A stretch of DNA of 64,000 bases from Streptomyces sp. NBC_00370 (GTDB taxonomy: Bacteria; Actinomycetota; Actinomycetes; Streptomycetales; Streptomycetaceae). Each line of letters starts with the position of its first letter. Positions within the stretch are counted from its first letter, which is position 1. Location: contig NZ_CP107968.1 of the NCBI RefSeq assembly GCF_036084755.1, positions 8,006,001-8,070,000 of the forward strand, written 5' to 3'. Below are positions 1-64,000 of the stretch, one piece after another. A model generated the notes under the pieces. That model saw nothing but the letters and a program-made list of their open reading frames with translations, searched no databases and was not told the DNA's origin. The position numbers and the translations under genes were made by a program.

Positions 1-2
1 CG

Positions 3-113
3 GGACAGACCTACGTGACGCGCAAGAACCGTAGGAACGACCCCGACCGGCTGGAGCTGCGCAAGTTCGACTCCGTGGCCGGCGAGCACGTCGTGTTCCG
101 CGAGACCCGCTGA
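3..113 (+). CDS. rpmG: 50S ribosomal protein L33 (C-terminal part)
   Basis: The 36 residues before the TGA carry the L33 signature ([20 protein letters not shown], ending in FRETR). L33 is a small protein of the large ribosomal subunit near the tRNA exit site. The part visible ends without the second CxxC of zinc-binding L33 forms, so this is probably the zinc-free (C-) paralogue. The start lies beyond the left edge of the window. It is followed after 71 bases by rpmE2 on the same strand, the usual pairing of alternative, zinc-independent ribosomal proteins in Streptomyces. Confidence 0.9.
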
Positions 114-184
114 CCGCGCGGCGGCCCGTTCCGGGCGCCCGAGACCGTCACTCCGCAATCGTCGTTCCGAGGAAGGATCACGTA

Positions 185-436
185 ATGAAGCCTCGTATCC
201 ACCCCGTTTCCCGTCCGGTCGTCTACCGCGACCGCGCCGCGGGAGCAGCCTTCCTGACCCGTTCCACCGCTGACTCGACTCAGCGGGTGGAGTGGGAGGA
301 CGGCAACACGTACCCCGTCATCGACGTGGAGATCTCCTCCGCGAGCCATCCGTTCTACACCGGCAAGGGCCGGGTCGTGGACACGGCAGGACGCGTGGAG
401 CGCTTCGAACGCCGCTACGGGACAGGCCGCGGCTGA
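185..436 (+). CDS. rpmE2: 50S ribosomal protein L31 type B
   Basis: An 83-residue protein with the L31 pattern: [16 protein letters not shown] at the start, then the SHPFYTGKG core near residues 57-65. It contains no cysteine, so it is the type B (zinc-free) L31 that can replace the zinc-binding form on ribosomes when zinc is short. A strong GAGGAAGG ribosome binding site lies at about 169-176. It probably shares a transcript with rpmG just upstream; in Streptomyces such C- paralogues are usually controlled by Zur, but I see no clear Zur box in the short gap, so any box would lie upstream of the window. Confidence 0.93.
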
Positions 437-477
437 CCTGACACCGGCCGGACGCGCCTGAATGCCTGACACGAGAA

Positions 478-514
478 CCGGGCAGCACCCCAGGAGGGGG
501 CTGCCCGGCTCTTT
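478..514 (+). terminator. Rho-independent type terminator after rpmE2
   Basis: Perfect 9-bp inverted repeat (CCGGGCAGC 478-486 with GCTGCCCGG 500-508) followed by CTCTTT. It lies between rpmE2 (+) and the convergent MarR gene (-), so it can serve both. Confidence 0.8.
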
Positions 515-541
515 CGCGTACTGGTGCGGGACGCGGTCCGC

Positions 542-1003
542 TCAGCCGACCGGCGCTTCGAGGGATTCCAGGGTCCGCACCAGCGGAGCCAGCTGCGGCA
601 GCCGCGCCGCGGCGTCCAGCGCCTCGCGCAGCGCCGCGGCGTTGGTCGGCCGTGCCTCGGCGAGCAGGTCGAGACCCGGGGCGCTCACGTTGGTGTAGAT
701 GCCCCTGCGGTCGGTGGGGCAGAGATAGCGGACCAGCAGGCCGCGGTCCTCAAGGCGGGTCACCAGCCGGGTCGTGGCGCTCTGGCTGAGCACCACGGCC
801 TCGGCGACCTGCTTCATCTGCAGATGGCCGCCCTCGCCGTCGTGCTGTCTGCTGAGCACGTCCAGCAGCGAGTACTCGCGCGCGCTCAGCTCGTGGGCCG
901 CCTGAAGGGCGCGCTCTATGTGGCTCTCGATCCTGTCGTGCAGCAGCGAGAGGGCGCACCAGCCCTGGGCGAGGCCGGTGAGCGCGGGGTCGGTGGCGGT
1001 CAT
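542..1003 (-). CDS. MarR family transcriptional regulator
   Basis: A 153-residue winged-helix protein. The central part (ELSAREYSLLDVLS, then the MKQVAEAVVLSQSATTRLVTRLEDRG recognition region and the DRRGIYTNVS wing) is the standard MarR DNA-binding fold. The start was put at the ATG ending at 1003, which has an AGGAG site; the open frame extends further upstream but without such a site. It is transcribed divergently from an MFS exporter, the classical MarR arrangement, so it is probably a ligand-released repressor of the exporter and of itself. The inducing ligand cannot be read from the sequence. Confidence 0.88.
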   Translation of the reverse strand: MTATDPALTGLAQGWCALSLLHDRIESHIERALQAAHELSAREYSLLDVLSRQHDGEGGHLQMKQVAEAVVLSQSATTRLVTRLEDRGLLVRYLCPTDRRGIYTNVSAPGLDLLAEARPTNAAALREALDAAARLPQLAPLVRTLESLEAPVG

Positions 1004-1069
1004 GCGTGCTCCTGCGGGAGGGGGTGCGGCCGGTACGGGTGCTGCTGTCCAGGATAGGGCACGACTGCA

Positions 1070-1136
1070 ATAGAGTGCGCTTGCAAGTAGTCGGCGTGTG
1101 CAAGTATTGTCGACGCTTGTTAAGCGCACGTGCAAT
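1070..1136. promoter_or_regulatory. Probable MarR operator region between divergent genes
   Basis: The gap between the MarR gene and the exporter holds repeated TTGCA/TGCAA elements (about 1076, 1081, 1099 and 1131), including the palindromes CTTGCAAG (1080-1087) and GCACGTGC (1126-1133). Several overlapping inverted repeats in a divergent promoter are what a MarR dimer would use. The assignment is by position and symmetry only. Confidence 0.45.
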
Positions 1137-1159
1137 CATCCTCGGAAAGGCGACAGCCC

Positions 1160-2386
1160 ATGCCGCTCGCACTCATCGCCCTGGCCATCGGGGCCTTCGG
1201 TATCGGCACGACCGAGTTCGTGATCATGGGGCTGCTCCCCGACGTCGCCGCCGACTTCGGTGTCACGATCCCGACCGCGGGGCTGCTGGTGACCGGCTAC
1301 GCGCTCGGGGTCGTCGCCGGCGCACCGCTGATGACGCTCCTCGGCACCCGGATCTCGCGCAAACGCATGCTGATGCTCCTGATGGGGTTCTTCGTCGCCG
1401 GTAACGTCCTGTCCGCGCTCGCCACCGGCTTCGGCATGATGCTGGCCGGGCGTGTCGTGGCATCCCTCGCCCACGGAGCGTTCTTCGGGATCGGCTCCGT
1501 CGTCGCCGCGGGACTGGTCGCGCCGCACAAGAAGGCCGGCGCCATCGCCATGATGTTCACCGGACTCACCGTCGCCAACGTCGTCGGCGTACCGCTCGGC
1601 ACCTACATCGGACAGAGCGTCGGCTGGCGCGCCACGTTCTTCGTCGTCGCCGCCCTCGGCGTCGTCGGTCTCGTCGGCATCGCCAAGCTGGTGCCGGAAC
1701 AGCCGAGGCCGCAGGGTGTACGGCTGCGCCACGAACTGGCCGCCTTCCGCAACGCGCAGGTGCTGCTCGCCATGGCGATGACGGTCCTCGGCTTCGGCGC
1801 GGTCTTCGCCGCGATCACCTACATCGCGCCGATGATGACCGAGACGGCCGGCTTCGCCGACTCCTCCGTCACCTGGCTGCTGGTGCTGCTCGGCGTCGGC
1901 ATGGTCGTGGGCAACCTCGTCGGCGGGAAGTTCGCCGACCGCCGTCTGATGCCGCTGCTCTACGTCTCGCTCGGCTCGCTCGCCGTCGTCATGGCGCTGT
2001 TCACGCTCACCGCCCACAACAAGGCCGCCTCCGCCGTCACGATCCTGCTGATCGGAGCCCTCGGCTTCGCGACGGTACCGCCGCTGCAGAAGCGGGTGCT
2101 CGACCAGGCGTCCGCGGCACCGACCCTGGCGTCCGCCGTCAACATCGGCGCCTTCAACCTCGGCAACGCACTCGCCGCCTGGCTCGGCGGCATCGTCATC
2201 TCCGCCGGATTCGGCTATACGGCGCCCAACTGGGTCGGCGCGGCACTCGCCGCTTCGGCGCTCGCGCTCGCCCTCGTCTCCGGCGCCCTTGAGCGCCGTA
2301 CCCACCCGGCGGGCCGTCCGGTCGCCGGGTCGCCCGTCGTGGCCGGGCGGCAGGAGGAAGGTGTCCCCACCGCCACCCGGGGCTGA
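1160..2386 (+). CDS. MFS transporter, DHA1-type exporter
   Basis: A 408-residue membrane protein with about twelve hydrophobic segments. The opening segment (LAIGAFGIGTTEFVIMGLLP) and the following GYALGVVAGAPLMT stretch are characteristic of the AraJ/Cmr-like drug-proton antiporters of the major facilitator superfamily; the loop 2-3 motif appears as GTRISRKRMLM. The start at 1160 has a GGAAAGG site 10 bases upstream; the frame is open to 1130 without a better site. Substrate unknown: chloramphenicol, sugar or nucleoside efflux are all seen in this family. Probably repressed by the divergent MarR protein. Confidence 0.88.
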   Translation: MPLALIALAIGAFGIGTTEFVIMGLLPDVAADFGVTIPTAGLLVTGYALGVVAGAPLMTLLGTRISRKRMLMLLMGFFVAGNVLSALATGFGMMLAGRVVASLAHGAFFGIGSVVAAGLVAPHKKAGAIAMMFTGLTVANVVGVPLGTYIGQSVGWRATFFVVAALGVVGLVGIAKLVPEQPRPQGVRLRHELAAFRNAQVLLAMAMTVLGFGAVFAAITYIAPMMTETAGFADSSVTWLLVLLGVGMVVGNLVGGKFADRRLMPLLYVSLGSLAVVMALFTLTAHNKAASAVTILLIGALGFATVPPLQKRVLDQASAAPTLASAVNIGAFNLGNALAAWLGGIVISAGFGYTAPNWVGAALAASALALALVSGALERRTHPAGRPVAGSPVVAGRQEEGVPTATRG

Positions 2387-2487
2387 CTTGCGGTGGCACA
2401 GCTCACACGGGGGAGTACGGGCGCCCTGGAACACCGACCTATGGTTGAGCGTTCATCCATATGTGGCTGAGCGGCCACCCAGGAACG

Positions 2488-2523
2488 GCCCCGACTGGAA
2501 CCCCCCGAACCAGTCGGGGCTTT
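2488..2523 (+). terminator. Hairpin terminator upstream of matB
   Basis: Perfect 11-bp stem (GCCCCGACTGG 2488-2498, CCAGTCGGGGC 2510-2520) followed by TTT. It lies 100 bases after the MFS gene and before matB, and probably ends the MFS transcript; an attenuator role in the matB leader is also possible. Confidence 0.7.
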
Positions 2524-2587
2524 CCCGTGCGTGTGCCAGGCTTCGTGTCGACCGGCCAGACTCGTCGACACCCCTGGAGAACGACGC

Positions 2588-4024
2588 GTGTCCTCTCTTT
2601 TCCCAGCCCTGGCAACGGGCTCGGACCGGCCCGCCCTGCGATTCGGCGACCGCACGCTCAGCTACGACGAGCTGGCCGCTACGGCGACCGGCGTCGCCGC
2701 CCGGATCGCGGGCAGCGATCGGGTCGCCGTGTGGGCGACCCCCACCCTGGGCACAGCGGTGGGCGTGGTGGCAGCGCTGCTCGCCGGGGTGCCCGCCGTA
2801 CCGGTCAACCCCGGCAGCGGGGAGCGCGAGCTGGCCCATGTCGTGACCGACAGCGCGCCCTCGCTGGTCATCGCGGAGCAGGACGCCGAACTCCCGCCCG
2901 CGCTGGCCGGGCTGGAACGCGTCGACCCGCGGGCGTCAGGACCCGGCGCCGCACTGCCCGACGAGCCTTCTGCCGAGTCACCCGCACTGATCGTCTACAC
3001 CTCCGGCACCACAGGCCCGCCGAAGGGCGCCGTCCTGTCACGGCGCGCCGTCGCCGCCACCCTCGACGCGCTCGCCGACGCCTGGCAGTGGACCGCCGAC
3101 GACGTCCTGGTCCACGCGCTGCCGCTCTTCCACGTCCACGGACTGATCCTCGGCATCCTCGGCCCGCTGCGCCGGGGCGGCTCCGTCGTCCATCTGGGCC
3201 GCTTCGAGAACGGGGCCGTCGCCCGCGCGCTCGCCGGGGGCGGCACGATGCTCTTCGGCGTACCGACCATGTACCACCGCGTCGCGGAAGCGCTCCCCGA
3301 CGACCCCGCGCTCGTGAAGGCCCTGGCCGGTGCCCGGCTGCTGGTGTCGGGGTCCGCCGGGCTGCCCGTCCACGACCACCGGCGTATCGCGGCGGCGACC
3401 GGGCGCGGCGTCGTCGAGCGCTACGGCATGACGGAGACGCTGATGAACACCAGCGTCCGCGCCGACGGCGAACCGCGCACCGGAACGGTCGGACCGCCGC
3501 TCCCCGGTGTGGAGCTGCGGCTCGTCGACGAGTCGGACGCGCTGCTCGACGCGTCGGACGGCGAGAGCATCGGCGAGATCCAGGTACGCGGCCCGAACCT
3601 GTTCACGGAGTATCTGAACCGGCCCGACGCGACCGCGGCGGCCATGACCGACGGCTGGTTCCGCACCGGCGACATGGCCACCCGCGACGCGGAGGGCAAC
3701 ATCCGGATCGTCGGCCGCAAGGCCACCGACCTGATCAAGAGCGGGGGCTACAAGATCGGCGCGGGCGAGATCGAGAGCGTCCTGCTCGAACACCCGGGTG
3801 TGCGCGAGGCGGCGGTGACGGGGGAGCCCGACGACGACCTCGGCGAGCGGATCGTCGCCTGGATCGTCCCCGAACAGCCCGGCCAACCACCGACCCCCGA
3901 AGCCCTCGCCGCGCATGTGACCGCGCAGCTGTCGGCGCACAAACGGCCGCGCGTCGTGCGCTATCTGGATGCCCTGCCCCGCAACGACATGGGCAAGATC
4001 ATGAAGCGGGCGCTCCATGACTGA
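2588..4024 (+). CDS. matB: Malonyl-CoA synthetase (MatB type)
   Basis: A 478-residue AMP-forming acyl-CoA synthetase. It shows the P-loop TSGTTGPPKG (138-147), the PLFHVHGL core motif, YGMTET, the hinge region WFRTGD...VGRKATDLIKSGGYKIG, and the A10 lysine in PRNDMGKIMK near the C-terminus. The wording of these motifs and the short length match Streptomyces MatB, which makes malonyl-CoA (and methylmalonyl-CoA) from the free diacid, ATP and CoA. The GTG start at 2588 has GGAGA 8 bases upstream. The last 8 bases overlap the start of the carboxyltransferase gene, so the two are translated as a unit and may both feed malonyl-CoA to fatty acid or polyketide synthesis. Confidence 0.92.
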   Translation: MSSLFPALATGSDRPALRFGDRTLSYDELAATATGVAARIAGSDRVAVWATPTLGTAVGVVAALLAGVPAVPVNPGSGERELAHVVTDSAPSLVIAEQDAELPPALAGLERVDPRASGPGAALPDEPSAESPALIVYTSGTTGPPKGAVLSRRAVAATLDALADAWQWTADDVLVHALPLFHVHGLILGILGPLRRGGSVVHLGRFENGAVARALAGGGTMLFGVPTMYHRVAEALPDDPALVKALAGARLLVSGSAGLPVHDHRRIAAATGRGVVERYGMTETLMNTSVRADGEPRTGTVGPPLPGVELRLVDESDALLDASDGESIGEIQVRGPNLFTEYLNRPDATAAAMTDGWFRTGDMATRDAEGNIRIVGRKATDLIKSGGYKIGAGEIESVLLEHPGVREAAVTGEPDDDLGERIVAWIVPEQPGQPPTPEALAAHVTAQLSAHKRPRVVRYLDALPRNDMGKIMKRALHD

Positions 4025-5402
4025 CAGCGGAGCGGCCGACGGGACCAGTGGCAGAGCCGGCCGCCTGACGGCACGTCAGGCGATTGCCGCCGTCACCGGC
4101 GGCGCCCCCGGCACCTTCACCGAACTGCCCGCCCCGCGCCGCGAATCGGCGCCCGGCGGACCGCTCGGCTGGAAGGGGTACGACGAACAGCGCGCCCGCG
4201 CCGCCGAACTCACCGGCGAGGACGAATCCGTCGTCTGCGGTCTTGCACGCATCGGCGGCGGCCAAGCGGTGCTGATCTCCTTCGAGTTCGGCTTCCTCGG
4301 CGGCTCGCTCGGCGAAGCCACCGGCGACCGGCTCGAAGCGGCCTACACCCACGCCCGCGAAGCACGGCTGCCCGTCGTCTCACTGATCGCCACCGGCGGC
4401 AGCCGCATGCAGGAAGGCATCCGCGCGCTGCTCCAACTCCAGCGGGTGGCACGGCAGTCGGCGCTCAACCGGAGCGCGGGGCTGCCGCAGCTCGCGGTGG
4501 TGCGCGACCCCACAGCCGGCGGCGGCTGGGCCACGCTCGGCGCGGGCGCCGATGTCGTACTGGCGCTGCCGGGCGCCCAGATCGGCTTCGCCGGATCGCG
4601 GGTCCGGCCGGCCGACGCCGACCCGTACGCGTACACGGCCGAGGCCCAGCTGGCGGCCGGTCATATCGACGGCATCGTGGCCGAGGGCGACCTGCGGGCA
4701 GCCGTCGCCCGCTGGCTGACTCTGCTCACCGGAGCCTCCACCGAGCCCGCGCCACCGCCCGTGGGGCTCGGTCACACCGGCCTGCCCGGCAGCGGCTGGG
4801 ACGCGGTCGGCCAGGCCAGATCACCGCTGCGGCCACGCGCGGCCGCCTACCTCAACGCGTACTTCAGCGGATCCGAGCCGGTCAACGGCGACCGCTGCGG
4901 CGGCACCGACCCCGGCATGCTCTGCGGCTTCGGACGGCGCGACGGGCGTACGGTCGCCTACGCGGCGCAGTGCGGCACCCCCACCCTGCCGGCCGGCTAC
5001 CGGACCGCCGCCCGGCTGATCCGGCTCGCCGACCGGCTCTCCATCCCGGTCCTCACGCTCGTCGACACACCCGGCGCCGCCAACGACGCCGAGGCGGAAC
5101 GCACCGGCGCGGGCGCCGCCATCGCCGACTGCTTCGCCGCCATGGCCACCGTCCGGGTCCCGGTCACCACGCTGCTGATCGGCGAAGGCGGCTCGGGCGG
5201 CGCACTGGCCCTGTCCGCTCCCGGCAACACCTGGGCCACACCGGACAGTTACTTCTCCGTCATCGCGCCCGAGGCCGCCGCGTCGATCCTCAAACGCCCC
5301 CCGGAGGAGATCCGCGCGACAGCCGACCAGCTACGGCTGCGGCCCCAGGATCTGCTGGAACTCGGAGCCGTCAGAGGGGTGGTGCCGTCGTTATTCTCAT
5401 GA
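4017..5402 (+). CDS. Fused acetyl/acyl-CoA carboxyltransferase (beta-alpha)
   Basis: A 461-residue protein joining both halves of a carboxyltransferase. The first half (about 55-245) is AccD-like with the acyl-CoA-binding ATGGSRMQEG motif at 125-134; the second half (about 275-455) is AccA-like with VDTPGAAND and GEGGSGGALAL. The N-terminal zinc finger of bacterial AccD is absent. Such enzymes move carboxyl groups between carboxybiotin and acyl-CoA; no biotin carboxylase or carrier gene is in the window. Start ATG overlaps matB by 8 bases. Codon 459 is TTA (5391-5393), three residues before the stop, so translation should need the rare bldA leucyl tRNA. Confidence 0.88.
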   Translation: MTDSGAADGTSGRAGRLTARQAIAAVTGGAPGTFTELPAPRRESAPGGPLGWKGYDEQRARAAELTGEDESVVCGLARIGGGQAVLISFEFGFLGGSLGEATGDRLEAAYTHAREARLPVVSLIATGGSRMQEGIRALLQLQRVARQSALNRSAGLPQLAVVRDPTAGGGWATLGAGADVVLALPGAQIGFAGSRVRPADADPYAYTAEAQLAAGHIDGIVAEGDLRAAVARWLTLLTGASTEPAPPPVGLGHTGLPGSGWDAVGQARSPLRPRAAAYLNAYFSGSEPVNGDRCGGTDPGMLCGFGRRDGRTVAYAAQCGTPTLPAGYRTAARLIRLADRLSIPVLTLVDTPGAANDAEAERTGAGAAIADCFAAMATVRVPVTTLLIGEGGSGGALALSAPGNTWATPDSYFSVIAPEAAASILKRPPEEIRATADQLRLRPQDLLELGAVRGVVPSLFS

Positions 5403-5444
5403 GCCTCTCACCGGCCTTTCAGACAAGGTGTTTAAGGTGAAGCC

Positions 5445-6479
5445 GTGACGTATTCGACTCCGCCAGGCTGGCATCCCGATCCAGGACACACAGGTGACGG
5501 CCCCCGTCAGGAACGATGGTGGGACGGATCGGCGTGGACCGATCAGCTCCGCTCCGCCGACCCGGCGGCCTGGGGCGCCCCCGGAGCGCCGCCCTACCCG
5601 GCGGCGCCCCCACCGGCCCCCCGCAGGCGCGGCCGGCGATTCGCCATCGGTGCCACGGCCGTGGTGGTGGCCGCGGCGCTGGCCGGCGGTTTCTATCTGC
5701 TCGGGCGGAGCGGCGGCGACGACGACAACGCGAGTTCCGCCCCGTCCGCGGCCTCCTCACAGCCCGGTGGCGGAGGCGACAACGGCGGCCTGGGCGGCGA
5801 CGGCGGTCTCGGTGGCGGGAACGGCGGTCTCGGCGGCGGTGGCAACGGCGGCGGGGACACCGGAGGAAGCGGCGGCGGGGACGACGGCGGTGGCAGCACC
5901 GGCGGCGGCCAGAACGGCGGACCGCAGCAGCCGCAGACCGAGGCGGGCTTCGCCACCGACGCGGCGAGCGGCATCAGCATCCCCGTGCCGGACGGCTGGA
6001 AGGGCCAGTCGGGCACGGTCGGCGCCGCCGTCTCGACCGGCGACTACAAGTGCCCGGGCGACGCCTCCAAGATGTGCGAGCGCGGCGGGGTCTCCTCCTC
6101 GCCGGCCGCGGCCCTGAACAACCAGGCGACGACCGCCAAGGCGACCGCGGAGAAGGACATCGCCGCCAACGCCAAGGAGTCGTACGGCGGCTCGGTCTAC
6201 GGAAAGATCACCTCCCACCAGCAGCTCAAGTCCGAAGCGGTCACCGTGGCGGGCCAGCAGGGCTATCTGGTGCGGTGGAAGGTCGTCACGGCCAAGGGCG
6301 ACGACGGCTATGTGCAGTCGCTGGCCTTCCCGTCACCGTCCAGCCCCAAGCTGCTGGTTCTCGTCCGCTCCGGCTTCGACGTCAACACCAAGGCGCCCAA
6401 GCTGACAGTCATGGACCAGATCACCAAGGGCATCAAGGCGGCGTCCGGCGCGGCCGGCGGCAGCGGCCAGGGAGCCTGA
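5445..6479 (+). CDS. DUF2510 membrane protein with glycine-rich linker
   Basis: A 344-residue protein starting at a GTG with an AAGGTGA site. Residues 1-40 form a DUF2510 domain (PPGWHPDPG...ERWWDGSAWTDQ). After a proline-rich stretch and an RRRGRR stop-transfer cluster comes one membrane helix (about 66-86, VVVAAALAGGFYLLG). Residues 105-160 are almost purely Gly/Asn/Asp/Ser in GGDGG/GGNGG repeats, and the rest is an extracytoplasmic domain resembling other actinobacterial lipid- or wall-facing proteins with no assigned function. So the N-terminus faces the cytoplasm and the C-terminal domain lies outside. It follows the carboxyltransferase gene by 42 bases with no terminator, so may be co-transcribed. 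Confidence 0.75.
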   Translation: MTYSTPPGWHPDPGHTGDGPRQERWWDGSAWTDQLRSADPAAWGAPGAPPYPAAPPPAPRRRGRRFAIGATAVVVAAALAGGFYLLGRSGGDDDNASSAPSAASSQPGGGGDNGGLGGDGGLGGGNGGLGGGGNGGGDTGGSGGGDDGGGSTGGGQNGGPQQPQTEAGFATDAASGISIPVPDGWKGQSGTVGAAVSTGDYKCPGDASKMCERGGVSSSPAAALNNQATTAKATAEKDIAANAKESYGGSVYGKITSHQQLKSEAVTVAGQQGYLVRWKVVTAKGDDGYVQSLAFPSPSSPKLLVLVRSGFDVNTKAPKLTVMDQITKGIKAASGAAGGSGQGA

Positions 6480-6516
6480 CGGCACAGCCACAATCACCCG
6501 GCTCAGCACGTAGTTC

Positions 6517-6556
6517 CGAAGGGCGGTCCGCATCGGCGGGCCGCCCTTCGAGATCT
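6517..6556 (+). terminator. Hairpin terminator after the DUF2510 gene
   Basis: CGAAGGGCGG (6517-6526) pairs with CCGCCCTTCG (6541-6550), extended inward by three more pairs and a G-T, and followed by AGATCTTT. Confidence 0.75.
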
Positions 6557-7001
6557 TTCCGGGGTGCGGACAGGGCCGGGAGGGCCCCATCGCACGTACA
6601 CTCCTCTTATGGGTTGTACACGTGCGATGAGGGAGTGCCTGCGACAGGCCGTGCCCTGCGCGTTGTGTTCGGCCGCCGCTCACGCGGTGGCGAACGGCCC
6701 CGGCCCGGTGTCCGCACCGGAAGCCGGCTGCCGCGCCCTGCACGGCCACGGCTAACACGTCCCGAGGTATCCCGGACGGCAGCGCGGCCCTGATCCCGCC
6801 GTACGCCAGGACCGGCATCAGCCAGGTCCGCCCCGGCCCCAGAGGCACCGGCGCCCCCAGGCGCGGCATCCCACCATCCGCACTTTCCCGTACGGCGCAC
6901 GTCCCGTATCTCCCCACACCCCAGCGACGCCACGGCGCGCGACGGGCGCCCCTCGGTGCCCGCCGTACGGCCGGTGACGCCGCACCTTCGAGAGGATCCC
7001 T
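6557..7001. other. Intergenic region before the MurE-type gene
   Basis: This stretch holds a 10-bp inverted repeat, CATCGCACGT (6588-6597) and ACGTGCGATG (6620-6629), around a TACACT -10-like element (6597-6602) and the possible leaderless small ORF described separately. From 6756 to 7001 I see no convincing gene; an AGAGGA ribosome binding site for the next gene is at 6991. Confidence 0.4.
6609..6755 (+). CDS. Possible leaderless small cysteine-rich protein
   Basis: A 48-residue frame starting MGCTRAMRECLRQAVP with five cysteines. The ATG lies 6 bases after a TACACT -10-like box, which would make a leaderless mRNA, a common arrangement in Streptomyces. Codon use is less GC-biased in the third position than neighbours, so this may be non-coding. 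No family recognised. Confidence 0.25.
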   Translation: MGCTRAMRECLRQAVPCALCSAAAHAVANGPGPVSAPEAGCRALHGHG

Positions 7002-8486
7002 GTGAAGCTGAGCGAGTTGCTCGCCGGACACGACCACCAGATTCTGCAGGGCGACACGGAGACGGCGATCACCGCGGGCACCTGCTTCGACGCCCACCGG
7101 GCCACCCCGGGCTCGCTGTTCATCGCGGTGCCGGGACACCGGGAGGGCGGCCCCGAGTCGGTCGGCCCCGCGCTCGCCCGCGGCGCCGTCGCCGTACTGG
7201 TCGACGCGGGCTCTCCCGACCTGCCGGCGCCCGCCTGGGCCGCCGACGAGAACGTGTGCGTGGTGCGGGTACGCGACACCCGGGTGACCGCGGCCGTCGT
7301 CGCCTCCCGCTACTACGGCGAACCGGGCCGCGCGATGGACATGGTGGCCGTCACCGGTACCAACGGAAAGACCTCCGTCTCCTACATGGTGGAGTCCGTG
7401 CTGCGACTTGCCGAAGGCGCCCACGTCGGCGTCATCGGCACGGCCGGCAGCCGGATCGGCGACGAGCTGATCCCCATGCCGAGATCCGTGCTGACCACAC
7501 CCGAGTCGCCCGACTTCCAGTACCTGCTGGGCGTCATGCGGGACCGCTCGGTCGGCACCGTCGTGCTGGAGGCCACCTCGATGGGGCTGCTCACGCACCG
7601 CGTCGACCACTCCTTCATCGACGTCGGCATCTTCACCAACCTGACGCAGGACCACCTCGACGACCACGGCACGATGGAGAACTACCGGGACGCCAAACTC
7701 CGGCTGTTCCAAGGACTCTGCCGGCGCGCCGTCGTCAACGCCGACGACCCGGTGGGCGCCGGGATCGCCGCGATGATGCCGGGGAACGTCAAGACGTACG
7801 CCCTGGACGCCGAGGCCGACTACCGGGCGACCGATCTGCACATGGACGCCTTCGGCACCCGCTTCACCCTGCACCACGCGGGACACAAGTACCCGGCGGC
7901 GATCCCGGTCCCCGGCCGCTTCTCGGTGGCCAACGCCCTCGCCACCCTCGCCGCCTGCCACCAGCTCGGCCACGACCTGCGCGGGCTGGTGGGCGCACTC
8001 GACCGGATGCCGCCGATCCCCGGCCGGTTCGAGCGCTTCGAGACCCCGAAGGGCACCGCCGTCATCGTGGACTACGCGCACTCGCCCGACTCGCTGGAGA
8101 AAGTCCTCACCACCATCAAGGACTTCGCGCGCGGCCGGGTCCTCACCGTCTTCGGCTGCGGCGGCGACCGCGACATCACCAAGCGCGCCACCATGGGCGA
8201 GATCGCCGGCACACACTCCGATCTGTGCGTGCTGACCTCCGACAACCCGCGTGACGAGGACCCGGAGGCGATCCTGGACCAGATCGCCCCCGGCCTCGCC
8301 GCCACCGGCACCCCGTACGAGCGGCTCGCCGACCGCCGCGAGGCCATCGCCTTCGCGCTGGCCTCCGCCGGGCGCGACGACATCGTGCTCATCGCGGGCA
8401 AGGGCAGCGAGCCGTACCAGATCGTCGGCGAGCAGCTGATCCCGTTCAGCGACATGGCGACCGTGCGCGAACTCGCCGGTTCCTGA
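7002..8486 (+). CDS. MurE-type Mur ligase (UDP-MurNAc-tripeptide synthetase paralogue)
   Basis: A 494-residue Mur ligase. It has the N-terminal UDP-binding domain, the ATP P-loop TGTNGKTS (118-125), the central domain with TNLTQDHLDDHG, and the C-terminal domain with DNPRDEDP (DNPR at 414-417), the motif that selects meso-diaminopimelate in MurE. The usual EVSSHAL motif reads EATSMGL, a departure from housekeeping MurE. Start is a GTG with AGAGGA upstream. None of the other mra/dcw division genes is nearby, so this is probably a second, specialised MurE or an enzyme adding an amino acid to a related substrate rather than the main cell-wall ligase. Confidence 0.82.
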   Translation: MKLSELLAGHDHQILQGDTETAITAGTCFDAHRATPGSLFIAVPGHREGGPESVGPALARGAVAVLVDAGSPDLPAPAWAADENVCVVRVRDTRVTAAVVASRYYGEPGRAMDMVAVTGTNGKTSVSYMVESVLRLAEGAHVGVIGTAGSRIGDELIPMPRSVLTTPESPDFQYLLGVMRDRSVGTVVLEATSMGLLTHRVDHSFIDVGIFTNLTQDHLDDHGTMENYRDAKLRLFQGLCRRAVVNADDPVGAGIAAMMPGNVKTYALDAEADYRATDLHMDAFGTRFTLHHAGHKYPAAIPVPGRFSVANALATLAACHQLGHDLRGLVGALDRMPPIPGRFERFETPKGTAVIVDYAHSPDSLEKVLTTIKDFARGRVLTVFGCGGDRDITKRATMGEIAGTHSDLCVLTSDNPRDEDPEAILDQIAPGLAATGTPYERLADRREAIAFALASAGRDDIVLIAGKGSEPYQIVGEQLIPFSDMATVRELAGS

Positions 8487-8528
8487 CCGGGGCCCGGGCG
8501 GCGGGTGGACTTCTGCGATGCTGGCCGC

Positions 8529-9308
8529 GTGCCGCCCACCGCCAGCGCCCCCGAACCGGTCACGCCCGAGCCGGTCACCCCCGATCCGCCCAGGCAGGAG
8601 CCGAGGCCCCTGCTCACCCAGTCGTGGCTGGACCTCGCCTTCCTGCACTGGGCCGCCGACCCGGCGACGGTGGCTCCGCTGCTGCCGCCGGGGACCGTCC
8701 CCGACACCCTCGACGGGACCACCTACGTGGGACTCGTCGCCTTCCGCATGCACCGCATCGGCTGGCTCCGGCTGCCCGGCATCCCGTATCTGGGCAGCTT
8801 CCCCGAGACCAACGTCCGGTTGTACTCCGTCGACGGACAGGGCAGGCGCGGTGTGGTCTTCCGCTCGCTCGACGCCTCCCGGCTGATCCCCGTCGCCGTC
8901 GGCAGGGCCGCCTTCGCGCTGCCGTACGTCTGGTCCCGGATGACCGTCGAACGCGACGGCGACACCCTCACGTACACCAGCCGCAGGCGGTGGCCGGGAC
9001 CGCGCGGCGCGGCCAGCAGGATCCGGCTGCGGGTGGGGGAGCGCGTCGAGGAGCCCACCGCGCTCGAACACTTCGTGACGGCCCGCTGGGGGCTGCACAA
9101 CACCGTGCTGGGACGCCCGCTCTTCCTGCCGAACAGCCATCCGCGCTGGGACCTGCACCGCGCCGAACTGACCGAGCTCTCCGAGGACCTGCTGACCGCC
9201 GCCGGGCTGCCCGCACCGGCGGACGGTCCGGTGAGCGTGCTCTACTCGCCCGGCGTGCCGGTACGGTTCGGCCGCCCGCGTCCCGCCCCCGCCGAACAGG
9301 TGACATGA
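8529..9308 (+). CDS. DUF2071 family protein (YqjF-like)
   Basis: A 259-residue protein with the DUF2071 pattern: LTQSWLDLAFLHWAADPATVAPLLPPG, then YVGLVAFRMHRI and SFPETNVRLYSVD, and a C-terminal half resembling acetoacetate-decarboxylase-like folds. Function is not known for the family. I placed the start at GTG 8529 because a GATGCT -10-like box ends 6 bases before it (leaderless transcript); an in-frame GTG at 8505 is the alternative. It follows the Mur ligase by 42 bases. Confidence 0.78.
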   Translation: MPPTASAPEPVTPEPVTPDPPRQEPRPLLTQSWLDLAFLHWAADPATVAPLLPPGTVPDTLDGTTYVGLVAFRMHRIGWLRLPGIPYLGSFPETNVRLYSVDGQGRRGVVFRSLDASRLIPVAVGRAAFALPYVWSRMTVERDGDTLTYTSRRRWPGPRGAASRIRLRVGERVEEPTALEHFVTARWGLHNTVLGRPLFLPNSHPRWDLHRAELTELSEDLLTAAGLPAPADGPVSVLYSPGVPVRFGRPRPAPAEQVT

Positions 9309-9338
9309 TCGGGCTCTTCAGCGTGAGGAGGAACCACA

Positions 9339-9698
9339 GTGCTGGTTCCGGCATCCACCGTGCACCTGGCCGACGGTCCGGGGGACTGGGCGGTGGTCGT
9401 GCTCGCGGGAGAGGTGGACCTGGGCCTGGTGCCCGAGGTACGTGAGGCGCTCGACGCGCTGCTGGCCGAGAACAGGACCCGGATCGTGCTCGACCTCGCC
9501 CTCGTGTCGTTCATGGACTCCGCCGGTATCGGTGTGCTGGTGTACGGAATGCGCCGGGCGGAGGCGCGGCCCGGCGGCGGGCTGCGGATCGCCGCGGCGG
9601 GCTCACAGGTCAGCAAACTGCTTGAACTGACCGGACTCTCCGAGGTCATCCCCGGGTACGCGGATCGGAAGGCCGCCTGCGAGGGGCGGTCCGGCTGA
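9339..9698 (+). CDS. STAS-domain anti-sigma factor antagonist
   Basis: A 119-residue single STAS domain of the SpoIIAA/RsbV type. It shows VVVLAGEVDLGLVPEVREAL near the start and the phosphorylation loop FMDSAGIGVL with the target serine at residue 61. The unphosphorylated form would bind an anti-sigma kinase and release its sigma factor. A strong AGGAGG site (about 9325) precedes the GTG start. The next gene codes for a PP2C phosphatase, the natural partner to dephosphorylate Ser61; no RsbW-type kinase gene is in the window. Confidence 0.9.
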   Translation: MLVPASTVHLADGPGDWAVVVLAGEVDLGLVPEVREALDALLAENRTRIVLDLALVSFMDSAGIGVLVYGMRRAEARPGGGLRIAAAGSQVSKLLELTGLSEVIPGYADRKAACEGRSG

Positions 9699-9777
9699 CC
9701 TCGTGACGGGGCCGCCGAACCATGGTCCGCAAGGCCCTGCCGCCGGCGCGCGGCAGACACACTACGTGGGGGAGATC

Positions 9778-11553
9778 ATGTCCGACGTCAGCTCAGACGT
9801 CAGCTCCGACCTCGGCCTGGAACCGGGCGGGTACGCCGACGGCGACCTGCTGTCCGCGCTGTTCGACCACGCGGGGGCCGGTATGTACGCCGTCGACGCC
9901 ACCGGCCGCGTCATCGCCTGCAACCCCTGGGCCGAACACCTTCTCGGCTACGCCCCCGGCGGCCTCGTCGGACTCGACGCGCAGCTCGCGCTGCACCCGC
10001 CGCGCGCCGGCGAGCACGGCGTGCCCGTCCAGCAGCCCGCCCACAGCGTGGTCGCCGCCGGACGCCGGGTCAGCGGGGACAGGGCCGTACTGCTGCGCGC
10101 CGACGGCACCCAGCTGCCCGTCTGGTGGTCGGCGGCGCCCCTGCCGCGCGGCAGGGGCGCGGCGGACGGCCCCGGCGGCGCTGTCGTGGTGTTCCACGAC
10201 ACCGGCGCCGAGCGGGAACGCATCGACCGCAGCGCGGACCGCTACGCGTACAGCGAGATGGCCCGGGAACAGGCCGAGTACGAACTGGCCGAGGCCACCT
10301 GGCTCGGCGATCTGACGCTGGCCCTGGTGAGCACCCTGGAGGCGGACGAGGCCCTTGCCCGGGTCGCCAGGCTGCTGGTGCCCCGGCTCGCCGACGCCGC
10401 CGTCATCGACCTCGTCGTCGACCGGGGGCGGGTACGGCGAACCGCCTGGACCCACCAGGACACCGACCAGGTCCCCGCCGAAGTGCTCGAAGCCGACCCG
10501 CCCGCGTACGCGGAGGCCTCGGCGGCGCCGCTGGCCCAGGTGCTGACCGGCGGACCGACCCAGTATCTGAGCGCGCCCTTCCACACCGGGGACCCGGCGC
10601 CGCCCGCCGAAGGCGACGCACTCGGCAGGGCCACGACAGCCATGCTCACCGAACTCGCGGCCGAGCACGTCCTGATCGTGCCCGTGCGGCTGCGCACCAG
10701 CACCTTCGGCGCGCTGACCCTCAGCCGGGGCGCGGCGGGCCCGCCGTTCAGCGCCGCCGACCGGGTGCTCGCCGAGGAAGTGGCGCGCCGTACCGCGCTC
10801 GGACTCGACAACGCCCGGCTGCACGCCCAGCAGGCCGACATCGCGGCCACCCTCCAGCGCGCCCTGCTCACGGATCTGCCCGACGTCAGCACGCTGGAAC
10901 TGGCCGCGCACTACCGGCCCGCCGAGCGGACCGCCGAGGTCGGCGGTGACTGGTACGACGCGTTCCCGCTGCCCGACGGGGACCTCGCCCTGGTGGTCGG
11001 TGACGTCACGGGCCACGACATACAGGCCGCGGCGCGGATGAGCGAGCTGCGCAACATGCTGCGGGCCCTGGCTGTGGACCGGCCCGACGAGGACCCCGGC
11101 ACCATCCTGCGCCGCCTGGACAACGCACAGGCACATCTGGGGCTCGCCGACTCCGCCACCGTCGTACTGGCCCGGCTGCACGCCCTGCCGGACGGCGCCT
11201 GGCAGCTCAGCTGGTCCACGGCGGGCCACCCGCCGCCGCTGCTCATCACCGCCGACGGCAGGACCCGGTACCTGACCGACGCGCACTCCATGCTGATCGG
11301 GCTGCGCCCGAACACCGTCCGCCCGACCGCCACCACCGAACTGCCGCCCGGATCGACCGTCCTGCTCTACACCGACGGCCTGATCGAGTCCCGCACCCAG
11401 GACATCGACACCGGTATGACCCGGCTGCGGCAGCACACCGCCGTCCACCACGCACAGCCGCTGGACCGGCTGTGCGTCACCCTCGCCAGGACGCTCGGCG
11501 ACATCAGGGACGACATCACCCTGATCGCCGCCCGTATCCCGCCCGCGCCGTGA
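9778..11553 (+). CDS. PAS-GAF-PP2C (SpoIIE-type) phosphatase
   Basis: A 591-residue cytoplasmic sensor phosphatase. Residues about 25-130 form a PAS domain (LFDHAGAGMYAVDATGRVIACNPWAE), 170-340 a GAF domain, and 360-590 the SpoIIE/PP2C catalytic domain. Metal-binding positions are visible: GGDWYD (389-394), GDVTGH (408-413), YTDGLIE with D533 and the final DDIT with D579. ATG 9778 has GGGGGAGA just upstream; the frame is open to a GTG at 9703. It should dephosphorylate a STAS antagonist, most simply the one encoded 80 bases upstream, linking an unknown signal to sigma-factor release. Confidence 0.9.
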   Translation: MSDVSSDVSSDLGLEPGGYADGDLLSALFDHAGAGMYAVDATGRVIACNPWAEHLLGYAPGGLVGLDAQLALHPPRAGEHGVPVQQPAHSVVAAGRRVSGDRAVLLRADGTQLPVWWSAAPLPRGRGAADGPGGAVVVFHDTGAERERIDRSADRYAYSEMAREQAEYELAEATWLGDLTLALVSTLEADEALARVARLLVPRLADAAVIDLVVDRGRVRRTAWTHQDTDQVPAEVLEADPPAYAEASAAPLAQVLTGGPTQYLSAPFHTGDPAPPAEGDALGRATTAMLTELAAEHVLIVPVRLRTSTFGALTLSRGAAGPPFSAADRVLAEEVARRTALGLDNARLHAQQADIAATLQRALLTDLPDVSTLELAAHYRPAERTAEVGGDWYDAFPLPDGDLALVVGDVTGHDIQAAARMSELRNMLRALAVDRPDEDPGTILRRLDNAQAHLGLADSATVVLARLHALPDGAWQLSWSTAGHPPPLLITADGRTRYLTDAHSMLIGLRPNTVRPTATTELPPGSTVLLYTDGLIESRTQDIDTGMTRLRQHTAVHHAQPLDRLCVTLARTLGDIRDDITLIAARIPPAP

Positions 11554-11596
11554 CCGCTGTATCCGCACGGCCGCCGACGGGCGCCGTACGCCCCGC

Positions 11597-12586
11597 TCAG
11601 CGCCGCTCGGCGGCCACCGCCGTGCCCAGGGTCTCCGGGGCGCTGCAGTACGCCTGATCGTCCAGCGGACGGTCCGTGCAGAACCGCGCGACGAGATCCG
11701 CGAAGTCGGCGATCCGCTCCACCGGCGCCAGATGGTCCGTCTCCTCGATGGTGAGGAACCGCGCCTCGGGCAGCCGCGCCGCCACCTCGCGGCCCATCTC
11801 CGGGGTGCACAGGGTGTCGTGCTCACCGGTCACGACCAGGCTCGGCACGGCGGGCACCGGCTCGGGGCGGTACCACTCGTGGCGCATCAAGCGGGTGTTG
11901 TGCTCGGCCGACATCCGCAGCTGCTCGGGCGTCTGTCCCGCGATCTGCTGGTAGACCAGCCGGGACACCGCCGCGTGCTTGCGCACCCGCCCGGTGCCGG
12001 GCGGGGACATGAACCGGTCCGCCAGCTCGCGTGCGATGGTCTCCGTCTCACCACGCTCGATCATCACGGCCCAGCGTTCCATCGCCGCCGCGTAGTCGGC
12101 CGGGATCCGGGTCGTCATGCCGACCAGCAGCAGCCGCGCCAGCATCCCCGGGTAGTGCTGGGCGAAGCGCACCCCGACGGCGCCGCCGTAGCAGGCGGCG
12201 ACCAGATTGATCCGCGCCACCCCCAGCTCCGTCAGCAGATGCCGGACCGCCGCGGCCAGGAAGTCGACGCCGTACGAGGCGGGCAGGAAGTCGGCGGTCC
12301 CGTAACCGGGCAGGTCGACGGTGATCACCTGCCCCAGCGGGGCGAGCCACTTCTCGTGCCGCTGCCACGAGTTGCGGTCCTGCGACGACCCGCCGAGCAC
12401 CAGCAGGGGCTCGGTCACCGGCGTCTCGTTGTGCACGATCCGGCAGGTGTAGCGGAACCCGTCGAACGTGAGATCCCGCTCCTCGACCCGGCCGGGTACG
12501 CCGTCCCGGTCGGCCGCCTGCTCCGGGACGGTCCGGTGAGCACGCGGCGATTGCTGGTCCTGGGCGAGGACGGCATCGATGGTCAT
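11597..12586 (-). CDS. Alpha/beta hydrolase with cysteine nucleophile
   Basis: A 329-residue alpha/beta hydrolase fold protein. The oxyanion region LVLGGSSQDRNSW, the acid in GEHDTL and the histidine in EETDHLAPVE are present, but the nucleophile elbow reads AACYGG with Cys132 in place of serine, as in dienelactone-hydrolase-like members. The start ATG has GGAG/CTGGAG upstream. It is transcribed convergently with the phosphatase gene and divergently from the dehydrogenase. Substrate unknown; the protein has no signal peptide. Confidence 0.82.
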   Translation of the reverse strand: MTIDAVLAQDQQSPRAHRTVPEQAADRDGVPGRVEERDLTFDGFRYTCRIVHNETPVTEPLLVLGGSSQDRNSWQRHEKWLAPLGQVITVDLPGYGTADFLPASYGVDFLAAAVRHLLTELGVARINLVAACYGGAVGVRFAQHYPGMLARLLLVGMTTRIPADYAAAMERWAVMIERGETETIARELADRFMSPPGTGRVRKHAAVSRLVYQQIAGQTPEQLRMSAEHNTRLMRHEWYRPEPVPAVPSLVVTGEHDTLCTPEMGREVAARLPEARFLTIEETDHLAPVERIADFADLVARFCTDRPLDDQAYCSAPETLGTAVAAERR

Positions 12587-12730
12587 GGGTGGCTCCAGAG
12601 CTCCGAAACGGGCAACGACGTCCTTGCCTAGCAGTACGCGCGAGCCGACCGGACATCATTGCCCCGTACGAGGGCGTTTCGCCCGCCGGGACCCGCTGAT
12701 GGATTCGACACTCGTTCAGCCGGGGGACGC

Positions 12731-12761
12731 TTGACTTCGAGCGCGCTCGAATCCGTAGCCT
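12731..12761 (+). promoter_or_regulatory. MerR-type promoter with 16-bp palindrome
   Basis: TTGACT (12731-12736) and TAGCCT (12756-12761) are 19 bp apart, and the spacer holds the perfect palindrome TTCGAGCGCGCTCGAA (12736-12751). An overlong spacer with a palindrome inside is the hallmark of promoters activated by MerR-family regulators. It drives the dehydrogenase at 12769, whose ATG is only 7 bases after the -10 box, so the mRNA may be leaderless. Confidence 0.72.
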
Positions 12762-12768
12762 GAGATGT

Positions 12769-13731
12769 ATGACAACGCCGCAACACACGATCGGATCAGG
12801 GTTCGGAGCCCGCACCACGGCGGCCGAGACGCTGCACGGGATCGACCTCACCGGGAAACTCGCCGTGGTGACCGGCGGCTACTCGGGCCTCGGCCTGGAG
12901 ACGACACGCGCCCTGGCAGGCGCCGGCGCCCACGTCGTCGTACCGGCCCGCCGCCGTGAGGTGGCGCAGGAGGCGCTCGCCGGCCTCGACGGGGTCGAGG
13001 TGGACGAACTGGACCTCGGCGACCTGGAGAGCGTACGGGCCTTCGCCGACCGCTTCCTCGCCTCGGGCCGTGCCATCGACATCATGATCAACAGCGCCGC
13101 CGTGATGGCCTGCCCGGAGACCCGGGTCGGGCCGGGCTGGGAGGCGCAGTTCGCGACCAACCACCTCGGTCACTTCGCCCTGGTCAACCGGTTGTGGCCG
13201 GCCGTCGCCCCGGGCGCGAGGATCATCTCCGTCTCCTCGGCGGGCCACCGCAACTCGGCCATCCGCTGGGACGACCTCCAGTTCGAGCACGGCTACGAGA
13301 AGTGGCAGGCGTACGGCCAGGCGAAGACGGCCAACGCGCTGTTCGCCGTGCGGCTCGACGCGCTGGCCCAGGAGAAGGGCGTGCGGGCCTTCTCGCTGCA
13401 TCCCGGCGGCATCCTCACCCCGTTGCAGCGCCATCTGCCCAAGGCGGAGCAGATCGCGCTGGGGTGGATCGACAAGGACGGCAATCTGCTCAACAACTCG
13501 TTCAAGACGCCCGAACAGGGCGCCGCCACCCAGGTGTGGGCCGCGACCTCGCCGCAGCTCGCCGGGAAGGGCGGGGTGTACTGCGAGGACTGCGACATCG
13601 CGGAACCCGCGGACGAGGGCGAGTTCAAGGGCGGCGTGCGCGCGTACGCCACCGACCCCGAGCAGGCGGCCCGGCTGTGGGCGCTCTCGGCGGAACTGAC
13701 CGGCGTCGACGCCTTCGCCGCCACCGCCTGA
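12769..13731 (+). CDS. Short-chain dehydrogenase/reductase
   Basis: A 320-residue NAD(P)-dependent oxidoreductase of the classical/extended SDR type. The cofactor motif TGGYSGLG (residues 35-42), INSAA, the catalytic YGQAK (YxxxK) and the LHPGGILTPL loop are all visible, close to retinol-dehydrogenase-like SDRs annotated in Streptomyces. Substrate unknown. The promoter with a 19-bp spacer points to control by a MerR-family activator, but no such gene is adjacent. Confidence 0.88.
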   Translation: MTTPQHTIGSGFGARTTAAETLHGIDLTGKLAVVTGGYSGLGLETTRALAGAGAHVVVPARRREVAQEALAGLDGVEVDELDLGDLESVRAFADRFLASGRAIDIMINSAAVMACPETRVGPGWEAQFATNHLGHFALVNRLWPAVAPGARIISVSSAGHRNSAIRWDDLQFEHGYEKWQAYGQAKTANALFAVRLDALAQEKGVRAFSLHPGGILTPLQRHLPKAEQIALGWIDKDGNLLNNSFKTPEQGAATQVWAATSPQLAGKGGVYCEDCDIAEPADEGEFKGGVRAYATDPEQAARLWALSAELTGVDAFAATA

Positions 13732-13785
13732 GCGGGGCGCGGCAGTTCGTGACGCGGCGCCGTACGTGGCGCCGTGAACGCACGA

Positions 13786-13828
13786 CCTCCCCGGCCGGAC
13801 AGGTGGTCAGACTGTCGGGCCGGGGAGG
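13786..13828. terminator. Bidirectional hairpin terminator
   Basis: CCTCCCCGGCC (13786-13796) pairs perfectly with GGCCGGGGAGG (13818-13828) between two convergent genes. Confidence 0.7.
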
Positions 13829-13891
13829 AGTGTGACGACAGGGGAGCGCCCCCGCTTCGTACTGTGCCGCGCCCCTGTTTCCGCTGCGGTG

Positions 13892-14386
13892 CTAGTTCTT
13901 CGCTGCGCCCGGCAGGGCGTTGGCGAGCTTGGCGCAGTTGGTGCCGTTCTTGCCCGCGGTCGAGTCACCGATGGTGCCCGACCAGCTGACGCACTGTCCC
14001 TTGGCGGCCAGGTAGACCGGACCCGCGTACGACGTGTAGTTCCCGGCGTCGACCACCGGAACGCCGCTCGGGGCCAGGCGGATGCTCGCCACCATGTACA
14101 CCTTGGCGCCGGTCTTGGCCCGCTGCGTCACGACGCAGTTCTTGCCGGTCTTCGCGTTGTACGTGAGGAAGACCGTCCCCGCCGTACCGATCGGCGCCGA
14201 GTTCACGACCCCGTAGCCGGCGCCACAGACGCCGTTGTAGACCGCCGCTGCCGCTGCCTTCGGAACCGGCTTGGCCGCGGCCTCGGTCCGGGTGGCGGCC
14301 CCTGCCTGCGGTGCGAGAATCGCCGCCCCGCAGACCAGGGTGGTGGCGAGTGCGCCGATCGCGGTGGCACGCTGAGAGAAGATCAT
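13892..14386 (-). CDS. Secreted spore-associated protein A (SapA)-like
   Basis: A 164-residue secreted protein. A Sec signal peptide (residues 1 to about 30, TTLVCGAAILAPQAGAA) is followed by an Ala/Lys-rich linker and a domain with YNGVCGAGYGVVNSAP, GTVFLTYNAKTGKNCVVT and GNYTSYAGPVYL. This wording is that of the Streptomyces spore-associated protein family, found on spore surfaces and in culture fluid. Four cysteines probably form two disulfides. Start ATG at 14386 follows GAGGAAACGGGG; the frame is open farther upstream but that extension lacks signal-peptide character. Confidence 0.82.
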   Translation of the reverse strand: MIFSQRATAIGALATTLVCGAAILAPQAGAATRTEAAAKPVPKAAAAAVYNGVCGAGYGVVNSAPIGTAGTVFLTYNAKTGKNCVVTQRAKTGAKVYMVASIRLAPSGVPVVDAGNYTSYAGPVYLAAKGQCVSWSGTIGDSTAGKNGTNCAKLANALPGAAKN

Positions 14387-14523
14387 GTCTTGCCCCGTTT
14401 CCTCGATTGAGTGACGCTGGTCACGCGTCACATTCATTACGACCCGTGAGGCCGGGCAGGAGTTGTAGGGCCCGCTGCCTGTTACAAAATCGGGACACTT
14501 CACGACAAGGAAGGTCATCGGAG

Positions 14524-14907
14524 ATGGCGAAAGCGCCGCGAATGACCCTGACGGGCACGGTTCTGTCCGCCCCCGATGTGCCGCTGCTGGCGGGCTTCTA
14601 CCGGGAACTCCTCGGCTGGGACGTCGCGCAGGACGAGCCCGACTGGGTCAAGCTGACACCGCCGGGCGGCGGCGCGAGCGTGGCGGTCCAGCACGAGGAG
14701 TCCTACACGCGGCCCCGTTGGCCCGCCGAGGACGGCCGTCAGCAGATGATGCTCCATCTGGACATCGAGGTGGACGATCTGGTGTCCGCCACGGCCTACG
14801 CGGTGTCGCTCGGCGCCGAGGTCGCCGCGTTCCAGCCGCAGGACGACGTACGGGTCTGCCTCGACCCGGCGGGCCACCCGTTCTGCCTCTGGGTGGCGAC
14901 GGACTGA
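14524..14907 (+). CDS. VOC (glyoxalase/bleomycin-resistance-like) family protein
   Basis: A 127-residue vicinal-oxygen-chelate fold protein: the typical LSAPDVPLLAGFYRELLGWD opening, a central LHLDIEVDDLVSATAYAVSLGA and the ending LDPAGHPFCLWV. Such proteins act as metal-dependent dioxygenases, lyases or antibiotic binders; this short lone domain cannot be assigned further. ATG 14524 is preceded by AAGGAAGG and CGGAG. Divergent from the SapA-like gene. Confidence 0.85.
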   Translation: MAKAPRMTLTGTVLSAPDVPLLAGFYRELLGWDVAQDEPDWVKLTPPGGGASVAVQHEESYTRPRWPAEDGRQQMMLHLDIEVDDLVSATAYAVSLGAEVAAFQPQDDVRVCLDPAGHPFCLWVATD

Positions 14908-14927
14908 CGGACTGACGGGCCGTCGGG

Positions 14928-15695
14928 TCAGCGGGCCTCGCCGAGCCCGAGATGCTCCTCCAGTCGGCCGATGCGCTCCGTCAGCGGCTGGATCTCCCGC
15001 CGGACGGCGGCGGCGAGTGCCTGCTGCCCCGCGGCCGGCGCCGCCGCACCCTCCTGGGACGTCACCTGCGCGCGCAGATGGACGTAACCGGCCAGCGCCG
15101 CGGTGACGGCGCGGCGCACCAGCCGGGGCTCGGCGCCGAGGCCGCGCAGCACCTGACCCGCCGTGCCGTCCGGCTCGGCGGCGAGGCCGAGCAGCAGATG
15201 CTCACAGCCGACGTAGTTGTGACCCAGGGAGGTGGCCTCCGTGACCGTCAACTCGAGTGCGGCGGCGGCCTCCACGCTCAGCTGAGGATCCCCGCCGTCG
15301 CCGGCCCGGCCGTCCTGCGCCGTCCCGGCGCGCCGCAGGCCGAGGTCGCGGGTGACCTGGGTGGGGGGAATCTCCATGGCGCGCAGCACCTGAAGCGCGA
15401 GGTTGCCGCCCTCGGCCAGTACGGCGGCGAGCAGATGGCCGGTGCCCACCTGCTCGCCGGACGAACGCGCGTCCGCCACGGCGAGCTTGAGCACCGTGCG
15501 GGTGCGTGAGGTGAAGTGGGAGAGGGCTCCGACGGGTTCCTCGATGTCCAGCCCGCTCAGGACGGTTTCGCGGATGGCGGTCACCCGCCGAACCGCCTGT
15601 TCGAGCGCACGCTGGCAGACGGCCGACACCGGCACCCCGGCGTCCTTGACCGCTTCCGCCAGGTCGTCCGGCAGATACACATTGATTTTGGGCAT
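14928..15695 (-). CDS. RHH antitoxin-like domain fused to Clp N-terminal repeats
   Basis: A 255-residue soluble protein. Residues 1-40 (PKINVYLPDDLAEAVKDAG...CQRALEQAVRR) look like a ribbon-helix-helix DNA-binding domain of the CcdA/CopG antitoxin type. Residues about 60-120 and 135-205 are two Clp-N repeats (FTSRTRTVLKLAVADAR...GTGHLLAAVLAEGG and VTEATSLGHNYVGCEHLLLGLA), the adaptor- or substrate-binding unit of ClpA/C/B, but there is no ATPase domain. The last 30 residues form a possible coiled coil. It may be a regulator whose level or activity is set by Clp machinery; that is inference. A palindrome lies just upstream. Confidence 0.8.
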   Translation of the reverse strand: MPKINVYLPDDLAEAVKDAGVPVSAVCQRALEQAVRRVTAIRETVLSGLDIEEPVGALSHFTSRTRTVLKLAVADARSSGEQVGTGHLLAAVLAEGGNLALQVLRAMEIPPTQVTRDLGLRRAGTAQDGRAGDGGDPQLSVEAAAALELTVTEATSLGHNYVGCEHLLLGLAAEPDGTAGQVLRGLGAEPRLVRRAVTAALAGYVHLRAQVTSQEGAAAPAAGQQALAAAVRREIQPLTERIGRLEEHLGLGEAR

Positions 15696-15737
15696 GACAG
15701 ACCGCTCCGATGCTGGATCGACAATGTACCCCCACCG

Positions 15738-15754
15738 TAACCCCGGAGGGGTTA
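15738..15754. promoter_or_regulatory. Palindrome upstream of the RHH-Clp-N gene
   Basis: TAACCCC-GGA-GGGGTTA, 7-bp perfect arms, 43 bases upstream of the start. A TACATT -10-like element lies between it and the gene. It could be the operator of the RHH domain encoded downstream, or a short hairpin ending the LacI-type transcript. Confidence 0.4.
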
Positions 15755-15798
15755 TGGTGTAAGGGGTCAGGTCGGTACGGGCGGTCTCGGCGGCCGGA

Positions 15799-16827
15799 TC
15801 AGGCGGTGCCCCGGTGGGTGAGGGTGGTCGGGAGCGTCAACTGGCGGTGGCTCTTGGCCGGGTCGCGGATCTCGTCGAGCAGCAGCCGGGTGATGGACCG
15901 TCCGATGTCCTCGGTCGGCTGGCGCACACTCGTCAGGGGCGGCACGGTGTGGTGCGCCACGATCGAGTCGTCGAAGCCGACGATCGCCACGTCCTCGGGG
16001 ACGCGCCGGCCGCGCCGGCGCAGCTCGGTCATCGCACCGGCCGCCATCACGTCGGAAGCGGCGAAGACCGCGTCGATGTCGGGCCGCCGGTCGAGCAGTT
16101 CGCCCATGGCGGCCCGGCCGCCGTCCTCGGTGAAGTCGGCGGGGGCCACCAGCGTCTCGTCCGGCCGTACGCCGAGTTCGGTGTGGGCGTCGCGCCACCC
16201 CTGGAGACGGCTGTGGCCCACGTCCATGTCCAGCGGTCCGGTGATCGTCGCGACCGTACGGCGCCCCTTGCCGAGCAGGTGGCGGACGGCGGACGCGGCC
16301 CCGCCGAGGTTGTCCGCGTGCACATGGCTGAGGGCCTCGGCCGGTGAGCGCCGGCCGGCGAGCACGGTCGGGATCTGCATCTTCTCCAGCAGCGCCGGCA
16401 GCGGATCGTCCCGGTGCACGGCGACCAGCAGCACCCCGTCGACCCGCTGCGCCTCCAGGAACCGGGTCAGCCTGGTCAGCTCACGCGGGTTGCGGACGAG
16501 GATCAGCAGCAACTGCATCTCCGTGTCGGCCAGTTCCGTGCTCACCCCCCTGATGACGGCGGAGAAGTACGGCTCGGAGGCCAGCCGGCTCTCCGACTCG
16601 GGGATCACCAGCGCGATGCTGTCGGTCCTGCTGGTGACGAGGCTCCGCGCCGCCGGGTTGGGCACGTAGTTGAGCTCGGCGATCGCTGCCTCGACGGCCT
16701 TCCTGGCCTTCGGGCTGACGCCGGTCGAGCCGTTGACGACCCGGGAGACCGTGCCCCGGCCCACGCCGGCCAGCGCGGCGACGGCCTCAAGGGTCGGTCT
16801 CTGGCCCTGCCGGTTGCGGGGGTTCAT
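15799..16827 (-). CDS. LacI family transcriptional regulator, CebR-like
   Basis: A 342-residue repressor: helix-turn-helix at the N-terminus (PTLEAVAALAGVGRGTVSRVVNG, hinge YVPNPAARSLV) and a periplasmic-binding-like sugar-binding domain (VDGVLLVAVHRDDPLP, FAASDVMAAGAMTELRRRG, VGFDDSIVAHHTVPPLTSV). The wording is close to CebR of Streptomyces, the cellobiose/cellotriose-responsive repressor. The ATG has AGGAG upstream. A CebR-type operator palindrome lies 48 bases upstream, suggesting autoregulation; no sugar transporter or beta-glucosidase gene is adjacent, so the regulon is elsewhere. Confidence 0.87.
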   Translation of the reverse strand: MNPRNRQGQRPTLEAVAALAGVGRGTVSRVVNGSTGVSPKARKAVEAAIAELNYVPNPAARSLVTSRTDSIALVIPESESRLASEPYFSAVIRGVSTELADTEMQLLLILVRNPRELTRLTRFLEAQRVDGVLLVAVHRDDPLPALLEKMQIPTVLAGRRSPAEALSHVHADNLGGAASAVRHLLGKGRRTVATITGPLDMDVGHSRLQGWRDAHTELGVRPDETLVAPADFTEDGGRAAMGELLDRRPDIDAVFAASDVMAAGAMTELRRRGRRVPEDVAIVGFDDSIVAHHTVPPLTSVRQPTEDIGRSITRLLLDEIRDPAKSHRQLTLPTTLTHRGTA

Positions 16828-17147
16828 CTGTTCTCCTGCTCCGTGATGTCTGTGGAGAGTCTTCCATAATCGACTGGGAGCGCTCCCAAGGTGCACGGGA
16901 ATGCCGCTGGCCGGTTTCCGTGCGTGGACGCAAGGCGTCTTTCCCCGACATGACGGTCCGTTGCCGGACATAGCGGCGATGTGCCCGCTTGACCTGGGCA
17001 GTTGGTGGGCGCATGGGCGGCCTTTGGGGTTCCTTTGGCCAATGCATGTACCCCATATGAACAGTTGATCGACAGAGTGGCTCATTGCGTGTGGCCACCA
17101 ACTACCTCGCCCCGCCACGCGCGTTCACTAGCAACGCAGGGGGTTCT
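16828..17147. other. Divergent intergenic region, LacI regulator / S53 protease
   Basis: Besides the 14-bp operator (separate entry), this region holds a TTGACC -35-like element at about 16990 and a GCAGGGGG ribosome binding site before the protease. No further gene is evident. Confidence 0.5.
16875..16888. promoter_or_regulatory. CebR-type LacI operator
   Basis: TGGGAGCGCTCCCA is a perfect 14-bp palindrome and equals the operator sequence known for the Streptomyces cellobiose repressor CebR. It sits in the leader/promoter of the LacI-type gene. Confidence 0.8.
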
Positions 17148-19100
17148 ATGAGATCCAGCCGACCGCGCCTGCGGGCCGGACTGGCCTGGGCAGCGACACT
17201 GTCCATGGCCACCGGTGCCCTGGCGCTCGGTATCCAGTCCGCCGGAGCCGACAGCGGCCCCGCCGGACGCGCCGCCCTCCACGGCATCAAGCCGCTCTGG
17301 GCGACGCAGCAGGCGGACCGTGGTGCCGCCCCGGATGCCGGCAAGATCACCGCTCGCGTCTATCTCGCCGGACGTGACGCCGCTGGTCTCGCGCAGTACG
17401 CCAAGGAGGTGTCCGACCCGAACTCCGCCTCGTACGGCAAGTATCTGAGCGCGAAGCAGACGGCGGCCCGCTTCGGTGCGAGCGAGCAGCAGATAGCCCA
17501 GGTCACCGCCTGGGTGAAGTCCGCAGGACTCAAGGTGACCGGCACCAGCCGGCACTACCTGACGGTGAGCGGTTCCAAGACGGCGGTGGAGAAGGCGTTC
17601 TCCGTCAAGCTGCACAAGTACGCGAAGGGCAGCAAGACGTACCGCGCGCCCGACGCGACACCTTCGGTGCCGGCGTCGCTGGGCGGCGCCGTCCTCACGG
17701 TGACCGGTCTCGACAACGCGCCGCGCAAGTCGCACCACGACGACACGCTGCCGCCGCCGGACGCCGTGTTCCGCAACGCCGGTCCGTTCTCGACCTATTA
17801 CGGGTCGAAGACGGACAAGAAGCTCCCGTCCGCCTACGGTTCGAAAGCGCCGTACGCGATCAAGGGCTACACCGGCGAGCAACTGCGGGCCGTGTACGGA
17901 GGGAAGAACTACTCCGGCAAGGGTGTCACCGTAGCCATCACGGACGCCTACGCGTCGCCGACGATCGCCAAGGACGCCGGCGAGTACGCGAAGCGTAACG
18001 GTGACAAGAAGTACCGTGCGGGACAGCTCTCCCAGGTGCTGCCCGCCGACTACAACAGCACCGAGGAATGCGGAGCCTCCGGCTGGTACGGCGAGGAGAC
18101 GCTCGACGTCGAGGCGGTCCACGCGGTCGCTCCCGACGCCGACATCACCTACGTCGGCGGGGCTTCGTGCAACGACGACGATCTGCTCGACTCGCTCGGG
18201 AAGATCGTCGACGGGCGCCTCGCCGACATCGTCTCCAACTCCTGGGGCGACGTGGAGGCCAACCAGACACCGGCCGCCGCCGCCGCCTACGACCAGGTGT
18301 TCCAGACGGGCGCCGTCGAGGGCATCGGCTTCTACTTCTCCTCCGGCGACGCGGGCGACAATGTCGCGTCCACCGGTACGAAGCAGGCCGACGTTCCCGC
18401 CAACTCGGCGTGGGTGACGGCAGTCGGCGGTACGTCGCTGGCCGTCGGCAAGAACGACAAGTACAAGTGGGAGACCGGCTGGGGCACGCTGCTGGCGCCC
18501 CTGTCGGACGACGGCACCAACTGGACGGACTTCCCGGGGTCTTACACCTCCGGGGCGGGCGGCGGCACGAGTGCCACCGTGCCGCAGCCGTTCTACCAGA
18601 AGGGCGTCGTCGCCGATTCGCTCTCGAAGGCGAACGGCACCACCGCCCCGATGCGTGTCATCCCGGACATCGCGGCCGTCGCCGACCCGAACACCGGGTT
18701 CCTCGTCGGTCAGACCCAGACGCTCGCCGACGGCACGCAGGGGTACGACGAGTACCGCATCGGCGGTACCTCGCTGGCCGCTCCGGTCATCGCGGGCGTC
18801 CAGGCGCTGGCTCAGCAGGCGCACCACGGCCTGCCGATCGGCTTCGCCAACCCCGGCATCTACCAGCGGTACGGCACGTCGTCCTACCACGACGTGAACG
18901 ACCACCCGCTGGGCGCCGGGCAGGGTCTCGCCGTTGTCCGTAACGACTTCGTCAACGGGCAGGACGACACCGACGGCATCTCCACCTCGCTGCGTTCCCT
19001 CGGTCACGACAGCTCGCTGTCCGCGACCCCGGGATACGACAACGTGACGGGCGTCGGCAGTCCGGCGGCCGGCTACGTGAAGTCGTACAGCAAGAAGTAG
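17148..19100 (+). CDS. Secreted S53 family (sedolisin/kumamolisin-like) peptidase
   Basis: A 650-residue exported serine-carboxyl peptidase. A Sec signal (1-36) is followed by an activation propeptide (about 50-195, with LSAKQTAARFGASEQQIAQV) and the S53 domain. The catalytic residues are visible: E316 and D320 in GEETLDVEA, the oxyanion aspartate D368 in SNSWGD, and S542 in IGGTSLAAP. The C-terminal DNVTGVGSP matches the calcium-binding region. Start ATG 17148 follows GCAGGGGG. Such enzymes are acid-active extracellular endopeptidases that mature by self-cleavage. Divergent from the LacI-type gene. Confidence 0.93.
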   Translation: MRSSRPRLRAGLAWAATLSMATGALALGIQSAGADSGPAGRAALHGIKPLWATQQADRGAAPDAGKITARVYLAGRDAAGLAQYAKEVSDPNSASYGKYLSAKQTAARFGASEQQIAQVTAWVKSAGLKVTGTSRHYLTVSGSKTAVEKAFSVKLHKYAKGSKTYRAPDATPSVPASLGGAVLTVTGLDNAPRKSHHDDTLPPPDAVFRNAGPFSTYYGSKTDKKLPSAYGSKAPYAIKGYTGEQLRAVYGGKNYSGKGVTVAITDAYASPTIAKDAGEYAKRNGDKKYRAGQLSQVLPADYNSTEECGASGWYGEETLDVEAVHAVAPDADITYVGGASCNDDDLLDSLGKIVDGRLADIVSNSWGDVEANQTPAAAAAYDQVFQTGAVEGIGFYFSSGDAGDNVASTGTKQADVPANSAWVTAVGGTSLAVGKNDKYKWETGWGTLLAPLSDDGTNWTDFPGSYTSGAGGGTSATVPQPFYQKGVVADSLSKANGTTAPMRVIPDIAAVADPNTGFLVGQTQTLADGTQGYDEYRIGGTSLAAPVIAGVQALAQQAHHGLPIGFANPGIYQRYGTSSYHDVNDHPLGAGQGLAVVRNDFVNGQDDTDGISTSLRSLGHDSSLSATPGYDNVTGVGSPAAGYVKSYSKK

Positions 19101-19115
19101 CGGGACACGTCAGCA

Positions 19116-19156
19116 CGAAGGCGGCCCTCGCGTGATCCACGCGGGGGCCGCCTTCG
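19116..19156. terminator. Hairpin terminator after the S53 protease
   Basis: A 19-bp stem (19116-19134 with 19138-19156) with a single T-G wobble and a 3-base loop; it lies between convergent genes and can act both ways. Confidence 0.85.
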
Positions 19157-19183
19157 CGCTGTGCGCTCCTTCGCGCCGTCCGC

Positions 19184-19429
19184 TCAGTGGAACTGCGGGA
19201 TGATCAGATAGAGCCCGTACGCGACGACGGCGGCGCAGGCGAGGAAGCAGAGGCCGGCGACGGCGGTGGCGGGTGTCGCCGCGCGCCGTGTCGTGGCGCC
19301 GCCCGCGCCGCTCTCCTCCTCGCCCGAGCCGAGGGCGCGCACCCCGAGCGAGAAGACGATCACGACGCCGACGGTGACACCGATGCTGACGAGTGCCACC
19401 TCGCCCAGCGAACTCCAGTCGAGACTCAT
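19184..19429 (-). CDS. Small two-helix membrane protein linked to PiT
   Basis: An 81-residue protein with two predicted membrane helices (about 11-32, VALVSIGVTVGVVIVFSLGV, and 56-77, AVAGLCFLACAAVVAYGLYLI). The ATG has a perfect AGGAGG site. It starts 19 bases after the phosphate transporter gene on the same strand, so the two form an operon; it may be a small accessory subunit of the transporter, which is inference from position. No family name recognised. Confidence 0.78.
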   Translation of the reverse strand: MSLDWSSLGEVALVSIGVTVGVVIVFSLGVRALGSGEEESGAGGATTRRAATPATAVAGLCFLACAAVVAYGLYLIIPQFH

Positions 19430-19448
19430 CGGGATTCCTCCTGCCTGA

Positions 19449-20594
19449 TCAGGCGTGCGCCGCTGTGGCGTCGGTGCGGACGGCCACGGCGTGGTCGTCG
19501 TTGACATTGCCCGAAGTGACCGGGTTGCGGCGGGACATGAACACGATGAACGCGGCGGTGGCCGCGGCCACCACGGCGATCACGACCGTGCCGGCCGTCC
19601 CGCCGTGCACGACGGCGCTGGCTGCGACCGCGCCCACCGCGGCTGCCGCGGGCAGCGTCACACACCAGGCGACGACCATCCGTCCCGCCGTGCCCCAGCG
19701 CACCTCGGCGAGCCGCCTGCCGAGCCCGGCGCCGAGGATGCCGCCCGAGCACACCTGGGTGGTGGACAGGGCGAAGCCGAGGTGGGCCGAGGTGAGGATG
19801 ACCGTGGTCGCCGCCGACTCGGCGGCGAAGCCCTGCGGTGCCTTGATGTCGGTGAGGCCCTTGCCCATCGTCCGGATGATCCGCCAGCCGCCGAGGTACG
19901 TGCCGAGGCCGATGGCGAGTCCGGCGGCACCGATGACCCACACCGGCGGTCCCGCGTCATGGCCGAGCGCGCCGGCGGAGATCAGGGTGAGGGTGATGAC
20001 GCCCATCGTCTTCTGTGCGTCGTTCGTCCCGTGCGCCAGGGAGACCAGCGAGGCCGAGGCGATCTGGCCGAGCCGGAAGCCCTTGTTGACGGACGACTGC
20101 CGGCCCTTCGAGGTGATCCGGTAGGCGAGATAGGTCGCGAACAGCGCCGCGAGCCCGGCCACCAGCGGGGAGGCCAGGGCCGGGATGAGGATCTTCTCGA
20201 CGACCTGGTCGAAGTGCACACCGTGCTGTCCCGCGCCGACCCACACCGCGCCGATCAGCCCGCCGAACAGGGCGTGCGAGGAACTGGACGGCAGCCCCAG
20301 CAGCCAGGTCGCCAGATTCCAGATGATGGCGCCGATCAGCCCCGCGAAGATCATGCCCGGTGTCACCAGGCTGTCCTCCACGATGCCGCCGGAGATCGTC
20401 CTGGCGACCTCGGTGGAGAGGAAGGCGCCCACGATGTTGAGTACGCCGCTGATGAGAACGGCCACTTTGGGACGCAGCGCGCCGGTGGCGATCGACGTCG
20501 CCATCGCGTTCGCCGTGTCATGGAATCCGTTGGTGAAGTCGAAGGCCAGAGCCGTCACGATCACCACTGCCACAAGGAAGGTGATGTGGTCCAT
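19449..20594 (-). CDS. pit: Low-affinity inorganic phosphate transporter (PiT family)
   Basis: A 381-residue integral membrane protein with both PiT signatures: FDFTNGFHDTANAMATSI near the start and SLAHGTNDAQKTMGVI in the middle, plus LLGLPSSSSHALFGGLIGA. About ten membrane segments. PiT carriers take up metal-phosphate with protons. The start was placed at the MDHITFLV methionine; an ATG three codons upstream is also possible because both have weak ribosome binding sites. Confidence 0.93.
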   Translation of the reverse strand: MDHITFLVAVVIVTALAFDFTNGFHDTANAMATSIATGALRPKVAVLISGVLNIVGAFLSTEVARTISGGIVEDSLVTPGMIFAGLIGAIIWNLATWLLGLPSSSSHALFGGLIGAVWVGAGQHGVHFDQVVEKILIPALASPLVAGLAALFATYLAYRITSKGRQSSVNKGFRLGQIASASLVSLAHGTNDAQKTMGVITLTLISAGALGHDAGPPVWVIGAAGLAIGLGTYLGGWRIIRTMGKGLTDIKAPQGFAAESAATTVILTSAHLGFALSTTQVCSGGILGAGLGRRLAEVRWGTAGRMVVAWCVTLPAAAAVGAVAASAVVHGGTAGTVVIAVVAAATAAFIVFMSRRNPVTSGNVNDDHAVAVRTDATAAHA

Positions 20595-20695
20595 CCGCCT
20601 CATACAAGCGCAGCTACACGTACCCCAGGGAAATCCGATGTGAAGACACCACGTGCGTCCCGCCAAAGGACGACAAGGATCACCGGGCGCGGTGA

Positions 20696-20738
20696 TTGGA
20701 CCGTACGGTCCATCGCGGCTTAGAGTGAACCGTACGGT
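20696..20738 (+). promoter_or_regulatory. Promoter flanked by twin TetR-type operators
   Basis: A perfect 16-bp palindrome TGGACCGTACGGTCCA (20697-20712) and a second copy with a perfect 10-bp core ACCGTACGGT (20729-20738), centres 29 bp apart, bracket a promoter (TTGGAC about 20696, TAGAGT about 20721). Symmetric GACCGTACGGTC sites are typical for TetR-family repressors. Confidence 0.7.
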
Positions 20739-20768
20739 CCATTAAATCGCGGAGAAAGGCTCGTCACC

Positions 20769-21536
20769 ATGGGAACTCTGGACGGCAGGACAGTGCTCGT
20801 GACCGGTTCGACCAGCGGGATCGGCCGGGCAATCGCCCTGCGGCTCGCCGCCGAAGGGGCGTACGCGATCGTGAGCGGGCGGGACGCGGGCCGAGGCGGC
20901 GCCGTGGTGTCGGCGATCCGCGAGGCGGGCGGCCGGGCCGACTTCGTGGCCGCCGATCTCAGCACGGCGGAGGCGGCCCAGGGGCTCGCCGCCGCCACTC
21001 TGGAACTGGTCGGAGGGCGCCTCGACATCCTCGTCAACAACGCGGGCATCTCGCCGGGGACCGCGACGCTGAGCCTCGACGTGGCGACCTACGACCGGGT
21101 CATGGACCTCAATGTCCGCGGGCCCGTGTTTCTCACCCAGGCGTTGCTGCCCTCGATGCTGAGCCGGTCGCAGGGCGTCATCATCAACATCGGGTCCTGG
21201 GTCGCCCAGGTCGGCTTCATCGGCGGCGCGCTCTACTCGGCGAGCAAGGCGACGCTGGAACAGCTGACCCGTGGCTGGGCCTCGGAGTTCGGCGGCCAGG
21301 GCATCCGGGTCAACGCCATCGCGCCCGGCGTGATCATCTCCGACCCCGAAGGGCCGGAGGCCGAGTTCCGGCACAAGATGGTCGAGGACTCACCCTTCGG
21401 ACACGCGGGCAGCGTGGCGGACATCGCGAACGCCGCCGCGTATCTGGCGGGCGACGGCGCGGGATACGTGCACGGTACGACGCTGGTCGTCGACGGCGGT
21501 GTCCTGGCGACCCGGCCGGGCCCGCGCCTGGGCTGA
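20769..21536 (+). CDS. SDR family oxidoreductase (FabG-like)
   Basis: A 255-residue classical short-chain dehydrogenase: TGSTSGIG cofactor motif (13-20), NNAG, catalytic Ser in INIGSW, YSASK, and RVNAIAPGVI. The C-terminal VHGTTLVVDGG is typical of FabG-like members. Its promoter is covered by two TetR-type operators, so it is probably induced by a small molecule, perhaps the enzyme's substrate. No TetR gene lies next to it; the nearest one in the window is at 52927. Confidence 0.88.
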   Translation: MGTLDGRTVLVTGSTSGIGRAIALRLAAEGAYAIVSGRDAGRGGAVVSAIREAGGRADFVAADLSTAEAAQGLAAATLELVGGRLDILVNNAGISPGTATLSLDVATYDRVMDLNVRGPVFLTQALLPSMLSRSQGVIINIGSWVAQVGFIGGALYSASKATLEQLTRGWASEFGGQGIRVNAIAPGVIISDPEGPEAEFRHKMVEDSPFGHAGSVADIANAAAYLAGDGAGYVHGTTLVVDGGVLATRPGPRLG

Positions 21537-22002
21537 GTGCGGAGCCGCCGTCCCCCAGGGCTCATTTCTGCCGCGACTCGACCAAATCCTTCCCGGCCCC
21601 TCCCCGCCTCCTCCGGCGGGGACCCGCCACCCTCGCGGAACTGAGTGTGCGATGCACGTTTCCGGTAACCGAAACGTTTCATTCCGTGCACTCCCGACAT
21701 CGTCCCTGGCCCCGCGTCCGCGCTCAAAGTCGTTGCCTGGTGCATGAGTTGGGTGGGCCGTTCGGGTATTTAGATACTCCCTTGACAAATTACGGCCACG
21801 TTGCCAACATGCAAAAACTCCTTGAGTACCTGCAATTACCGGCACGCGTTTCGAAAGTTCGCCTGAGATCGGTACGGCTGTCGCCTGGGTGAAGGGACAT
21901 CACCCAGGCCGCAGGTTCCTCCCCCCAAGTGACACGGCAGCGCGGTCGATGTGACGCGCGCCCATGCCTGACTCACCCCCGCAAGGTCAGGAAGGAAGCT
22001 CC
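21537..22002. other. Long regulatory region before the GSDH-CBM6 gene
   Basis: This gene-free region contains a weak terminator hairpin (CCCCGCC/GGCGGGG, 21602-21621), a GAAACGTTTC palindrome (21671-21680) and a related TTTCGAAAGTTCG element (about 21849), both like LacI-family sugar operators, a good promoter candidate (TTGACA 21782-21787, CAACAT 21805-21810, 17-bp spacer), and a perfect 10-bp stem-loop (GCCTGGGTGA 21883-21892 / TCACCCAGGC 21900-21909) inside the presumed leader. Confidence 0.55.
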
Positions 22003-24906
22003 ATGTCAGGACTGCCAGGAAAGCCAGGGAAGCACAGACAGTCATGGCTGAGATGGGTCACGGCGCTGGCGATGCTCGTCGCCGGCGCCGCCGTCAGCCC
22101 GGCGGCCGCCGCAGCCGCCCCCGCCGCCAGGACCGCCGCACCCGCCGTGGTCGCGCACCCCGAGGACGCTGCCGCGATACCGGCAAGCGACTACCAGCAG
22201 GTGCAACTCGCCCTGGGCGGTGCCGAACTGGGTGAGGCGATGTCGCTCGCCGTCCTCCCGGACCGAGCCGTCGTGCACACGGCGCGTGACGGCACACTCC
22301 GGTACACGGACGCCGCGGGCAACACCAAGACCTCGGCCAAGCTGAACGTGTACACGCACGACGAGGAGGGGCTCCAGGGCGTCGCCGCCGACCCCGGCTT
22401 CGCCAGCAACCGCTTCCTCTACCTGTACTACTCGCCGCGGCTCACCACCCCCGACGGCGACGCGCCGGTCACCGGCTCCGCCGCCACCTTCGACCAGTGG
22501 AAGGGACACCTCAACCTGTCCCGGTTCACTCTGAAGACCGACGGCACCCTCGACCTGGCCAGCGAGAAGGTCCTGCTCGAAGTGGCCAACGACCGTGGCC
22601 AGTGCTGCCACGTCGGTGGTGACATCGACTTCGACGCGCAGGGCAACCTGTATCTGACGACGGGCGACGACACCAACCCGTTCGAGTCGAGCGGCTTCTC
22701 GCCGCTCGACGAACGGACCGACCGTAACCCGCAGTTCGACGCCCAGCGCTCCTCGGGCAACACCAACGACCTGCGCGGCAAGGTCCTGCGGATCAAGCCC
22801 ACCGCGGCCGGCGGCTACACCGTCCCGTCCGGCAACCTCTTCGCGCCCGGCACCGCCAAGACGCGGCCCGAGATCTACGCGATGGGCTTCCGCAACCCGT
22901 TCCGGATGTCCGTCGACAAGGCCACCGGGATCGTCTACCTCGGCGACTACGGTCCGGACGCCGGTGTCACCGACGCCAACCGCGGCCCCAGCGGACAGGT
23001 CGAGTTCAACCGGATCACCTCGGCGGGCAACTACGGCTGGCCGTACTGCACCGGCACGAACACCTCCACCGAGACCTACAACGAGTACACCTTCCCGAGC
23101 GGTCCGTCCGCCGCGAAGTACAACTGCGGCGGTGGCCCCGCCAACAACTCGTTCCGCAACACCGGTCTGGCCACGCTGCCCGCGGTCAAGTCCGCCTGGA
23201 TCAGGTACGGCGGTGACGCGGGCTCGCCCGCCGAGTTCGGCGGCGGCTCCGAGTCCCCGATGGGCGGCCCGGTCTACCGCTACGACGCGAACCTCAACTC
23301 GGCTGTGAAGTTCCCCCAGTCCCTGGACGGGAAGTTCTTCGCCGGTGAGTACGGCCGCAAGTGGATCAAGGCCATCACGGTCAACGCCGACGGCAGCCCC
23401 GGCACCATCGACGCCTTCCCCTGGACCGGCACCCAGGTCATGGACACCGCCTTCGGACCCGACGGCGCGCTCTACGTCCTCGACTACGGCACCGGGGCCA
23501 ACAACCAGGCCCTGTACCGCGTGGAGTACGTCGGCGGGAGCAACCGCAACCCCGTCGCCGTGGCCGCGGCCAGCAAGACGTCAGGACCCACCCCGCTCGC
23601 CGTGAACTTCTCCTCGGCGGGCAGCTCCGACCCCGAGGGCAAGGCCCTCACCTACGCGTGGAACTTCGGTGACGGCGCCACCTCCACCGCCGCCAACCCG
23701 TCGCACACGTACACGACCACGGGCACCTTCCGGCCGACCCTGACCGTCAAGGACCCGGAAGGACTGACCGGCAGCGCCAGCCTCGTCGTGACCGCGGGCA
23801 ACACCGCCCCGACCGTCACGCTGACCACACCGAACGACGGACAGCTGTTCTCCTTCGGTGACACGGTTCCCTTCACCGTGACCGTCAGCGACCCCGAGGA
23901 CGGTGCCATCGACTGCGCCAAGGTCAAGGTCACCTACCTGCTCGGCCATGACGTCCACCAGCACCAGATCACCTCGAAGAACGGCTGCACCGGCAGCATC
24001 GCCGTACCCGTCGACGGCGAGCACGACAGCGCCGCCAACATCTACGGCGTCCTGGACGCCGAGTACACCGACGCCGCAGGGCTGACCACGCACAACCAGC
24101 GGGTCCTCCAGCCCCGCCACCGCCAGGGTGAGCACTACGGTGCCCAGTCCGGCATCGAGGTCGCGGCGCACGGCACGGCCGAGGGCGGCAACACCGTCGG
24201 CTTCACCGACAACGGCGACTGGATCTCCTTCAAGCCCTACGCCCTCGGCAACGCGAACAAGATCACCGCACGGGTCTCCTCCGGCGGTGTGGGCGGCAGC
24301 CTGGAGGTACGGGCCGGCTCGGCCACCGGCACCCTGCTCGGCACGGCCACGGTCGCACCGACCGGCGGCTGGGAGAACTTCGTCGACGTGTCGGCCAACC
24401 TGAGCGGCGCACCCTCCGGCACCACCGAGCTGTTCCTCGTCTTCAAGGGACCGACGGGCCAGGGCAACCTCTTCGACCTGGACGCCTTCACCTTCGCCAC
24501 CGGCACCACCGGCGGCGGCTCCAGCCAGACGGTGGAGGGTGAGTCCTTCACCTCCAACTCCGGTGTCCAGGCGGCTGATCACGCGCCTGCCAGCGGCGGC
24601 AAGACACTCGGCTACATCGAGAACGGCGACTGGGCCGGCTACGCGTCCGTACCCACGGCCGGCACCAAGACGTTCTCGGCCAAGGTCTCGTCCGCCGGGC
24701 CCGGCGGCACCATCACCGTCCGCTCGGGTTCGGCGACCGGCGCCGTGCTCGGCACCGTCGCCGTCCAGCCCACCGGCAACTGGGAGACCTTCACCACCGT
24801 CTCCACGTCGCTGACGGGCACGGCGTCCTCCGGAGCGCTCTTCCTGACCTTCACCGGCGGCTCCGGGTCCCTGTTCGACATCGACACGCTCACCCTCACC
24901 AAGTGA
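22003..24906 (+). CDS. Secreted GSDH (PQQ-type sugar dehydrogenase)-PKD-CBM6 protein
   Basis: A 967-residue exported protein. After a signal peptide (1 to about 40) comes a six-bladed glucose/sorbosone dehydrogenase-like propeller (about 55-520; YTHDEEGLQGVAADPGF, IYAMGFRNPFRMS, GGPVYRYD, LYVLDYG), then a PKD domain (about 525-605, YAWNFGDGATST), an Ig-like/Ca-rich segment, and two CBM6 carbohydrate-binding modules (about 700-825 and 840-967, each with GDW and SLFDID/NLFDLD). It probably oxidises sugars or glycosides while bound to polysaccharide. PQQ dependence is the family norm but not shown here. ATG 22003 has GGAAGGA. The ThuA gene follows with no gap. Confidence 0.85.
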   Translation: MSGLPGKPGKHRQSWLRWVTALAMLVAGAAVSPAAAAAAPAARTAAPAVVAHPEDAAAIPASDYQQVQLALGGAELGEAMSLAVLPDRAVVHTARDGTLRYTDAAGNTKTSAKLNVYTHDEEGLQGVAADPGFASNRFLYLYYSPRLTTPDGDAPVTGSAATFDQWKGHLNLSRFTLKTDGTLDLASEKVLLEVANDRGQCCHVGGDIDFDAQGNLYLTTGDDTNPFESSGFSPLDERTDRNPQFDAQRSSGNTNDLRGKVLRIKPTAAGGYTVPSGNLFAPGTAKTRPEIYAMGFRNPFRMSVDKATGIVYLGDYGPDAGVTDANRGPSGQVEFNRITSAGNYGWPYCTGTNTSTETYNEYTFPSGPSAAKYNCGGGPANNSFRNTGLATLPAVKSAWIRYGGDAGSPAEFGGGSESPMGGPVYRYDANLNSAVKFPQSLDGKFFAGEYGRKWIKAITVNADGSPGTIDAFPWTGTQVMDTAFGPDGALYVLDYGTGANNQALYRVEYVGGSNRNPVAVAAASKTSGPTPLAVNFSSAGSSDPEGKALTYAWNFGDGATSTAANPSHTYTTTGTFRPTLTVKDPEGLTGSASLVVTAGNTAPTVTLTTPNDGQLFSFGDTVPFTVTVSDPEDGAIDCAKVKVTYLLGHDVHQHQITSKNGCTGSIAVPVDGEHDSAANIYGVLDAEYTDAAGLTTHNQRVLQPRHRQGEHYGAQSGIEVAAHGTAEGGNTVGFTDNGDWISFKPYALGNANKITARVSSGGVGGSLEVRAGSATGTLLGTATVAPTGGWENFVDVSANLSGAPSGTTELFLVFKGPTGQGNLFDLDAFTFATGTTGGGSSQTVEGESFTSNSGVQAADHAPASGGKTLGYIENGDWAGYASVPTAGTKTFSAKVSSAGPGGTITVRSGSATGAVLGTVAVQPTGNWETFTTVSTSLTGTASSGALFLTFTGGSGSLFDIDTLTLTK

Positions 24907-24923
24907 CGGGCGGGAAAGGGACC

Positions 24924-26663
24924 ATGATGAAAGTGCTGCCCCTGCGGCTGAGACGGCTGTCCACCGCCTCCGCCTCGGTGATCGTCACCACGCTCGCCCT
25001 GGTCGGGGCGTTCCTCACCCCCGCCATGACCGCGCAGGCCGCCGACCCGGCGTACAAGGTGCTCCTCTTCTCCAAGACGGCCGGGTTCCGGCACGACTCC
25101 ATCCCGGCCGGCACCCAGGCCGTACGGGAGATCGGCGCGGCCAACAACTTCACCGTCACGGCGACCGAGGACAGCAACGCCTTCACCGCGTCCAACCTGG
25201 CGCAGTACAAGGCGGTGGTGTTCCTCAGCACCACGGGCGACATGCTGACCGACGCGCAGCAGTCCGCGCTGCAGACGTACGTCGCCGGAGGCGGCGGCTA
25301 CGTCGGCGTCCACGCGGCGGCCGACGCCGAGTACGAGTCGCCGCAGTACGAGCAGCTCGTCGGCGCCTGGTTCAAGAGCCACCCGGCGATCCAGCAGGCC
25401 ACGGTGCGCACCGAGGACCGTGCCAACCCGGCGACCGCCCACTTCGGGCAGACCTGGGCGCACACCGACGAGCTGTACAACTACCGCACCAACCCGCGGG
25501 CCAACGTGCACGTCCTGCAGACCCTCGACGAATCCAGTTACTCCGGCGGCGAGATGGGCGGTGACCACCCCATCACGTGGTGCCACCCGCAGGGCGGCGG
25601 ACGTTCGTTCTACACCGGCCTCGGCCACACCATCGAGACGTACGCCGACTCGTCGTTCCGTACGCTGCTGCTCGGCGGCATCCGGTACGCGGCCGGCTTC
25701 GCAAAGGCCGACTGCCGTCCGGACAGCGGGTACACGAGCCTGTACAACGGCTCGACGACCGGCTGGTCGCAGGCAGGGCCCGGCAGCTTCACCAACACCG
25801 ACGCCACCCTCACCTCCACCGGAGGCATGGGGCTGCTCTGGTACCGGGCGAAGGAGTACGCCTCGTACTCCCTGAAGCTGGACTGGAAGCTGGCGGGCGA
25901 CGACAACTCCGGTGTCTACGTGGGCTTCCCGGCCTCCGACGACCCCAACTCGGCCGTCAACCAGGGCTACGAGGTGCAGATCGACGCGACGGACAGCGCC
26001 GACCGCACCACCGGGGCCGTCTACGGGTTCAAGTCCGCGGACATCGCGGCCAGGGACGCGGCGCTCAACCCGCCGGGCCAGTGGAACACCTACGAGCTGC
26101 GGGTGGAGGGCGAGCGCCTGCAGGTCTTCCTGAACGGCGCGAAGATCAACGACTTCACCAACACCGACCCGGTCAGGTCGCTGAAGCAGGGCTACATCGG
26201 GATCCAGAACCACAGCGGGGACGACGACGTGTCGTTCCGCAACATCCGGATCAAGGAGCTGGGCGGCACCACCCCGACCAGTTCGACCTACGAGGGCGAG
26301 TCGTACACCTCGGGTTCCGGTGTGCAGCCCGCCGACCACGGCCCCGCCAGCGGTGGCAGGACGCTCGGCTACATCGAGAACGGTGACTGGGCCGGCTACT
26401 CCCAGGCGAGTCTGAACGGCGTCAAGTCCTTCACGGCGAAGGTCTCTTCGGCGGGCGCTGGCGGTACCGTCCAGATCCGCTCGGGCTCGGCCACCGGACC
26501 GGTGATCGGTTCGGTCGCCGTCCCCAACACCGGTGGCTGGGAGACTTTCCGGACGGTCTCCACGACCCTGCCGGGAACCGCCACGGGGCCGCTCTACCTC
26601 ACCTTCACGGGTGGGGCGGGGTCCCTGTTCGACATCGACACCATCACACTGACGCGGAGCTGA
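24924..26663 (+). CDS. Secreted ThuA-DUF1080 (3-keto-glycoside hydrolase-like)-CBM6 protein
   Basis: A 579-residue exported protein. Signal peptide (1 to about 40), ThuA-like domain (about 45-270: KVLLFSKTAGFRHDSIPAGTQAVREIG, YVGVHAAADAEYE, GGGRSFYTGLGHT), DUF1080/3-keto-disaccharide hydrolase domain (about 278-455, LYNGSTTGWSQ, NSGVYVGFP, GYIGIQNH), and a C-terminal CBM6. ThuA and DUF1080 proteins act on 3-keto sugars. It sits 17 bases after the GSDH gene; an alternative GTG start at 24903 would overlap that gene's stop. The two secreted enzymes are probably made together and act in sequence. Confidence 0.85.
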   Translation: MMKVLPLRLRRLSTASASVIVTTLALVGAFLTPAMTAQAADPAYKVLLFSKTAGFRHDSIPAGTQAVREIGAANNFTVTATEDSNAFTASNLAQYKAVVFLSTTGDMLTDAQQSALQTYVAGGGGYVGVHAAADAEYESPQYEQLVGAWFKSHPAIQQATVRTEDRANPATAHFGQTWAHTDELYNYRTNPRANVHVLQTLDESSYSGGEMGGDHPITWCHPQGGGRSFYTGLGHTIETYADSSFRTLLLGGIRYAAGFAKADCRPDSGYTSLYNGSTTGWSQAGPGSFTNTDATLTSTGGMGLLWYRAKEYASYSLKLDWKLAGDDNSGVYVGFPASDDPNSAVNQGYEVQIDATDSADRTTGAVYGFKSADIAARDAALNPPGQWNTYELRVEGERLQVFLNGAKINDFTNTDPVRSLKQGYIGIQNHSGDDDVSFRNIRIKELGGTTPTSSTYEGESYTSGSGVQPADHGPASGGRTLGYIENGDWAGYSQASLNGVKSFTAKVSSAGAGGTVQIRSGSATGPVIGSVAVPNTGGWETFRTVSTTLPGTATGPLYLTFTGGAGSLFDIDTITLTRS

Positions 26664-26687
26664 ACCAGGCTTCGCAGCAGGCACGTT

Positions 26688-26743
26688 CGCATCCGGCAGG
26701 GGCGGGCCCCGGGGAGACCTGGGGTTCGCCCCTGCCGGATGCG
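26688..26743 (+). terminator. Strong terminator of the GSDH/ThuA operon
   Basis: A perfect 17-bp stem (26688-26704 with 26727-26743), loop of 22 bases; ends the two-gene operon and may also serve the convergent gene at 26783. Confidence 0.85.
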
Positions 26744-26782
26744 GTACGTGTCACCCGCACCGTGCGTCCGATGTCCGCGACG

Positions 26783-27439
26783 TCAGGAACGGGTGCGGTA
26801 CAGACCGCGTCCCGCGCGGTCGGCGCGCGAGGTGGCGACGAGCCGGTCGAGCGTGCTGCGCACGGCGTTGATGTTGCCGGGGGAGTCGTCACGGCCGAGG
26901 GCGGCCGCCACGTCACGGGCGCGTACGGCGTCACCGTTCGCTGCGGCGAGGATCGCGACGACCTGCTCGGTCAGCCCGCTCGGGTTCTTGTCCTGTGCCG
27001 CCGCGGACGCCTTCGCCGGCTTCTCGGCCGACGCCTTGGCGCTCTTCGGTGTGCTGTTCTTCTTCGCGGCGGGACGCTTGGCCGTTTCCTTCTTGGCCTC
27101 GGCCTTCGGCTCCGCCTTCGGGTTCGCCGCCTTGCGGGCCTTGCGACGGGCCGGGGCTGCCGTGCCAGCTGCGGCGGAGGAGTCCTCCTGCGCCGTGTGT
27201 TCGGCTTCCGCAACCTCGTCCGCGGGCGCCGCGACGGCCGCTGCCTCTGCCAGCACGTGCGGTGCGTCGGACAGCGCCACCAGGGCGGTCAGCGCGGAGC
27301 GCACCGACTCCAGCCGGTCGGTCACCGCCGCCAGTTCCTTTTCCAGCGACTGCTGGTGAGCCTCAAGACGAGGAAGTTCCGTCTTCAGGAGGGCTGTTGT
27401 CGTTCCGACGCTGTCCGGTGTGCCGGATGTCGATGTCAT
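26783..27439 (-). CDS. Ala/Lys-rich protein with N-terminal coiled coil and C-terminal winged-helix-like part
   Basis: A 218-residue protein without a recognised name. Residues 10-55 form a likely coiled coil (RLEAHQQSLEKELAAVTDRLESVRSAL), 60-150 is Ala/Lys/Pro-rich and very basic (KAEPKAEAKKETAKRPAAKK), like histone H1 tails, and 155-218 (LTEQVVAILAAANGDAVRARDVAAALG...VRSTLDRLVATSRADR) looks like a helix-turn-helix/winged helix. A nucleoid-associated or DNA-binding role is plausible but inferred from composition only. Confidence 0.65.
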   Translation of the reverse strand: MTSTSGTPDSVGTTTALLKTELPRLEAHQQSLEKELAAVTDRLESVRSALTALVALSDAPHVLAEAAAVAAPADEVAEAEHTAQEDSSAAAGTAAPARRKARKAANPKAEPKAEAKKETAKRPAAKKNSTPKSAKASAEKPAKASAAAQDKNPSGLTEQVVAILAAANGDAVRARDVAAALGRDDSPGNINAVRSTLDRLVATSRADRAGRGLYRTRS

Positions 27440-27780
27440 GGTGTCACCTTTCCATTCAGAACCACCGATTGTTGCCCCCGTTGGCGGCCGCTGCCGTGCA
27501 GCCTAAGCGGTGTGGGAACCAATGTAGTTGACACCGGCGGTGAAGTTGACACCGACGACCTGTTGTTGTGGCTGTTCAGGCTCCTCGCGGGGCTGCGGCA
27601 CGTACGTAACTTCGACTCCCGACCGTACTGACACTGCACGACCGCCGTACGCACTTCCCACCGGCCGGCCCTCTCCGGCACACCGCGCGGTCCGTCGTCC
27701 CGTACCACCCGGGTACCCGGACAGATGCCCGATGAACTGCGGCTATTCCGGTCCGGGTACCCGGGTGGTACGGTCAAAGG
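27440..27780. other. Divergent intergenic region with large inverted repeat
   Basis: The only strong structure is the inverted repeat at 27700-27773 (separate entry). Open frames crossing this region look like composition artefacts. Confidence 0.5.
27700..27773 (+). promoter_or_regulatory. Toxin-antitoxin operator: 23-bp inverted repeats
   Basis: Bases 27700-27722 and 27751-27773 are perfect inverted copies, and each contains a 12-bp palindrome CCGGGTACCCGG. The right arm includes TACGGT (27769-27774), a -10-like box only 6 bases before the antitoxin ATG. A repressor bound here would cover the promoter and start site; the mRNA is probably leaderless. Confidence 0.75.
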
Positions 27781-28032
27781 ATGGCAGCTCTCAATGTGGA
27801 CTTCCCCGACACGGAACTCCAGGAGATCCGCGAGATCGCCTCGGAGCGCGGCATGACGATGAAGGCGTTCGTCCGGGCGTCGACCGCCGACGCCGTCGTA
27901 CGGCACCGGGCCATGAAGGAAGGCGCGGACGTCTTCCGACGCGTCTTCGGCGACACGGCCCTCGCCGACGCCATCGCGGACGCCGGTATCGACGACGGGC
28001 CCGGCCGCGGTTCCGCGGGACGGGCCGCCTGA
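27781..28032 (+). CDS. Antitoxin, ribbon-helix-helix type
   Basis: An 83-residue protein beginning AALNVDFPDTELQEIREIASERGMTMKAFVRAS, a ribbon-helix-helix DNA-binding fold, with a flexible Gly/Asp/Arg C-terminal tail that could wrap the toxin. No ribosome binding site precedes the ATG, consistent with a leaderless mRNA. The following Doc-like gene starts 2 bases after the stop, so the pair is translationally linked. By family habit it would repress its own promoter through the flanking inverted repeats. Confidence 0.8.
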   Translation: MAALNVDFPDTELQEIREIASERGMTMKAFVRASTADAVVRHRAMKEGADVFRRVFGDTALADAIADAGIDDGPGRGSAGRAA

Positions 28033-28034
28033 CC

Positions 28035-28412
28035 GTGCCGCCGGTCCTGTACGTCGACGTGCGCTGGCTGCTGCATCAGCAGGAGAGTGTCCTGCCCGAC
28101 CACCCCGTGGTGTCCGACTTCTCCGCGCTGGTCGCCGCCGTCGCCCGGCACCGCGTCGATCCGCCGCGGCTCGGCATGGATTCAGATCCCGCCTGGCGGG
28201 CAGCAGCACTGCTGCACACACTCGTCGTCCTCAAGCCACTGCCCGCCTACAACGTACGGTTCGCCTGCGCCGTCGCCATCGCCTACATGAGCATGTGCGG
28301 CGAGGGCGTGGACGCGCCGTACGGTGAAATCGTCGAACTCACCAAGCAGTTGACCGCCGAGAAGACCGATGTCTTCGACGCGGCCGACCGTATCCGGTCC
28401 TGGCGGATCTGA
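28035..28412 (+). CDS. Doc-like (Fic fold) toxin component
   Basis: A 125-residue protein with the helical arrangement of Doc toxins. The region corresponding to the Fic/Doc motif HxFxxANKR reads LKPLPAYNVRFACAVAIAYM: the catalytic histidine is replaced by lysine and the DGN/ANK residues by PAYNV. So either it has lost AMP-transfer/kinase activity or it uses a different chemistry. The GTG start follows the antitoxin stop by 2 bases. Family name rests on gene order and the alignment of this motif. Confidence 0.72.
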   Translation: MPPVLYVDVRWLLHQQESVLPDHPVVSDFSALVAAVARHRVDPPRLGMDSDPAWRAAALLHTLVVLKPLPAYNVRFACAVAIAYMSMCGEGVDAPYGEIVELTKQLTAEKTDVFDAADRIRSWRI

Positions 28413-28448
28413 GCGCGTCCCGCCGGCGCCGTCTACCAAGGAGTCCGT

Positions 28449-28766
28449 ATGACCACCTACGTCATCACGATCCCCGGCACGTTCCTGGAGGAGCTGACCG
28501 AGGACTCCCGCGCCACGCTGGTGGCCCGGCTGCGCCCTGCGGACCCGCAGAACACCGCCCTCGGCGAGGCGGAGGAGCTGGACATCCTCAGCGTCAACGA
28601 GAACGGCACCTTCAACATCCGGCTGGAGGTCGAGGCCGACAACAACCACGCGGCCGAGGCCGAGGCGAAGCGTCTCGCGGGCGCGGCCCTGCACGACGCC
28701 GGCCTCTCCGAGGACCGGGCACCGCTCGGCCCCGCCGTGATCACCGGCATCGACGGCGACTTCTGA
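28449..28766 (+). CDS. Conserved hypothetical protein, 105 residues
   Basis: A soluble, acidic protein starting TTYVITIPGTFLEELTEDSR and with a middle stretch NGTFNIRLEVEADNNHAAEAEAKRL. A good AAGGAG site is at 28438. No membrane segment, cysteine or known motif. It lies 36 bases after the toxin gene, so it could belong to that transcript. Function unknown. Confidence 0.75.
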   Translation: MTTYVITIPGTFLEELTEDSRATLVARLRPADPQNTALGEAEELDILSVNENGTFNIRLEVEADNNHAAEAEAKRLAGAALHDAGLSEDRAPLGPAVITGIDGDF

Positions 28767-28776
28767 GCCGCCGCGC

Positions 28777-29505
28777 TCACTCCTTGCGCGCCACCACCAC
28801 GGCGCACCGCGGACCGCCGTCCGGCCGCGCACCCAGCTCGGTCAGCGGCAGCAGCTCCGTGACGAAACCCGCGTCCGCCAGTTCGGCCAGCACGTCCGGC
28901 AGCCGGAAGGTGCGGTAGTACATGACGAACGTGGGGTGCCAGAGCGCGTTGCGCAGCCGCATCCCCGCGTCGAACGCCCACAGCGCCCAGTAGAGCCGGG
29001 AGCCGACGGGCGGCGGCGCGGGGAACGGAAAGACGAACAGCCCGCCGGGCCGCAGCGCGGCATGGGTCTGCGCGAACAGCGCCGGCCGCTCGCCGGGCAG
29101 GAAGTGCCCGAACGCCCCGAAGCTCGTCGCCAGGTCGTGGACCGGGCCGAAGGGCAGCCGCCGCGCGTCGGCCCGTACGAACTCCACGGCGGGCCCGTCC
29201 GCGGCAGCCGGCTGGGCCTCGCGGGCCGCCGCCAGCATCCCGGCACTGAAATCGACACCGATGACCCGCTCGTCACACAGCTGCCGCAGCGCCCCCACCC
29301 CGGCGCCGGTGCCACAGCACACGTCGAGCCCGGTACGGAAAGGGCCCAGCGGCCGTACCGCCCGCACCACCGCGTCCAGCAGATACCCCGGCGTCCGGAA
29401 CGGTGTCAGGTCGAACTTCGGAGCGAGCAGGTCGTAGCCGTGCTCGATGGACGACAGCGCCTGGACGGCGAGTTCGCGGAGGGTCGGGCCCTTGGGGGTG
29501 AACAT
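28777..29505 (-). CDS. SAM-dependent methyltransferase (class I)
   Basis: A 242-residue Rossmann-fold methyltransferase. SAM motif I is LDVCCGTGAGVGAL, followed by VIGVDFSAGMLAAARE and the post-motif ARRLPFGPVHDLATSFGAFGHF; the ALRPGGLFVFPF region is motif III-like. Substrate unknown. Start ATG at 29505; the frame is open farther upstream but the homologous part begins here. It is convergent with the 105-residue hypothetical and divergent from the small membrane gene. Confidence 0.85.
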   Translation of the reverse strand: MFTPKGPTLRELAVQALSSIEHGYDLLAPKFDLTPFRTPGYLLDAVVRAVRPLGPFRTGLDVCCGTGAGVGALRQLCDERVIGVDFSAGMLAAAREAQPAAADGPAVEFVRADARRLPFGPVHDLATSFGAFGHFLPGERPALFAQTHAALRPGGLFVFPFPAPPPVGSRLYWALWAFDAGMRLRNALWHPTFVMYYRTFRLPDVLAELADAGFVTELLPLTELGARPDGGPRCAVVVARKE

Positions 29506-29574
29506 CGCGGCCAGCCTAACCGCCCGGCGTACGGACCGCTTTCCGGGGCAACGGGATGGACAAGGAGGTGCCCC

Positions 29575-29892
29575 ATGACGGAGCACACGCACGACGGCCG
29601 GCCCACAGCACACACCGGCCGGCTCGCGCCGCACACCGGACACGACGACAAACCGATGTCCCCGCTGGAGCCCGGCACGGTCCAGCGAGGCCAACTCCGG
29701 GCGCGTACGGCGGACATCGCGTGGACGGCACTGTGTGTCGTCCTCGGCGCGTGGGCACTGTTCGAGGCGGTCGGCGTCATCAGGGGTGACACCGACGCGT
29801 GGATCTTCTGCGCCGTGGCAGCGGTGCTGTTCGCCGTCGCGTTCTGGACCCGCCTGGCAGCCCGCAAGGCCCGGGCCCGCACCCACCTGTGA
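29575..29892 (+). CDS. Small membrane protein with two helices
   Basis: A 105-residue protein: a His/Thr-rich N-terminus (EHTHDGRPTAHTG), then two membrane helices at about 48-68 (AWTALCVVLGAWALFEAVGVI) and 76-93 (IFCAVAAVLFAVAFWTRL) and a basic tail. AAGGAGG precedes the ATG. No known family. Confidence 0.75.
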   Translation: MTEHTHDGRPTAHTGRLAPHTGHDDKPMSPLEPGTVQRGQLRARTADIAWTALCVVLGAWALFEAVGVIRGDTDAWIFCAVAAVLFAVAFWTRLAARKARARTHL

Positions 29893-29897
29893 TCATT

Positions 29898-29935
29898 CAC
29901 CACCGAGCCCCCTCGTCACCACCGAGCCCCCTCGT
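29898..29935. repeat. Two 19-bp direct repeats
   Basis: CACCACCGAGCCCCCTCGT occurs twice in tandem, immediately after the small membrane gene's stop. Confidence 0.8.
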
Positions 29936-30020
29936 CACCGCTGTGCCACCTCGACGAAACTGAGCGTGCCCGGCCGGGCGGGGCGCGGACGCTCCCTTCT
30001 GACGGGCTATCGTTGGTGCC

Positions 30021-30956
30021 ATGTCCGTCCCAGAGCTGATCCGCATCGTCTCCCGCGACTCGCCCATGGCACTGGCCCAAGTGGCACGTGTACGCGCCGA
30101 ACTGGCCGCGCTGCACCCCGGGATCGCCACCGAGGTCGTCCCGGTCAGGACGACGGGGGACAAGTGGATGGGCGACCTGTCCCAGGTCGAGGGGAAGGGC
30201 GCCTTCACCAAAGAGGTCGACGCCGCCCTGCTCGCCGGTGAGGCCGATCTCGCCGTGCACTGCGTCAAGGACATCCCGGCCGACCGTCCGCTGCCCGCCG
30301 GTACGACCTTCGCCGCCTTCCTCAAGCGTGACGACATCCGCGACGCCCTCGTCCACCCCGGCGGGCTCACCCTCGACGAGCTGCCGGACGGGACCAGGAT
30401 CGGTACGTCGTCCGTCCGCCGTGTCGCCCAACTCGCCGCCTCCCACCCGCAGCTGGAGTGCGTACCGTTCCGCGGCAACGCCAACCGCCGGCTGGAGAAG
30501 CTGGCCGCGGGCGAGGCCGACGCGCTGCTCCTCGCCGCCGCCGGGCTCGACCGGATCGGCCGCCGTGACGTGATCACGGAGGTCCTGTCGACCGAGGCGA
30601 TGTGCCCGCCGATCGGCGCCGGTGTGCTCGCCCTGCAGTGCCGTCAGGACGACACGGCCACCATCGACGCCGTCAGCGATCTCGGCGACCCGGACACCTA
30701 CCGCGAGACCACGGCCGAACGCATGTTCCTCCATGTGCTCCAGGGCCACTGCAACTCGCCGATCGCCGGATACGCCAAGGCCCACCGCAACGGCGACCTC
30801 TCGCTGCGCGCCTGCGTCTTCACGCCCGACGGCAAGACCGTGCTCAACGCCCACGAGTGGGCGGGCCCGCTCGACCCGGCCACGCTCGGTACCTCCGTCG
30901 CCGTGACCCTGCTGCGCCAGGGCGCCCGTGAACTGATCGACGCCATCGACCACTGA
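30021..30956 (+). CDS. hemC: Porphobilinogen deaminase (hydroxymethylbilane synthase)
   Basis: A 311-residue enzyme that joins four porphobilinogen units into hydroxymethylbilane for heme and corrinoid synthesis. Visible marks: [14 protein letters not shown], the catalytic aspartate in [23 protein letters not shown] and [12 protein letters not shown], and the dipyrromethane cofactor cysteine C244 in GHCNSPIAG (usually GGCxxP). No other heme gene (hemA, hemB, hemD, hemL) is nearby, so this may be a second, non-housekeeping copy. Confidence 0.92.
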
Positions 30957-31045
30957 CGGCGGGTCCGCCCGCAATTCAACTGGGCGACGGGCCACGGTCA
31001 TATGGACGCCCGCACCGGTGTCATCGCGCCTGCGAGTGTCCACGG

Positions 31046-32479
31046 ATGCTCGCCCTGAACGTTGACGTGGACCCCGGCCGCTGCCGGACGCTCGGATTCG
31101 TGGGGGCCGTCGCGATCATGGCCGGCGGACTCACGGCGGGCGCCCTGCCGGTCCGTGAGGAGTTCGTGCCGACCTCTGGGCGGGTCGCCCTCGGCCTGCT
31201 CTGTGTCTACTTCGGCATCGTGCTGCTGATAGCGGCCTGGTGGTGGCTCGGCCGCAGCGTACGGGGGCCACGGCCGCCCGCCCCGCGCGAGCTGACGACG
31301 ACGCTGCTGGTGTGGGCGGCGCCGCTGGTCCTCGGCCCGCCCCTGTTCAGCAGGGACGTCTACAGCTATCTGGCGCAGGGCGCCATGGTTCATTCCGGCA
31401 TCGACGTGTACAGCCACGGCCCCGACCGGCTCGGCGGTCCGCTCGCCGCCGAGGTCGCGCCCGTCTGGCGGCACACCCCCGCCCCGTACGGCCCCGTCTT
31501 TCTCGCCGTCGCGGGCAAGGCCGCGGGGCTCGCCCGGCTCGACGTTCCCGCCGGGGTCCTCGGCATGCGGCTCGTGGCCCTGCTCGGCGTCGCCCTGATG
31601 ATCGCCGTCCTGCCGACCCTGGCCCGCCGCTGCGGCGTCGATCCGTCCGCTGCCCTGTGGCTCGGGGCGCTCAACCCCCTCGTCCTGCTGCATCTGGTGG
31701 CGGGAGCACACAACGACGCCCTGATGCTGGGCCTGCTCGGCCTCGGCCTGGTCGCCGCCCTCGGCGCCCGTCCCGTGCCCGCGACCGTCCTGATCGCACT
31801 CGCCGCGTTGGTCAAGGCTCCCGCGGCGCTCGGACTGCTCACCGTCGCCGCCCTCTGGGCCGGGCAGCTGACCGGCCGGGCCCGCACCCTCAGAGCCCTG
31901 GCGCTGACCTGCGCCGTCGCACTGGCCACCACCGCGGCCGTGACGGCGCTCGCCGGCACCGGTTACGGCTGGCTCGGCGCCCTCGGCACCCCCGTGTCGG
32001 CCGGGAACTGGTCGCTGACGAGCGGGCTCGGCCGGCTCAGCGGCATGCTGCTGGACGCGACGGGCAGCGGACTCGGCCATTTCGCGCTGCCGCTGTGGCG
32101 GCTACTGGGCGTGCTGGCGACGGCCGCCGTGGTGGTCACACTCTGGCTGCGCCGCGAACGCACCGGCGTGGTCCACGCGCTCGCGCTCGGCCTGCTGACG
32201 CTCTTCGCCCTCGGCCCCGCCCTGCGGCCCTGGTACGCGCTGTGGGGGCTGTTCCTGATCGCCGTCTCCGCGCCGCCCGGCCGGCTGCGTCGATGGGCGG
32301 CGGCCGGCAGCGGTGTGCTCGCCCTCGGACTGCTGCCGGACGGACTGCCGCCCGGCGGGCTGCAACTCGCCCTCGCCATCTGCGGCGGAATACTGGCGCT
32401 GCTCGCCCTGTGGTGGATGTTCCTGCTGGCACCCGCCGACACCACCCTGGCGGCGCCGCTGCCCAGGACCGTCTCGTGA
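31046..32479 (+). CDS. Polyprenol-phosphomannose-dependent mannosyltransferase (MptB-like)
   Basis: A 477-residue protein with about twelve membrane segments and the MptB-type motif LFSRDVYSYLAQGAMVHSG in an outside loop, where the catalytic aspartate of GT-C enzymes lies (D in SRDVYS). In mycobacteria and corynebacteria MptB makes the alpha-1,6-mannan backbone of lipomannan from decaprenyl-phosphomannose; in Streptomyces a related glycan or lipid is probable. The stop overlaps the next GT gene's GTG start (GTGA), so the two are coupled. The ATG has only a weak ribosome binding site. Confidence 0.8.
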   Translation: MLALNVDVDPGRCRTLGFVGAVAIMAGGLTAGALPVREEFVPTSGRVALGLLCVYFGIVLLIAAWWWLGRSVRGPRPPAPRELTTTLLVWAAPLVLGPPLFSRDVYSYLAQGAMVHSGIDVYSHGPDRLGGPLAAEVAPVWRHTPAPYGPVFLAVAGKAAGLARLDVPAGVLGMRLVALLGVALMIAVLPTLARRCGVDPSAALWLGALNPLVLLHLVAGAHNDALMLGLLGLGLVAALGARPVPATVLIALAALVKAPAALGLLTVAALWAGQLTGRARTLRALALTCAVALATTAAVTALAGTGYGWLGALGTPVSAGNWSLTSGLGRLSGMLLDATGSGLGHFALPLWRLLGVLATAAVVVTLWLRRERTGVVHALALGLLTLFALGPALRPWYALWGLFLIAVSAPPGRLRRWAAAGSGVLALGLLPDGLPPGGLQLALAICGGILALLALWWMFLLAPADTTLAAPLPRTVS

Positions 32480-33708
32480 GACGGCTGCGTACGGCCCTGG
32501 AGACGCCCGCCGGACGGCCCGTCGCAGCCGGCCTGCTGATCGCGGCGACGGCCGCCTTCCTGGTGACCGTCCCGCTGTTCCGGCACTTCTTCGACGTCGG
32601 TGTCTACTACGGCGCCGTCGGCGACTGGGTCCACCACGGCGGCCGGATCTACGACTACCTCAGCCCTGGCACGCACTACGGCTTCACCTACCCGCCGTTC
32701 GCCGCGGTCGCCATGCTGCCGATGGCGCTCGTGCCCTGGCCGGCCGCCGTGGCCGTCAGCATCACGCTGAGCCTGGTGGCCTCGGCGCTGCTGCTCCACT
32801 GGCTGGCAGCGCCCGCCGTCCGGCGCGAGCGGTGGGTGCGCTGGTTCGCCTTCGCCGTCATCGGCTGCCTCTTCGCCCTGCTCGAACCCGTCAACGACAC
32901 CTTCAGCTTCGGCCAGGTGAATCTGGTGCTGTGCGCGCTCGTCTTCGCCGACGCGCGGCTGCTCGCCACCGGACACGGCAAGCACGCGGGCATCGGCATC
33001 GGACTCGCCGCCGCCGTCAAACTCACCCCCGCGCTGTACATCGGTTATCTGCTGGTCACCGGACGGCGCAGACAGGCCGCGACAGCGGCGGCCACGGCGG
33101 CGGGGGCCACCCTGCTCGCCGCGCTGATCGACCCGGCCGCCTCCCGCACCTTCTGGTCCACCGCCCTGTGGGACACCGGCAGGGTCGGCTCACTCAGCTA
33201 TGTCTCCAACCAGTCGCTGCAAGGAGTCCTCGCCCGGCTCGGCCCGTACGGCGACAGCAGGGCGCTCTGGGCGGCGTGCGCCGCCGTCGTCCTCGCCGTC
33301 TGGGCGTACCGCTGCCGCGCCGCCGTCCGCGCGGGCGACGAACTGGCCGGCTTCGCGCTGACCGGCCTCGCCGCCTGTCTCGTCTCACCGGTCACCTGGG
33401 TGCACCACCTGGTCTGGGCGCTCCCCGCACTGCTGCTCCTCACCGACTCGGCCCTGCGCCGCCGCCACCGCGGCCTGCTCGTCGCGTGCGCCGTGTCGTA
33501 CGTCCTCCTGTGCGCGAGCGTGGTCTGGCTGTGGCGGGCGGACTCCGGCGGACTCGACGCCTTCCTCGGCTCGAACACCTACGTCTGGATCACGCTCTGG
33601 CTGCTCGTGGCACTGCCGTTCGGCCGACCCGAATCTGTACCGGCCACGACAGCCATACGCCAGTATGGTGGGGAGAGAATCTTCCGTAGCGACCAGAGGC
33701 ACACGTGA
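32476..33708 (+). CDS. GT87 (DUF2029) family membrane glycosyltransferase
   Basis: A 410-residue multi-pass protein of the GT-C fold. The acidic motif in the first outer loop (RHFFDVGVYYGAVGDW) and HYGFTYPPFAA, AAVKLTPALYIGYL and SNQSLQGVLARL are those of the polyprenol-phosphate-mannose (PimE-like) alpha-mannosyltransferases. It starts at the GTG overlapping the mptB-like stop. Its last 20 or so codons run through the promoter of the following MerR-like gene, and its own stop overlaps that gene's GTG. Confidence 0.82.
   Translation: MRRLRTALETPAGRPVAAGLLIAATAAFLVTVPLFRHFFDVGVYYGAVGDWVHHGGRIYDYLSPGTHYGFTYPPFAAVAMLPMALVPWPAAVAVSITLSLVASALLLHWLAAPAVRRERWVRWFAFAVIGCLFALLEPVNDTFSFGQVNLVLCALVFADARLLATGHGKHAGIGIGLAAAVKLTPALYIGYLLVTGRRRQAATAAATAAGATLLAALIDPAASRTFWSTALWDTGRVGSLSYVSNQSLQGVLARLGPYGDSRALWAACAAVVLAVWAYRCRAAVRAGDELAGFALTGLAACLVSPVTWVHHLVWALPALLLLTDSALRRRHRGLLVACAVSYVLLCASVVWLWRADSGGLDAFLGSNTYVWITLWLLVALPFGRPESVPATTAIRQYGGERIFRSDQRHT
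33653..33668 (+). promoter_or_regulatory. Inverted repeat before the MerR-like gene
   Basis: CCATAC-GCCA-GTATGG (6-bp arms) lies 37 bases before the GTG of the MerR-like gene and inside the 3' end of the GT87 gene; possible autoregulatory operator. Confidence 0.4.
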
Positions 33709-34076
33709 CCCAGGCATCCCGGCCGAACACCGCCGACCGGCTCGACGACGACGATTACCCCGCTTACACCATGGGCCGGGCCGCGGAAATGATCGGCAGT
33801 ACCCCCGCCTTCCTCCGGGCCATCGGCGAGGCGCGGCTGATCGTGCCGCTGCGCTCCGAGGGCGGCCACCGCCGCTACTCCCGCTACCAGCTGCGGGTCG
33901 CCGCCCGCGCCCGCGAACTCGTCGACCAGGGCACCCCGATCGATGCGGCCTGCCGCATCGTCATCCTGGAGGACCAGCTCGAAGACGCGCTGCGGCTCAA
34001 CGACGAACTGCGCCGCTCGGCGGGGGACGAGAATAACTACAGCGGCGATGACAGAAAAAAGGGCAATACCCGCTGA
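33705..34076 (+). CDS. MerR-like helix-turn-helix regulator
   Basis: A 123-residue protein with a MerR-type winged helix: YTMGRAAEMIGSTPAFLRAIGEARLIVP, then RSEGGHRRYSRYQL. The dimerisation coiled coil follows (VAARARELVDQGTPIDAACRIVILEDQLEDALRLNDEL), and there is no effector-binding domain. The start GTG overlaps the GT87 stop (GTGA). Similar small MerR proteins lie upstream of csp genes in Streptomyces. The regulon is not known; the inverted repeat in its own promoter region is one candidate site. Confidence 0.82.
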   Translation: MTQASRPNTADRLDDDDYPAYTMGRAAEMIGSTPAFLRAIGEARLIVPLRSEGGHRRYSRYQLRVAARARELVDQGTPIDAACRIVILEDQLEDALRLNDELRRSAGDENNYSGDDRKKGNTR

Positions 34077-34317
34077 CGTTTTCCGGCGCCGCGCCGGGCG
34101 CTTAAACACTTGCCGTCCCTTCACGCTCGCACCGTGCTACTGTTGATCTCAGTTGCAGTTGTGGTTCCCAGAGACTTCAAGTGCCCCCATCAGCGTCCTG
34201 TGCTGTGGGAGCACTTTCGTATTTCCGGTGGATAATCTCCGGACGGGGTAATCATTGCGGCGACGCGGGGTACGCACAGTGCGGACCCCGGGGCACTGCC
34301 CCGAAGGAGAAATTGAT
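34077..34317 (+). promoter_or_regulatory. Promoter and long leader of the cold-shock gene
   Basis: The 241-base gap before the csp start contains a TTGCCG element (34110) and TACTGT (34138), and a hairpin CGGGG-CACTG-CCCCG (34289-34303) ending one base before the AAGGAGA ribosome binding site. Long structured leaders that respond to temperature are typical of csp mRNAs. Confidence 0.5.
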
Positions 34318-34521
34318 ATGGCTAGTGGCACCGTGAAGTGGTTCAACGCGGAAAAGGGTTTCGGCTTCATCGAGCAGGACGGCGGCGGCGCTGACGTCTT
34401 CGCCCACTACTCGAACATCGCCGCCCAGGGCTTCCGTGAGCTTCAGGAGGGCCAGAAGGTGAACTTCGACGTGACGCAGGGCCAGAAGGGCCCGCAGGCC
34501 GAGAACATCGTTCCCGCCTGA
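34318..34521 (+). CDS. cspA: Cold-shock protein (CspA family)
   Basis: A 67-residue OB-fold protein: [19 protein letters not shown] carries RNP1 (KGFGFI), and DVFAHYSNI carries RNP2. It binds single-stranded RNA/DNA and melts mRNA structure. A strong AAGGAGA site precedes the ATG. The next gene is a DEAD-box helicase, the usual cold-shock partner. Separate transcript: a strong terminator follows at 34539. Confidence 0.95.
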
Positions 34522-34538
34522 CGCTGAACGTATGACGT

Positions 34539-34585
34539 AGCTGGGGCCCGCACCTTGGGTGCGGGCCCCAGCTCGTTATTTTTTT
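34539..34585 (+). terminator. Intrinsic terminator of cspA
   Basis: Perfect 15-bp stem (34539-34553 / 34559-34573) with a 5-base loop, followed shortly by seven T (34579-34585). This is the only classical U-tract terminator I see in the window. Confidence 0.95.
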
Positions 34586-34750
34586 GCGTTGCCAGGCCTC
34601 CGGCCAGGCAGCCGCGCTCCGCCCGCTGCCGGCGGATGCCCTATGAATTCGACGCGCCGCGCCCGGCAGATTCCCGACCGGCCCGTCTTCTTTTCTTTGT
34701 TTACTCCGGCTCGTTCTTGCGATTCCTCGGCCATGTTTTCACGCCGGGAA

Positions 34751-34779
34751 TTCCTCGATACGTGCCGCATCGAGGAAGG
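34751..34779 (+). promoter_or_regulatory. Hairpin covering the helicase ribosome binding site
   Basis: TTCCTCGAT (34751-34759) pairs with ATCGAGGAA (34769-34777); the second arm contains most of the Shine-Dalgarno sequence GAGGAAGG (34772-34779) of the DEAD-box gene. In the folded state ribosome entry would be blocked. Confidence 0.6.
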
Positions 34780-34785
34780 TTCCCC

Positions 34786-36336
34786 ATGAACCGCGCAGGT
34801 CGCACGAACGACCGTTACACCCGTACCCGCTCAGGCGGTTCCAGCTCCGGCAATTCCGGTGCCGCCGGCCGTTACCGCTCGCAGGCCCCGAGCCGCTCGG
34901 GAGCGTCCGGCAGGTCCGGTGGCTACGGCCGCCGCCCCGCGGCGCTGCAGGGCGAATTCGCACTCCCCGTCACCATCACCCCGCCGCTGCCGCCGGTGAG
35001 CACCTTCGCCGAGCTGGACATGCCCGAGCCGGTCCTGAAGACCCTCGCGGGCCTCGGTATGAACGAGCCGTTCCCGATTCAGGCGGCCACCCTGCCGAAC
35101 TCGCTCGCGGGACGTGACGTACTGGGCCGTGGCCGGACGGGCTCCGGCAAGACCCTCGCCTTCGGCCTCGCGCTGCTGGTCCGGATCGCCGGACAGCGCG
35201 CCGAGCCGCGCAAGCCGCTCGCCCTGATCCTCGTCCCCACCCGCGAACTGGCCCAGCAGGTCACCGACGCGCTCACCCCCTACGCCAGGTCGCTGTCGCT
35301 GCGGCTGGCCACGGTGGTCGGCGGTATGTCGATCGGCCGGCAGTCCAGCGCGCTGCGCGGGGGCACCGAGGTCGTCGTCGCGACCCCCGGACGGCTCAAG
35401 GACCTCATCGAGCGCGGCGACTGCAAGCTGGACCGGGTGAGCATCACCGTCCTCGACGAGGCCGACCAGATGGCCGACATGGGGTTCATGCCCCAGGTCA
35501 CCGCCCTGCTCGACCAGATGAGCGCCGAGGGCCAGCGGATGCTGTTCTCGGCCACCCTCGACCGCAACGTCGACCTGCTGGTGCGCCGCTACCTGCACGA
35601 CCCGGTCGTCCACTCGGTCGACCCCTCGGCCGGTGCCGTCACCACGATGGAGCACCACGTGCTCTACGTGCACGGCGCCGACAAGTACGCGACCACCACC
35701 GAGATCGCCGCCCGCGACGGCCGGGTGCTGATGTTCCTCGACACCAAGCACGCCGTGGACCGGCTCACCGAGCACCTGCTGAACAACGGCGTACGCGCGG
35801 CGGCGCTGCACGGCGGCAAGTCACAGCCGCAGCGCACCCGCACGCTCGCCCAGTTCAAGACGGGCCATGTGACCGTGCTGGTGGCGACCAACGTCGCCGC
35901 CCGCGGCATTCACATCGACAACCTCGACCTCGTCGTCAACGTCGACCCGCCGAGCGACCACAAGGACTATCTGCACCGCGGCGGCCGTACGGCACGCGCC
36001 GGCGAGTCCGGCAGTGTCGTCACGCTCGTCCTGCCCAACCAGCGCCGCGAGATGACCCGGCTGATGTCCGACGCCGGTATCACCCCGCAGACCGCCCAGG
36101 TCCGCTCGGGCGAGGCCGAGCTGAGCCGGATCACCGGCGCGCAGGCGCCCTCCGGTGTGCCGGTCGTCATCACGGCGCCGGTTTCCGACCGCGCCAAGCG
36201 CGGCGGCGCCTCGTCGTCCCGTGGCAGGCGCAGCAGGCCCGCCCAGGGCCGCCGCAGCGCCACCTCGTCGCAGCCGCGCACCGCGGGCGGCGCGGGCACC
36301 GCACAGCGGCAGTCCTCGTACCGCGGCGCCGCGTAA
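34786..36336 (+). CDS. DEAD-box RNA helicase
   Basis: A 516-residue RNA helicase. A Ser/Gly/Arg-rich tail (1-50) precedes the core: Q motif PFPIQAATLPNSLAGRD, motif I GRTGSGKT, PTRELAQQ, motif II LDEADQ (DEAD with the last residue in VLDEADQM), motif III SATL, motif V VATNVAARGIHI and motif VI HRGGRTARAG. The C-terminal 70 residues are basic and Ser/Gly-rich, probably for RNA binding. Start ATG 34786 with the partly hidden SD described above. Linked to cspA by position and likely cold-induced. Confidence 0.95.
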   Translation: MNRAGRTNDRYTRTRSGGSSSGNSGAAGRYRSQAPSRSGASGRSGGYGRRPAALQGEFALPVTITPPLPPVSTFAELDMPEPVLKTLAGLGMNEPFPIQAATLPNSLAGRDVLGRGRTGSGKTLAFGLALLVRIAGQRAEPRKPLALILVPTRELAQQVTDALTPYARSLSLRLATVVGGMSIGRQSSALRGGTEVVVATPGRLKDLIERGDCKLDRVSITVLDEADQMADMGFMPQVTALLDQMSAEGQRMLFSATLDRNVDLLVRRYLHDPVVHSVDPSAGAVTTMEHHVLYVHGADKYATTTEIAARDGRVLMFLDTKHAVDRLTEHLLNNGVRAAALHGGKSQPQRTRTLAQFKTGHVTVLVATNVAARGIHIDNLDLVVNVDPPSDHKDYLHRGGRTARAGESGSVVTLVLPNQRREMTRLMSDAGITPQTAQVRSGEAELSRITGAQAPSGVPVVITAPVSDRAKRGGASSSRGRRSRPAQGRRSATSSQPRTAGGAGTAQRQSSYRGAA

Positions 36337-36356
36337 AGCACCCGCACCACACGAAG

Positions 36357-36394
36357 CAGCCCCGGTACCCGGATTCGTCCGGGTACCGGGGCTG
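36357..36394 (+). terminator. Terminator with TTCG loop after the helicase
   Basis: Perfect 17-bp stem (36357-36373 / 36378-36394) closed by a TTCG tetraloop, an extra-stable hairpin. Confidence 0.9.
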
Positions 36395-36430
36395 TGCGCT
36401 TTCGTGGCGCGCCGGTGGGTGCGGGGCCGG

Positions 36431-36808
36431 TCAGTGGTCGGAGTAGCTGACGTCTCCCACCGTCCAGGCCCCCACGTCCTCGATGGCCAGCCGGTACATC
36501 CCGCCGGTCTCCGGAATGCCGAGGCTTCCCTGAAGGATCCTCGCGACATGGAAGTGCAGATGGGTCGGTGGCCCGGTCCGGTTCCCGGAGCGGGCCACCG
36601 CGTCGGCGGGGGTGAAGATGACGGAGAACGGCCCGAGCCGCTCCGAATCCTCCAGCACCTCGGCCACGCGTTGCCGCCACATGGCCTCGGGCGCCAACCG
36701 CCCTGTGATGACAGCACCTTGAACGACTACGGTGAGCGACATCTGATTGCTCTGTTCCGATTCGACCCTGGTGGCGATATCGACAAGCAATTCGTCGGGT
36801 TTCGACAT
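36431..36808 (-). CDS. Hypothetical protein, 125 residues
   Basis: A soluble protein of unknown family. The segment SLTVVVQGAVITGRLAPEAMWRQRVAEVL resembles the core of gas-vesicle accessory protein GvpU, but no gvp gene is near and the likeness is weak. The start ATG at 36808 has a poor ribosome binding site. It follows the SCO5918-like gene by 32 bases on the same strand, so they may form an operon. Confidence 0.6.
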   Translation of the reverse strand: MSKPDELLVDIATRVESEQSNQMSLTVVVQGAVITGRLAPEAMWRQRVAEVLEDSERLGPFSVIFTPADAVARSGNRTGPPTHLHFHVARILQGSLGIPETGGMYRLAIEDVGAWTVGDVSYSDH

Positions 36809-36840
36809 GGGCGCAGACTCTACTACGCAGGTGGTGCGCC

Positions 36841-37113
36841 TCAGAGGAGCGCGACGGCCACCGGCTCTTCCTCGGGCACGGGTACGGGACGACAGGTGAA
36901 TCCGAGACGGGTCAGCGCCCTGACCACCTCGCCGGACGAGAAATCGCGGCGGTCCTGGCGAGTGATCAGCTCGCCAACCTGCTTGACCGGGTAGACCCGG
37001 CGGCCGATGACCACGGACTCGCCCGTGACGGGTTCGGGCTTCACGCCCTTCATCGATTCCTGCACCTCGCTCTTGTTCAGCTCGAAGGGGAAGTGGGCGA
37101 TGATGCAGCGCAT
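36841..37113 (-). CDS. Conserved actinobacterial protein, SCO5918 family
   Basis: A 90-residue protein starting MRCIIAHFPFELNKSEVQ and containing KPEPVTGESVVIGRRVYPVKQVGELITRQDRRDFS. It matches from memory the SCO5918 family of Streptomyces, which sits beside the csp/DEAD-box genes there as well. Function unknown; ATG preceded by CCGAGG. Confidence 0.75.
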   Translation of the reverse strand: MRCIIAHFPFELNKSEVQESMKGVKPEPVTGESVVIGRRVYPVKQVGELITRQDRRDFSSGEVVRALTRLGFTCRPVPVPEEEPVAVALL

Positions 37114-37240
37114 AGTGCCTCGGCAGGGAGGAGGGAGTGGTGCGGAGACTCCAGCATCCCACGCCACAGGGGTGGGCCGGGTCATTGTGGCGGCCCGACC
37201 GGTGCAGCGGGTCCCGGCCGGTGTCTGGGAAGCTGGATCC

Positions 37241-37888
37241 ATGCAGGCCATCGCGCTCACCGAACTCGTCGACGAAATCCTCGCGGGACCCGCTCCGCTG
37301 CCGCTCGTGCGCGCGGGGGACCCGGTGCTGCGGCGCCCCACGCCGCGGTACGAGGGGGAGCTGGGGGACGAGCGCCTCGACCGGCTGGTGAGGGCCATGC
37401 GTGAGGCGCTGCACGCCGCCCCCGGTGTCGGTCTCGCCGCCCCGCAGGTGGGCGTTCCGCTGCGGCTCGCGGTCGTGGAGGACCCGGCCGAGGTGCCGCC
37501 GGAGACGGCTGAGGCACGTGGCAGGGTTCCGCTGCCTTTCCGGGTGCTGGTGAATCCCTCGTACACGCCGGTCGGTGACGGTGCCGCCGCCTTCTTCGAG
37601 GGCTGCCTCAGTGTGCCGGGCTGGCAGGCGGTGACGGCGCGGCACGGGACGATCCGGCTGCGCGGGCAGGACGAGCGGGGGAACACGGTCGACGAGGAGC
37701 TGTCCGGCTGGCCGGCCCGGATCGTGCAGCACGAGACGGACCACCTGGACGGGACGCTCTACCTCGACATCGCCGAGACACGGTCGCTGTCGACGACGCA
37801 GGACGTACTCGAACGGTGGGCGCAGCCCACTCCTGAGCTGGCCGCGCGGGAACTGGGGTTCACACTGCCGCGCGTGCGGGCACGGTGA
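37241..37888 (+). CDS. def: Peptide deformylase
   Basis: A 215-residue enzyme that removes the N-formyl group from new proteins. All three motifs are present: GVGLAAPQVG, EGCLSVPG (metal cysteine) and QHETDHLDG (H164, E165, H168). Start ATG with GGGAAG upstream. Its C-terminal coding end overlaps the rho gene of the opposite strand by 29 bases. Streptomyces often have several def genes; this is one of them. Confidence 0.93.
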   Translation: MQAIALTELVDEILAGPAPLPLVRAGDPVLRRPTPRYEGELGDERLDRLVRAMREALHAAPGVGLAAPQVGVPLRLAVVEDPAEVPPETAEARGRVPLPFRVLVNPSYTPVGDGAAAFFEGCLSVPGWQAVTARHGTIRLRGQDERGNTVDEELSGWPARIVQHETDHLDGTLYLDIAETRSLSTTQDVLERWAQPTPELAARELGFTLPRVRAR

Positions 37889-39017
37889 GCTGGATCTGGC
37901 GCAGGAACGCGGCGTTGTCGGGAGTGCGGCGGAGCCGGTCCAGCAGTGTTTCCAGTGTGGCCTGACCGTCCTGGCTGTGCAGTGCGCGCCGCAGCCCGCG
38001 GACGGCGGTCAACTCGTCTGCGGGAAGCAGAAGTTCCTCGCGCCGGGTGGAGGAAGGTGTGAGGTCGACCGCGGGGTAGATCCGCTTGTCGGCCAGGGTG
38101 CGGTCGAGCCGCAGCTCCATGTTGCCGGTGCCCTTCAGCTCCTCGAAGTAGTAGGTGTCGGCGCGGGATCCGGTGTCGACGAGTGCGGTGGCGAGGATCG
38201 TCAGCGAACCGCCCTCCTCGGTGTGGCGCGCGGCGCCGAAGACCCGCTTGGGGCCCTGGAGCGCGCTCGCGTCGACGCCGCCGCTGAGCGTACGGCCGCC
38301 GGCGCCCGCCGCGTTGTTGTACGCCCGGCACAGCCGGGTGATCGAGTCGAGCAGGATGACCACGTCCTGGCCCTGTTCCACGAGGCGTTTGGCGCGTTCC
38401 ACGGCGAGTTCGGCGAGGGCGACATGCGCCTTGGCCGGCTGGTCGAAGGTGGAGGCGAGCACTTCGCCGCGTACGGTGCGGCGCATGTCGGTGACCTCCT
38501 CGGGGCGTTCGTCGAGGAGCACCACCATCAGCAGGCACGCGGGGTGGTTGGCAGCGACGGACGCGGCGAGCTGTTGCAGCAGCATGGTCTTGCCGGTCTT
38601 GGGCGGGGCGACGATCAGGCCGCGCTGGCCCTTGCCGATCGGTGTGATCAGGTCGACGACACGCGAGGTCACACCGCCTGCCGGGCTCTCCAGCCGGAGC
38701 CGGTCACGCGGGTGCAGCGGGGTGAGGTCCGCGAAGTGCGGCCTGCCGTGCAGGGCTTGCGGCGGGCGGCCGTTGACCCGCTCGATGGTGGTGAGTACGT
38801 GCTTGGCGTCGCTGACGCCCTGGATCACGTCGCCCTTGCGCAGGCCGGCCCGGCGGATCTGGGCGGCGGAGAGCTGGACGTCGTCGGAGCGCGGCAGATA
38901 GTCGCCGACGCGCAGGAAACCGCGTCCGCCCGACGTGATGTCGAGGACGCCGTTGGTGGCGAGCCCGGCCGGCTGTTGTGACCGGACGGGGGGACTGTGT
39001 TCGAGAGTGGTAGTCAT
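37860..39017 (-). CDS. rho: Transcription termination factor Rho, short paralogue
   Basis: A 385-residue Rho. RNA-binding Csp-like part about 20-105 ([18 protein letters not shown]), P-loop APPKTGKT (about 165), [14 protein letters not shown], the Q-loop and R-loop ([23 protein letters not shown]). It lacks the long N-terminal charged extension of usual actinobacterial Rho (over 600 residues), so it is a second, compact copy. The last 29 bases overlap def on the other strand. Upstream (39130-39145) is a small inverted repeat GACAGC-GAAC-GCTGTC. Confidence 0.93.
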
Positions 39018-39228
39018 ACGGGGGGCCTTTCACGGACAGGGTGAAGTAGCGGCTCGACGGCCGGCAGAATCACTGGGCTGTGCTGGATCACCGTCGCGGA
39101 GGACGGGTGCGTCAGTCACAGAGACAGTCGACAGCGAACGCTGTCTGGAGGGAAGATGCACCGGCGCCGAAAACCCAGGCGTACACGAGTGCTGATAAGA
39201 ACTGTACCACGCGCCGGATCCGGCAGGG

Positions 39229-39867
39229 TCAGCCCCCGCCGTTCGCCGACGCCGACTTCTCGCTCTGCACCACCCGTCGCACCGCGTGGGCGTGCCACTG
39301 GTCGCGCGCCAGCTCCCGCATGGCGCCGCGGAGTTGACGGGCGCCGGAGCCGGGGAAGAGCGGCCGTGCGAGATCGACGGCGGAGACGAGCCCGGCGAGC
39401 GCGCGGCTGCGCTCCTCGGGGAAGGACATCTTGCCGGCGGCGCCCAGCCGGGCGACGGCCGGGGTGGACCAGTCCGTACCGCCGGGCGGATAGCGGTGGA
39501 ACGGGAAGATCCCAAGGGCCCGGTGCTTCTCCTCGCGGACCGCGCCGAGCTTCACCAGCCGTCGCAGGTAGCGATCGGTGACCTGCCTCGACGTTCCTCT
39601 GATCCAGCCGCGCAGCCGCACTTCCCCGCCCTTGGCGACCAGCTTGACCAGGACGTCGTCCAGCTCGGGGTCACCGGTGGGGTGCTTGTCCCTGACGACG
39701 ACCTTGCCGCCCTGCTCGGCGACGCGTCCCGCCGCCGCCAGCTCGGCGAGCACGGCGCCCGCGACGCCGAGCCGTACGTATGCCATCTGGGTACGCGGCC
39801 GGCCGGTCTCCGGATTGAGGGCCAGGAGCAGCAGCTCCTCGGGCAGGGTGACGACTGGCTGGTCCAT
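39229..39867 (-). CDS. GPP34 (Golgi phosphoprotein 3-like) family protein
   Basis: A 212-residue protein with the GPP34 pattern: VTLPEELLLLALNPETGRPRT, an Ala-rich helix AVLAELAAAGRV, and RGTSRQVTDRYLRRLVKLGAVREE. In eukaryotes this fold binds phosphatidylinositol 4-phosphate; the bacterial role is unknown. ATG start with GAGGGGG. It is divergent from the MFS gene. Confidence 0.85.
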   Translation of the reverse strand: MDQPVVTLPEELLLLALNPETGRPRTQMAYVRLGVAGAVLAELAAAGRVAEQGGKVVVRDKHPTGDPELDDVLVKLVAKGGEVRLRGWIRGTSRQVTDRYLRRLVKLGAVREEKHRALGIFPFHRYPPGGTDWSTPAVARLGAAGKMSFPEERSRALAGLVSAVDLARPLFPGSGARQLRGAMRELARDQWHAHAVRRVVQSEKSASANGGG

Positions 39868-40011
39868 CGGGCTCCCCCTCGACGCGTCTCTCGTACTGCG
39901 ACGCGAAACGCCCCCCGGCCGGTTGCTCACGGGCCCTGTGGGAAGGGCGGGAGCCGTCTGATTTGCTGGTGGGGTTCCGCATGCACCGTACAGCGAAATG
40001 AGGCCCCGCAG

Positions 40012-41268
40012 GTGGCAGACCGTCCCGTGTCCCTCGTCAGCCTCATACCCGCCGTCTTCCTGCCCGCGCTGATCTTCGAGACGGGCATGGGGGCGCTCGC
40101 CCCGGTGCTCGCGCTGAGCGGCCGGGCGCTCGGCGCCTCCATCGGCGGGGCAGGGCTGGTGCTGGCGCTGGTCGGCGTCGGACAGATCCTCGGCGACGTA
40201 CCCGCGGGGGCGCTCGCCGCGCGGCTCGGGGACCGTAAGGCGATGCTCGTCGCCGCGGGGGTCGCCGCGGTCACCCTGAGCTGCTGCGCCCTCGCCACCG
40301 AGCTGTGGCAGCTCGCGCTGGCCGTGACCGCCACGGGCGCGACCAACGCCGTCTTCGTCCTGGCCAGACAGTCCTATCTGACCGAGGTGGTGCCGACGGG
40401 GCTGCGGGCCAGGGCGCTGTCGACGCTGGGCGGAATGTCGCGGATCGGCGCCTTCGTGGGTCCTTTCGTCGGCGCTGTGATCCTCACCGGACGGCCGGTC
40501 CGCGACATCTACTGGCTGGCGCTGGTGTGCACGGCGGTGACGGCCGTGGTGCTGCTCGTGGTGCCCGACGTCGCCGACGAGTCCGTGGCCCGCCGCACCG
40601 GCAAGAACCCCGTGCCGGTCCGCACCGTCGTGCGCGACCACCGCCGGGTCTTTCTGACGCTGGGCTTCGCCGTCCTGCTGGTGGGCTCCGTACGGGCCAC
40701 CCGGCAGACGGTGCTGCCGCTGTGGGCCGACCATCTCGGCCAGAGCGCCTCGGCGACCAGCGTCATCTTCGGGATCGCCGGGCTCGTCGACACGATGACC
40801 TTCTACCCGTCGGGCCGGATCATGGACCGGTACGGGCGGCTGTGGATCGCGGTGCCCTCGATGCTGGTCCTCGGGCTGACGATGGCGTCGCTGCCGCTCA
40901 CCCACGGGCTCGTCTCGATCACCGTCGTCGCCATGCTCATGGGGTTCGGGAACGGGATCGGCAGTGGCATCCTGATGACACTGGGCGCCGATGTCGCGCC
41001 GCCGGCGACCCGCTCCCAGTTCCTCGGTGTGTGGCGGCTGTGCGCCGACTCCGGCAGCGCGGGCGGCCCGCTGGTGGTGTCGGCCGCCGCGGCCCTGGGC
41101 AGTCTGGCCGCCGGTATCATCGTGATGGGCGGCATGGGCGTCGTTGCCGCCGCCGCTCTGCTGCGCTGGGTCCCTCGGTACTCGGCCTTCGCGACGACGG
41201 GAACACGTCGGAGGAAAGCGGCCCCGGTCGCCGACCACGCCGGCGATGAGACAAGCTACTCGCCCTAA
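40012..41268 (+). CDS. MFS transporter
   Basis: A 418-residue twelve-helix transporter. The loop 2-3 motif is GALAARLGDRKAMLV and a second copy (GRIMDRYGRLW) follows in the other half, as in DHA1-type carriers. Substrate unknown. GTG start with GAGG eight bases upstream. The YbdK-type ligase gene begins 26 bases after the stop, so the two may be co-transcribed. Confidence 0.88.
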   Translation: MADRPVSLVSLIPAVFLPALIFETGMGALAPVLALSGRALGASIGGAGLVLALVGVGQILGDVPAGALAARLGDRKAMLVAAGVAAVTLSCCALATELWQLALAVTATGATNAVFVLARQSYLTEVVPTGLRARALSTLGGMSRIGAFVGPFVGAVILTGRPVRDIYWLALVCTAVTAVVLLVVPDVADESVARRTGKNPVPVRTVVRDHRRVFLTLGFAVLLVGSVRATRQTVLPLWADHLGQSASATSVIFGIAGLVDTMTFYPSGRIMDRYGRLWIAVPSMLVLGLTMASLPLTHGLVSITVVAMLMGFGNGIGSGILMTLGADVAPPATRSQFLGVWRLCADSGSAGGPLVVSAAAALGSLAAGIIVMGGMGVVAAAALLRWVPRYSAFATTGTRRRKAAPVADHAGDETSYSP

Positions 41269-41294
41269 CGTCTCCTCGGGGAAAGGCAGTTCCA

Positions 41295-42395
41295 GTGCGC
41301 AGTGTCGGAGTGGAGGAGGAACTCCTCCTGGTGGATCCGGAGTCGGGTGAGCCCCGGGCCCTGTCGGCAGCGGTGCTCGCCGTCGCGGACCGGGCGTCGG
41401 ACAGGGCAGGCGCCGACGACCACACGTTCGAGAAGGAACTGCACGGTCAGCAGTTGGAGTTCGCGACCCACCCGTGCACCGGCATGGACGATCTCGCCAA
41501 CGAGATAGTCCGCTGGCGGCAGGACGCCGCCGAGCACGCCGCACAGGCGCAGGTGACGGTCGCGGCTCTCGCCACGTCACCGCTGCCGGTCAGTCCCACC
41601 GTGAACGCGGGGGAGCGGTACCGCTGGCTCCAGGAGCAGTTCGGCCTCAGCGTGCACAACCAGCTCACCTGCGGCTGCCATGTCCATGTGGCGGTCGACT
41701 CCGACGAGGAGGGCGTCGCCGTACTCGACCGGATCCGGCCGTGGCTGCCGGTGCTCCTCGCGCTGAGCGCCAACTCGCCGTTCTGGCAGGGCGAGGACAG
41801 CAGCTACAGCAGCTACCGCAGCCGGGTGTGGGAGCGTTGGCCTTCCGCGGGCCCCGTGGAGCCGTTCGTCACGGCGGAGCGCTACCACGAGCAGGTGCGG
41901 TCCATGGTCGGCACCGGTGTGCTGCGCGACGAGGGAATGATCTACTTCGACGCGCGGCTGTCCCACAACTACCCGACCGTCGAGATCCGGGTGGCCGACG
42001 TGTGCCTCGACGCCTCGACACCGGTGCTGCTCGCCATGCTCGTACGCGGACTGGTGGAGACGGCGGCGCGCCAGTGGCGGGCCGGCGACCCGGCGCCGCT
42101 CCACGGGGTCGGGGTGCTGCGGCTCGCCGCGTGGCGGGCCGGCCGCTCCGGTCTCGACGACACACTGCTCCACCCCGTCACGATGGTGCCCGAACCGGCC
42201 GCCGACGTCGTCGACTCGCTGCTCGCCCATGTGCACGACGCGCTGGAGGACAGCGGCGACCTGGCAGCCGCCCGTGCCGGTCTGGCCACGCTGCTGCGGG
42301 ACGGCAACGGCGCGCGCGTCCAGCGCGACCTGCTGAGCCGCACCGGCAGTCTGCGCCAGGTGGTCGCCGAGTGCGCCCGCAGGACCCGCGGCTGA
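41295..42395 (+). CDS. Carboxylate-amine ligase, YbdK / glutamate-cysteine ligase type 2
   Basis: A 366-residue ATP-grasp-like GCS2 family protein: the opening VRSVGVEEELLLVDPESGEP, QLEFATHPC, CGCHVHVAVDSDEEGVAVLDRIR and RVWERWPSAGP are the family marks. Members catalyse ATP-dependent amide bond formation; the E. coli YbdK has weak gamma-glutamylcysteine ligase activity. Here the substrate is not known. GTG start with AAAGG upstream. Confidence 0.88.
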   Translation: MRSVGVEEELLLVDPESGEPRALSAAVLAVADRASDRAGADDHTFEKELHGQQLEFATHPCTGMDDLANEIVRWRQDAAEHAAQAQVTVAALATSPLPVSPTVNAGERYRWLQEQFGLSVHNQLTCGCHVHVAVDSDEEGVAVLDRIRPWLPVLLALSANSPFWQGEDSSYSSYRSRVWERWPSAGPVEPFVTAERYHEQVRSMVGTGVLRDEGMIYFDARLSHNYPTVEIRVADVCLDASTPVLLAMLVRGLVETAARQWRAGDPAPLHGVGVLRLAAWRAGRSGLDDTLLHPVTMVPEPAADVVDSLLAHVHDALEDSGDLAAARAGLATLLRDGNGARVQRDLLSRTGSLRQVVAECARRTRG

Positions 42396-42440
42396 CAGGT
42401 CGGCCCAGGGCCGGTCGGTCCGTACTCGGCCGGTCCGTGC

Positions 42441-43148
42441 TCAGCCGATCCGGGCGACGGCGCGTACGGGCGCGCCGTCCGCGCCGGCGAGCCGCAGCGG
42501 GAACAGGGACACCTCGATCCGCTGCCCGGCGCGCTGCGCCTCGACCACCCGGTCGAGGCCGGTGAGATTCTCGGCGATGACACCGCCGGCGCCGCACAGC
42601 ACCCGGTGGGCCGCCAGCCCGTCCCCGTCCTGCGGGTGCGGATCGCCAGGACCGGGTGTCGGGTCGACGCTGAGCGCGTCGACAGCGACCGTACGCACCC
42701 CGGTCGCCACGACCGCCTCCGCCGCCTCGGGCGTCAGCCAGGGGTGGCCGAGGTAGTGGTCGGTGCCCCAGTGCGCCGACCAGCCGGTGACGAGCAACAG
42801 GACGGTGCCGGGCCGCAGTCGGGGCAGTACGGGTGCCAGGTCCGTCACGGTGACGCCGGTACGCGGCGCGAGAGCGCGCAGATCGGCGGCTACGGCCGGC
42901 CCGGTGAAGCGCTCCAGCGGCAACTCGTCGAGAGCGGGCCACTGGTCGTCCACGTGGTACGGCGCGTCGACGTGCGTGCCCGACTGCGAACCGAGGTGGA
43001 CCCGCAGCACATTGACGCCGTCCTCGGCGGCCCGCAGCGCCGTGGTGATCTCGACCTCCGGATCGCCGGGGTAGACCGGCATGCCGGTGACAAGGGGAAC
43101 GGACAGATCCAGCCACCCGGTGGGTACCGGTTCCTGCTGCGGTGTCAT
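42441..43148 (-). CDS. Cyclase / kynurenine formamidase-like protein
   Basis: A 235-residue metal-dependent hydrolase of the cyclase (PF04199) family. The metal motif is SGTHVDAPYH near residue 55-64. Relatives include arylformamidase (KynB) of tryptophan breakdown and isatin hydrolases; no other kynurenine gene is adjacent. ATG start with GAGAGG. Convergent with the ligase gene. Confidence 0.83.
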   Translation of the reverse strand: MTPQQEPVPTGWLDLSVPLVTGMPVYPGDPEVEITTALRAAEDGVNVLRVHLGSQSGTHVDAPYHVDDQWPALDELPLERFTGPAVAADLRALAPRTGVTVTDLAPVLPRLRPGTVLLLVTGWSAHWGTDHYLGHPWLTPEAAEAVVATGVRTVAVDALSVDPTPGPGDPHPQDGDGLAAHRVLCGAGGVIAENLTGLDRVVEAQRAGQRIEVSLFPLRLAGADGAPVRAVARIG

Positions 43149-43389
43149 GGATCGGCCTCTCTGCGGGATCTGCGGAATCCAGGGGGCGCCGCGGGGTGGC
43201 CGGGGCGCCCCACGACCCGCCGGATCCTCCATTCTGGGCCGTGCTCCGGACGATTCCTCCACCCGGCCGTGACGACGCGTCCGATCGGGTAGCGATCCGC
43301 CCGACGCTGCTGACCTTGTCAGTCGTGCGGGCAATAAAGACCCGTGCCGGTCGTCGCCCGGCCTTCCCGCCGCTGCCCTACGGAGATTC

Positions 43390-44226
43390 ATGAACCTCTC
43401 TCGCTCCCGTCTGTTCCGGCTGATCGGCACCACTGTCGCCGTCGGCATGGGAATCTGTGCCGTACCGGCGCAGGGCGCTTCCGCCGCGCCCGGCGGAGCG
43501 GGCACCGACCGGGCGAAGCCGACGGTGGTGCTGGTGCACGGCGCGTTCGCCGACGCGTCCGGCTGGGAGAACGTGATCGGGCGGCTGCACGGCGAGGGGT
43601 ACCGCAACGTGATCGCCCCCGCCAACCCGCTGCGCGGTCTGGCGAGCGACTCGGCGTACATCGCGAGCTTCCTGAAGTCGGTGCGCGGACCGGTCGTCCT
43701 GGTCGGCCACTCCTACGGCGGAGCCGTCATCACCAACGCCGCCGCAGGGAACAAGAACGTCAAGGCCCTCGTGTACATCGCCGCCTTCGCCCCCACGGCG
43801 AAGGAGACCATCACCTCCATCAACAACAGGTTCCCGGCCACCCCCCTCGCGACGGCCCTCAACCCCGTGCCGTACTCGACCGGTACGAGCAGCGGTGTCG
43901 ACCTCTACATCAAGCCCGACAAGTACCGCGACGTCTTCCTCAGCGACCGGCTCCCCGAGCCCGACGCCCAGGTTCTCGCCGCGACACAGCGACCGATCGA
44001 CGCGGCGGCGTTCGACGAGCCCTCCGGCAAGCCGGCCTGGAAGACCAAACCCTCCTGGGCCCTGGTCGCCGAGCAGGACCACGCGATCTCGCCCGACGCG
44101 GAGCGCTTCATGGCGGAGCGGGCCCACGCGCGCACCATCGAGGTCGAGGCGCCGCACGCGGCCTTCCTCACCAACCCCGGCGCCGTCACCGGTCTGATCC
44201 GCGACGCCGCGCAGGCTGTCGGCTAG
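43390..44226 (+). CDS. Secreted alpha/beta hydrolase
   Basis: A 278-residue exported protein: signal peptide (1-33, TTVAVGMGICAVPAQGASA), oxyanion motif LVHGAFADASGWENV, nucleophile GHSYGG, acid region VAEQDHAI, and catalytic histidine in EAPHAAFL. The fold and HGAF start resemble esterase/salicylate-esterase-type (MES-like) hydrolases. Substrate unknown. Confidence 0.87.
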   Translation: MNLSRSRLFRLIGTTVAVGMGICAVPAQGASAAPGGAGTDRAKPTVVLVHGAFADASGWENVIGRLHGEGYRNVIAPANPLRGLASDSAYIASFLKSVRGPVVLVGHSYGGAVITNAAAGNKNVKALVYIAAFAPTAKETITSINNRFPATPLATALNPVPYSTGTSSGVDLYIKPDKYRDVFLSDRLPEPDAQVLAATQRPIDAAAFDEPSGKPAWKTKPSWALVAEQDHAISPDAERFMAERAHARTIEVEAPHAAFLTNPGAVTGLIRDAAQAVG

Positions 44227-44387
44227 CCGGCAGGCCCGACGGCCACGAGAGGCCCCTCGATGCCGGAAATGGCCTGATCCCGCATCAGACGACACTTCGC
44301 TGTCATGACCCTGCCTGATGGACTTCGGGTGCCCGTGTCTGTGGGCCTGACATCTTTTGTGCGGCTGTGCCGCCTTGAGAAGGGAAC

Positions 44388-45929
44388 ATGACCATGCCCG
44401 AACTCACCCGCCGTCGACTGCTGGCCGCCGGCGCCGCCGCATCCGGCGCCGTGGCAGCGAGTCAGCTGCTGACCGCGCCGGCGGCCGGAGCGGCAGGCAG
44501 AAGACCGCTGGCCGCCGACCCGTTCACCCTGGGTGTCGCCTCCGGCGACCCGCTCACCACGGCCGTCGTCATCTGGACCCGGCTCGCCGTCGACCCGCTG
44601 AACGGCGGCGGGATGCCGGACTCGCCCGTCGCCGTGCAGTGGCAGGTGGCCCAGGACCAGTCGTTCCGCAAGGTGGTGCGCCGGGGGGTCGCCATCGCCG
44701 ATCCGGACCTGGCCCACAGCGTGCACGTGGATGTGCGCGGCCTCGAACCCGGCCGCGTCTACTGGTACCGCTTCCGGGCCGGCACGTACGTCTCACCGGC
44801 CGGCCGCACCCGCACCATCGCGCGCGACCCGTCGAAGCTCCGGGTCGCCCTCGCCTCCTGCCAGAACTGGCAGAACGGCTACTTCACGCCGTACGCGGAC
44901 ATGCGCGAGCAGGAACCCGACATCGTGCTCTTCGTCGGGGACTACATCTACGAGAGCGCGCCCACCGCGTCCGCCGTACGTGTCCACGAGGGCTCGGGCG
45001 AGCCGTACAGCCTGCTCCAGTACCGCAACAGGTACGCGCAGTACAAGACCGACCCCGACCTGCTCGCGATGCACGCGGCGGCGCCCTGGATCGTGACCTT
45101 CGACGACCACGAGGTCGACAACGACTTCGCGGGCGACGTGCCGCAGGACCCCGCGCAGCAGTCGCACGACGCCTTCGTCTCCCGGCTGACCGCCGCCTAT
45201 CAGGCGTACTACGAGCACATGCCGGTCAGGGCGAGCGCGGTGCCGAACGGCCCGCACCTCCAGATGTACCGGAGCTTCGACTTCGGCCGGCTCGCCCGGC
45301 TCAACGTCCTCGACACACGGCAGTTCCGCAGCGACCAGACCACGACCCAGGCCGGCGCCGAGGACCCCGCGATGACCATGCTCGGCGCGCCGCAGCGGGC
45401 GTGGCTGGCCGGCAACCTCGCGAGCTCGCACGCCCGCTGGAACCTGACGGCCTCACAGATCATGATGGCCGAGACCGATCTCCTGGCCGGGCCCGGCAAG
45501 GAGTGGTTCTACGACGCGTGGGACGGCTACCAGGTCGAGCGCAACGACCTGCTGGCCCGCTTCCGGCAGGTGGACAACCCGGTGGTGCTCAGCGGTGACC
45601 GCCATCTGACCATGATCAGCGACCTGAAGCGGGACTACGCGGATCCCGGATCGGCCGTCGTCGGCGCCGAGTTCGTGGGCACCTCCATCAGTTCCAACGG
45701 CGACCAGGACGCGACCGCCTTCAACGCCATGTGGGACCCGCTGCGCGGCGACAACCCGCACTGGAAGGTCATCGACTACCACCGCGGCTACCACCTGTTC
45801 GACATCGGGGAGCGCGGTATCGACGCCCAGGTGCGGGTGGTCGGCACGGTGCTCAAGCCGCAGTCGGCCTCGACCACGCTGTCGAGCCTGCGGGTCGACG
45901 CGGGACGGCCCGGCGTCCACGTCGTCTGA
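44388..45929 (+). CDS. phoD: Alkaline phosphatase D family phosphodiesterase
   Basis: A 513-residue Tat-exported enzyme: twin-arginine signal RRRLLAAGAAASG at residues 8-20. The PhoD domain shows ASCQNWQNGYFT, FVGDYIYES, TFDDHEVDND, LNVLDTRQFRSDQ, and VVLSGDRHLTM, the metal (Fe/Ca) ligands of this family. It hydrolyses phosphomonoesters and diesters outside the cell. No clear PhoP box was found upstream. Confidence 0.92.
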   Translation: MTMPELTRRRLLAAGAAASGAVAASQLLTAPAAGAAGRRPLAADPFTLGVASGDPLTTAVVIWTRLAVDPLNGGGMPDSPVAVQWQVAQDQSFRKVVRRGVAIADPDLAHSVHVDVRGLEPGRVYWYRFRAGTYVSPAGRTRTIARDPSKLRVALASCQNWQNGYFTPYADMREQEPDIVLFVGDYIYESAPTASAVRVHEGSGEPYSLLQYRNRYAQYKTDPDLLAMHAAAPWIVTFDDHEVDNDFAGDVPQDPAQQSHDAFVSRLTAAYQAYYEHMPVRASAVPNGPHLQMYRSFDFGRLARLNVLDTRQFRSDQTTTQAGAEDPAMTMLGAPQRAWLAGNLASSHARWNLTASQIMMAETDLLAGPGKEWFYDAWDGYQVERNDLLARFRQVDNPVVLSGDRHLTMISDLKRDYADPGSAVVGAEFVGTSISSNGDQDATAFNAMWDPLRGDNPHWKVIDYHRGYHLFDIGERGIDAQVRVVGTVLKPQSASTTLSSLRVDAGRPGVHVV

Positions 45930-45982
45930 CGCCCGCCGGGCCCTCCACTGATCCCGCCCACCTGCCTGCCTGCACCTGTCCA

Positions 45983-46019
45983 CCGGCCCGCCGTGCGCCG
46001 TCCTGGCGCGGCGGGCCGG
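45983..46019. terminator. Bidirectional hairpin after phoD
   Basis: CCGGCCCGCC-GT-GCGCC pairs with GGCGC-GGCGGGCCGG, 15 pairs with one bulge, between convergent phoD and the SRPBCC gene. Confidence 0.7.
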
Positions 46020-46023
46020 CCGC

Positions 46024-46449
46024 TCAGCCGCCCGCCGTGACCTCGGCCAGCTTCTGGAACTCGCCCAGGTCGTAGTTGGCCAGCGTGGAGTCGAGGTTGG
46101 TCAGGGCGCCAAGACGCTCGACGAAGCCCTTCGGGTCGTACTCGATCTGGAGTGTGACCCGGCTCGTCGAATCGGTGACGTGGTGGAAGGTGACGACCCC
46201 CGCGTGATGGACGCCTTCCGTGGTGCGCCAGGCGATCCGGTCCTCCGGCACGACCTCGGTGAGTTCGGCGACGAACGCCTTGTCGGCGCCGGGCAGCGAG
46301 AGCTGCCAGGCGAAGCGGCGGTCGTCGATGCGCTCGACGTGCCGTACATGACTGAGGAATTCCGGCCAGCGCGTGACGTCGCTCCACAGCTTCCAGCTCA
46401 CCGCCACCGGCGCCTCGATGTCTACGGACTCAAGCAGCGACGACGACAT
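46024..46449 (-). CDS. SRPBCC / polyketide cyclase-like lipid-binding protein
   Basis: A 141-residue START-like fold: SLLESVDIEAPVAVSWKLWSDVTRWPEFL and the ending GEFQKLAEVTAGG. Binds hydrophobic ligands; many are polyketide cyclases/dehydrases, but no polyketide synthase is near. Start ATG; upstream sits a 21-base near-direct repeat around GCTGACCGGTC (46499-46532). Confidence 0.83.
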   Translation of the reverse strand: MSSSLLESVDIEAPVAVSWKLWSDVTRWPEFLSHVRHVERIDDRRFAWQLSLPGADKAFVAELTEVVPEDRIAWRTTEGVHHAGVVTFHHVTDSTSRVTLQIEYDPKGFVERLGALTNLDSTLANYDLGEFQKLAEVTAGG

Positions 46450-46554
46450 GGTGGTGTCCTTTCCTCGGTGATGTGCCTGCCTTCCGGCGGCTACCCGCTG
46501 ACCGGTCGGCTATCCGCTGACCGGTCAGCTGTCCGTCACCCAGGAGGGAGCAGC

Positions 46555-47571
46555 TCAGGGCTCCTTGGTACGGGACTCCAGATCCGCCCGGGTGGCGGCC
46601 CCGTAGACGCCTGACGGGTCGCCGGTGATGTGGTGGCTGTCCTGGTAGCGGGCCACCGCGCGCTCCACGCCCGCGTCGTACGTGCCGTCGGGCATGCCGA
46701 CGTACTGGAGCAGGAGCTGGCCCATCCGCTTCTGCAGTTCGACGACCTCGGGTCCGGTGTCGCCCTCGCGCAGGACGGGGGGCCCCGAGGGGGACGTGCT
46801 CTGGGAGGGACCGGCGGGGCGCGGTCCGCCGTCGTCGGCCGATGCCGAGGAGCCGGCGGCGGCGCCGGAGGCGTCGGGGCTGCCCGCGATCGCGGCGGCG
46901 GCCGATGCGGCTATGTCCTTGGCCTTGTCCTTGACGGACCCGTCCGCCGATGCGCCGGGCGACCTGCTGGGATCGTCGCTCGGCCCCGCCGACGTGGGGC
47001 CGTCCGTGGCCGAGGGTTCGGCCGAGGCCGAACCGGCAGCCGCGCCTTGGGAGTTCGGTGCCGCAGCGGCGTCGGACGTACCGGAGCCACCGCTGCCGCC
47101 GAGGACTCCCGCGCCGATCGCGACGGCGGCGGCGACCACGACGACGGCGCCGGCCACCAGCAGAGCGGTCTTGCGGCGGCCGGTGCCGGACGGCGTCGCC
47201 GGGTCGCTCTCGTCGTCGGCAGCGACGAAGTCCGGTGTCGACGGCGGTACCGGCGGCAGGGGTTCGGTCTCGGCGGCCGGCGCGGCGGAGCCGGCGGCCA
47301 CGGCTTCGGGCTCGCCGGGCGCTTCGGGTCCGCCGGCCGTCAGAGCGGCCACGTCCTCGTCGCGTGCGATCCTCGGAGCCGCGGTGTCACCCGGTGTCTG
47401 CGCGTTGTGCAGCGAGACGTAGGGGCGCGTGTGCAGCATGTCGAGTGTTTCGACGTGGTCGTCTTCGGCGGTGCTCTCCGCGGCTGTCTCCGCGGGGATG
47501 GCGCAGGCGCAGTCGGGGCGGCCGTCCTCGCGTGCGGGTGCGAAGCAGCGAGGGCAGGGTTCTGGCTTCAC
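46555..47571 (-). CDS. Membrane-anchored peptidoglycan-binding protein
   Basis: A 338-residue protein. The N-terminal half has a CxxC...CxC zinc-ribbon-like cluster (PCPRCFAPAREDGRPDCAC), an acidic/Pro-rich region, one membrane helix (about 135-155, TALLVAGAVVVVAAAVAIGAG), a long Ala/Ser/Gly linker, and a C-terminal peptidoglycan-binding (PG_binding_1) domain (about 270-335, REGDTGPEVVELQKRMGQL...GTYDAGVERAVARYQ). It spans the membrane and touches the wall. GTG start with AAGGAA. Confidence 0.85.
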   Translation of the reverse strand: MKPEPCPRCFAPAREDGRPDCACAIPAETAAESTAEDDHVETLDMLHTRPYVSLHNAQTPGDTAAPRIARDEDVAALTAGGPEAPGEPEAVAAGSAAPAAETEPLPPVPPSTPDFVAADDESDPATPSGTGRRKTALLVAGAVVVVAAAVAIGAGVLGGSGGSGTSDAAAAPNSQGAAAGSASAEPSATDGPTSAGPSDDPSRSPGASADGSVKDKAKDIAASAAAAIAGSPDASGAAAGSSASADDGGPRPAGPSQSTSPSGPPVLREGDTGPEVVELQKRMGQLLLQYVGMPDGTYDAGVERAVARYQDSHHITGDPSGVYGAATRADLESRTKEP

Positions 47572-47732
47572 GGACGATTCCTTCCGGGGTTCGCAGCGAT
47601 TATGCAGAGCCCCCGGCCCTTCGCGCAGCGCTTCCTAGTGTTGTTTGCTGATCGATACCGACTGCTCCGAGGGAGGTAACTGCCCATTTTCCGGCTCACT
47701 CGGGCAAATGCCGATCAAGTCCGGGGGACGCG

Positions 47733-48707
47733 TCAACTCCTGCCCTCGCGCACGGTGCTGAGGATCTTGCGCACCGTCGCGTCCGGCACCTCGTCCGGCA
47801 CACCGGTCGCCCCGAAGAACGTCCACGACACGAAGTCGCCCTTGGCGTTCTCGAAGGCGAAACTGGTCACTTTGCCGTCACTGTCACACTTGCCCTTCTT
47901 CGGCACACCGGAGGAAACGGCCGTCGTCAGACTCCCCTTGATGCCCGACGAGGTGGTGTACGGCTCGACCGGGCCCGGCTTGATCGTCTTCTTATCCGGC
48001 TGGGTGTACGCCCCGTAGAGCCACAGCGAGGCGTTGTTCTTGGCCGCCTCGTCGGTGGTACTGGCGCCGCGCTCCCCGCGCGACCCGGCGGCCGCGAGGG
48101 CGGTGTCCTCCGTGCTGCCGTTCCCGTCCTCGTCGGACGAGCACCACTTCTCCTTGAGCATGGCGGGGGCGGTGAAACCGATGAGCGGCTTCTCGTCCGG
48201 GTCGCTCTCGTCGGTGACGTACGTCGTCCAACTGGCCGCCTTGAGGCCCCACTCCGGCGGCACGTCGAAGACGACGCCGGTCGAGGGGTTCAACACGGCC
48301 TTCCAGCCCGCGACGACGGGCTTCGGCGCGCTGTCACGTTCGTCCGCGCCGCCCGAAGCGGTGGGCGAGACGGGGCCGTTCGTCGACGGCGTCTTGGTCG
48401 GGTCGACGTTCTTGCCCTCGTCGTCGGAGCCGCCGCCCAGCACCAGGAACCCCGTGACGGCCGCGGCGACCACCACGACGGCGGTCGCGACGACGGCGAC
48501 GAGTTTGGTCTTCCCGCCGCCCCCGCGCGGCGGTTGGGGCGGTCCCGACGTGACGGTGGGGGCGGCCCACGGCGGGGTCTGCCCCGGTGCCTGACCCGGT
48601 TGCGGGTACGGGTTCGGCTGTTGGTACGGATTGGGCTGCTGGTACGGATTCGCGTACGGGTCCTGCGCGTTGGGCCCGTCCCCCGGTTGCTGCTCTCCTG
48701 GCCACAT
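47733..48707 (-). CDS. Membrane protein with proline/glutamine-rich N-terminus
   Basis: A 324-residue protein: a tract of NPYQQPNPY repeats, PPRGGGGKTK, then one membrane helix (about 65-87, VAVVATAVVVVAAAVTGFLVLG) and an outside domain (WKAVLNPSTGVVFDVPPEW) with no name. It resembles other actinobacterial Pro-rich membrane proteins with an extracellular sensor-like domain. The real start is the ATG at 48707; the frame is open upstream. Same direction as the PG-binding gene, 161 bases apart. Confidence 0.7.
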   Translation of the reverse strand: MWPGEQQPGDGPNAQDPYANPYQQPNPYQQPNPYPQPGQAPGQTPPWAAPTVTSGPPQPPRGGGGKTKLVAVVATAVVVVAAAVTGFLVLGGGSDDEGKNVDPTKTPSTNGPVSPTASGGADERDSAPKPVVAGWKAVLNPSTGVVFDVPPEWGLKAASWTTYVTDESDPDEKPLIGFTAPAMLKEKWCSSDEDGNGSTEDTALAAAGSRGERGASTTDEAAKNNASLWLYGAYTQPDKKTIKPGPVEPYTTSSGIKGSLTTAVSSGVPKKGKCDSDGKVTSFAFENAKGDFVSWTFFGATGVPDEVPDATVRKILSTVREGRS

Positions 48708-48802
48708 GGAAGGCCACGATAGAGGGGCGTTATGTGCCGGGTGAGCCCCGGGTCCCTTGCCGCCACCGGGTGGATGGATAAGGCAAACAGTACGGAATGA
48801 AG

Positions 48803-48843
48803 TGGTCCAGACCCTTGACGGCCCGTTGGTCCAGACCAATTAT
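48803..48843 (+). promoter_or_regulatory. DasR-type chitinase promoter
   Basis: Two TGGTCCAGACC sites (48803-48813 and 48827-48837; the second followed by A) flank TTGACG (-35, 48815-48820) and AATTAT (-10, 48838-48843, 17-bp spacer). The 12-bp direct repeat TGGTCTAGACCA is the known Streptomyces chitinase promoter element, bound by DasR. Confidence 0.8.
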
Positions 48844-48883
48844 GGGCGCGATCCGCCTGCTGTCTCACCCATCGGGAGCCCCC

Positions 48884-50635
48884 ATGAGACGTACGAGATC
48901 CGTCAGAGCGCTGCTCGCCACCCTGGCGACCCTGGCCGCTTCGGCCGGCCTGGTCCTCACCACCGGAGCCGCGGCGCACGCCGCGACCCCGCTCCCCGCG
49001 CATGTCTTCGCGCCGTACTTCGAGGCGTACAACGGCGACAGCCCCGCGGCCCTGGCGCAGCAGTCCGGCGCCAAGTACCTGACGATGGCCTTCGTCCAGA
49101 CCGAACGGCCCGGTTCCTGCACGACGTACTGGAACGGCGACACGGGCATGCCCATCGCCTCCTCGGTGTTCGGCCAGGACTTCACCACCATCCGCTCACG
49201 CGGCGGCGACGTGATCCCGTCACTCGGCGGCTACGCGGCCGACAACGGCGGCACCGAGATCGCGGACAGCTGCACCAGCGTGGACTCCATCGCCGCCGCG
49301 TACGAGAAGATCATCACCACCTACGACGTCTCACGCCTCGACATGGACGTCGAGGACAACTCGCTGACCAACACGGCGGGTATCGACCGCCGTAACAAGG
49401 CGATCAAGAAAGTGCAGGACTGGGCGGCGGCCAACGGCCGTTCGGTGCAGTTCTCCTACACCCTGCCCACCACCACGAGCGGCCTGGGCGACACCGGACT
49501 CGACGTGCTGCGCAACGCCGCGTCGAACGGCACCCGGGTGGACGTGGTCAACCTGATGACGTTCGACTACTACGACAACGCCACGCACAACATGGCCAAC
49601 GACACGAAGACGGCGACGACCGGACTCGTGGGCCAGCTCGCCCAGTTCAACCCCGGCAAGACGCAGGCGCAGCTCTGGGGCATGGTGGGCGTCACCGAGA
49701 TGCCGGGCATCGACGACTTCGGCCCCGCCGAGACCTTCACCACGGCCGACGCGCCCCCGGTGCTGGACTGGGCGGTCTCCAAGGGCATCAACACCCTCTC
49801 CTTCTGGGCCCTCCAGCGCGACTCGGGCTCGTGCCCCGGCACCGGCGGCTCCGACAGCTGCTCGGGGATCCCGCAGGACCCGTGGTACTTCACCCACACC
49901 TTCGCGCCGTTCACCGGCGGCGGCAGCGGCCCGGTGACCAACGACTTCTCGGTCTCCGTCGCCCCGGGCTCCGCTTCGGTGCAGCCCGGCGGCTCGACCA
50001 CGGCGAGCGTGAAGACGGCCGTCACCTCCGGCACGGCGCAGACCCTCGCGCTCAAGGCCACCGGCGCGCCCGCGGGCGTGACGGCGGCGCTCAGCCCGGC
50101 GTCGGTCACCGCCGGCGCCTCGGCCACGCTCTCGGTCAGCGCCTCCGCTTCGGCCGCGCCGGGGACGTACCCGCTCACGGTGACGGCGACGGCCGGGTCG
50201 GTCAGTCACACCGCCACCTTCACCCTGACGGTCCCGGGACCCGGTGGGGACAGCGGCGCCCTGGTCAACGGCGGCTTCGAGAGCGCGTCCCTGGCACCCT
50301 GGACCTGCGAGAGCGGCGGCGCGCTGGTCACCACGCCGGTGCACGGCGGTACGCACGCGCTGAAGTCGGCGCCCACCTCCGCGCAGACGGGGCAGTGCGG
50401 CCAGACGCTCACCCTCAGCCCCAACACGCACTACACGCTGAGCGGTTGGGTGCAGGGCAGCTACGCCTACCTGGGGGTGAGCGGCGGTGCCACCGCCAGC
50501 GCCTGGACCAGTTCGACCGGCTGGTCCAAGCTGACGGTGCCCTTCACTACCGGCGCCTCCGGCACGGTCACCGTCTACCTGCACGGCTGGTACGGCCAGT
50601 CGGCGGTGTACGGAGACGACTTCTCGCTGACCTGA
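48884..50635 (+). CDS. Secreted GH18 chitinase
   Basis: A 583-residue exported enzyme. Signal peptide (1-33), GH18 TIM barrel (about 35-370; catalytic motif RLDMDVED with D153, D155, E157), an Fn3-like/Ig-like domain (about 375-455, VTAALSPASVTAGAS), and a C-terminal carbohydrate-binding-like module (about 463-583, LVNGGFESASLAPWTCE). The usual DGxDxDxE motif reads SRLDMDVE, keeping the last acids. Start ATG 48884 with GGGAG upstream; an in-frame ATG at 48797 lies inside the promoter, so it is not used. Confidence 0.9.
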   Translation: MRRTRSVRALLATLATLAASAGLVLTTGAAAHAATPLPAHVFAPYFEAYNGDSPAALAQQSGAKYLTMAFVQTERPGSCTTYWNGDTGMPIASSVFGQDFTTIRSRGGDVIPSLGGYAADNGGTEIADSCTSVDSIAAAYEKIITTYDVSRLDMDVEDNSLTNTAGIDRRNKAIKKVQDWAAANGRSVQFSYTLPTTTSGLGDTGLDVLRNAASNGTRVDVVNLMTFDYYDNATHNMANDTKTATTGLVGQLAQFNPGKTQAQLWGMVGVTEMPGIDDFGPAETFTTADAPPVLDWAVSKGINTLSFWALQRDSGSCPGTGGSDSCSGIPQDPWYFTHTFAPFTGGGSGPVTNDFSVSVAPGSASVQPGGSTTASVKTAVTSGTAQTLALKATGAPAGVTAALSPASVTAGASATLSVSASASAAPGTYPLTVTATAGSVSHTATFTLTVPGPGGDSGALVNGGFESASLAPWTCESGGALVTTPVHGGTHALKSAPTSAQTGQCGQTLTLSPNTHYTLSGWVQGSYAYLGVSGGATASAWTSSTGWSKLTVPFTTGASGTVTVYLHGWYGQSAVYGDDFSLT

Positions 50636-50655
50636 GAGCCGTCTAACGTGGGGGT

Positions 50656-51021
50656 GTGATTGATGCTGATGACGTGCGCCGTATCGCACTGTCGCTCCCC
50701 GAGACGCTGGAGAAGGAAGCGTGGCGCATGCCCACGTTCCGGGTCGCCGGCAAGATGTTCATCACGGTCCCCGACGACCAGACGTCGTTCGCCGTGCGCT
50801 GCCCCAGGCACGAGCGGACCGAACTGATCGCGGCGGAACCCCAGAAGTTCTGGGTGCCGCCGCACGAGGCGAGTTCGTCCTGGGTGCGGGTACGGCTCGC
50901 CGCCCTGGAGGATCTCGACGAGCTGTACGACATCCTGGCCGACTCCTGGAAGCAGGCCGCACCGGACCGGCTCACGGAGAACTTCGTGGCCACCGCGCGC
51001 CGGGATCCCGGCTCCGTGTGA
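50656..51021 (+). CDS. MmcQ/YjbR family DNA-binding protein
   Basis: A 121-residue protein of the MmcQ/YjbR (DUF419) fold: VIDADDVRRIALSLPETLEKEAW...FRVAGKMFITVP, and ASSSWVRVRLAALEDLDELYDILADSW. Role unknown. GTG start; a TCTAAC -10-like element ends 8 bases before it, so the mRNA may be leaderless. Confidence 0.85.
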   Translation: MIDADDVRRIALSLPETLEKEAWRMPTFRVAGKMFITVPDDQTSFAVRCPRHERTELIAAEPQKFWVPPHEASSSWVRVRLAALEDLDELYDILADSWKQAAPDRLTENFVATARRDPGSV

Positions 51022-51024
51022 GAG

Positions 51025-51062
51025 GGCACGGCCGGCGGATCCACGGATCCGCCGGCCGTGCC
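51025..51062. terminator. Bidirectional hairpin
   Basis: An 18-base inverted repeat (51025-51042 / 51045-51062) with almost no loop; separates two convergent genes. Confidence 0.8.
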
Positions 51063-51081
51063 GTCGGGTCTTGCGGCCAGC

Positions 51082-52239
51082 TCAGGCCAGCGCGGCCAGT
51101 TGGGACCCGGCCAGCAGGAAACCGCCCACACCGAAGTCGGCGGTGCTGTCGTAGGTGATGGGCTGGCTCGACTCGGGGCGGTCGCCGACCTTCTGTACGT
51201 AGCCGAGGACACCGTCCGGATGGACGGCGGTGGCGACCAGACCGTTCCAGCCCCGCGCGGCGACCGGCAGCAGAGCCGCGCTGTCGACCAGGCCCGCACC
51301 GATCGCGTACGCCGTCCCGTACACGAAGAACGCGGTGCCGCTGGTCTCAGGGCCCGGCAGATGCGCGGCGTCGCCGAGGTTGACGTTCCAGAAGCCGTCG
51401 GTGCGCTGGACCTTGGCCGTGGCCGTCACCAACTGGCGCAGCGTGTCGCGGTATTCGGCGACATGGCGCTCGGCTGCGGGCAGCGCCTTGAGTGCCTTGG
51501 TGTGGGCGCCGGCCACCCAGCCGTTGCCGCGTGACCAGAACACCGGCTTGCCGTTGGGGGAGACGATCCCGCCGCGTACGAAGTTCGCGTCGCGGTACCA
51601 GAGGCCGGAGGCCGAGTCGTACAGACCCGGGCCGCCCTCGGCGTGCTTGGTGTGGCTGTAGAGGCTGTACAGCTTCTCCCAGTACTGCGGATCGTCGCGC
51701 AGCGCGCCGATCCGCGCGAACGAGGGCATCGCCATGTGCAGCGCGTCGTCCCACCACCAGTCGTCGTTCTTGCCCGGCTGGTCGGTGTAGACCATGCGGT
51801 GCAGCGACGTCTCGATCGCGTCGAGCTTCTGGTCGTCCGGTTCGATCTCGTACAGGTCGAGATAGGCCTGGCCCGCGCACTGGTTGTCCGCGTGCCGGGT
51901 GGTGGTGCCGCCGATCAGCCCGTAGTCGTGGCTCTCCGCCCAGTTCCTCGCGTAGTTCAGATAGGCCGTGTCGTTCGTCAGTCTGAACAGGGCCAACAGC
52001 CCGCTGAAGAAGGTCGCGTTGGCCCAGCCGTTGTCGCCCGGGTTGACGTGTGCGCCGATCCAGTGGTCGGCCACCCGCCGCAGAACGCTGATGATGTCGT
52101 CCCTGGACGGGAGTTGGGCGGACGGTGCGGCGGTGGTCGCTCGGCCGGACGCGGCGGTCGCCGTACCGGACAGCGCGGGAAGCAAGGTGGCTGCCGTCGC
52201 TGCCGCGACACCGCCGGCGATCAACTGTCGTCTATCCAT
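51082..52239 (-). CDS. Secreted glycoside hydrolase GH105-like
   Basis: A 385-residue exported (alpha/alpha)6-barrel enzyme. Tat-like signal (MDRRQLIAGGVAAATAA), and the GH105/GH88 motifs DDWWWDDALHMAMPSFARIG and FWSRGNGWVAGA. Such enzymes cleave unsaturated uronic acid residues from lyase products of pectin or rhamnogalacturonan. No polysaccharide lyase is in the window, so the partner is elsewhere. Confidence 0.88.
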   Translation of the reverse strand: MDRRQLIAGGVAAATAATLLPALSGTATAASGRATTAAPSAQLPSRDDIISVLRRVADHWIGAHVNPGDNGWANATFFSGLLALFRLTNDTAYLNYARNWAESHDYGLIGGTTTRHADNQCAGQAYLDLYEIEPDDQKLDAIETSLHRMVYTDQPGKNDDWWWDDALHMAMPSFARIGALRDDPQYWEKLYSLYSHTKHAEGGPGLYDSASGLWYRDANFVRGGIVSPNGKPVFWSRGNGWVAGAHTKALKALPAAERHVAEYRDTLRQLVTATAKVQRTDGFWNVNLGDAAHLPGPETSGTAFFVYGTAYAIGAGLVDSAALLPVAARGWNGLVATAVHPDGVLGYVQKVGDRPESSQPITYDSTADFGVGGFLLAGSQLAALA

Positions 52240-52334
52240 GTGAACTGCTCCTACATCTGTGGGGGTGCAGTCATCATCGACGCTTCGCCTTCACGGTGTC
52301 CATGGTCCGTACCAGGATTCCGGCGCTGCCGCGG

Positions 52335-52598
52335 CTACCAGCTGACGGTGTGGTCGGCTGCCGTCAGCACGGCCAGCACGATCAGGTCGGCGGCGCCCAG
52401 GGCCAGTCCGAGATACGCCCGGCCGCGGTGCCCGGTGCGCCGGACCAGCGCGAGCGTGCCCAGCACGAGTGCGGCGGGCCCGAGGAAGAGGTTGAACACC
52501 AGCAGCCCGACCAGGCCGAGGACGAAGGAGGCGACGGCCATCCCGTCGGCGGTACGGCGGGTCGACTCGGGGGTGCGCACGGGGGTCTTGACGGTCAT
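52335..52598 (-). CDS. DUF4190-like small membrane protein
   Basis: An 87-residue protein with two to three membrane segments (about 17-45 and 62-80): MAVASFVLGLVGLLVFNLFLGPAALVLGTLALVRR followed by GRAYLGLALGAADLIVLAVL. GGAG upstream. It follows a 53-residue membrane gene by 12 bases and probably shares its mRNA. Confidence 0.8.
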   Translation of the reverse strand: MTVKTPVRTPESTRRTADGMAVASFVLGLVGLLVFNLFLGPAALVLGTLALVRRTGHRGRAYLGLALGAADLIVLAVLTAADHTVSW

Positions 52599-52610
52599 GG
52601 TCCTGACTCC

Positions 52611-52772
52611 TTACGAGTGGCCCCGGCTGTGGGCGTGCCGCTTGCGCAGCGCGTACACCCCGAGCCAGCAGGCGATGACGGCGGCGGCGCCGAGCGCTAC
52701 GGGCAGCGGTACGTGCACGACGGCTCCGAGGACGACTCCGAACAGCAGCAACGCTCCGACGAGAACGAACAT
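52611..52772 (-). CDS. Tiny membrane protein, 53 residues
   Basis: MFVLVGALLLFGVVLGAVVH followed by a second helix (PVALGAAAVIACWLGVYAL) and a His/Arg-rich tail (RKRHAHSRGHS). AAGGAGAG precedes the ATG. The next gene (DUF4190-like) starts 12 bases after the stop, so the two are an operon. No family recognised. Confidence 0.7.
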   Translation of the reverse strand: MFVLVGALLLFGVVLGAVVHVPLPVALGAAAVIACWLGVYALRKRHAHSRGHS

Positions 52773-52926
52773 GTCTCTCCTTGGCTCTCGGGTGTCTCGC
52801 GGATCTTGTGCACTGCGCGTGCCCGAGCGTTACCGACGGAAACGGCGGCGGTGTGTGGTGCCACCCACATCCGGGGGCGGAGCTACGGTGTGCGCCTGTA
52901 TCGGAACCGACTTCCAGGGAGCCGTC

Positions 52927-53553
52927 GTGTCGTCAGCGTTCGAGGACCGTCCTGAGCGGGCCGGCTACCGGCGTTCGGCCGGGTCGCCGCGTGGCGAGGC
53001 CCGGCGGCTGGAACTGCTGGGCCGGGTCACCGACGACCTCGCGGCCAACGGGCTCGTGGACTTCTCGCTCCGGCGGGCCGCGCGGGCGGCGGGCGCCACC
53101 CACAAGGTGCTGCTCTACCACTTCGACGGGATCGACGACCTGCTCAGGCAGGCGATCGTCCAACTGCGGGAGCGCCGCGTCGACAAGGCCTTCACCGCGG
53201 CCACCGCGGGTCAGCCGCGCCGGCCGCTGGCGGACTGGGTGCGCGTGGTGTGGCCCGTCCTGGTGGGCGAGGAGGCGCGGGTGCTGGACCAGGCCATCGG
53301 GCTGGCGATGTACGACCCCGGGCGGCACGGCGCGCTCGGCCGCGAGGCGTCGCAGCAGTATCTGCCGCTGCTGCTGTCCATCTGCCCGGAGCACTGGCCG
53401 CAGCGGCGGAAGCTGGAGGTCGCCGAGATGATCCTCGCCGTGCTCAGGGGCTTCCTCGTGGACGCCAGGACGAGCGGCGACAGCGCGGGGATCGCCGCGG
53501 GATTCGAGGCGTTGGGCCGCGCGCTGGAGCGGGAGGAGGCCGCCGAGGAGTAG
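52927..53553 (+). CDS. TetR family transcriptional regulator
   Basis: A 208-residue repressor: helix-turn-helix region LRRAARAAGATHKVLLYHFDGIDDLLRQAI at about 42-72, and an all-helical ligand domain. GTG start at 52927 with AGGGAG. It lies just before a hydrolase gene whose promoter contains a 14-bp palindrome; likely its operator. Ligand unknown. Confidence 0.87.
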   Translation: MSSAFEDRPERAGYRRSAGSPRGEARRLELLGRVTDDLAANGLVDFSLRRAARAAGATHKVLLYHFDGIDDLLRQAIVQLRERRVDKAFTAATAGQPRRPLADWVRVVWPVLVGEEARVLDQAIGLAMYDPGRHGALGREASQQYLPLLLSICPEHWPQRRKLEVAEMILAVLRGFLVDARTSGDSAGIAAGFEALGRALEREEAAEE

Positions 53554-53579
53554 GGGCCCGGCGCGCGTGGACAGCATGC

Positions 53580-53593
53580 GAACCACGTGGTTC
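53580..53593 (+). promoter_or_regulatory. TetR-type palindrome before the hydrolase
   Basis: GAACCACGTGGTTC, a perfect 14-bp palindrome 27 bases after the TetR gene and 42 bases before the hydrolase start. Confidence 0.6.
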
Positions 53594-53634
53594 ACTTTAA
53601 GGACAGGGTGAATCTCGGCCACGGGGAGACCGGC

Positions 53635-54597
53635 ATGAGCATGTCCTTGAATCGGGAGAAGGTCCGCTTCGCCAGCGGCGGCACGGAGTGTGTGGCCTGG
53701 CACTATCCAGGGACCAACGGCGGATGCGTGGTCATGGCGGGCGGCGGGGGAGTCACCAAGGAGCCGGGCACCGACCGGTTCGCGAAGCGGTTCAACGCAG
53801 CGGGGTTCGCCGTCCTCGCCTTCGACTACCGCCGGCTGGGGGAGAGCGGCGGGCAGCCGCGCCAGGTCGTGCGCATGAGGGACCAGGTCGACGACTGGCA
53901 GGCGGCGATCGGCTTCGCCGCCACGCTTCCGGGGGTCGATCCGGCCCGGCTCGGCGTGTGGGGCTTCTCCCTGTCCGGCGGTCATGTCTTCCCGGTCGCG
54001 GCGCGCAATCCGCAGCTCGCGGCGGCAATCGCGCAGACACCGAACGCCGACGGCCCCGTGGCTTCCCGTAACGCGTCGCGCCACCAGAAGCCGCTCGCGA
54101 TGCTGAAGGTCACCGCGCTGACCCTGCTCGACATGCTGGGCGGTCTCGTCGGCCGCAAGCCCCTGCTGATCGGACTCTCGGGGGAGCCGGGTGAGACCGT
54201 CATGCTCGCCACGCCGGACGGCAGGCTCGGCGACCAGGTGCTCAACCCGGACAACGCGTATCCGCGGTGGCAGCAGGAGGTCGCGGCGCGCTCGGTGCTC
54301 AACTTCAGCCTGTACAAGCCCGGTCGGCACGCGTCCCGGGTGCGCTGCCCGCTCCTGGTCGTCGTGGCCGACCAGGACCAGTCGGTCCTCGCCGCACCGG
54401 CGGTGCGCGCCGCGGGGCAGGCGCGGGACGCCGAGCTGGTCCACGTACCCGGGGGACACTACGCACCCTTCCAGGACGCCCACGAAAGCGCCGTCGAAGC
54501 CGAACTGGACTTTCTGCGCCGCCGGTTGCTCGGCGAGGGCGCAGGGGGTCACGCCTCGCGCGGGGCGGCGCGGCCGGCGCCGGGGCGCGGGATCTGA
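53635..54597 (+). CDS. Alpha/beta hydrolase (dienelactone-hydrolase-like)
   Basis: A 320-residue hydrolase with GGGGVTKEPGTDRFAKRF (oxyanion region), nucleophile elbow GFSLSGG (Ser), acid in VADQDQSVL and histidine in PGGHYAPFQ. Cytoplasmic. The start was taken at ATG 53635 (GGGGAGA), with an in-frame ATG six bases later. It shares a direction and probably a transcript with the second hydrolase. The C-terminal tail is Arg/Gly-rich. Confidence 0.85.
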   Translation: MSMSLNREKVRFASGGTECVAWHYPGTNGGCVVMAGGGGVTKEPGTDRFAKRFNAAGFAVLAFDYRRLGESGGQPRQVVRMRDQVDDWQAAIGFAATLPGVDPARLGVWGFSLSGGHVFPVAARNPQLAAAIAQTPNADGPVASRNASRHQKPLAMLKVTALTLLDMLGGLVGRKPLLIGLSGEPGETVMLATPDGRLGDQVLNPDNAYPRWQQEVAARSVLNFSLYKPGRHASRVRCPLLVVVADQDQSVLAAPAVRAAGQARDAELVHVPGGHYAPFQDAHESAVEAELDFLRRRLLGEGAGGHASRGAARPAPGRGI

Positions 54598-54611
54598 GGG
54601 GGAGACCCGGG

Positions 54612-55454
54612 ATGACACTGATCGAGCTGTCGGCCGGACCGGTCGAGTACGAGGACACCGGCGGTGAAGGCCCCACCGTGGTGCTGCTGCACGGGCTGAT
54701 GATGGACTCCTCGCTGTGGTCGGGGCCGGTGGCCGAACTCGCCGCCGGCCACCGCTGTGTGACACCGACACTCCCGCTCGGGGCGCACCGCCACGCGACG
54801 CGCCCCGACGCCGACCTGTCGCTGCCCGGGGTGGCGAGGCTGGTCGTCGAGTTCCTCGACCGGCTCGACCTGCGGGACGTCACGCTGGTCGGCAACGACA
54901 CCGGCGGCGCCCTGGTCCAGCTCGTCATCGCGGGGGACGCGGCAAGGGTGGGCCGGGCCGTCCTCGTCTCGTGCGAGGCGTTCGACAACTTCCCGCCCGG
55001 ACTCACGGGCCGGACGCTGATGCTCACCGGCAAGCTGCCACCCCGGCTGTTCGGGATGTTCATGCAGCAGATGCGGCTACGGGCCGTGCGCCGCTCGCCG
55101 TTCGCCTTCGGTCAGTTGACCAGGCGGGGGGACGCGGCAACTCGCCGCTGGGTGGAGCCGGTGATGAAGCGTCAGGAGATCCGCCGCGACGCGGTCCGCA
55201 TGCTGCGCGCCGTGGGCGCCGACACCGATGTGCTGAGCGAGGCCGCCCTTCGGCTGCCGGACTTCGACCGCCCCGCCCTGGTCGTCTGGGCCCGCGACGA
55301 CCGGGTGATGCCACCGGCGCACGGCAGGCGACTCGCCGAACTCCTGCCGCACGGAAGCCTGGTGGAGATCGCGGACAGCCGCACCCTCGTCCCGCTGGAC
55401 CAGCCCGGTGAACTGGCGCGCGTGGTGCGGGAGTTCACCCGGCTGACGGTGTGA
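54612..55454 (+). CDS. Alpha/beta hydrolase with aspartate nucleophile
   Basis: A 280-residue hydrolase close to haloalkane-dehalogenase/epoxide-hydrolase-like proteins: oxyanion LLHGLMMDSSLW, nucleophile D96 in VGNDTGG, acid in WARDDRVM. The residue expected to be the catalytic histidine is Thr258 (DSRTLVPLDQP), so a second half-reaction may be lost or use another base. ATG 54612 with GGGGAGA upstream; 14 bases after the first hydrolase, so co-transcribed. Confidence 0.83.
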   Translation: MTLIELSAGPVEYEDTGGEGPTVVLLHGLMMDSSLWSGPVAELAAGHRCVTPTLPLGAHRHATRPDADLSLPGVARLVVEFLDRLDLRDVTLVGNDTGGALVQLVIAGDAARVGRAVLVSCEAFDNFPPGLTGRTLMLTGKLPPRLFGMFMQQMRLRAVRRSPFAFGQLTRRGDAATRRWVEPVMKRQEIRRDAVRMLRAVGADTDVLSEAALRLPDFDRPALVVWARDDRVMPPAHGRRLAELLPHGSLVEIADSRTLVPLDQPGELARVVREFTRLTV

Positions 55455-55798
55455 CACAAACGGTTGCGCCTTGCCGGGAGCGCCGGGTGTAAACCTGTGA
55501 GACAAGTCACGCTTCCCGTGGCAACGCGGCTTCGTGAAGCGGAGCGTCGGCGCGGCCTCAAGAACGTAAGCCGAGCGGAGCCGGCGCCTGGGTTTCCTGT
55601 GAGGGAACGGTGGAAATTCCGTGCCCTCACGGACCGTGTCGACTGTTGCTATCTGTAAACCGTTCGCTGGAATTATCGGTTCCATCTCCCCCTCGGGCAA
55701 CGATGTGAAGGCGCACCGGATGGTGTGCCTTGATGTGCATGGCCGCATGACGCGTGGGGCGTTCTGCGGGTGCGCATGACCGTGGGGGAGAAACACTG
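55455..55798. other. Gene-free region with a structured RNA candidate
   Basis: Between the hydrolase and the secreted protein. No coding frame is credible. It contains several nested inverted repeats from about 55495 to 55640 (for example GTGAGGG 55599-55605 with CCCTCAC 55624-55630 enclosing CGGTGGAAATTCCG), resembling the central part of a cobalamin-type riboswitch, but without the usual 3' B12-box. A GGGGGAG ribosome binding site lies near 55786. Confidence 0.4.
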
Positions 55799-56329
55799 AT
55801 GAACCGCATACGTTCCATGGCGGCGGCGGTGACCGTGGGGGCCGCCCTGTCGCTGCTGGGTACCGGAGTGGCGAGCGCGGGCACCGGACCCGTGCCGGGC
55901 ACGGGGTCCTCCGTACCCGCATCGGGCACGACCGCCAGTGAGACGGGCAATCCGCACAGCGCCCAGGCGGCCGCTGCCGGCGTCTGCACGGACGCCTACC
56001 AGATCGGCACCACGTCGTACGCCTACCGGGGCACGGAGACGATCGCCTCGGTCAAGCAGTTCTACTCGCCCACGTGCGACAAGAACTACGGCTACGTGTG
56101 GGTGTGGAAGTCGTTCCTGGACAAGAAGATCAACTTCGATCTGACCGTCGGAGTCTGGTCGTTCGAGCGCGAGTCGCTGGTCGGCAACAGGACCGTGTTC
56201 GACACACACGGCCAGGAGTTCTGGGGAAACGCCGCCGACACGACCGACGAGTGCACGTCCGGCGACGGCGCGATCAGCGTCGTCGGTGAGCAGGGCCAGT
56301 ACCACGCCCGCTCCTCCAAGCGCTGCTGA
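55799..56329 (+). CDS. Secreted hypothetical protein, 176 residues
   Basis: A Sec signal peptide (1-27) and a short Thr/Ser/Pro linker precede a domain beginning VCTDAYQIGTTSYAYRG and containing four or so cysteines (CTDAY, SPTCDKNYG, DECTSG, KRC). No family recognised. The start ATG has GGGGGAG upstream. The next gene is the RHS protein, 85 bases further on, so it could share its promoter. Confidence 0.72.
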   Translation: MNRIRSMAAAVTVGAALSLLGTGVASAGTGPVPGTGSSVPASGTTASETGNPHSAQAAAAGVCTDAYQIGTTSYAYRGTETIASVKQFYSPTCDKNYGYVWVWKSFLDKKINFDLTVGVWSFERESLVGNRTVFDTHGQEFWGNAADTTDECTSGDGAISVVGEQGQYHARSSKRC

Positions 56330-56368
56330 CCCCGGCGCGCCACCACCGCGCCGCTGACCCCGGCGCGC
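56325..56368. repeat. Two 16-bp direct repeats and a hairpin
   Basis: GCTGACCCCGGCGCGC at 56325-56340 and 56353-56368; between them CGGCGCG-CCACCAC-CGCGCCG can fold, a possible terminator after the secreted protein. Confidence 0.5.
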
Positions 56369-56414
56369 GGCCTGACCAGCCCATCGTCACCACCAAACTC
56401 GGGGAGAGACCCGC

Positions 56415-59400
56415 ATGTTCGGCATGCCATTGAACCGCCGTCGCAGACGGCTGGTTCCCCTGTCGGCCCTCGCCGTCGGCACGGCGACCATCACCTTCGC
56501 CGCCTTGATCCCGTCGGCCGCGGCGGCCGCGCCGCCGGCCGCACGCCCGACCGCATCGACGCACACCGCACCACCGTCCCCCTCGCCCTCCGGCGTCACC
56601 AGGGCCCCCGCCAGCAACGCGATCGGCGTGCCGGGCGCCGACCGTCCGCTCGTCGAACCGGACGCCTTCGCCGCCGGCTTCCAGGGGCTGGGCATCGGCC
56701 AGGTGCCCTGGTCGCAGTTCTGGCAGGCGCAGCCGTCCGACTCCGTCAGCGCCCAGGTCAACCTCGGCAACGGCAATCTGCTCGTCAGCGTCGCCGCCTT
56801 CGACATCGCGGACGCGGGGCCGGGACTGTCGCTCGGCAACGCCTACAACGGCCTCAACACCAGCTGGAAGGCGACCACCGGCAGTGACTACCTGATCCAC
56901 GAGGCCACCCCGGACGACGTCTATGTCCAGGGCCCTTCGAGCACCATCGCGGTGTTCGGCCGCAGCGGCTCCGGATTCACCCCCGCGCCCGGCTACAAGC
57001 AGGACCTGACCGAGGCGTCGGACAAGAAGTCCTTCACGCTCACCTCGCGGGGCAACGGCCAGAAGACCACGTTCACCCGCGCGGGCACCACCGGCGACGC
57101 GCGGGTCAGCAAGGTCGAGGACAAGAACGGCAACGCCACGACGGTCAGTTACTCCGGGGCCTTCACCTCGAAGATCACCTCGACCTCCGGCCGCACGCTG
57201 ACCTTCACCAACGACGGCGCCCACGTCACCAAGGTCGCCGACAACACCGGCAGGTCCGTGGGGTACGGCTACACCGGCGCGGACCTGACCTCGTTCACCG
57301 ACTCGGCGGGCAAGAAGACCCTCTTCGGCTACGACACCTCGCACCGGCTGACGAAGATCACCACACCCCGGGGCAACGTCACCACCTTCACCTGGGACAC
57401 CGTGCGCGTCGCCTCGGTCACCCGGGTCATCAACAAGGCGGCCGGCACCGGCAACACCACCGCGTTCCGCTGGGTGCTGCCCCAGCCGGGCTCCGAGGGT
57501 GAGGGCGTCGTCCGGATCACCGACCCGCGCGGCAAGAACACACTCAAGACCGTGGACGCCCGCTGGCGCGTGACGAAGACCGAGGACCCGCTGGGGCACA
57601 CCCGGTCCAAGACCTGGGGGCCCGACAACAACGTCACCAGCGCGGTCGACGGGATGGGCAGCGGCACGGCGGACGGCAACACCGTCAAGTTCGAGTACGA
57701 CGACGCCTTCAACCCGACCACGGCCACCCAGCCGACCGGCGCCCGGTCCACCATGAACTGGGTGCAGAAGTCGGGCGGTTACTACCCCGACACGATGACG
57801 TCCGCGTCGAGCCAGCAGGCCGCCAACGCCTACGACACGTCCGGCAACGTACTCAGCCAGAAGGACTCGACGTCCGGCGGCACCGCCGCGTCCTGGGACT
57901 ACACGTACAACCCCAAGTCCGGCACGATGACCTGCGGCGGCAAGCCGGGGCAGCGCTGCACGGCAACCGACTCGCGGGGGAAGAGGACCAGCTTCGGCTA
58001 CGACGCGAAGGGCGATCTCACCACCATCACCCCGCCGGGCCCGCAGAAGCCCCTCACCTACACCTACGACGACCTGGGCCGCGCCCGCACCGTCAAGGAC
58101 GGCCGGGGGATCGTCACCACCTACGGCTACGACGACCGCGACCGTGTTGTCTCGCAGCAGGCGGGTTCGGCCACGGCGGAGTTCGGTTACGACGACGACG
58201 GCAACATCGTCTCGCGCCGCACCCCCGCCGGTACGACGACGGTGACGTACGACGAGCAGAACCGCGAACGCACCCGCACCCTGCCCGGCACCGCCACCAC
58301 CTCCGTCACCTACGACCCCACGGGCAACGTGGCCTCCGCCGCCGACCCGTCGGGCACCACGGTGTACGGCTACGACGACGCCAACGCGCTCACCTCGCTG
58401 ACGGAGCCGGGCGGGGCCAAGACCGCGTACGAGTACGACAAGAACGGCAAGCGCACGAAGACGACGTACCCGGGAGGGACGACACAGAGCGTGACGCTGG
58501 ACAAGTCCAGCCGGCCCACCAAGATCGTCGCGGCGAACGGCAGTACGACCTTCTCGACGATCAGCTACGACTACGCCCAGTCCGGCAAGGACACCGACAA
58601 GGTCCGTACCCGTACGGCGGACGGCGCGGCGACCGCGTACAGCTACGACACGCAGGGCCGGCTGACCAAGGCCGTGGAGACCAAGGCCGGCGCCACGACG
58701 GCCGGTTGGTCGTACTGCTACGACAAGGCGGGCAACCGCACAGGATCGTCGACGGGCACCACGCTGCCCGCGGGATGTGACGGCGCCCAGGTCGACTACG
58801 CGTACGACGACGCGGGCGAACTCACCAGCCGCGACGGCGACTCGGGCTTCGGCTACGACAGCGCGGGCAACGAGACGTCGGCGGCGAGCCCCACCGGGGT
58901 CCGTACGGGCGGCAGTTGGTCGCCGTTCAGCCAGCTCGGCGGTTTCACCGACGACGGCGCCGCCACCGTCAACACGTACGCCGGGGTGGACAACAACCAC
59001 CGGCTCAGCAGCGACGGCACCACGTTCGTCAACACCGCCGTCGGGCTCAGCGGCCAGAGCGCGGCCGGTGCGGCGACCGGCTTCGTGCGGGAGCCCTCGG
59101 GCACCCTGACCGCCATCAAGACCGGCGGCGCCAGTCAGTACTACCTCACCGACGCCCAGGGCAGTGTGATCGGTCTGGTCGACGCATCGGGCAGGCGTAC
59201 GGCGACCTACTCGTACGGGCCCTACGGTGAGGCACGCACCAACTCGGGCCCCGCAGGCCAGCCGTACCGCTACACCGGCAGCTATCTCGATCCCAGCGGC
59301 CTCTACAAGATGGGTGCTCGCTACTACGACCCCGCACTGGGCCGCTTCACCCAGCCCGACCCTTCGGGCAAGGAGGCCAACCTCTATGCCTACGCCAACG

Positions 59401-59732
59401 GCGACCCCGTCAACCGCGCCGACCCCAGTGGTCTCTTCTCCTGGAGCAAGCTGGGCAAGGGGCTGGCCAAGGAGGTCGGGGGAGCCTTCGACGCCGAGGC
59501 CGTGCTCGGGATCGCGACCGAACTGGGCCAAGGGCACTACGTCAAGGCCGCGGCGGCGGCCGCGGGCACCGTGGCCGGTGCGATCACGGACGCGACGTGC
59601 ATCAGCGCGGCCGCGGCGGTGAGCCTGCCGACGGCCGGGGTGGGCGGCGCCGTCGTGGGTCTCGGCTGCGGATTCGCCGGCGACTTCGTCGGCAGCCAGG
59701 TCGAGAGCGCGGCCGAGGAGTCCTGGTCGTGA
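56415..59732 (+). CDS. RHS/YD-repeat protein with variable C-terminus
   Basis: A 1105-residue exported protein. A signal peptide (about 1-40, with RRRRR) is followed by a Ser/Pro linker, a region resembling RHS N-terminal domains, and about 800 residues of YD repeats (YGYDDRDR, FGYDDDGN, YEYDKNGK). The RHS core ends GRFTQPDPSGKEANLYAYANGDPVNRADPSGL at about 973-1007, where the DPxGL motif marks the cleavage point. The last 98 residues form an Ala/Gly-rich hydrophobic region (AGTVAGAITDATCISAAAAVSLPTAGVGG). Two small membrane genes follow at 59837. Confidence 0.9.
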   Translation: MFGMPLNRRRRRLVPLSALAVGTATITFAALIPSAAAAAPPAARPTASTHTAPPSPSPSGVTRAPASNAIGVPGADRPLVEPDAFAAGFQGLGIGQVPWSQFWQAQPSDSVSAQVNLGNGNLLVSVAAFDIADAGPGLSLGNAYNGLNTSWKATTGSDYLIHEATPDDVYVQGPSSTIAVFGRSGSGFTPAPGYKQDLTEASDKKSFTLTSRGNGQKTTFTRAGTTGDARVSKVEDKNGNATTVSYSGAFTSKITSTSGRTLTFTNDGAHVTKVADNTGRSVGYGYTGADLTSFTDSAGKKTLFGYDTSHRLTKITTPRGNVTTFTWDTVRVASVTRVINKAAGTGNTTAFRWVLPQPGSEGEGVVRITDPRGKNTLKTVDARWRVTKTEDPLGHTRSKTWGPDNNVTSAVDGMGSGTADGNTVKFEYDDAFNPTTATQPTGARSTMNWVQKSGGYYPDTMTSASSQQAANAYDTSGNVLSQKDSTSGGTAASWDYTYNPKSGTMTCGGKPGQRCTATDSRGKRTSFGYDAKGDLTTITPPGPQKPLTYTYDDLGRARTVKDGRGIVTTYGYDDRDRVVSQQAGSATAEFGYDDDGNIVSRRTPAGTTTVTYDEQNRERTRTLPGTATTSVTYDPTGNVASAADPSGTTVYGYDDANALTSLTEPGGAKTAYEYDKNGKRTKTTYPGGTTQSVTLDKSSRPTKIVAANGSTTFSTISYDYAQSGKDTDKVRTRTADGAATAYSYDTQGRLTKAVETKAGATTAGWSYCYDKAGNRTGSSTGTTLPAGCDGAQVDYAYDDAGELTSRDGDSGFGYDSAGNETSAASPTGVRTGGSWSPFSQLGGFTDDGAATVNTYAGVDNNHRLSSDGTTFVNTAVGLSGQSAAGAATGFVREPSGTLTAIKTGGASQYYLTDAQGSVIGLVDASGRRTATYSYGPYGEARTNSGPAGQPYRYTGSYLDPSGLYKMGARYYDPALGRFTQPDPSGKEANLYAYANGDPVNRADPSGLFSWSKLGKGLAKEVGGAFDAEAVLGIATELGQGHYVKAAAAAAGTVAGAITDATCISAAAAVSLPTAGVGGAVVGLGCGFAGDFVGSQVESAAEESWS

Positions 59733-59762
59733 CGGTGGCCCCGCCGCCGCACGACTGATCAC

Positions 59763-59816
59763 CGGGGGAGCGGGCAGGCGAGAGGACCCACGGTCCTCGC
59801 GCCTCCCGTCCCCCCG
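59763..59816 (+). terminator. Imperfect long hairpin between RHS and the small genes
   Basis: CGGGGGAGCGGG...and CCCGTCCCCCCG pair imperfectly across 59763-59816; it may reduce read-through into the small genes. Confidence 0.4.
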
Positions 59817-59836
59817 ACCCGGAGAAGGAGCAGAGA

Positions 59837-59986
59837 ATGAACCCGAACGCCGTTAGCGGGCGCGGTAGTTGGATACCTGACGGCACGGCGGGAGTAATCG
59901 TCGTGCTGTGCATCTTCGCCTTCGTGGTCGGCATGTTCGGCTACGGGATCTGGAACAAGCGACGCAAGGAACGGGGTGGCAGGTAA
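59837..59986 (+). CDS. Tiny membrane protein after RHS, 49 residues
   Basis: MNPNAVSGRGSWIPDGTAGV, then one membrane helix (about 18-40, VIVVLCIFAFVVGMFGYGIW) and a basic tail NKRRKERGGR. GAAGGAGC precedes the ATG. Its stop (TAA) overlaps the next ATG as TAATG. A position directly after an RHS gene is where immunity genes usually lie; that role is inference. Confidence 0.75.
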   Translation: MNPNAVSGRGSWIPDGTAGVIVVLCIFAFVVGMFGYGIWNKRRKERGGR

Positions 59987-60162
59987 TGGGCAAGGTGACG
60001 GGCGTACTGCTCATCGTGATCGGAGTGGCGATCGGCGCGCTGGGGCGGCTGACCGCGTCCCGCTACGGCCAGGACTCGGCGGTGGCCAAGATGGTGATCT
60101 GGGTCCTGTGCATGGTCGTGGGCGTCGGTGTCGCCGCGCTCGGTGTCAGCCAGGTCGCCTGA
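59986..60162 (+). CDS. Tiny two-helix membrane protein, 58 residues
   Basis: MGKVTGVLLIVIGVAIGALG is the first helix, MVIWVLCMVVGVGVAALGV the second. It starts within the stop of the previous gene (TAATG), so both are made from one mRNA by coupled translation. No family recognised. Confidence 0.75.
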   Translation: MGKVTGVLLIVIGVAIGALGRLTASRYGQDSAVAKMVIWVLCMVVGVGVAALGVSQVA

Positions 60163-60342
60163 GCGCCCGGTTGACGGCCTGTCAGGAATCCTCCGGGAGC
60201 AGCGGGAAGAGCCGGCTCGACCGGCGGGAGCGGAAGGGCGCCCTGCGCGAGATGGCGGCCTCCCGGGGCGACGTCTTCGCCCGCCGGGCGGAGCGGGCGA
60301 AGACGCTGGGCGGGTAGCCCGGGGACGCGGCTGGGGACGGCG

Positions 60343-61686
60343 TCAGGCCGCGCTCCTCGCCGCACCCCGGGTTCTCGTCGTGTGCTCGGCGAGGAGCGAC
60401 GCGTGGATCTCGCCCGCCCGTACCGCCGTGTTGGACAGCAGGGTCGAGGTGAGACCGTGCGTGTGCTCCGTGCCGCCCTGCAGATAGATGCCGGAGACGA
60501 CGTTCGGGGCGGTCACCGCGCGATGGTCGCGCCCGACCAGCGGCGCGTCCTCCTCGTCGCGCAGCAGCAGCTTGCCGATCTCGCCCAGCCGCTCGCCGAT
60601 GTCCGGCGGCCGGTAGCCGGTCGCGTGGACGAGCAGATCGGCGGTGAGCACGCTGCGTTCACCGGTCGGCAGGAACTCGACCGTGACGTCGATGCGTTCG
60701 CCGCTCTCCTCGACCTCATGGATGCGTGAGACGTTGAGCATGCGCAGCCGCTCCCGGCCCTGGACCTTCTCCTGGTACATCGTCCGGGACAGCGACTCGA
60801 TCAAGTCCAGGTCCACCACGGAGTAGTTGGTGGCGCGGTGGTAGTCGAAGAGCGCCCGCTTCACGCCGCGCGGGGCGTTGTAGTAGATGTCGACCGCCTC
60901 CGGGTCGAAGATCCGGTTGGCGAAGGGACTGTCGTCCGCCGGGGTGTAGCCGTACTTGGAGAAGACCGAGCAGATCTCGGCCTCGGGGAAGCTGCGGTGC
61001 AGATAGTCCACCGCCTCGGCCGCGCTCTGCCCGGCGCCGAGCACCACGGCCCGCTTGACCGGCGTACGGCGTTCGGTCAGCTCGGCGACCCTCGGCATCA
61101 ACTCGCTGTTGTGCCACACCCGGTCGGACAGGACCGTGCCCGGCGGCAGATGGGGCTCCATGCCGGTCGCGACACAGATGTTGCGGGCGCGGCGGGTGAT
61201 CGTACGCCCGGGGTCGGCCGGGTCACGGCTGACGACGTCGAACCACCGCACCTCGCCGTCCTCGGTGACCGGGAGCACCGAGAGGACCTCCGCCGCGTAC
61301 TCCACCAGGTCCGACACCCGGTCGGCCGACCATTCGAGATAGTCGTGGAACTCGATCCGCAGCGGGAAGAGGGTCTTCTGGTTGAGGAAGTCGACCAGCC
61401 TGCCCTGTTCCCGCAGGTAGCACAGGAAGCTGAAGTCGCTCGTGGGATCCCGCATCGTGACGAGGTCCTTGAGGAACGACACCTGCATCGTGGCGTCGTC
61501 GATCAGCATGCCGCGGTGCCAGCCGAAGCGCGGTTGTTTCTCCAGGAATACGGCCTGAATCCGGTCATCGGGGCGGACTTGTCCGTTGTGTTCCTGAACT
61601 GCTATCGCGAGAGCCAGGTTTGACGGCCCGAAGCCGATCCCCAGGACGTCGTAGATGGTGTCCGGCTCACTGTGCAGTGTTGTCAC
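60343..61686 (-). CDS. L-ornithine N5-monooxygenase (CchB-like)
   Basis: A 447-residue flavin-dependent N-hydroxylase: FAD motif GIGFGPSNLAL near residue 17, a lysine/ornithine-hydroxylase-type MQVSFLKDLVTMRDPTS, NADPH motif VVLGAGQSAAEAVDYL and the C-terminal ATGYRPP. It makes N5-hydroxyornithine, the first step of hydroxamate siderophores such as coelichelin. Start ATG just before the iron box; divergent from the formyltransferase. Confidence 0.88.
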   Translation of the reverse strand: MTTLHSEPDTIYDVLGIGFGPSNLALAIAVQEHNGQVRPDDRIQAVFLEKQPRFGWHRGMLIDDATMQVSFLKDLVTMRDPTSDFSFLCYLREQGRLVDFLNQKTLFPLRIEFHDYLEWSADRVSDLVEYAAEVLSVLPVTEDGEVRWFDVVSRDPADPGRTITRRARNICVATGMEPHLPPGTVLSDRVWHNSELMPRVAELTERRTPVKRAVVLGAGQSAAEAVDYLHRSFPEAEICSVFSKYGYTPADDSPFANRIFDPEAVDIYYNAPRGVKRALFDYHRATNYSVVDLDLIESLSRTMYQEKVQGRERLRMLNVSRIHEVEESGERIDVTVEFLPTGERSVLTADLLVHATGYRPPDIGERLGEIGKLLLRDEEDAPLVGRDHRAVTAPNVVSGIYLQGGTEHTHGLTSTLLSNTAVRAGEIHASLLAEHTTRTRGAARSAA

Positions 61687-61721
61687 CGCGTCATCGCCTC
61701 CCTAAGCAGCCACATGTTAGA

Positions 61722-61740
61722 TAAGGTTAGCCTTACCTTG
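61722..61740. promoter_or_regulatory. DmdR/IdeR iron box
   Basis: TAAGGTTAGCCTTACCTTG matches 15 of 19 positions of the actinobacterial iron box TTAGGTTAGSCTAACCTAA. It lies between the two divergent siderophore genes and would repress both when iron is ample. Confidence 0.85.
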
Positions 61741-61762
61741 CAACGTCTGAGGAGGATTCACC

Positions 61763-62722
61763 ATGCGGGTTGTCATGTTCGGCTACCAGACCTGGGGTCA
61801 TCGAACGCTCCGTGCGCTCCTGGAATCCCGGCACGAAGTGGTCCTTGTCGTGACACACCCCAGCAGTGACCACGTCTACGAGAAGATCTGGGACGACTCC
61901 GTCGCCGAACTCGCCGAGAAGCACGGCGTACCGGTGCTGCTGCGCAACAGGCCCGACGACCGGGAACTGCTCGACCGGCTCGCGGAGGCGGCGCCCGACA
62001 TCATCGTCGCGAACAACTGGCGTACCTGGCTGCCGCCGGAGATCTTCGACCTGCCGCCGCACGGCACGCTCAACGTGCACGACTCGCTGCTGCCCTCCTA
62101 CGCCGGCTTCTCGCCGCTGATCTGGGCGCTCATCAACGGCGAGCGGGAAGTGGGTGTCACGGCGCACCGGATGGACGCCGAACTCGACGCGGGCGACATC
62201 GTGTTGCAGCGGGCCGTGCCGGTCGGGCCCGCCGACACGGCGACGGACCTCTTCCACCGCACGGTCGACCTGATCGAGCCGATCGTGACCGAGGCGCTGG
62301 ACCGTATCGAGTCCGGCACCGCCGAGTGGACCCAGCAGGACCGGTCGAAGGCCAGCTTCTTCCACAAGCGCTCGCTCGTGGACAGCCGCATCGACTGGAA
62401 CTGGCCCGCCGAGGACCTGGAACGGCTCGTACGGGCCCAGTGCGACCCGTATCCCAACGCCTTCACCTACCACCGAGGCGAGCGGCTGCGGATCGTCTCG
62501 GCCGGGCTCTCGGAGGCGAACTACGGCGGCACCCCCGGGCGGATCTTCATCCGCGAGGGCGACGGCATCGTGATCGTCGCCGGTGAGCGGGCGCGGGCGG
62601 GCCGCAGCCGCGGTCTGCTCGTCAAGCGGGTACGGACCGAGGACGGCACCGAGCACGCCGCCACCGACTACTTCCGCACCATGGGCGGCTACTTGACGGC
62701 GACGGGCCCCGGCGTGTCGTGA
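61763..62722 (+). CDS. N5-hydroxyornithine formyltransferase (CchA-like)
   Basis: A 319-residue protein of the methionyl-tRNA formyltransferase fold: MRVVMFGYQTWGHRTLRALL, the catalytic HxSLLP region NVHDSLLPSYAGFSPLIWA, and the aspartate in DAELDAGDIVLQ, then an OB-like C-terminal domain. It formylates N5-hydroxyornithine, giving one building block of coelichelin. Its last 34 bases overlap the ATPase gene on the other strand. Confidence 0.87.
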   Translation: MRVVMFGYQTWGHRTLRALLESRHEVVLVVTHPSSDHVYEKIWDDSVAELAEKHGVPVLLRNRPDDRELLDRLAEAAPDIIVANNWRTWLPPEIFDLPPHGTLNVHDSLLPSYAGFSPLIWALINGEREVGVTAHRMDAELDAGDIVLQRAVPVGPADTATDLFHRTVDLIEPIVTEALDRIESGTAEWTQQDRSKASFFHKRSLVDSRIDWNWPAEDLERLVRAQCDPYPNAFTYHRGERLRIVSAGLSEANYGGTPGRIFIREGDGIVIVAGERARAGRSRGLLVKRVRTEDGTEHAATDYFRTMGGYLTATGPGVS

Positions 62723-63528
62723 TGCCGGCTCATCGGGATGATCATCGGCGTTCCGCTGACCGGGTCACTGGTGACCTGGCAGCGGAGCCCGAAGACCTCC
62801 TCCACGGTGGGCGCGGTGATGACGTCGGCAGGGGAGCCCTGCGCGACGATGTCCCCCGACTTCATGGCGATCACGTGGTCGGCGTACCGGCAGGCCTGGT
62901 TGAGGTCGTGGAGCACCATCACGACCGTGCGCTTCTCGTGCCGGTTCAGATCGGTGATGAGGTCCAGGACGTCGATCTGGTGCGCCAGGTCCAGATAGGT
63001 GGTCGGCTCGTCGAGCAGCAGCACCGGCGTGCCCTGCGCAACCGCCATGGCGATCCAGGCGCGTTGCCGCTGGCCGCCCGACAGCTCGTCCACCGGACGG
63101 TCGGCCAGGTCGGTCATGGCGGTGGCGCGCAGCGCGTCGTGCACGGCCTGCTCGTCGCCCTTCGACCACTGCCGCCACCACGTCTGGTGCGGGGACCTGC
63201 CGCGGCCGACCAGGTCGATGACGGTCAGCCCTTCGGGCGCCACCGGGCCCTGCGGCAGGATCCCGAGCCGCTGCGCCAGCTCCCTGGTCGGTATGGACTG
63301 CAGGGCGCGGCCGTCGAGTTGGACGGATCCGGCGCGCGGCGACAGCAGCCGTGCCAGCGCCCGCAGCAGGGTGGACTTGCCGCACGCGTTGGCCCCGACG
63401 ATCGCGGTGATCCGGCCCGGCGGGATCGCCACGTCGAGTTTCTCCACGACGACGCGGTTGTCGTACGCCAGCCGCAGCCCTTCGGCCCGCAGATCGGGTC
63501 GGGCGGGGTCCACCGGGTTCGATGACAC
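62689..63528 (-). CDS. Ferric-siderophore ABC transporter ATP-binding protein
   Basis: A 279-residue ABC ATPase of the FecE/FepC type: Walker A VGANACGKST, the Q-loop GILPQGPVAPEGL, signature ELSGGQRQRAW, Walker B VLLLDEPTTYLD and LHDLNQACRYAD. GTG start with AGGAGG, 4 bases after the permease stop, so in one operon. It powers uptake of the iron-loaded siderophore made by this locus. Confidence 0.92.
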   Translation of the reverse strand: MSSNPVDPARPDLRAEGLRLAYDNRVVVEKLDVAIPPGRITAIVGANACGKSTLLRALARLLSPRAGSVQLDGRALQSIPTRELAQRLGILPQGPVAPEGLTVIDLVGRGRSPHQTWWRQWSKGDEQAVHDALRATAMTDLADRPVDELSGGQRQRAWIAMAVAQGTPVLLLDEPTTYLDLAHQIDVLDLITDLNRHEKRTVVMVLHDLNQACRYADHVIAMKSGDIVAQGSPADVITAPTVEEVFGLRCQVTSDPVSGTPMIIPMSRHHDTPGPVAVK

Positions 63529-63532
63529 GAGT

Positions 63533-64000
63533 TCAGCCTCCTGAGCCGACGCGGTTGGCACGGACGAGCAGCCAGAGCAGGACCGGGGCGCCCAGCACAC
63601 CGGTGACCACACCGACCGGCAGCTCGGTGTCGGGAATGAGCTTGCGCGCGATCAGATCCGCGCCGAGCACGGCCAGCGCGCCGGTGAGCCCGGAGGCCAG
63701 CGGCGGCGGCCACGCGGTCCGCGCCAGCCGCTGGGTGATCTGCGGCGCCGCGAGGGCCACGAAGGCGACAGGGCCCGCAGCGGCCGTACCGAAGGCGATC
63801 AGGCCGACCCCGGTGAGCAGCACGGCGAGCCGTACCGGCTGCACCGGCGTACCGAGCCCCTTCGCGACGTCGTCGCCCAGTTGCAGGGTGCGCATCCAGC
63901 GGCCGAGCAGCAGGGCCGCCGGGAGCAGTACGACGAGGGCGGCGGCCAGCGGACGTACCTGCGCCCAGTCGCGGCCGTTCAGATTGCCGACGAGCCAGCC
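63533..64000 (-). CDS. FecCD-type siderophore permease (C-terminal part)
   Basis: The last 155 residues of a multi-pass permease: AVLLTGVGLIAFGTAAAGPVAFVALAAPQI, the cytoplasmic loop LARTAWPPPLA, and the final PVGVVTGVLGAPVLLWLLVRANR. These are the FecCD/BtuC signatures. The start lies beyond the right edge of the window. Translation runs into the ATPase gene. Confidence 0.92.
   Translation of the reverse strand, partial: GWLVGNLNGRDWAQVRPLAAALVVLLPAALLLGRWMRTLQLGDDVAKGLGTPVQPVRLAVLLTGVGLIAFGTAAAGPVAFVALAAPQITQRLARTAWPPPLASGLTGALAVLGADLIARKLIPDTELPVGVVTGVLGAPVLLWLLVRANRVGSGG

Follow-up and report, generated by a model that had tools for sequence, protein, structure and literature searches.

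Do two adjacent genes of Streptomyces sp. NBC_00370, each predicted to encode an exported multidomain protein, form a system that oxidises a glycoside outside the cell and then cleaves it? We analysed the surrounding window, a stretch of 64,000 nucleotides whose coordinates are used throughout, together with related loci in the same and other genomes. Domain identity, predicted folds, linkage and gene fusions suggest, with a probability of about 0.6, that the two proteins form an extracellular module which first oxidises and then cleaves glycosides. On genomic evidence only, this would be the 3-keto-glycoside pathway in a new form.

Organisation of the gene pair

Gene 1 (22003–24906, forward strand) encodes a putatively exported GSDH-PKD-Big_7-CBM6-CBM6 protein of 967 aa, counted from an ATG at 22003 that was chosen by eye and is preceded by GGAAGGAAG; the stop lies at 24906. 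An approximate signal peptide (22003–22116), read by eye from the translation, is followed by a GSDH-type six-blade propeller (22144–23538; delimited by Pfam, alignment to sGDH, conservation and a structure model), a PKD domain (23542–23787, PF18911), a Big_7 Ig-like domain (23809–23940, PF17957, 25 bits against a cut-off of 24.1) and two CBM6 domains. The first of these spans 24124–24498 (PF03422, with a match to 2v4v) and the second approximately 24529–24903 (two PF03422 stretches and a match of residues 856–962 to 1uxz). After a gap of 17 bp, gene 2 (24924–26663, forward strand) encodes a putatively exported ThuA-DUF1080-CBM6 protein of 579 aa from ATG 24924. Judged by eye, its start is likelier ATG 24924 or 24927, behind GGGAAAGGGA, than the listed GTG 24903. 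Its three domains, all on the same strand, are ThuA (25056–25691), DUF1080, also named 3-keto-disaccharide hydrolase (25728–26255), and CBM6 (26292–26654, PF03422, 104.8 bits). Open reading frames and Pfam matches agree with the original prediction of two adjacent exported proteins in gene order, domains and end coordinates, with Big_7 as an additional domain; export is read by eye from N-termini that in both proteins look like signal peptides.

A hairpin with a 34-pair stem (26680–26752) follows gene 2 and precedes a convergent gene. Its predicted folding energy is −75.2 kcal/mol (z −12.35), a stability reached by none of 200 shuffled sequences, and no T-run terminator was found at this site. 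The hairpin is likely the transcription end of both genes, which makes the proposed shared terminator plausible, and the genes are probably co-transcribed. By Pfam, the neighbours of the pair are an SDR gene and an AbiEi-like gene. The SDR gene (20769–21536) was rejected as a partner: it is a generic SDR with a relative anywhere in just 3 of 80 related loci (L047, L048 and L066).

Several LacI-like palindromes had been proposed upstream of gene 1; our scan found one, a single perfect palindrome GAAACGTTTC at 21671–21680. Because the surrounding 11-mer CGAAACGTTTC occurs once in the 8.6-Mb genome, about chance for such a word by our estimate, and the palindrome is absent from all 86 other upstream regions scanned, the palindrome does not point to a conserved LacI regulon. 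Sites fitting a CebR-like pattern were likewise not above expectation in the window (97 versus 105.6 expected). A LacI regulon was accordingly rejected as conserved control; the palindrome is possibly a private, non-conserved operator.

Association of GSDH with ThuA and DUF1080

The same genome encodes a GSDH-PKD-CBM6-ThuA-DUF1080 protein on a single ORF (L020). It further contains a GSDH paired with ThuA (L021) and, at L022, a ThuA-GSDH gene adjoining a cupredoxin-Ig-DUF1080 gene. Genes for a Gfo/Idh protein and an AP_endonuc_2 TIM barrel adjoin the single-ORF fusion, and a transporter binding-protein gene lies nearby. Among 80 related loci found by their GSDH domain, GSDH and ThuA are fused in 29, adjacent on one strand in 43 and neither in 8, and thus fused or adjacent in 72/80; these loci are not independent, since they are the best 80 of 270 and close kin. 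Seven of the eight exceptions have no ThuA anywhere in the stretch analysed, which is short for L085, L086 and L088. DUF1080 is present in 52 of the 80 loci.

In an even sample of 40 genomes of the class, ThuA lies within 5 kb of 28 of 38 short-type GSDHs and of none of 53 classical GSDHs, a comparison that leaves out 14 matches classed as fragment or other (two near ThuA). Ten short-type GSDHs stand away from ThuA, which in turn has a GSDH of any type nearby in only 33 of its 52 matches. The 38 short-type matches fall in 8 of the 40 genomes, and all seven genomes with a strong DUF1080 are among these eight; a short-type GSDH is found no more than 5 kb from 17 of the 24 strong DUF1080 matches (those above 100 bits, of 36 listed). 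The pairing of GSDH with ThuA is far beyond chance. The fusion in the same genome, the 72/80 loci and the class-wide test support the view that the proteins of genes 1 and 2 would act as one functional unit.

In distant kin from Bacteroidota, Bacillota and haloarchaea the propeller is fused variously to ThuA, DUF1080, cytochrome c and cupredoxins. A propeller-cytochrome c fusion occurs in Runella, propeller-cupredoxin fusions in Halocatena and Haladaptatus, and both a DUF1080-GSDH and a TIM barrel-DUF1080 fusion in Natronococcus. The cytochrome c and cupredoxin fusions support a redox role of the propeller. Among the related loci, nearby genes encode Gfo/Idh proteins (24/80), AP_endonuc_2 TIM barrels (27/80) and periplasmic binding proteins (26/80). 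Ten neighbours picked by hand included GH2, GH95-like and GH99 proteins. The pair itself lacks a sugar transporter, as originally noted; a binding-protein gene is found near the paralogous fusion and in those 26 loci.

The propeller and its cofactor site

The propeller of gene 1 belongs to PF07995 by score (121.7 bits, cut-off 25). The match spans profile positions 3–236 of 332 and leaves the C-terminal third of the propeller outside. A structure model built on an alignment of the window sequence with 24 of 88 GSDH domains (pLDDT 88.1) has a predicted six-blade fold similar to the PQQ aldose dehydrogenases 2ism and 3a9g (Z 39.3 each) and to PQQ-bound 3das of S. coelicolor (Z 35.8). With residues numbered on the 980 aa ORF, the equivalents of sGDH His144, Arg228 and Asn229 are His216, Arg310 and Asn311, each kept in 93/93 close relatives, and the catalytic His is also kept in 13/13 diverse members. 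The propeller thus shares its six-blade fold, catalytic His and Arg-Asn pair with sGDH and Asd (PF07995) and with fungal AA12 enzymes. It differs from them in its replaced cofactor-site residues, in a Cys-Cys pair before the His, in the C-terminal third outside the Pfam match and in its linkage to ThuA.

Arg406 of sGDH, by our own alignment the match of Arg621 in PMC6881789, corresponds to Gln491 (Gln in 90/93 close relatives). Arg408 corresponds to Met493 (Met in 82/93) and Lys377 to Gly464 (85/93), which adjoins Arg465 (90/93). All 13 diverse members lack Arg at the positions equivalent to 406 and 408; two of these rows (g22 and L122), misaligned in the alignment, were read by eye as N-L-M-D and N-L-M-G, and a Gemmatirosa sequence (L123) was omitted, as its match is in two pieces and its ORF covers the C-terminal part only. 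Both classical GSDHs of the same genome retain R-L-R at this site, as read partly by eye. Directly before His216 stand Cys214 and Cys215, and a Cys-Cys pair before the His is usual among members. Arg408 and Lys377 are named as PQQ contacts (PMC6881789). PQQ dependence of the propeller is therefore doubtful: nearly all members examined carry other residues at the equivalents of Arg406, Arg408 and Lys377. The best PqqE match in the genome scores 110.6 bits against a cut-off of 381. PqqC was found neither in this genome nor, above the cut-off, in any of the 40 class genomes (one weak match, 19.8 bits), and it was absent from 14 controls as well.

These observations bear on classical PQQ sugar oxidation, by which the propeller would be an aldose dehydrogenase making aldonolactones from the reducing ends of polysaccharides, with gene 2 encoding an independent, co-transcribed, glycan-active protein. 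Such a role would fit the fold and the invariant His, Arg and Asn; moreover, AA12 holds PQQ by other residues, and PQQ can be obtained from outside the cell, as in E. coli (PMC6881789). We nevertheless consider it unlikely, given the replacement of both arginines where the genome's own classical GSDHs keep them, the lack of any classical GSDH near ThuA (0/53) and, with little weight, the low PqqE score. A more novel proposal, itself of low probability, is that the clade, which extends over bacteria and archaea, is a new extracellular glycoside oxidase without the known PQQ hold. It would make keto-glycosides on polysaccharides, and ThuA/DUF1080 elimination would break the chain. The cofactor might then perhaps be a quinone other than PQQ, a metal or the two cysteines next to the catalytic His, and glycans would be cut oxidatively and non-hydrolytically outside the cell.

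ThuA, DUF1080 and a putative 3-keto-glycoside route

The ThuA domain of gene 2 matches PF06283 over its full length (256.8 bits, positions 1–209 of 209). In a model built on an alignment of the window sequence with 24 of 51 ThuA-DUF1080 stretches, it resembles 4jqs (Z 23.1), 4e5v and 1t0b (Z 20–23 for the three). The titles of these solved relatives say just 'ThuA-like protein'. Profile match and fold agree with rhizobial thuAB; unlike these, the ThuA of gene 2 is part of a putatively exported protein that also carries DUF1080 and CBM6, and no ThuB-like (Gfo/Idh) gene flanks gene 2 in the window. For trehalose and maltitol, thuA and thuB are reported to act by way of 3-keto derivatives (PMC7404187, PMC6515357); PMC7404187 describes the division of labour between them as unsettled.

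DUF1080 matches PF06439 at 142.1 bits (cut-off 26.8). Its modelled fold resembles the solved 3-keto-glycoside eliminase/hydratases 8rr2, 9fbe, 8v31 and 8tda (Z 20.4–22.0; 22.0 to 9fbe, 20.9 to 8v31 and 20.6 to 8rr2, these three over 173 residues at 2.3–2.4 Å). By sequence, the nearest structures are the function-unassigned 3imm (E 1.4e-11) and 3s5q, which by modelled fold are level with 9fbe, and similarity to characterised enzymes is weak (8v31, E 1.1e-4; 8rr2, 0.0027; 9fbe, 0.016). Of five PF06439 matches in the genome, two are sub-threshold and lie inside the C-terminal lectin domains of GH59 proteins, which were rejected as DUF1080 relatives. The original prediction that both domains act on 3-keto sugars gains from the solved members of the DUF1080 fold family and from the reports on thuA and thuB. 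Since its fold is lectin-like (Z 15–18 to CBM66 and lectins in the model) and PMC9007349 cites a family member described as an endo-xanthanase/lichenase, DUF1080 may only bind or hydrolyse.

Extended to the whole pair, this would make propeller, ThuA and DUF1080 non-catalytic domains for glycan recognition or adhesion. Hhip uses the same propeller for binding, and Hhip propellers are similar to that of gene 1 (Z 26–31 in the model); the CBM6 arrays and the lectin likeness would also fit. Such a role is improbable in view of a catalytic His kept in all close relatives and diverse members, the propeller fusions with cytochrome c and cupredoxins, and clusters with Gfo/Idh and sugar-isomerase-like enzymes.

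In the favoured oxidise-then-cleave module, CBM6 domains would hold both proteins on a polysaccharide. The propeller would oxidise a ring hydroxyl of the glycoside, most likely at C3, with the help of a cofactor that it binds and of an external acceptor for the electrons; no electron-acceptor domain was recognisable in the actinobacterial pair. By analogy with its family, DUF1080 would then convert the 3-keto-glycoside to 2-hydroxy-3-keto-glucal and the aglycone by beta-elimination and hydrate the glucal to 3-keto-glucose, so that cleavage would more likely be elimination plus hydration than plain hydrolysis. ThuA may act on the keto compound or aid its making or cleavage. Once in the cell, the products could be substrates for reduction or isomerisation by, for example, Gfo/Idh proteins and AP_endonuc_2 TIM barrels. 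On this model, DUF1080 is predicted to use up the keto-sugar produced by the propeller. The division originally proposed, oxidation by gene 1 and cleavage by gene 2, is in part supported, by the apparent functional unit, putative export, the DUF1080 family and the redox fusions; use of PQQ by the propeller is doubtful.

As in the 3-keto-glycoside pathway of Caulobacter (LacABC plus DUF1080) and Bacteroides (BT2157), a putatively exported DUF1080 protein stands beside a presumed sugar-oxidising partner. Unlike there, the presumed oxidiser is a GSDH-clade propeller rather than LacABC (PMC9007349) or an NAD-dependent Gfo/Idh enzyme, a ThuA domain often joins as a further partner, and the CBM6 domains point to a polysaccharide. 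Pfam found no Gfo/Idh or GMC gene, and hence no 3-dehydrogenase of LacABC or ThuAB type, among the pair, its two flanking genes and the LacI gene of the window; a Gfo/Idh gene does stand beside the paralogous fusion. No GSDH-ThuA-DUF1080 system appeared among the literature matches listed, a search with most subscription journals outside its scope. If correct, the favoured module would be a portable extracellular route of oxidation and elimination common to some soil actinobacteria, Bacteroidota, Bacillota and haloarchaea. Eliminative cleavage of glycosides would then stand alongside the action of glycoside hydrolases and LPMOs, and GSDH, ThuA and DUF1080 proteins that at present have only a domain name would gain a function.

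A tie to ebo chemistry, in which the module would free or process a sugar or cyclitol for an ebo-type product and the window pair would be a paralogue recruited to glycans, appears improbable: a MIPS-like gene of an ebo-like cluster lies at most two genes from the GSDH gene in 29/80 loci, 21 of which also have a binding-protein and a Gfo/Idh gene, but 51/80 lack it within two genes and the window pair adjoins SDR and AbiEi-like genes. The ebo clusters have been suggested to make an isoprenoid-cyclitol (PMC5133447) and are required for export of the scytonemin monomer (PMC6282210).

The gene pair and the linkage of its domains

The first gene of the pair (GSDH-PKD-Big_7-CBM6-CBM6) runs from ATG 22003 to 24906 and the second (ThuA-DUF1080-CBM6) from a likely ATG at 24924 to 26663, as delimited by ORFs and domain profiles; GTG 24903 of the ORF list is merely the first start codon in the frame of the second gene. 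By eye, both N-termini look like export signals. The adjacent, exported GSDH/ThuA-DUF1080 pair of the original prediction is real, and the same parts are combined elsewhere in this 8.6 Mb, single-contig genome and in relatives, a spread wider than the window alone could reveal. A common terminator had also been proposed; because a 34-pair hairpin (26680–26752, z −12.35) lies 3' of the second gene with a convergent gene beyond, the two genes plausibly share the end of a single transcript, as far as the sequence indicates.

Within the same genome, one paralogous locus (L020) encodes GSDH-PKD-CBM6-ThuA-DUF1080 in a single ORF, a second (L021) has a GSDH-PKD-CBM6 gene followed by ThuA-CBM6, and at a third (L022:10320–14965, at 7.14 Mb) a ThuA-GSDH gene adjoins a gene for cupredoxin, Ig repeats and DUF1080, whose product may link a secreted copper electron acceptor to the domain responsible for cleavage. 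Species genomes were scanned for the GSDH domain, and the best 80 of 270 matching loci, close kin rather than independent, were analysed with genes and profiles called anew. Of these 80, 29 encode ThuA within the GSDH ORF itself and 43 in an immediately adjacent same-strand gene; ThuA was neither fused nor next in eight (L064, L065, L071, L074, L084, L085, L086, L088), of which L084 has ThuA elsewhere in the locus and L085, L086 and L088 are short stretches. DUF1080 was present in 52 of the 80.

A fairer linkage test than these kindred loci comes from 40 genomes sampled evenly across the class. Of 38 GSDH domains of the window type, defined by a match ending at profile position 205–240, 28 had ThuA on the same strand within 5 kb (24/33 without the own genome), against 0/53 for classical full-length GSDHs (Fisher P = 2e-15, uncorrected for kinship). 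From the ThuA side the link is looser, with 33/52 matches near any GSDH match. Strong DUF1080 matches (>100 bits, n = 24) occurred in seven of the 40 genomes, all among the eight carrying short-type GSDH, and 17 of the 24 were within 5 kb of such a domain.

Propeller fold and cofactor site

The propeller model (pLDDT 88.1, pTM 0.91) best fits six-blade quinoproteins (2ism and 3a9g, Z 39.3; Streptomyces coelicolor 3das, 35.8); other matches are soluble PQQ glucose dehydrogenase (sGDH, 31–33), Hhip (26–31) and fungal AA12 (27–29). Conservation was assessed in 93 sequences: the 88 domains found in the best 80 of 270 loci, plus the propeller of the window and four paralogues. The equivalents of sGDH catalytic His144 (His216) and of Arg228-Asn229 (Arg310-Asn311) are each invariant (93/93). 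The place of Arg406 is taken by Gln491 (90/93), that of Arg408 by Met493 (82/93) and that of Lys377 by Gly464 (85/93), with a conserved Arg465 alongside. Arg was found at the 406 or 408 place in 0 of 13 diverse propellers (five from the own genome, eight from other records; aligned and read partly by eye), while the two classical GSDHs of the own genome retain R-L-R. Cys-Cys directly precedes the catalytic His in the window (22603–22611), in 92/93 sequences and in 11 of the 13 diverse propellers, being absent in Runella and Embleya. Two neighbouring Cys residues close to PQQ are likewise a feature of eight-blade quinoprotein alcohol dehydrogenases.

The PQQ dependence envisaged by the original prediction is reduced to a possibility: the His144 and Arg228-Asn229 equivalents are kept, but with Arg406, Arg408 and Lys377 replaced the usual signature lends it no support. 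According to PMC6881789, Arg408 and Lys377 contact PQQ in sGDH and AA12 has other residues there, so PQQ may be bound by other means. In the own genome PqqE stayed below its cut-off; PqqC exceeded its own in 0/40 genomes but was likewise absent from controls, so these searches weigh neither for nor against PQQ. Ordinary PQQ aldose oxidation beside an unrelated neighbour gene is weighed between the quinoprotein fold and the altered site with its recurrent ThuA linkage, and seems unlikely.

The putative cleaving half and the proposed reactions

In the ThuA-DUF1080 model (pLDDT 89.6), the N-terminal part fits ThuA-like proteins (4jqs, Z 23.1; 1t0b; 4e5v), and matches to the C-terminal part are 9fbe (3-keto-glycoside eliminase/hydratase, Z 22.0), 8v31 (3-keto-2-hydroxy-glucal hydratase, 20.9), 8rr2 (20.6) and BT2157 (3osd, 20.5), tied with 3imm (22.2) and 3s5q (22.1), whose titles say merely 'putative glycosyl hydrolase'. 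By sequence, 3imm is nearest to the DUF1080 domain of the pair and likeness to characterised enzymes is weak. The PDB titles of the fold matches point to elimination and hydration as the putative DUF1080 reaction. PMC9007349 terms BT2157 a 3-ketotrehalose hydrolase, cites endo-xanthanase/lichenase within the family, and proposes a Caulobacter DUF1080 protein as periplasmic 3'-ketolactose hydrolase with LacABC as oxidising partner, a role presumed for the GSDH propeller in the window. ThuAB are reported to handle trehalose and maltitol by way of 3-keto derivatives (PMC7404187, PMC6515357), and PMC7404187 leaves open how ThuA and ThuB share the tasks.

Given what the domains are, how they are predicted to fold and how they are linked and fused, we infer with a probability of roughly 60% that the pair is an oxidise-then-cleave glycoside module. 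CBM6 domains would fix both proteins onto polysaccharide, the propeller would oxidise a ring hydroxyl, probably at C3, DUF1080 would then eliminate and hydrate, and ThuA would process the keto compound. The pair would add a variant to the 3-keto-glycoside pathway, with possible new cofactor chemistry.

Distant relatives and gene neighbourhoods

Searching plasmid records with the propeller (tblastn) yielded 47 records, and surroundings were viewed for eight. Electron carriers are fused to the propeller in Runella (GSDH-PKD-cytochrome c-CBM6), Halocatena (cupredoxin-GSDH, with genes for an ABC transporter, Gfo/Idh and a sugar isomerase/epimerase alongside) and Haladaptatus (cupredoxin-GSDH-cupredoxin and ThuA-GSDH-malectin-cupredoxin), which argues for a redox role; a module that only binds, as the CBM6 domains might suggest, is accordingly improbable. 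Natronococcus encodes DUF1080-GSDH, with a TIM barrel (AP_endonuc_2)-DUF1080 protein and an annotated multicopper oxidase gene nearby. The occurrence of DUF1080 and sugar-isomerase-like domains in fusions or next door speaks for keto-sugar chemistry. Our profile scan gave ThuA-GSDH-PKD-CBM6 in Paenibacillus and Embleya, and on a Streptomyces fungicidicus plasmid a multicopper oxidase gene is divergent from ThuA-GSDH and DUF1080 genes. In two of the eight surroundings (Runella, Halocatena) no gene annotated ThuA or DUF1080 was present in the stretch viewed. The Gemmatirosa relative (L123:6001–8567), matching in two pieces with an open frame for the C-terminal part only, may be a broken gene or an erroneous record and was excluded from comparison.

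Among the best 80 of 270 loci, 24 have Gfo/Idh at most three genes away, 27 an AP_endonuc_2 TIM barrel at most two away, 26 a periplasmic binding protein at most four away and 29 a MIPS-like gene, belonging to an ebo-like cluster, at most two away; 21 combine MIPS-like, Gfo/Idh and binding-protein genes. Several of ten hand-picked neighbours at other loci are GH2, GH95-like or GH99, the GH95 match at L055 being slightly below the cut-off. Because Gfo/Idh, TIM barrel, binding-protein and GH genes neighbour related loci, the window pair looks like a polysaccharide-directed, transporter-less branch of the family, and the fused branch appears to belong to a complete cluster of uptake and keto-sugar genes. 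At L020:6107–17885 (at 6.93 Mb of the own genome), the fused gene has binding-protein/Gfo-Idh/AP_endonuc_2 genes on one side and, on the other, an ebo-like cluster (MIPS-like, UbiA, TIM barrels, TatD and a possible EboA, labelled by position with no Pfam match); by three markers this arrangement recurs in 21 of the best 80 of 270 loci, and relatives of the fused paralogue and whole cluster are mainly in Streptomyces records. An ebo-linked metabolite role, suggested by this proximity, is improbable, and published ebo descriptions, in the portions available, mention no GSDH-ThuA-DUF1080 partner.

Elsewhere, a GSDH-PKD-CBM6-FIMAH protein adjoins an AP_endonuc_2 TIM barrel whose own N-terminus is export-like by eye, with no adjacent ThuA (L023:6601–11057). 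A ThuA-ricin lectin protein, its N-terminus also export-like by eye, occurs without GSDH or DUF1080 (L028:7903–9237), and at L027:6300–9303 a ThuA gene overlaps a Gfo/Idh gene beside an MR_MLE enolase-family gene in a thuAB-like arrangement.
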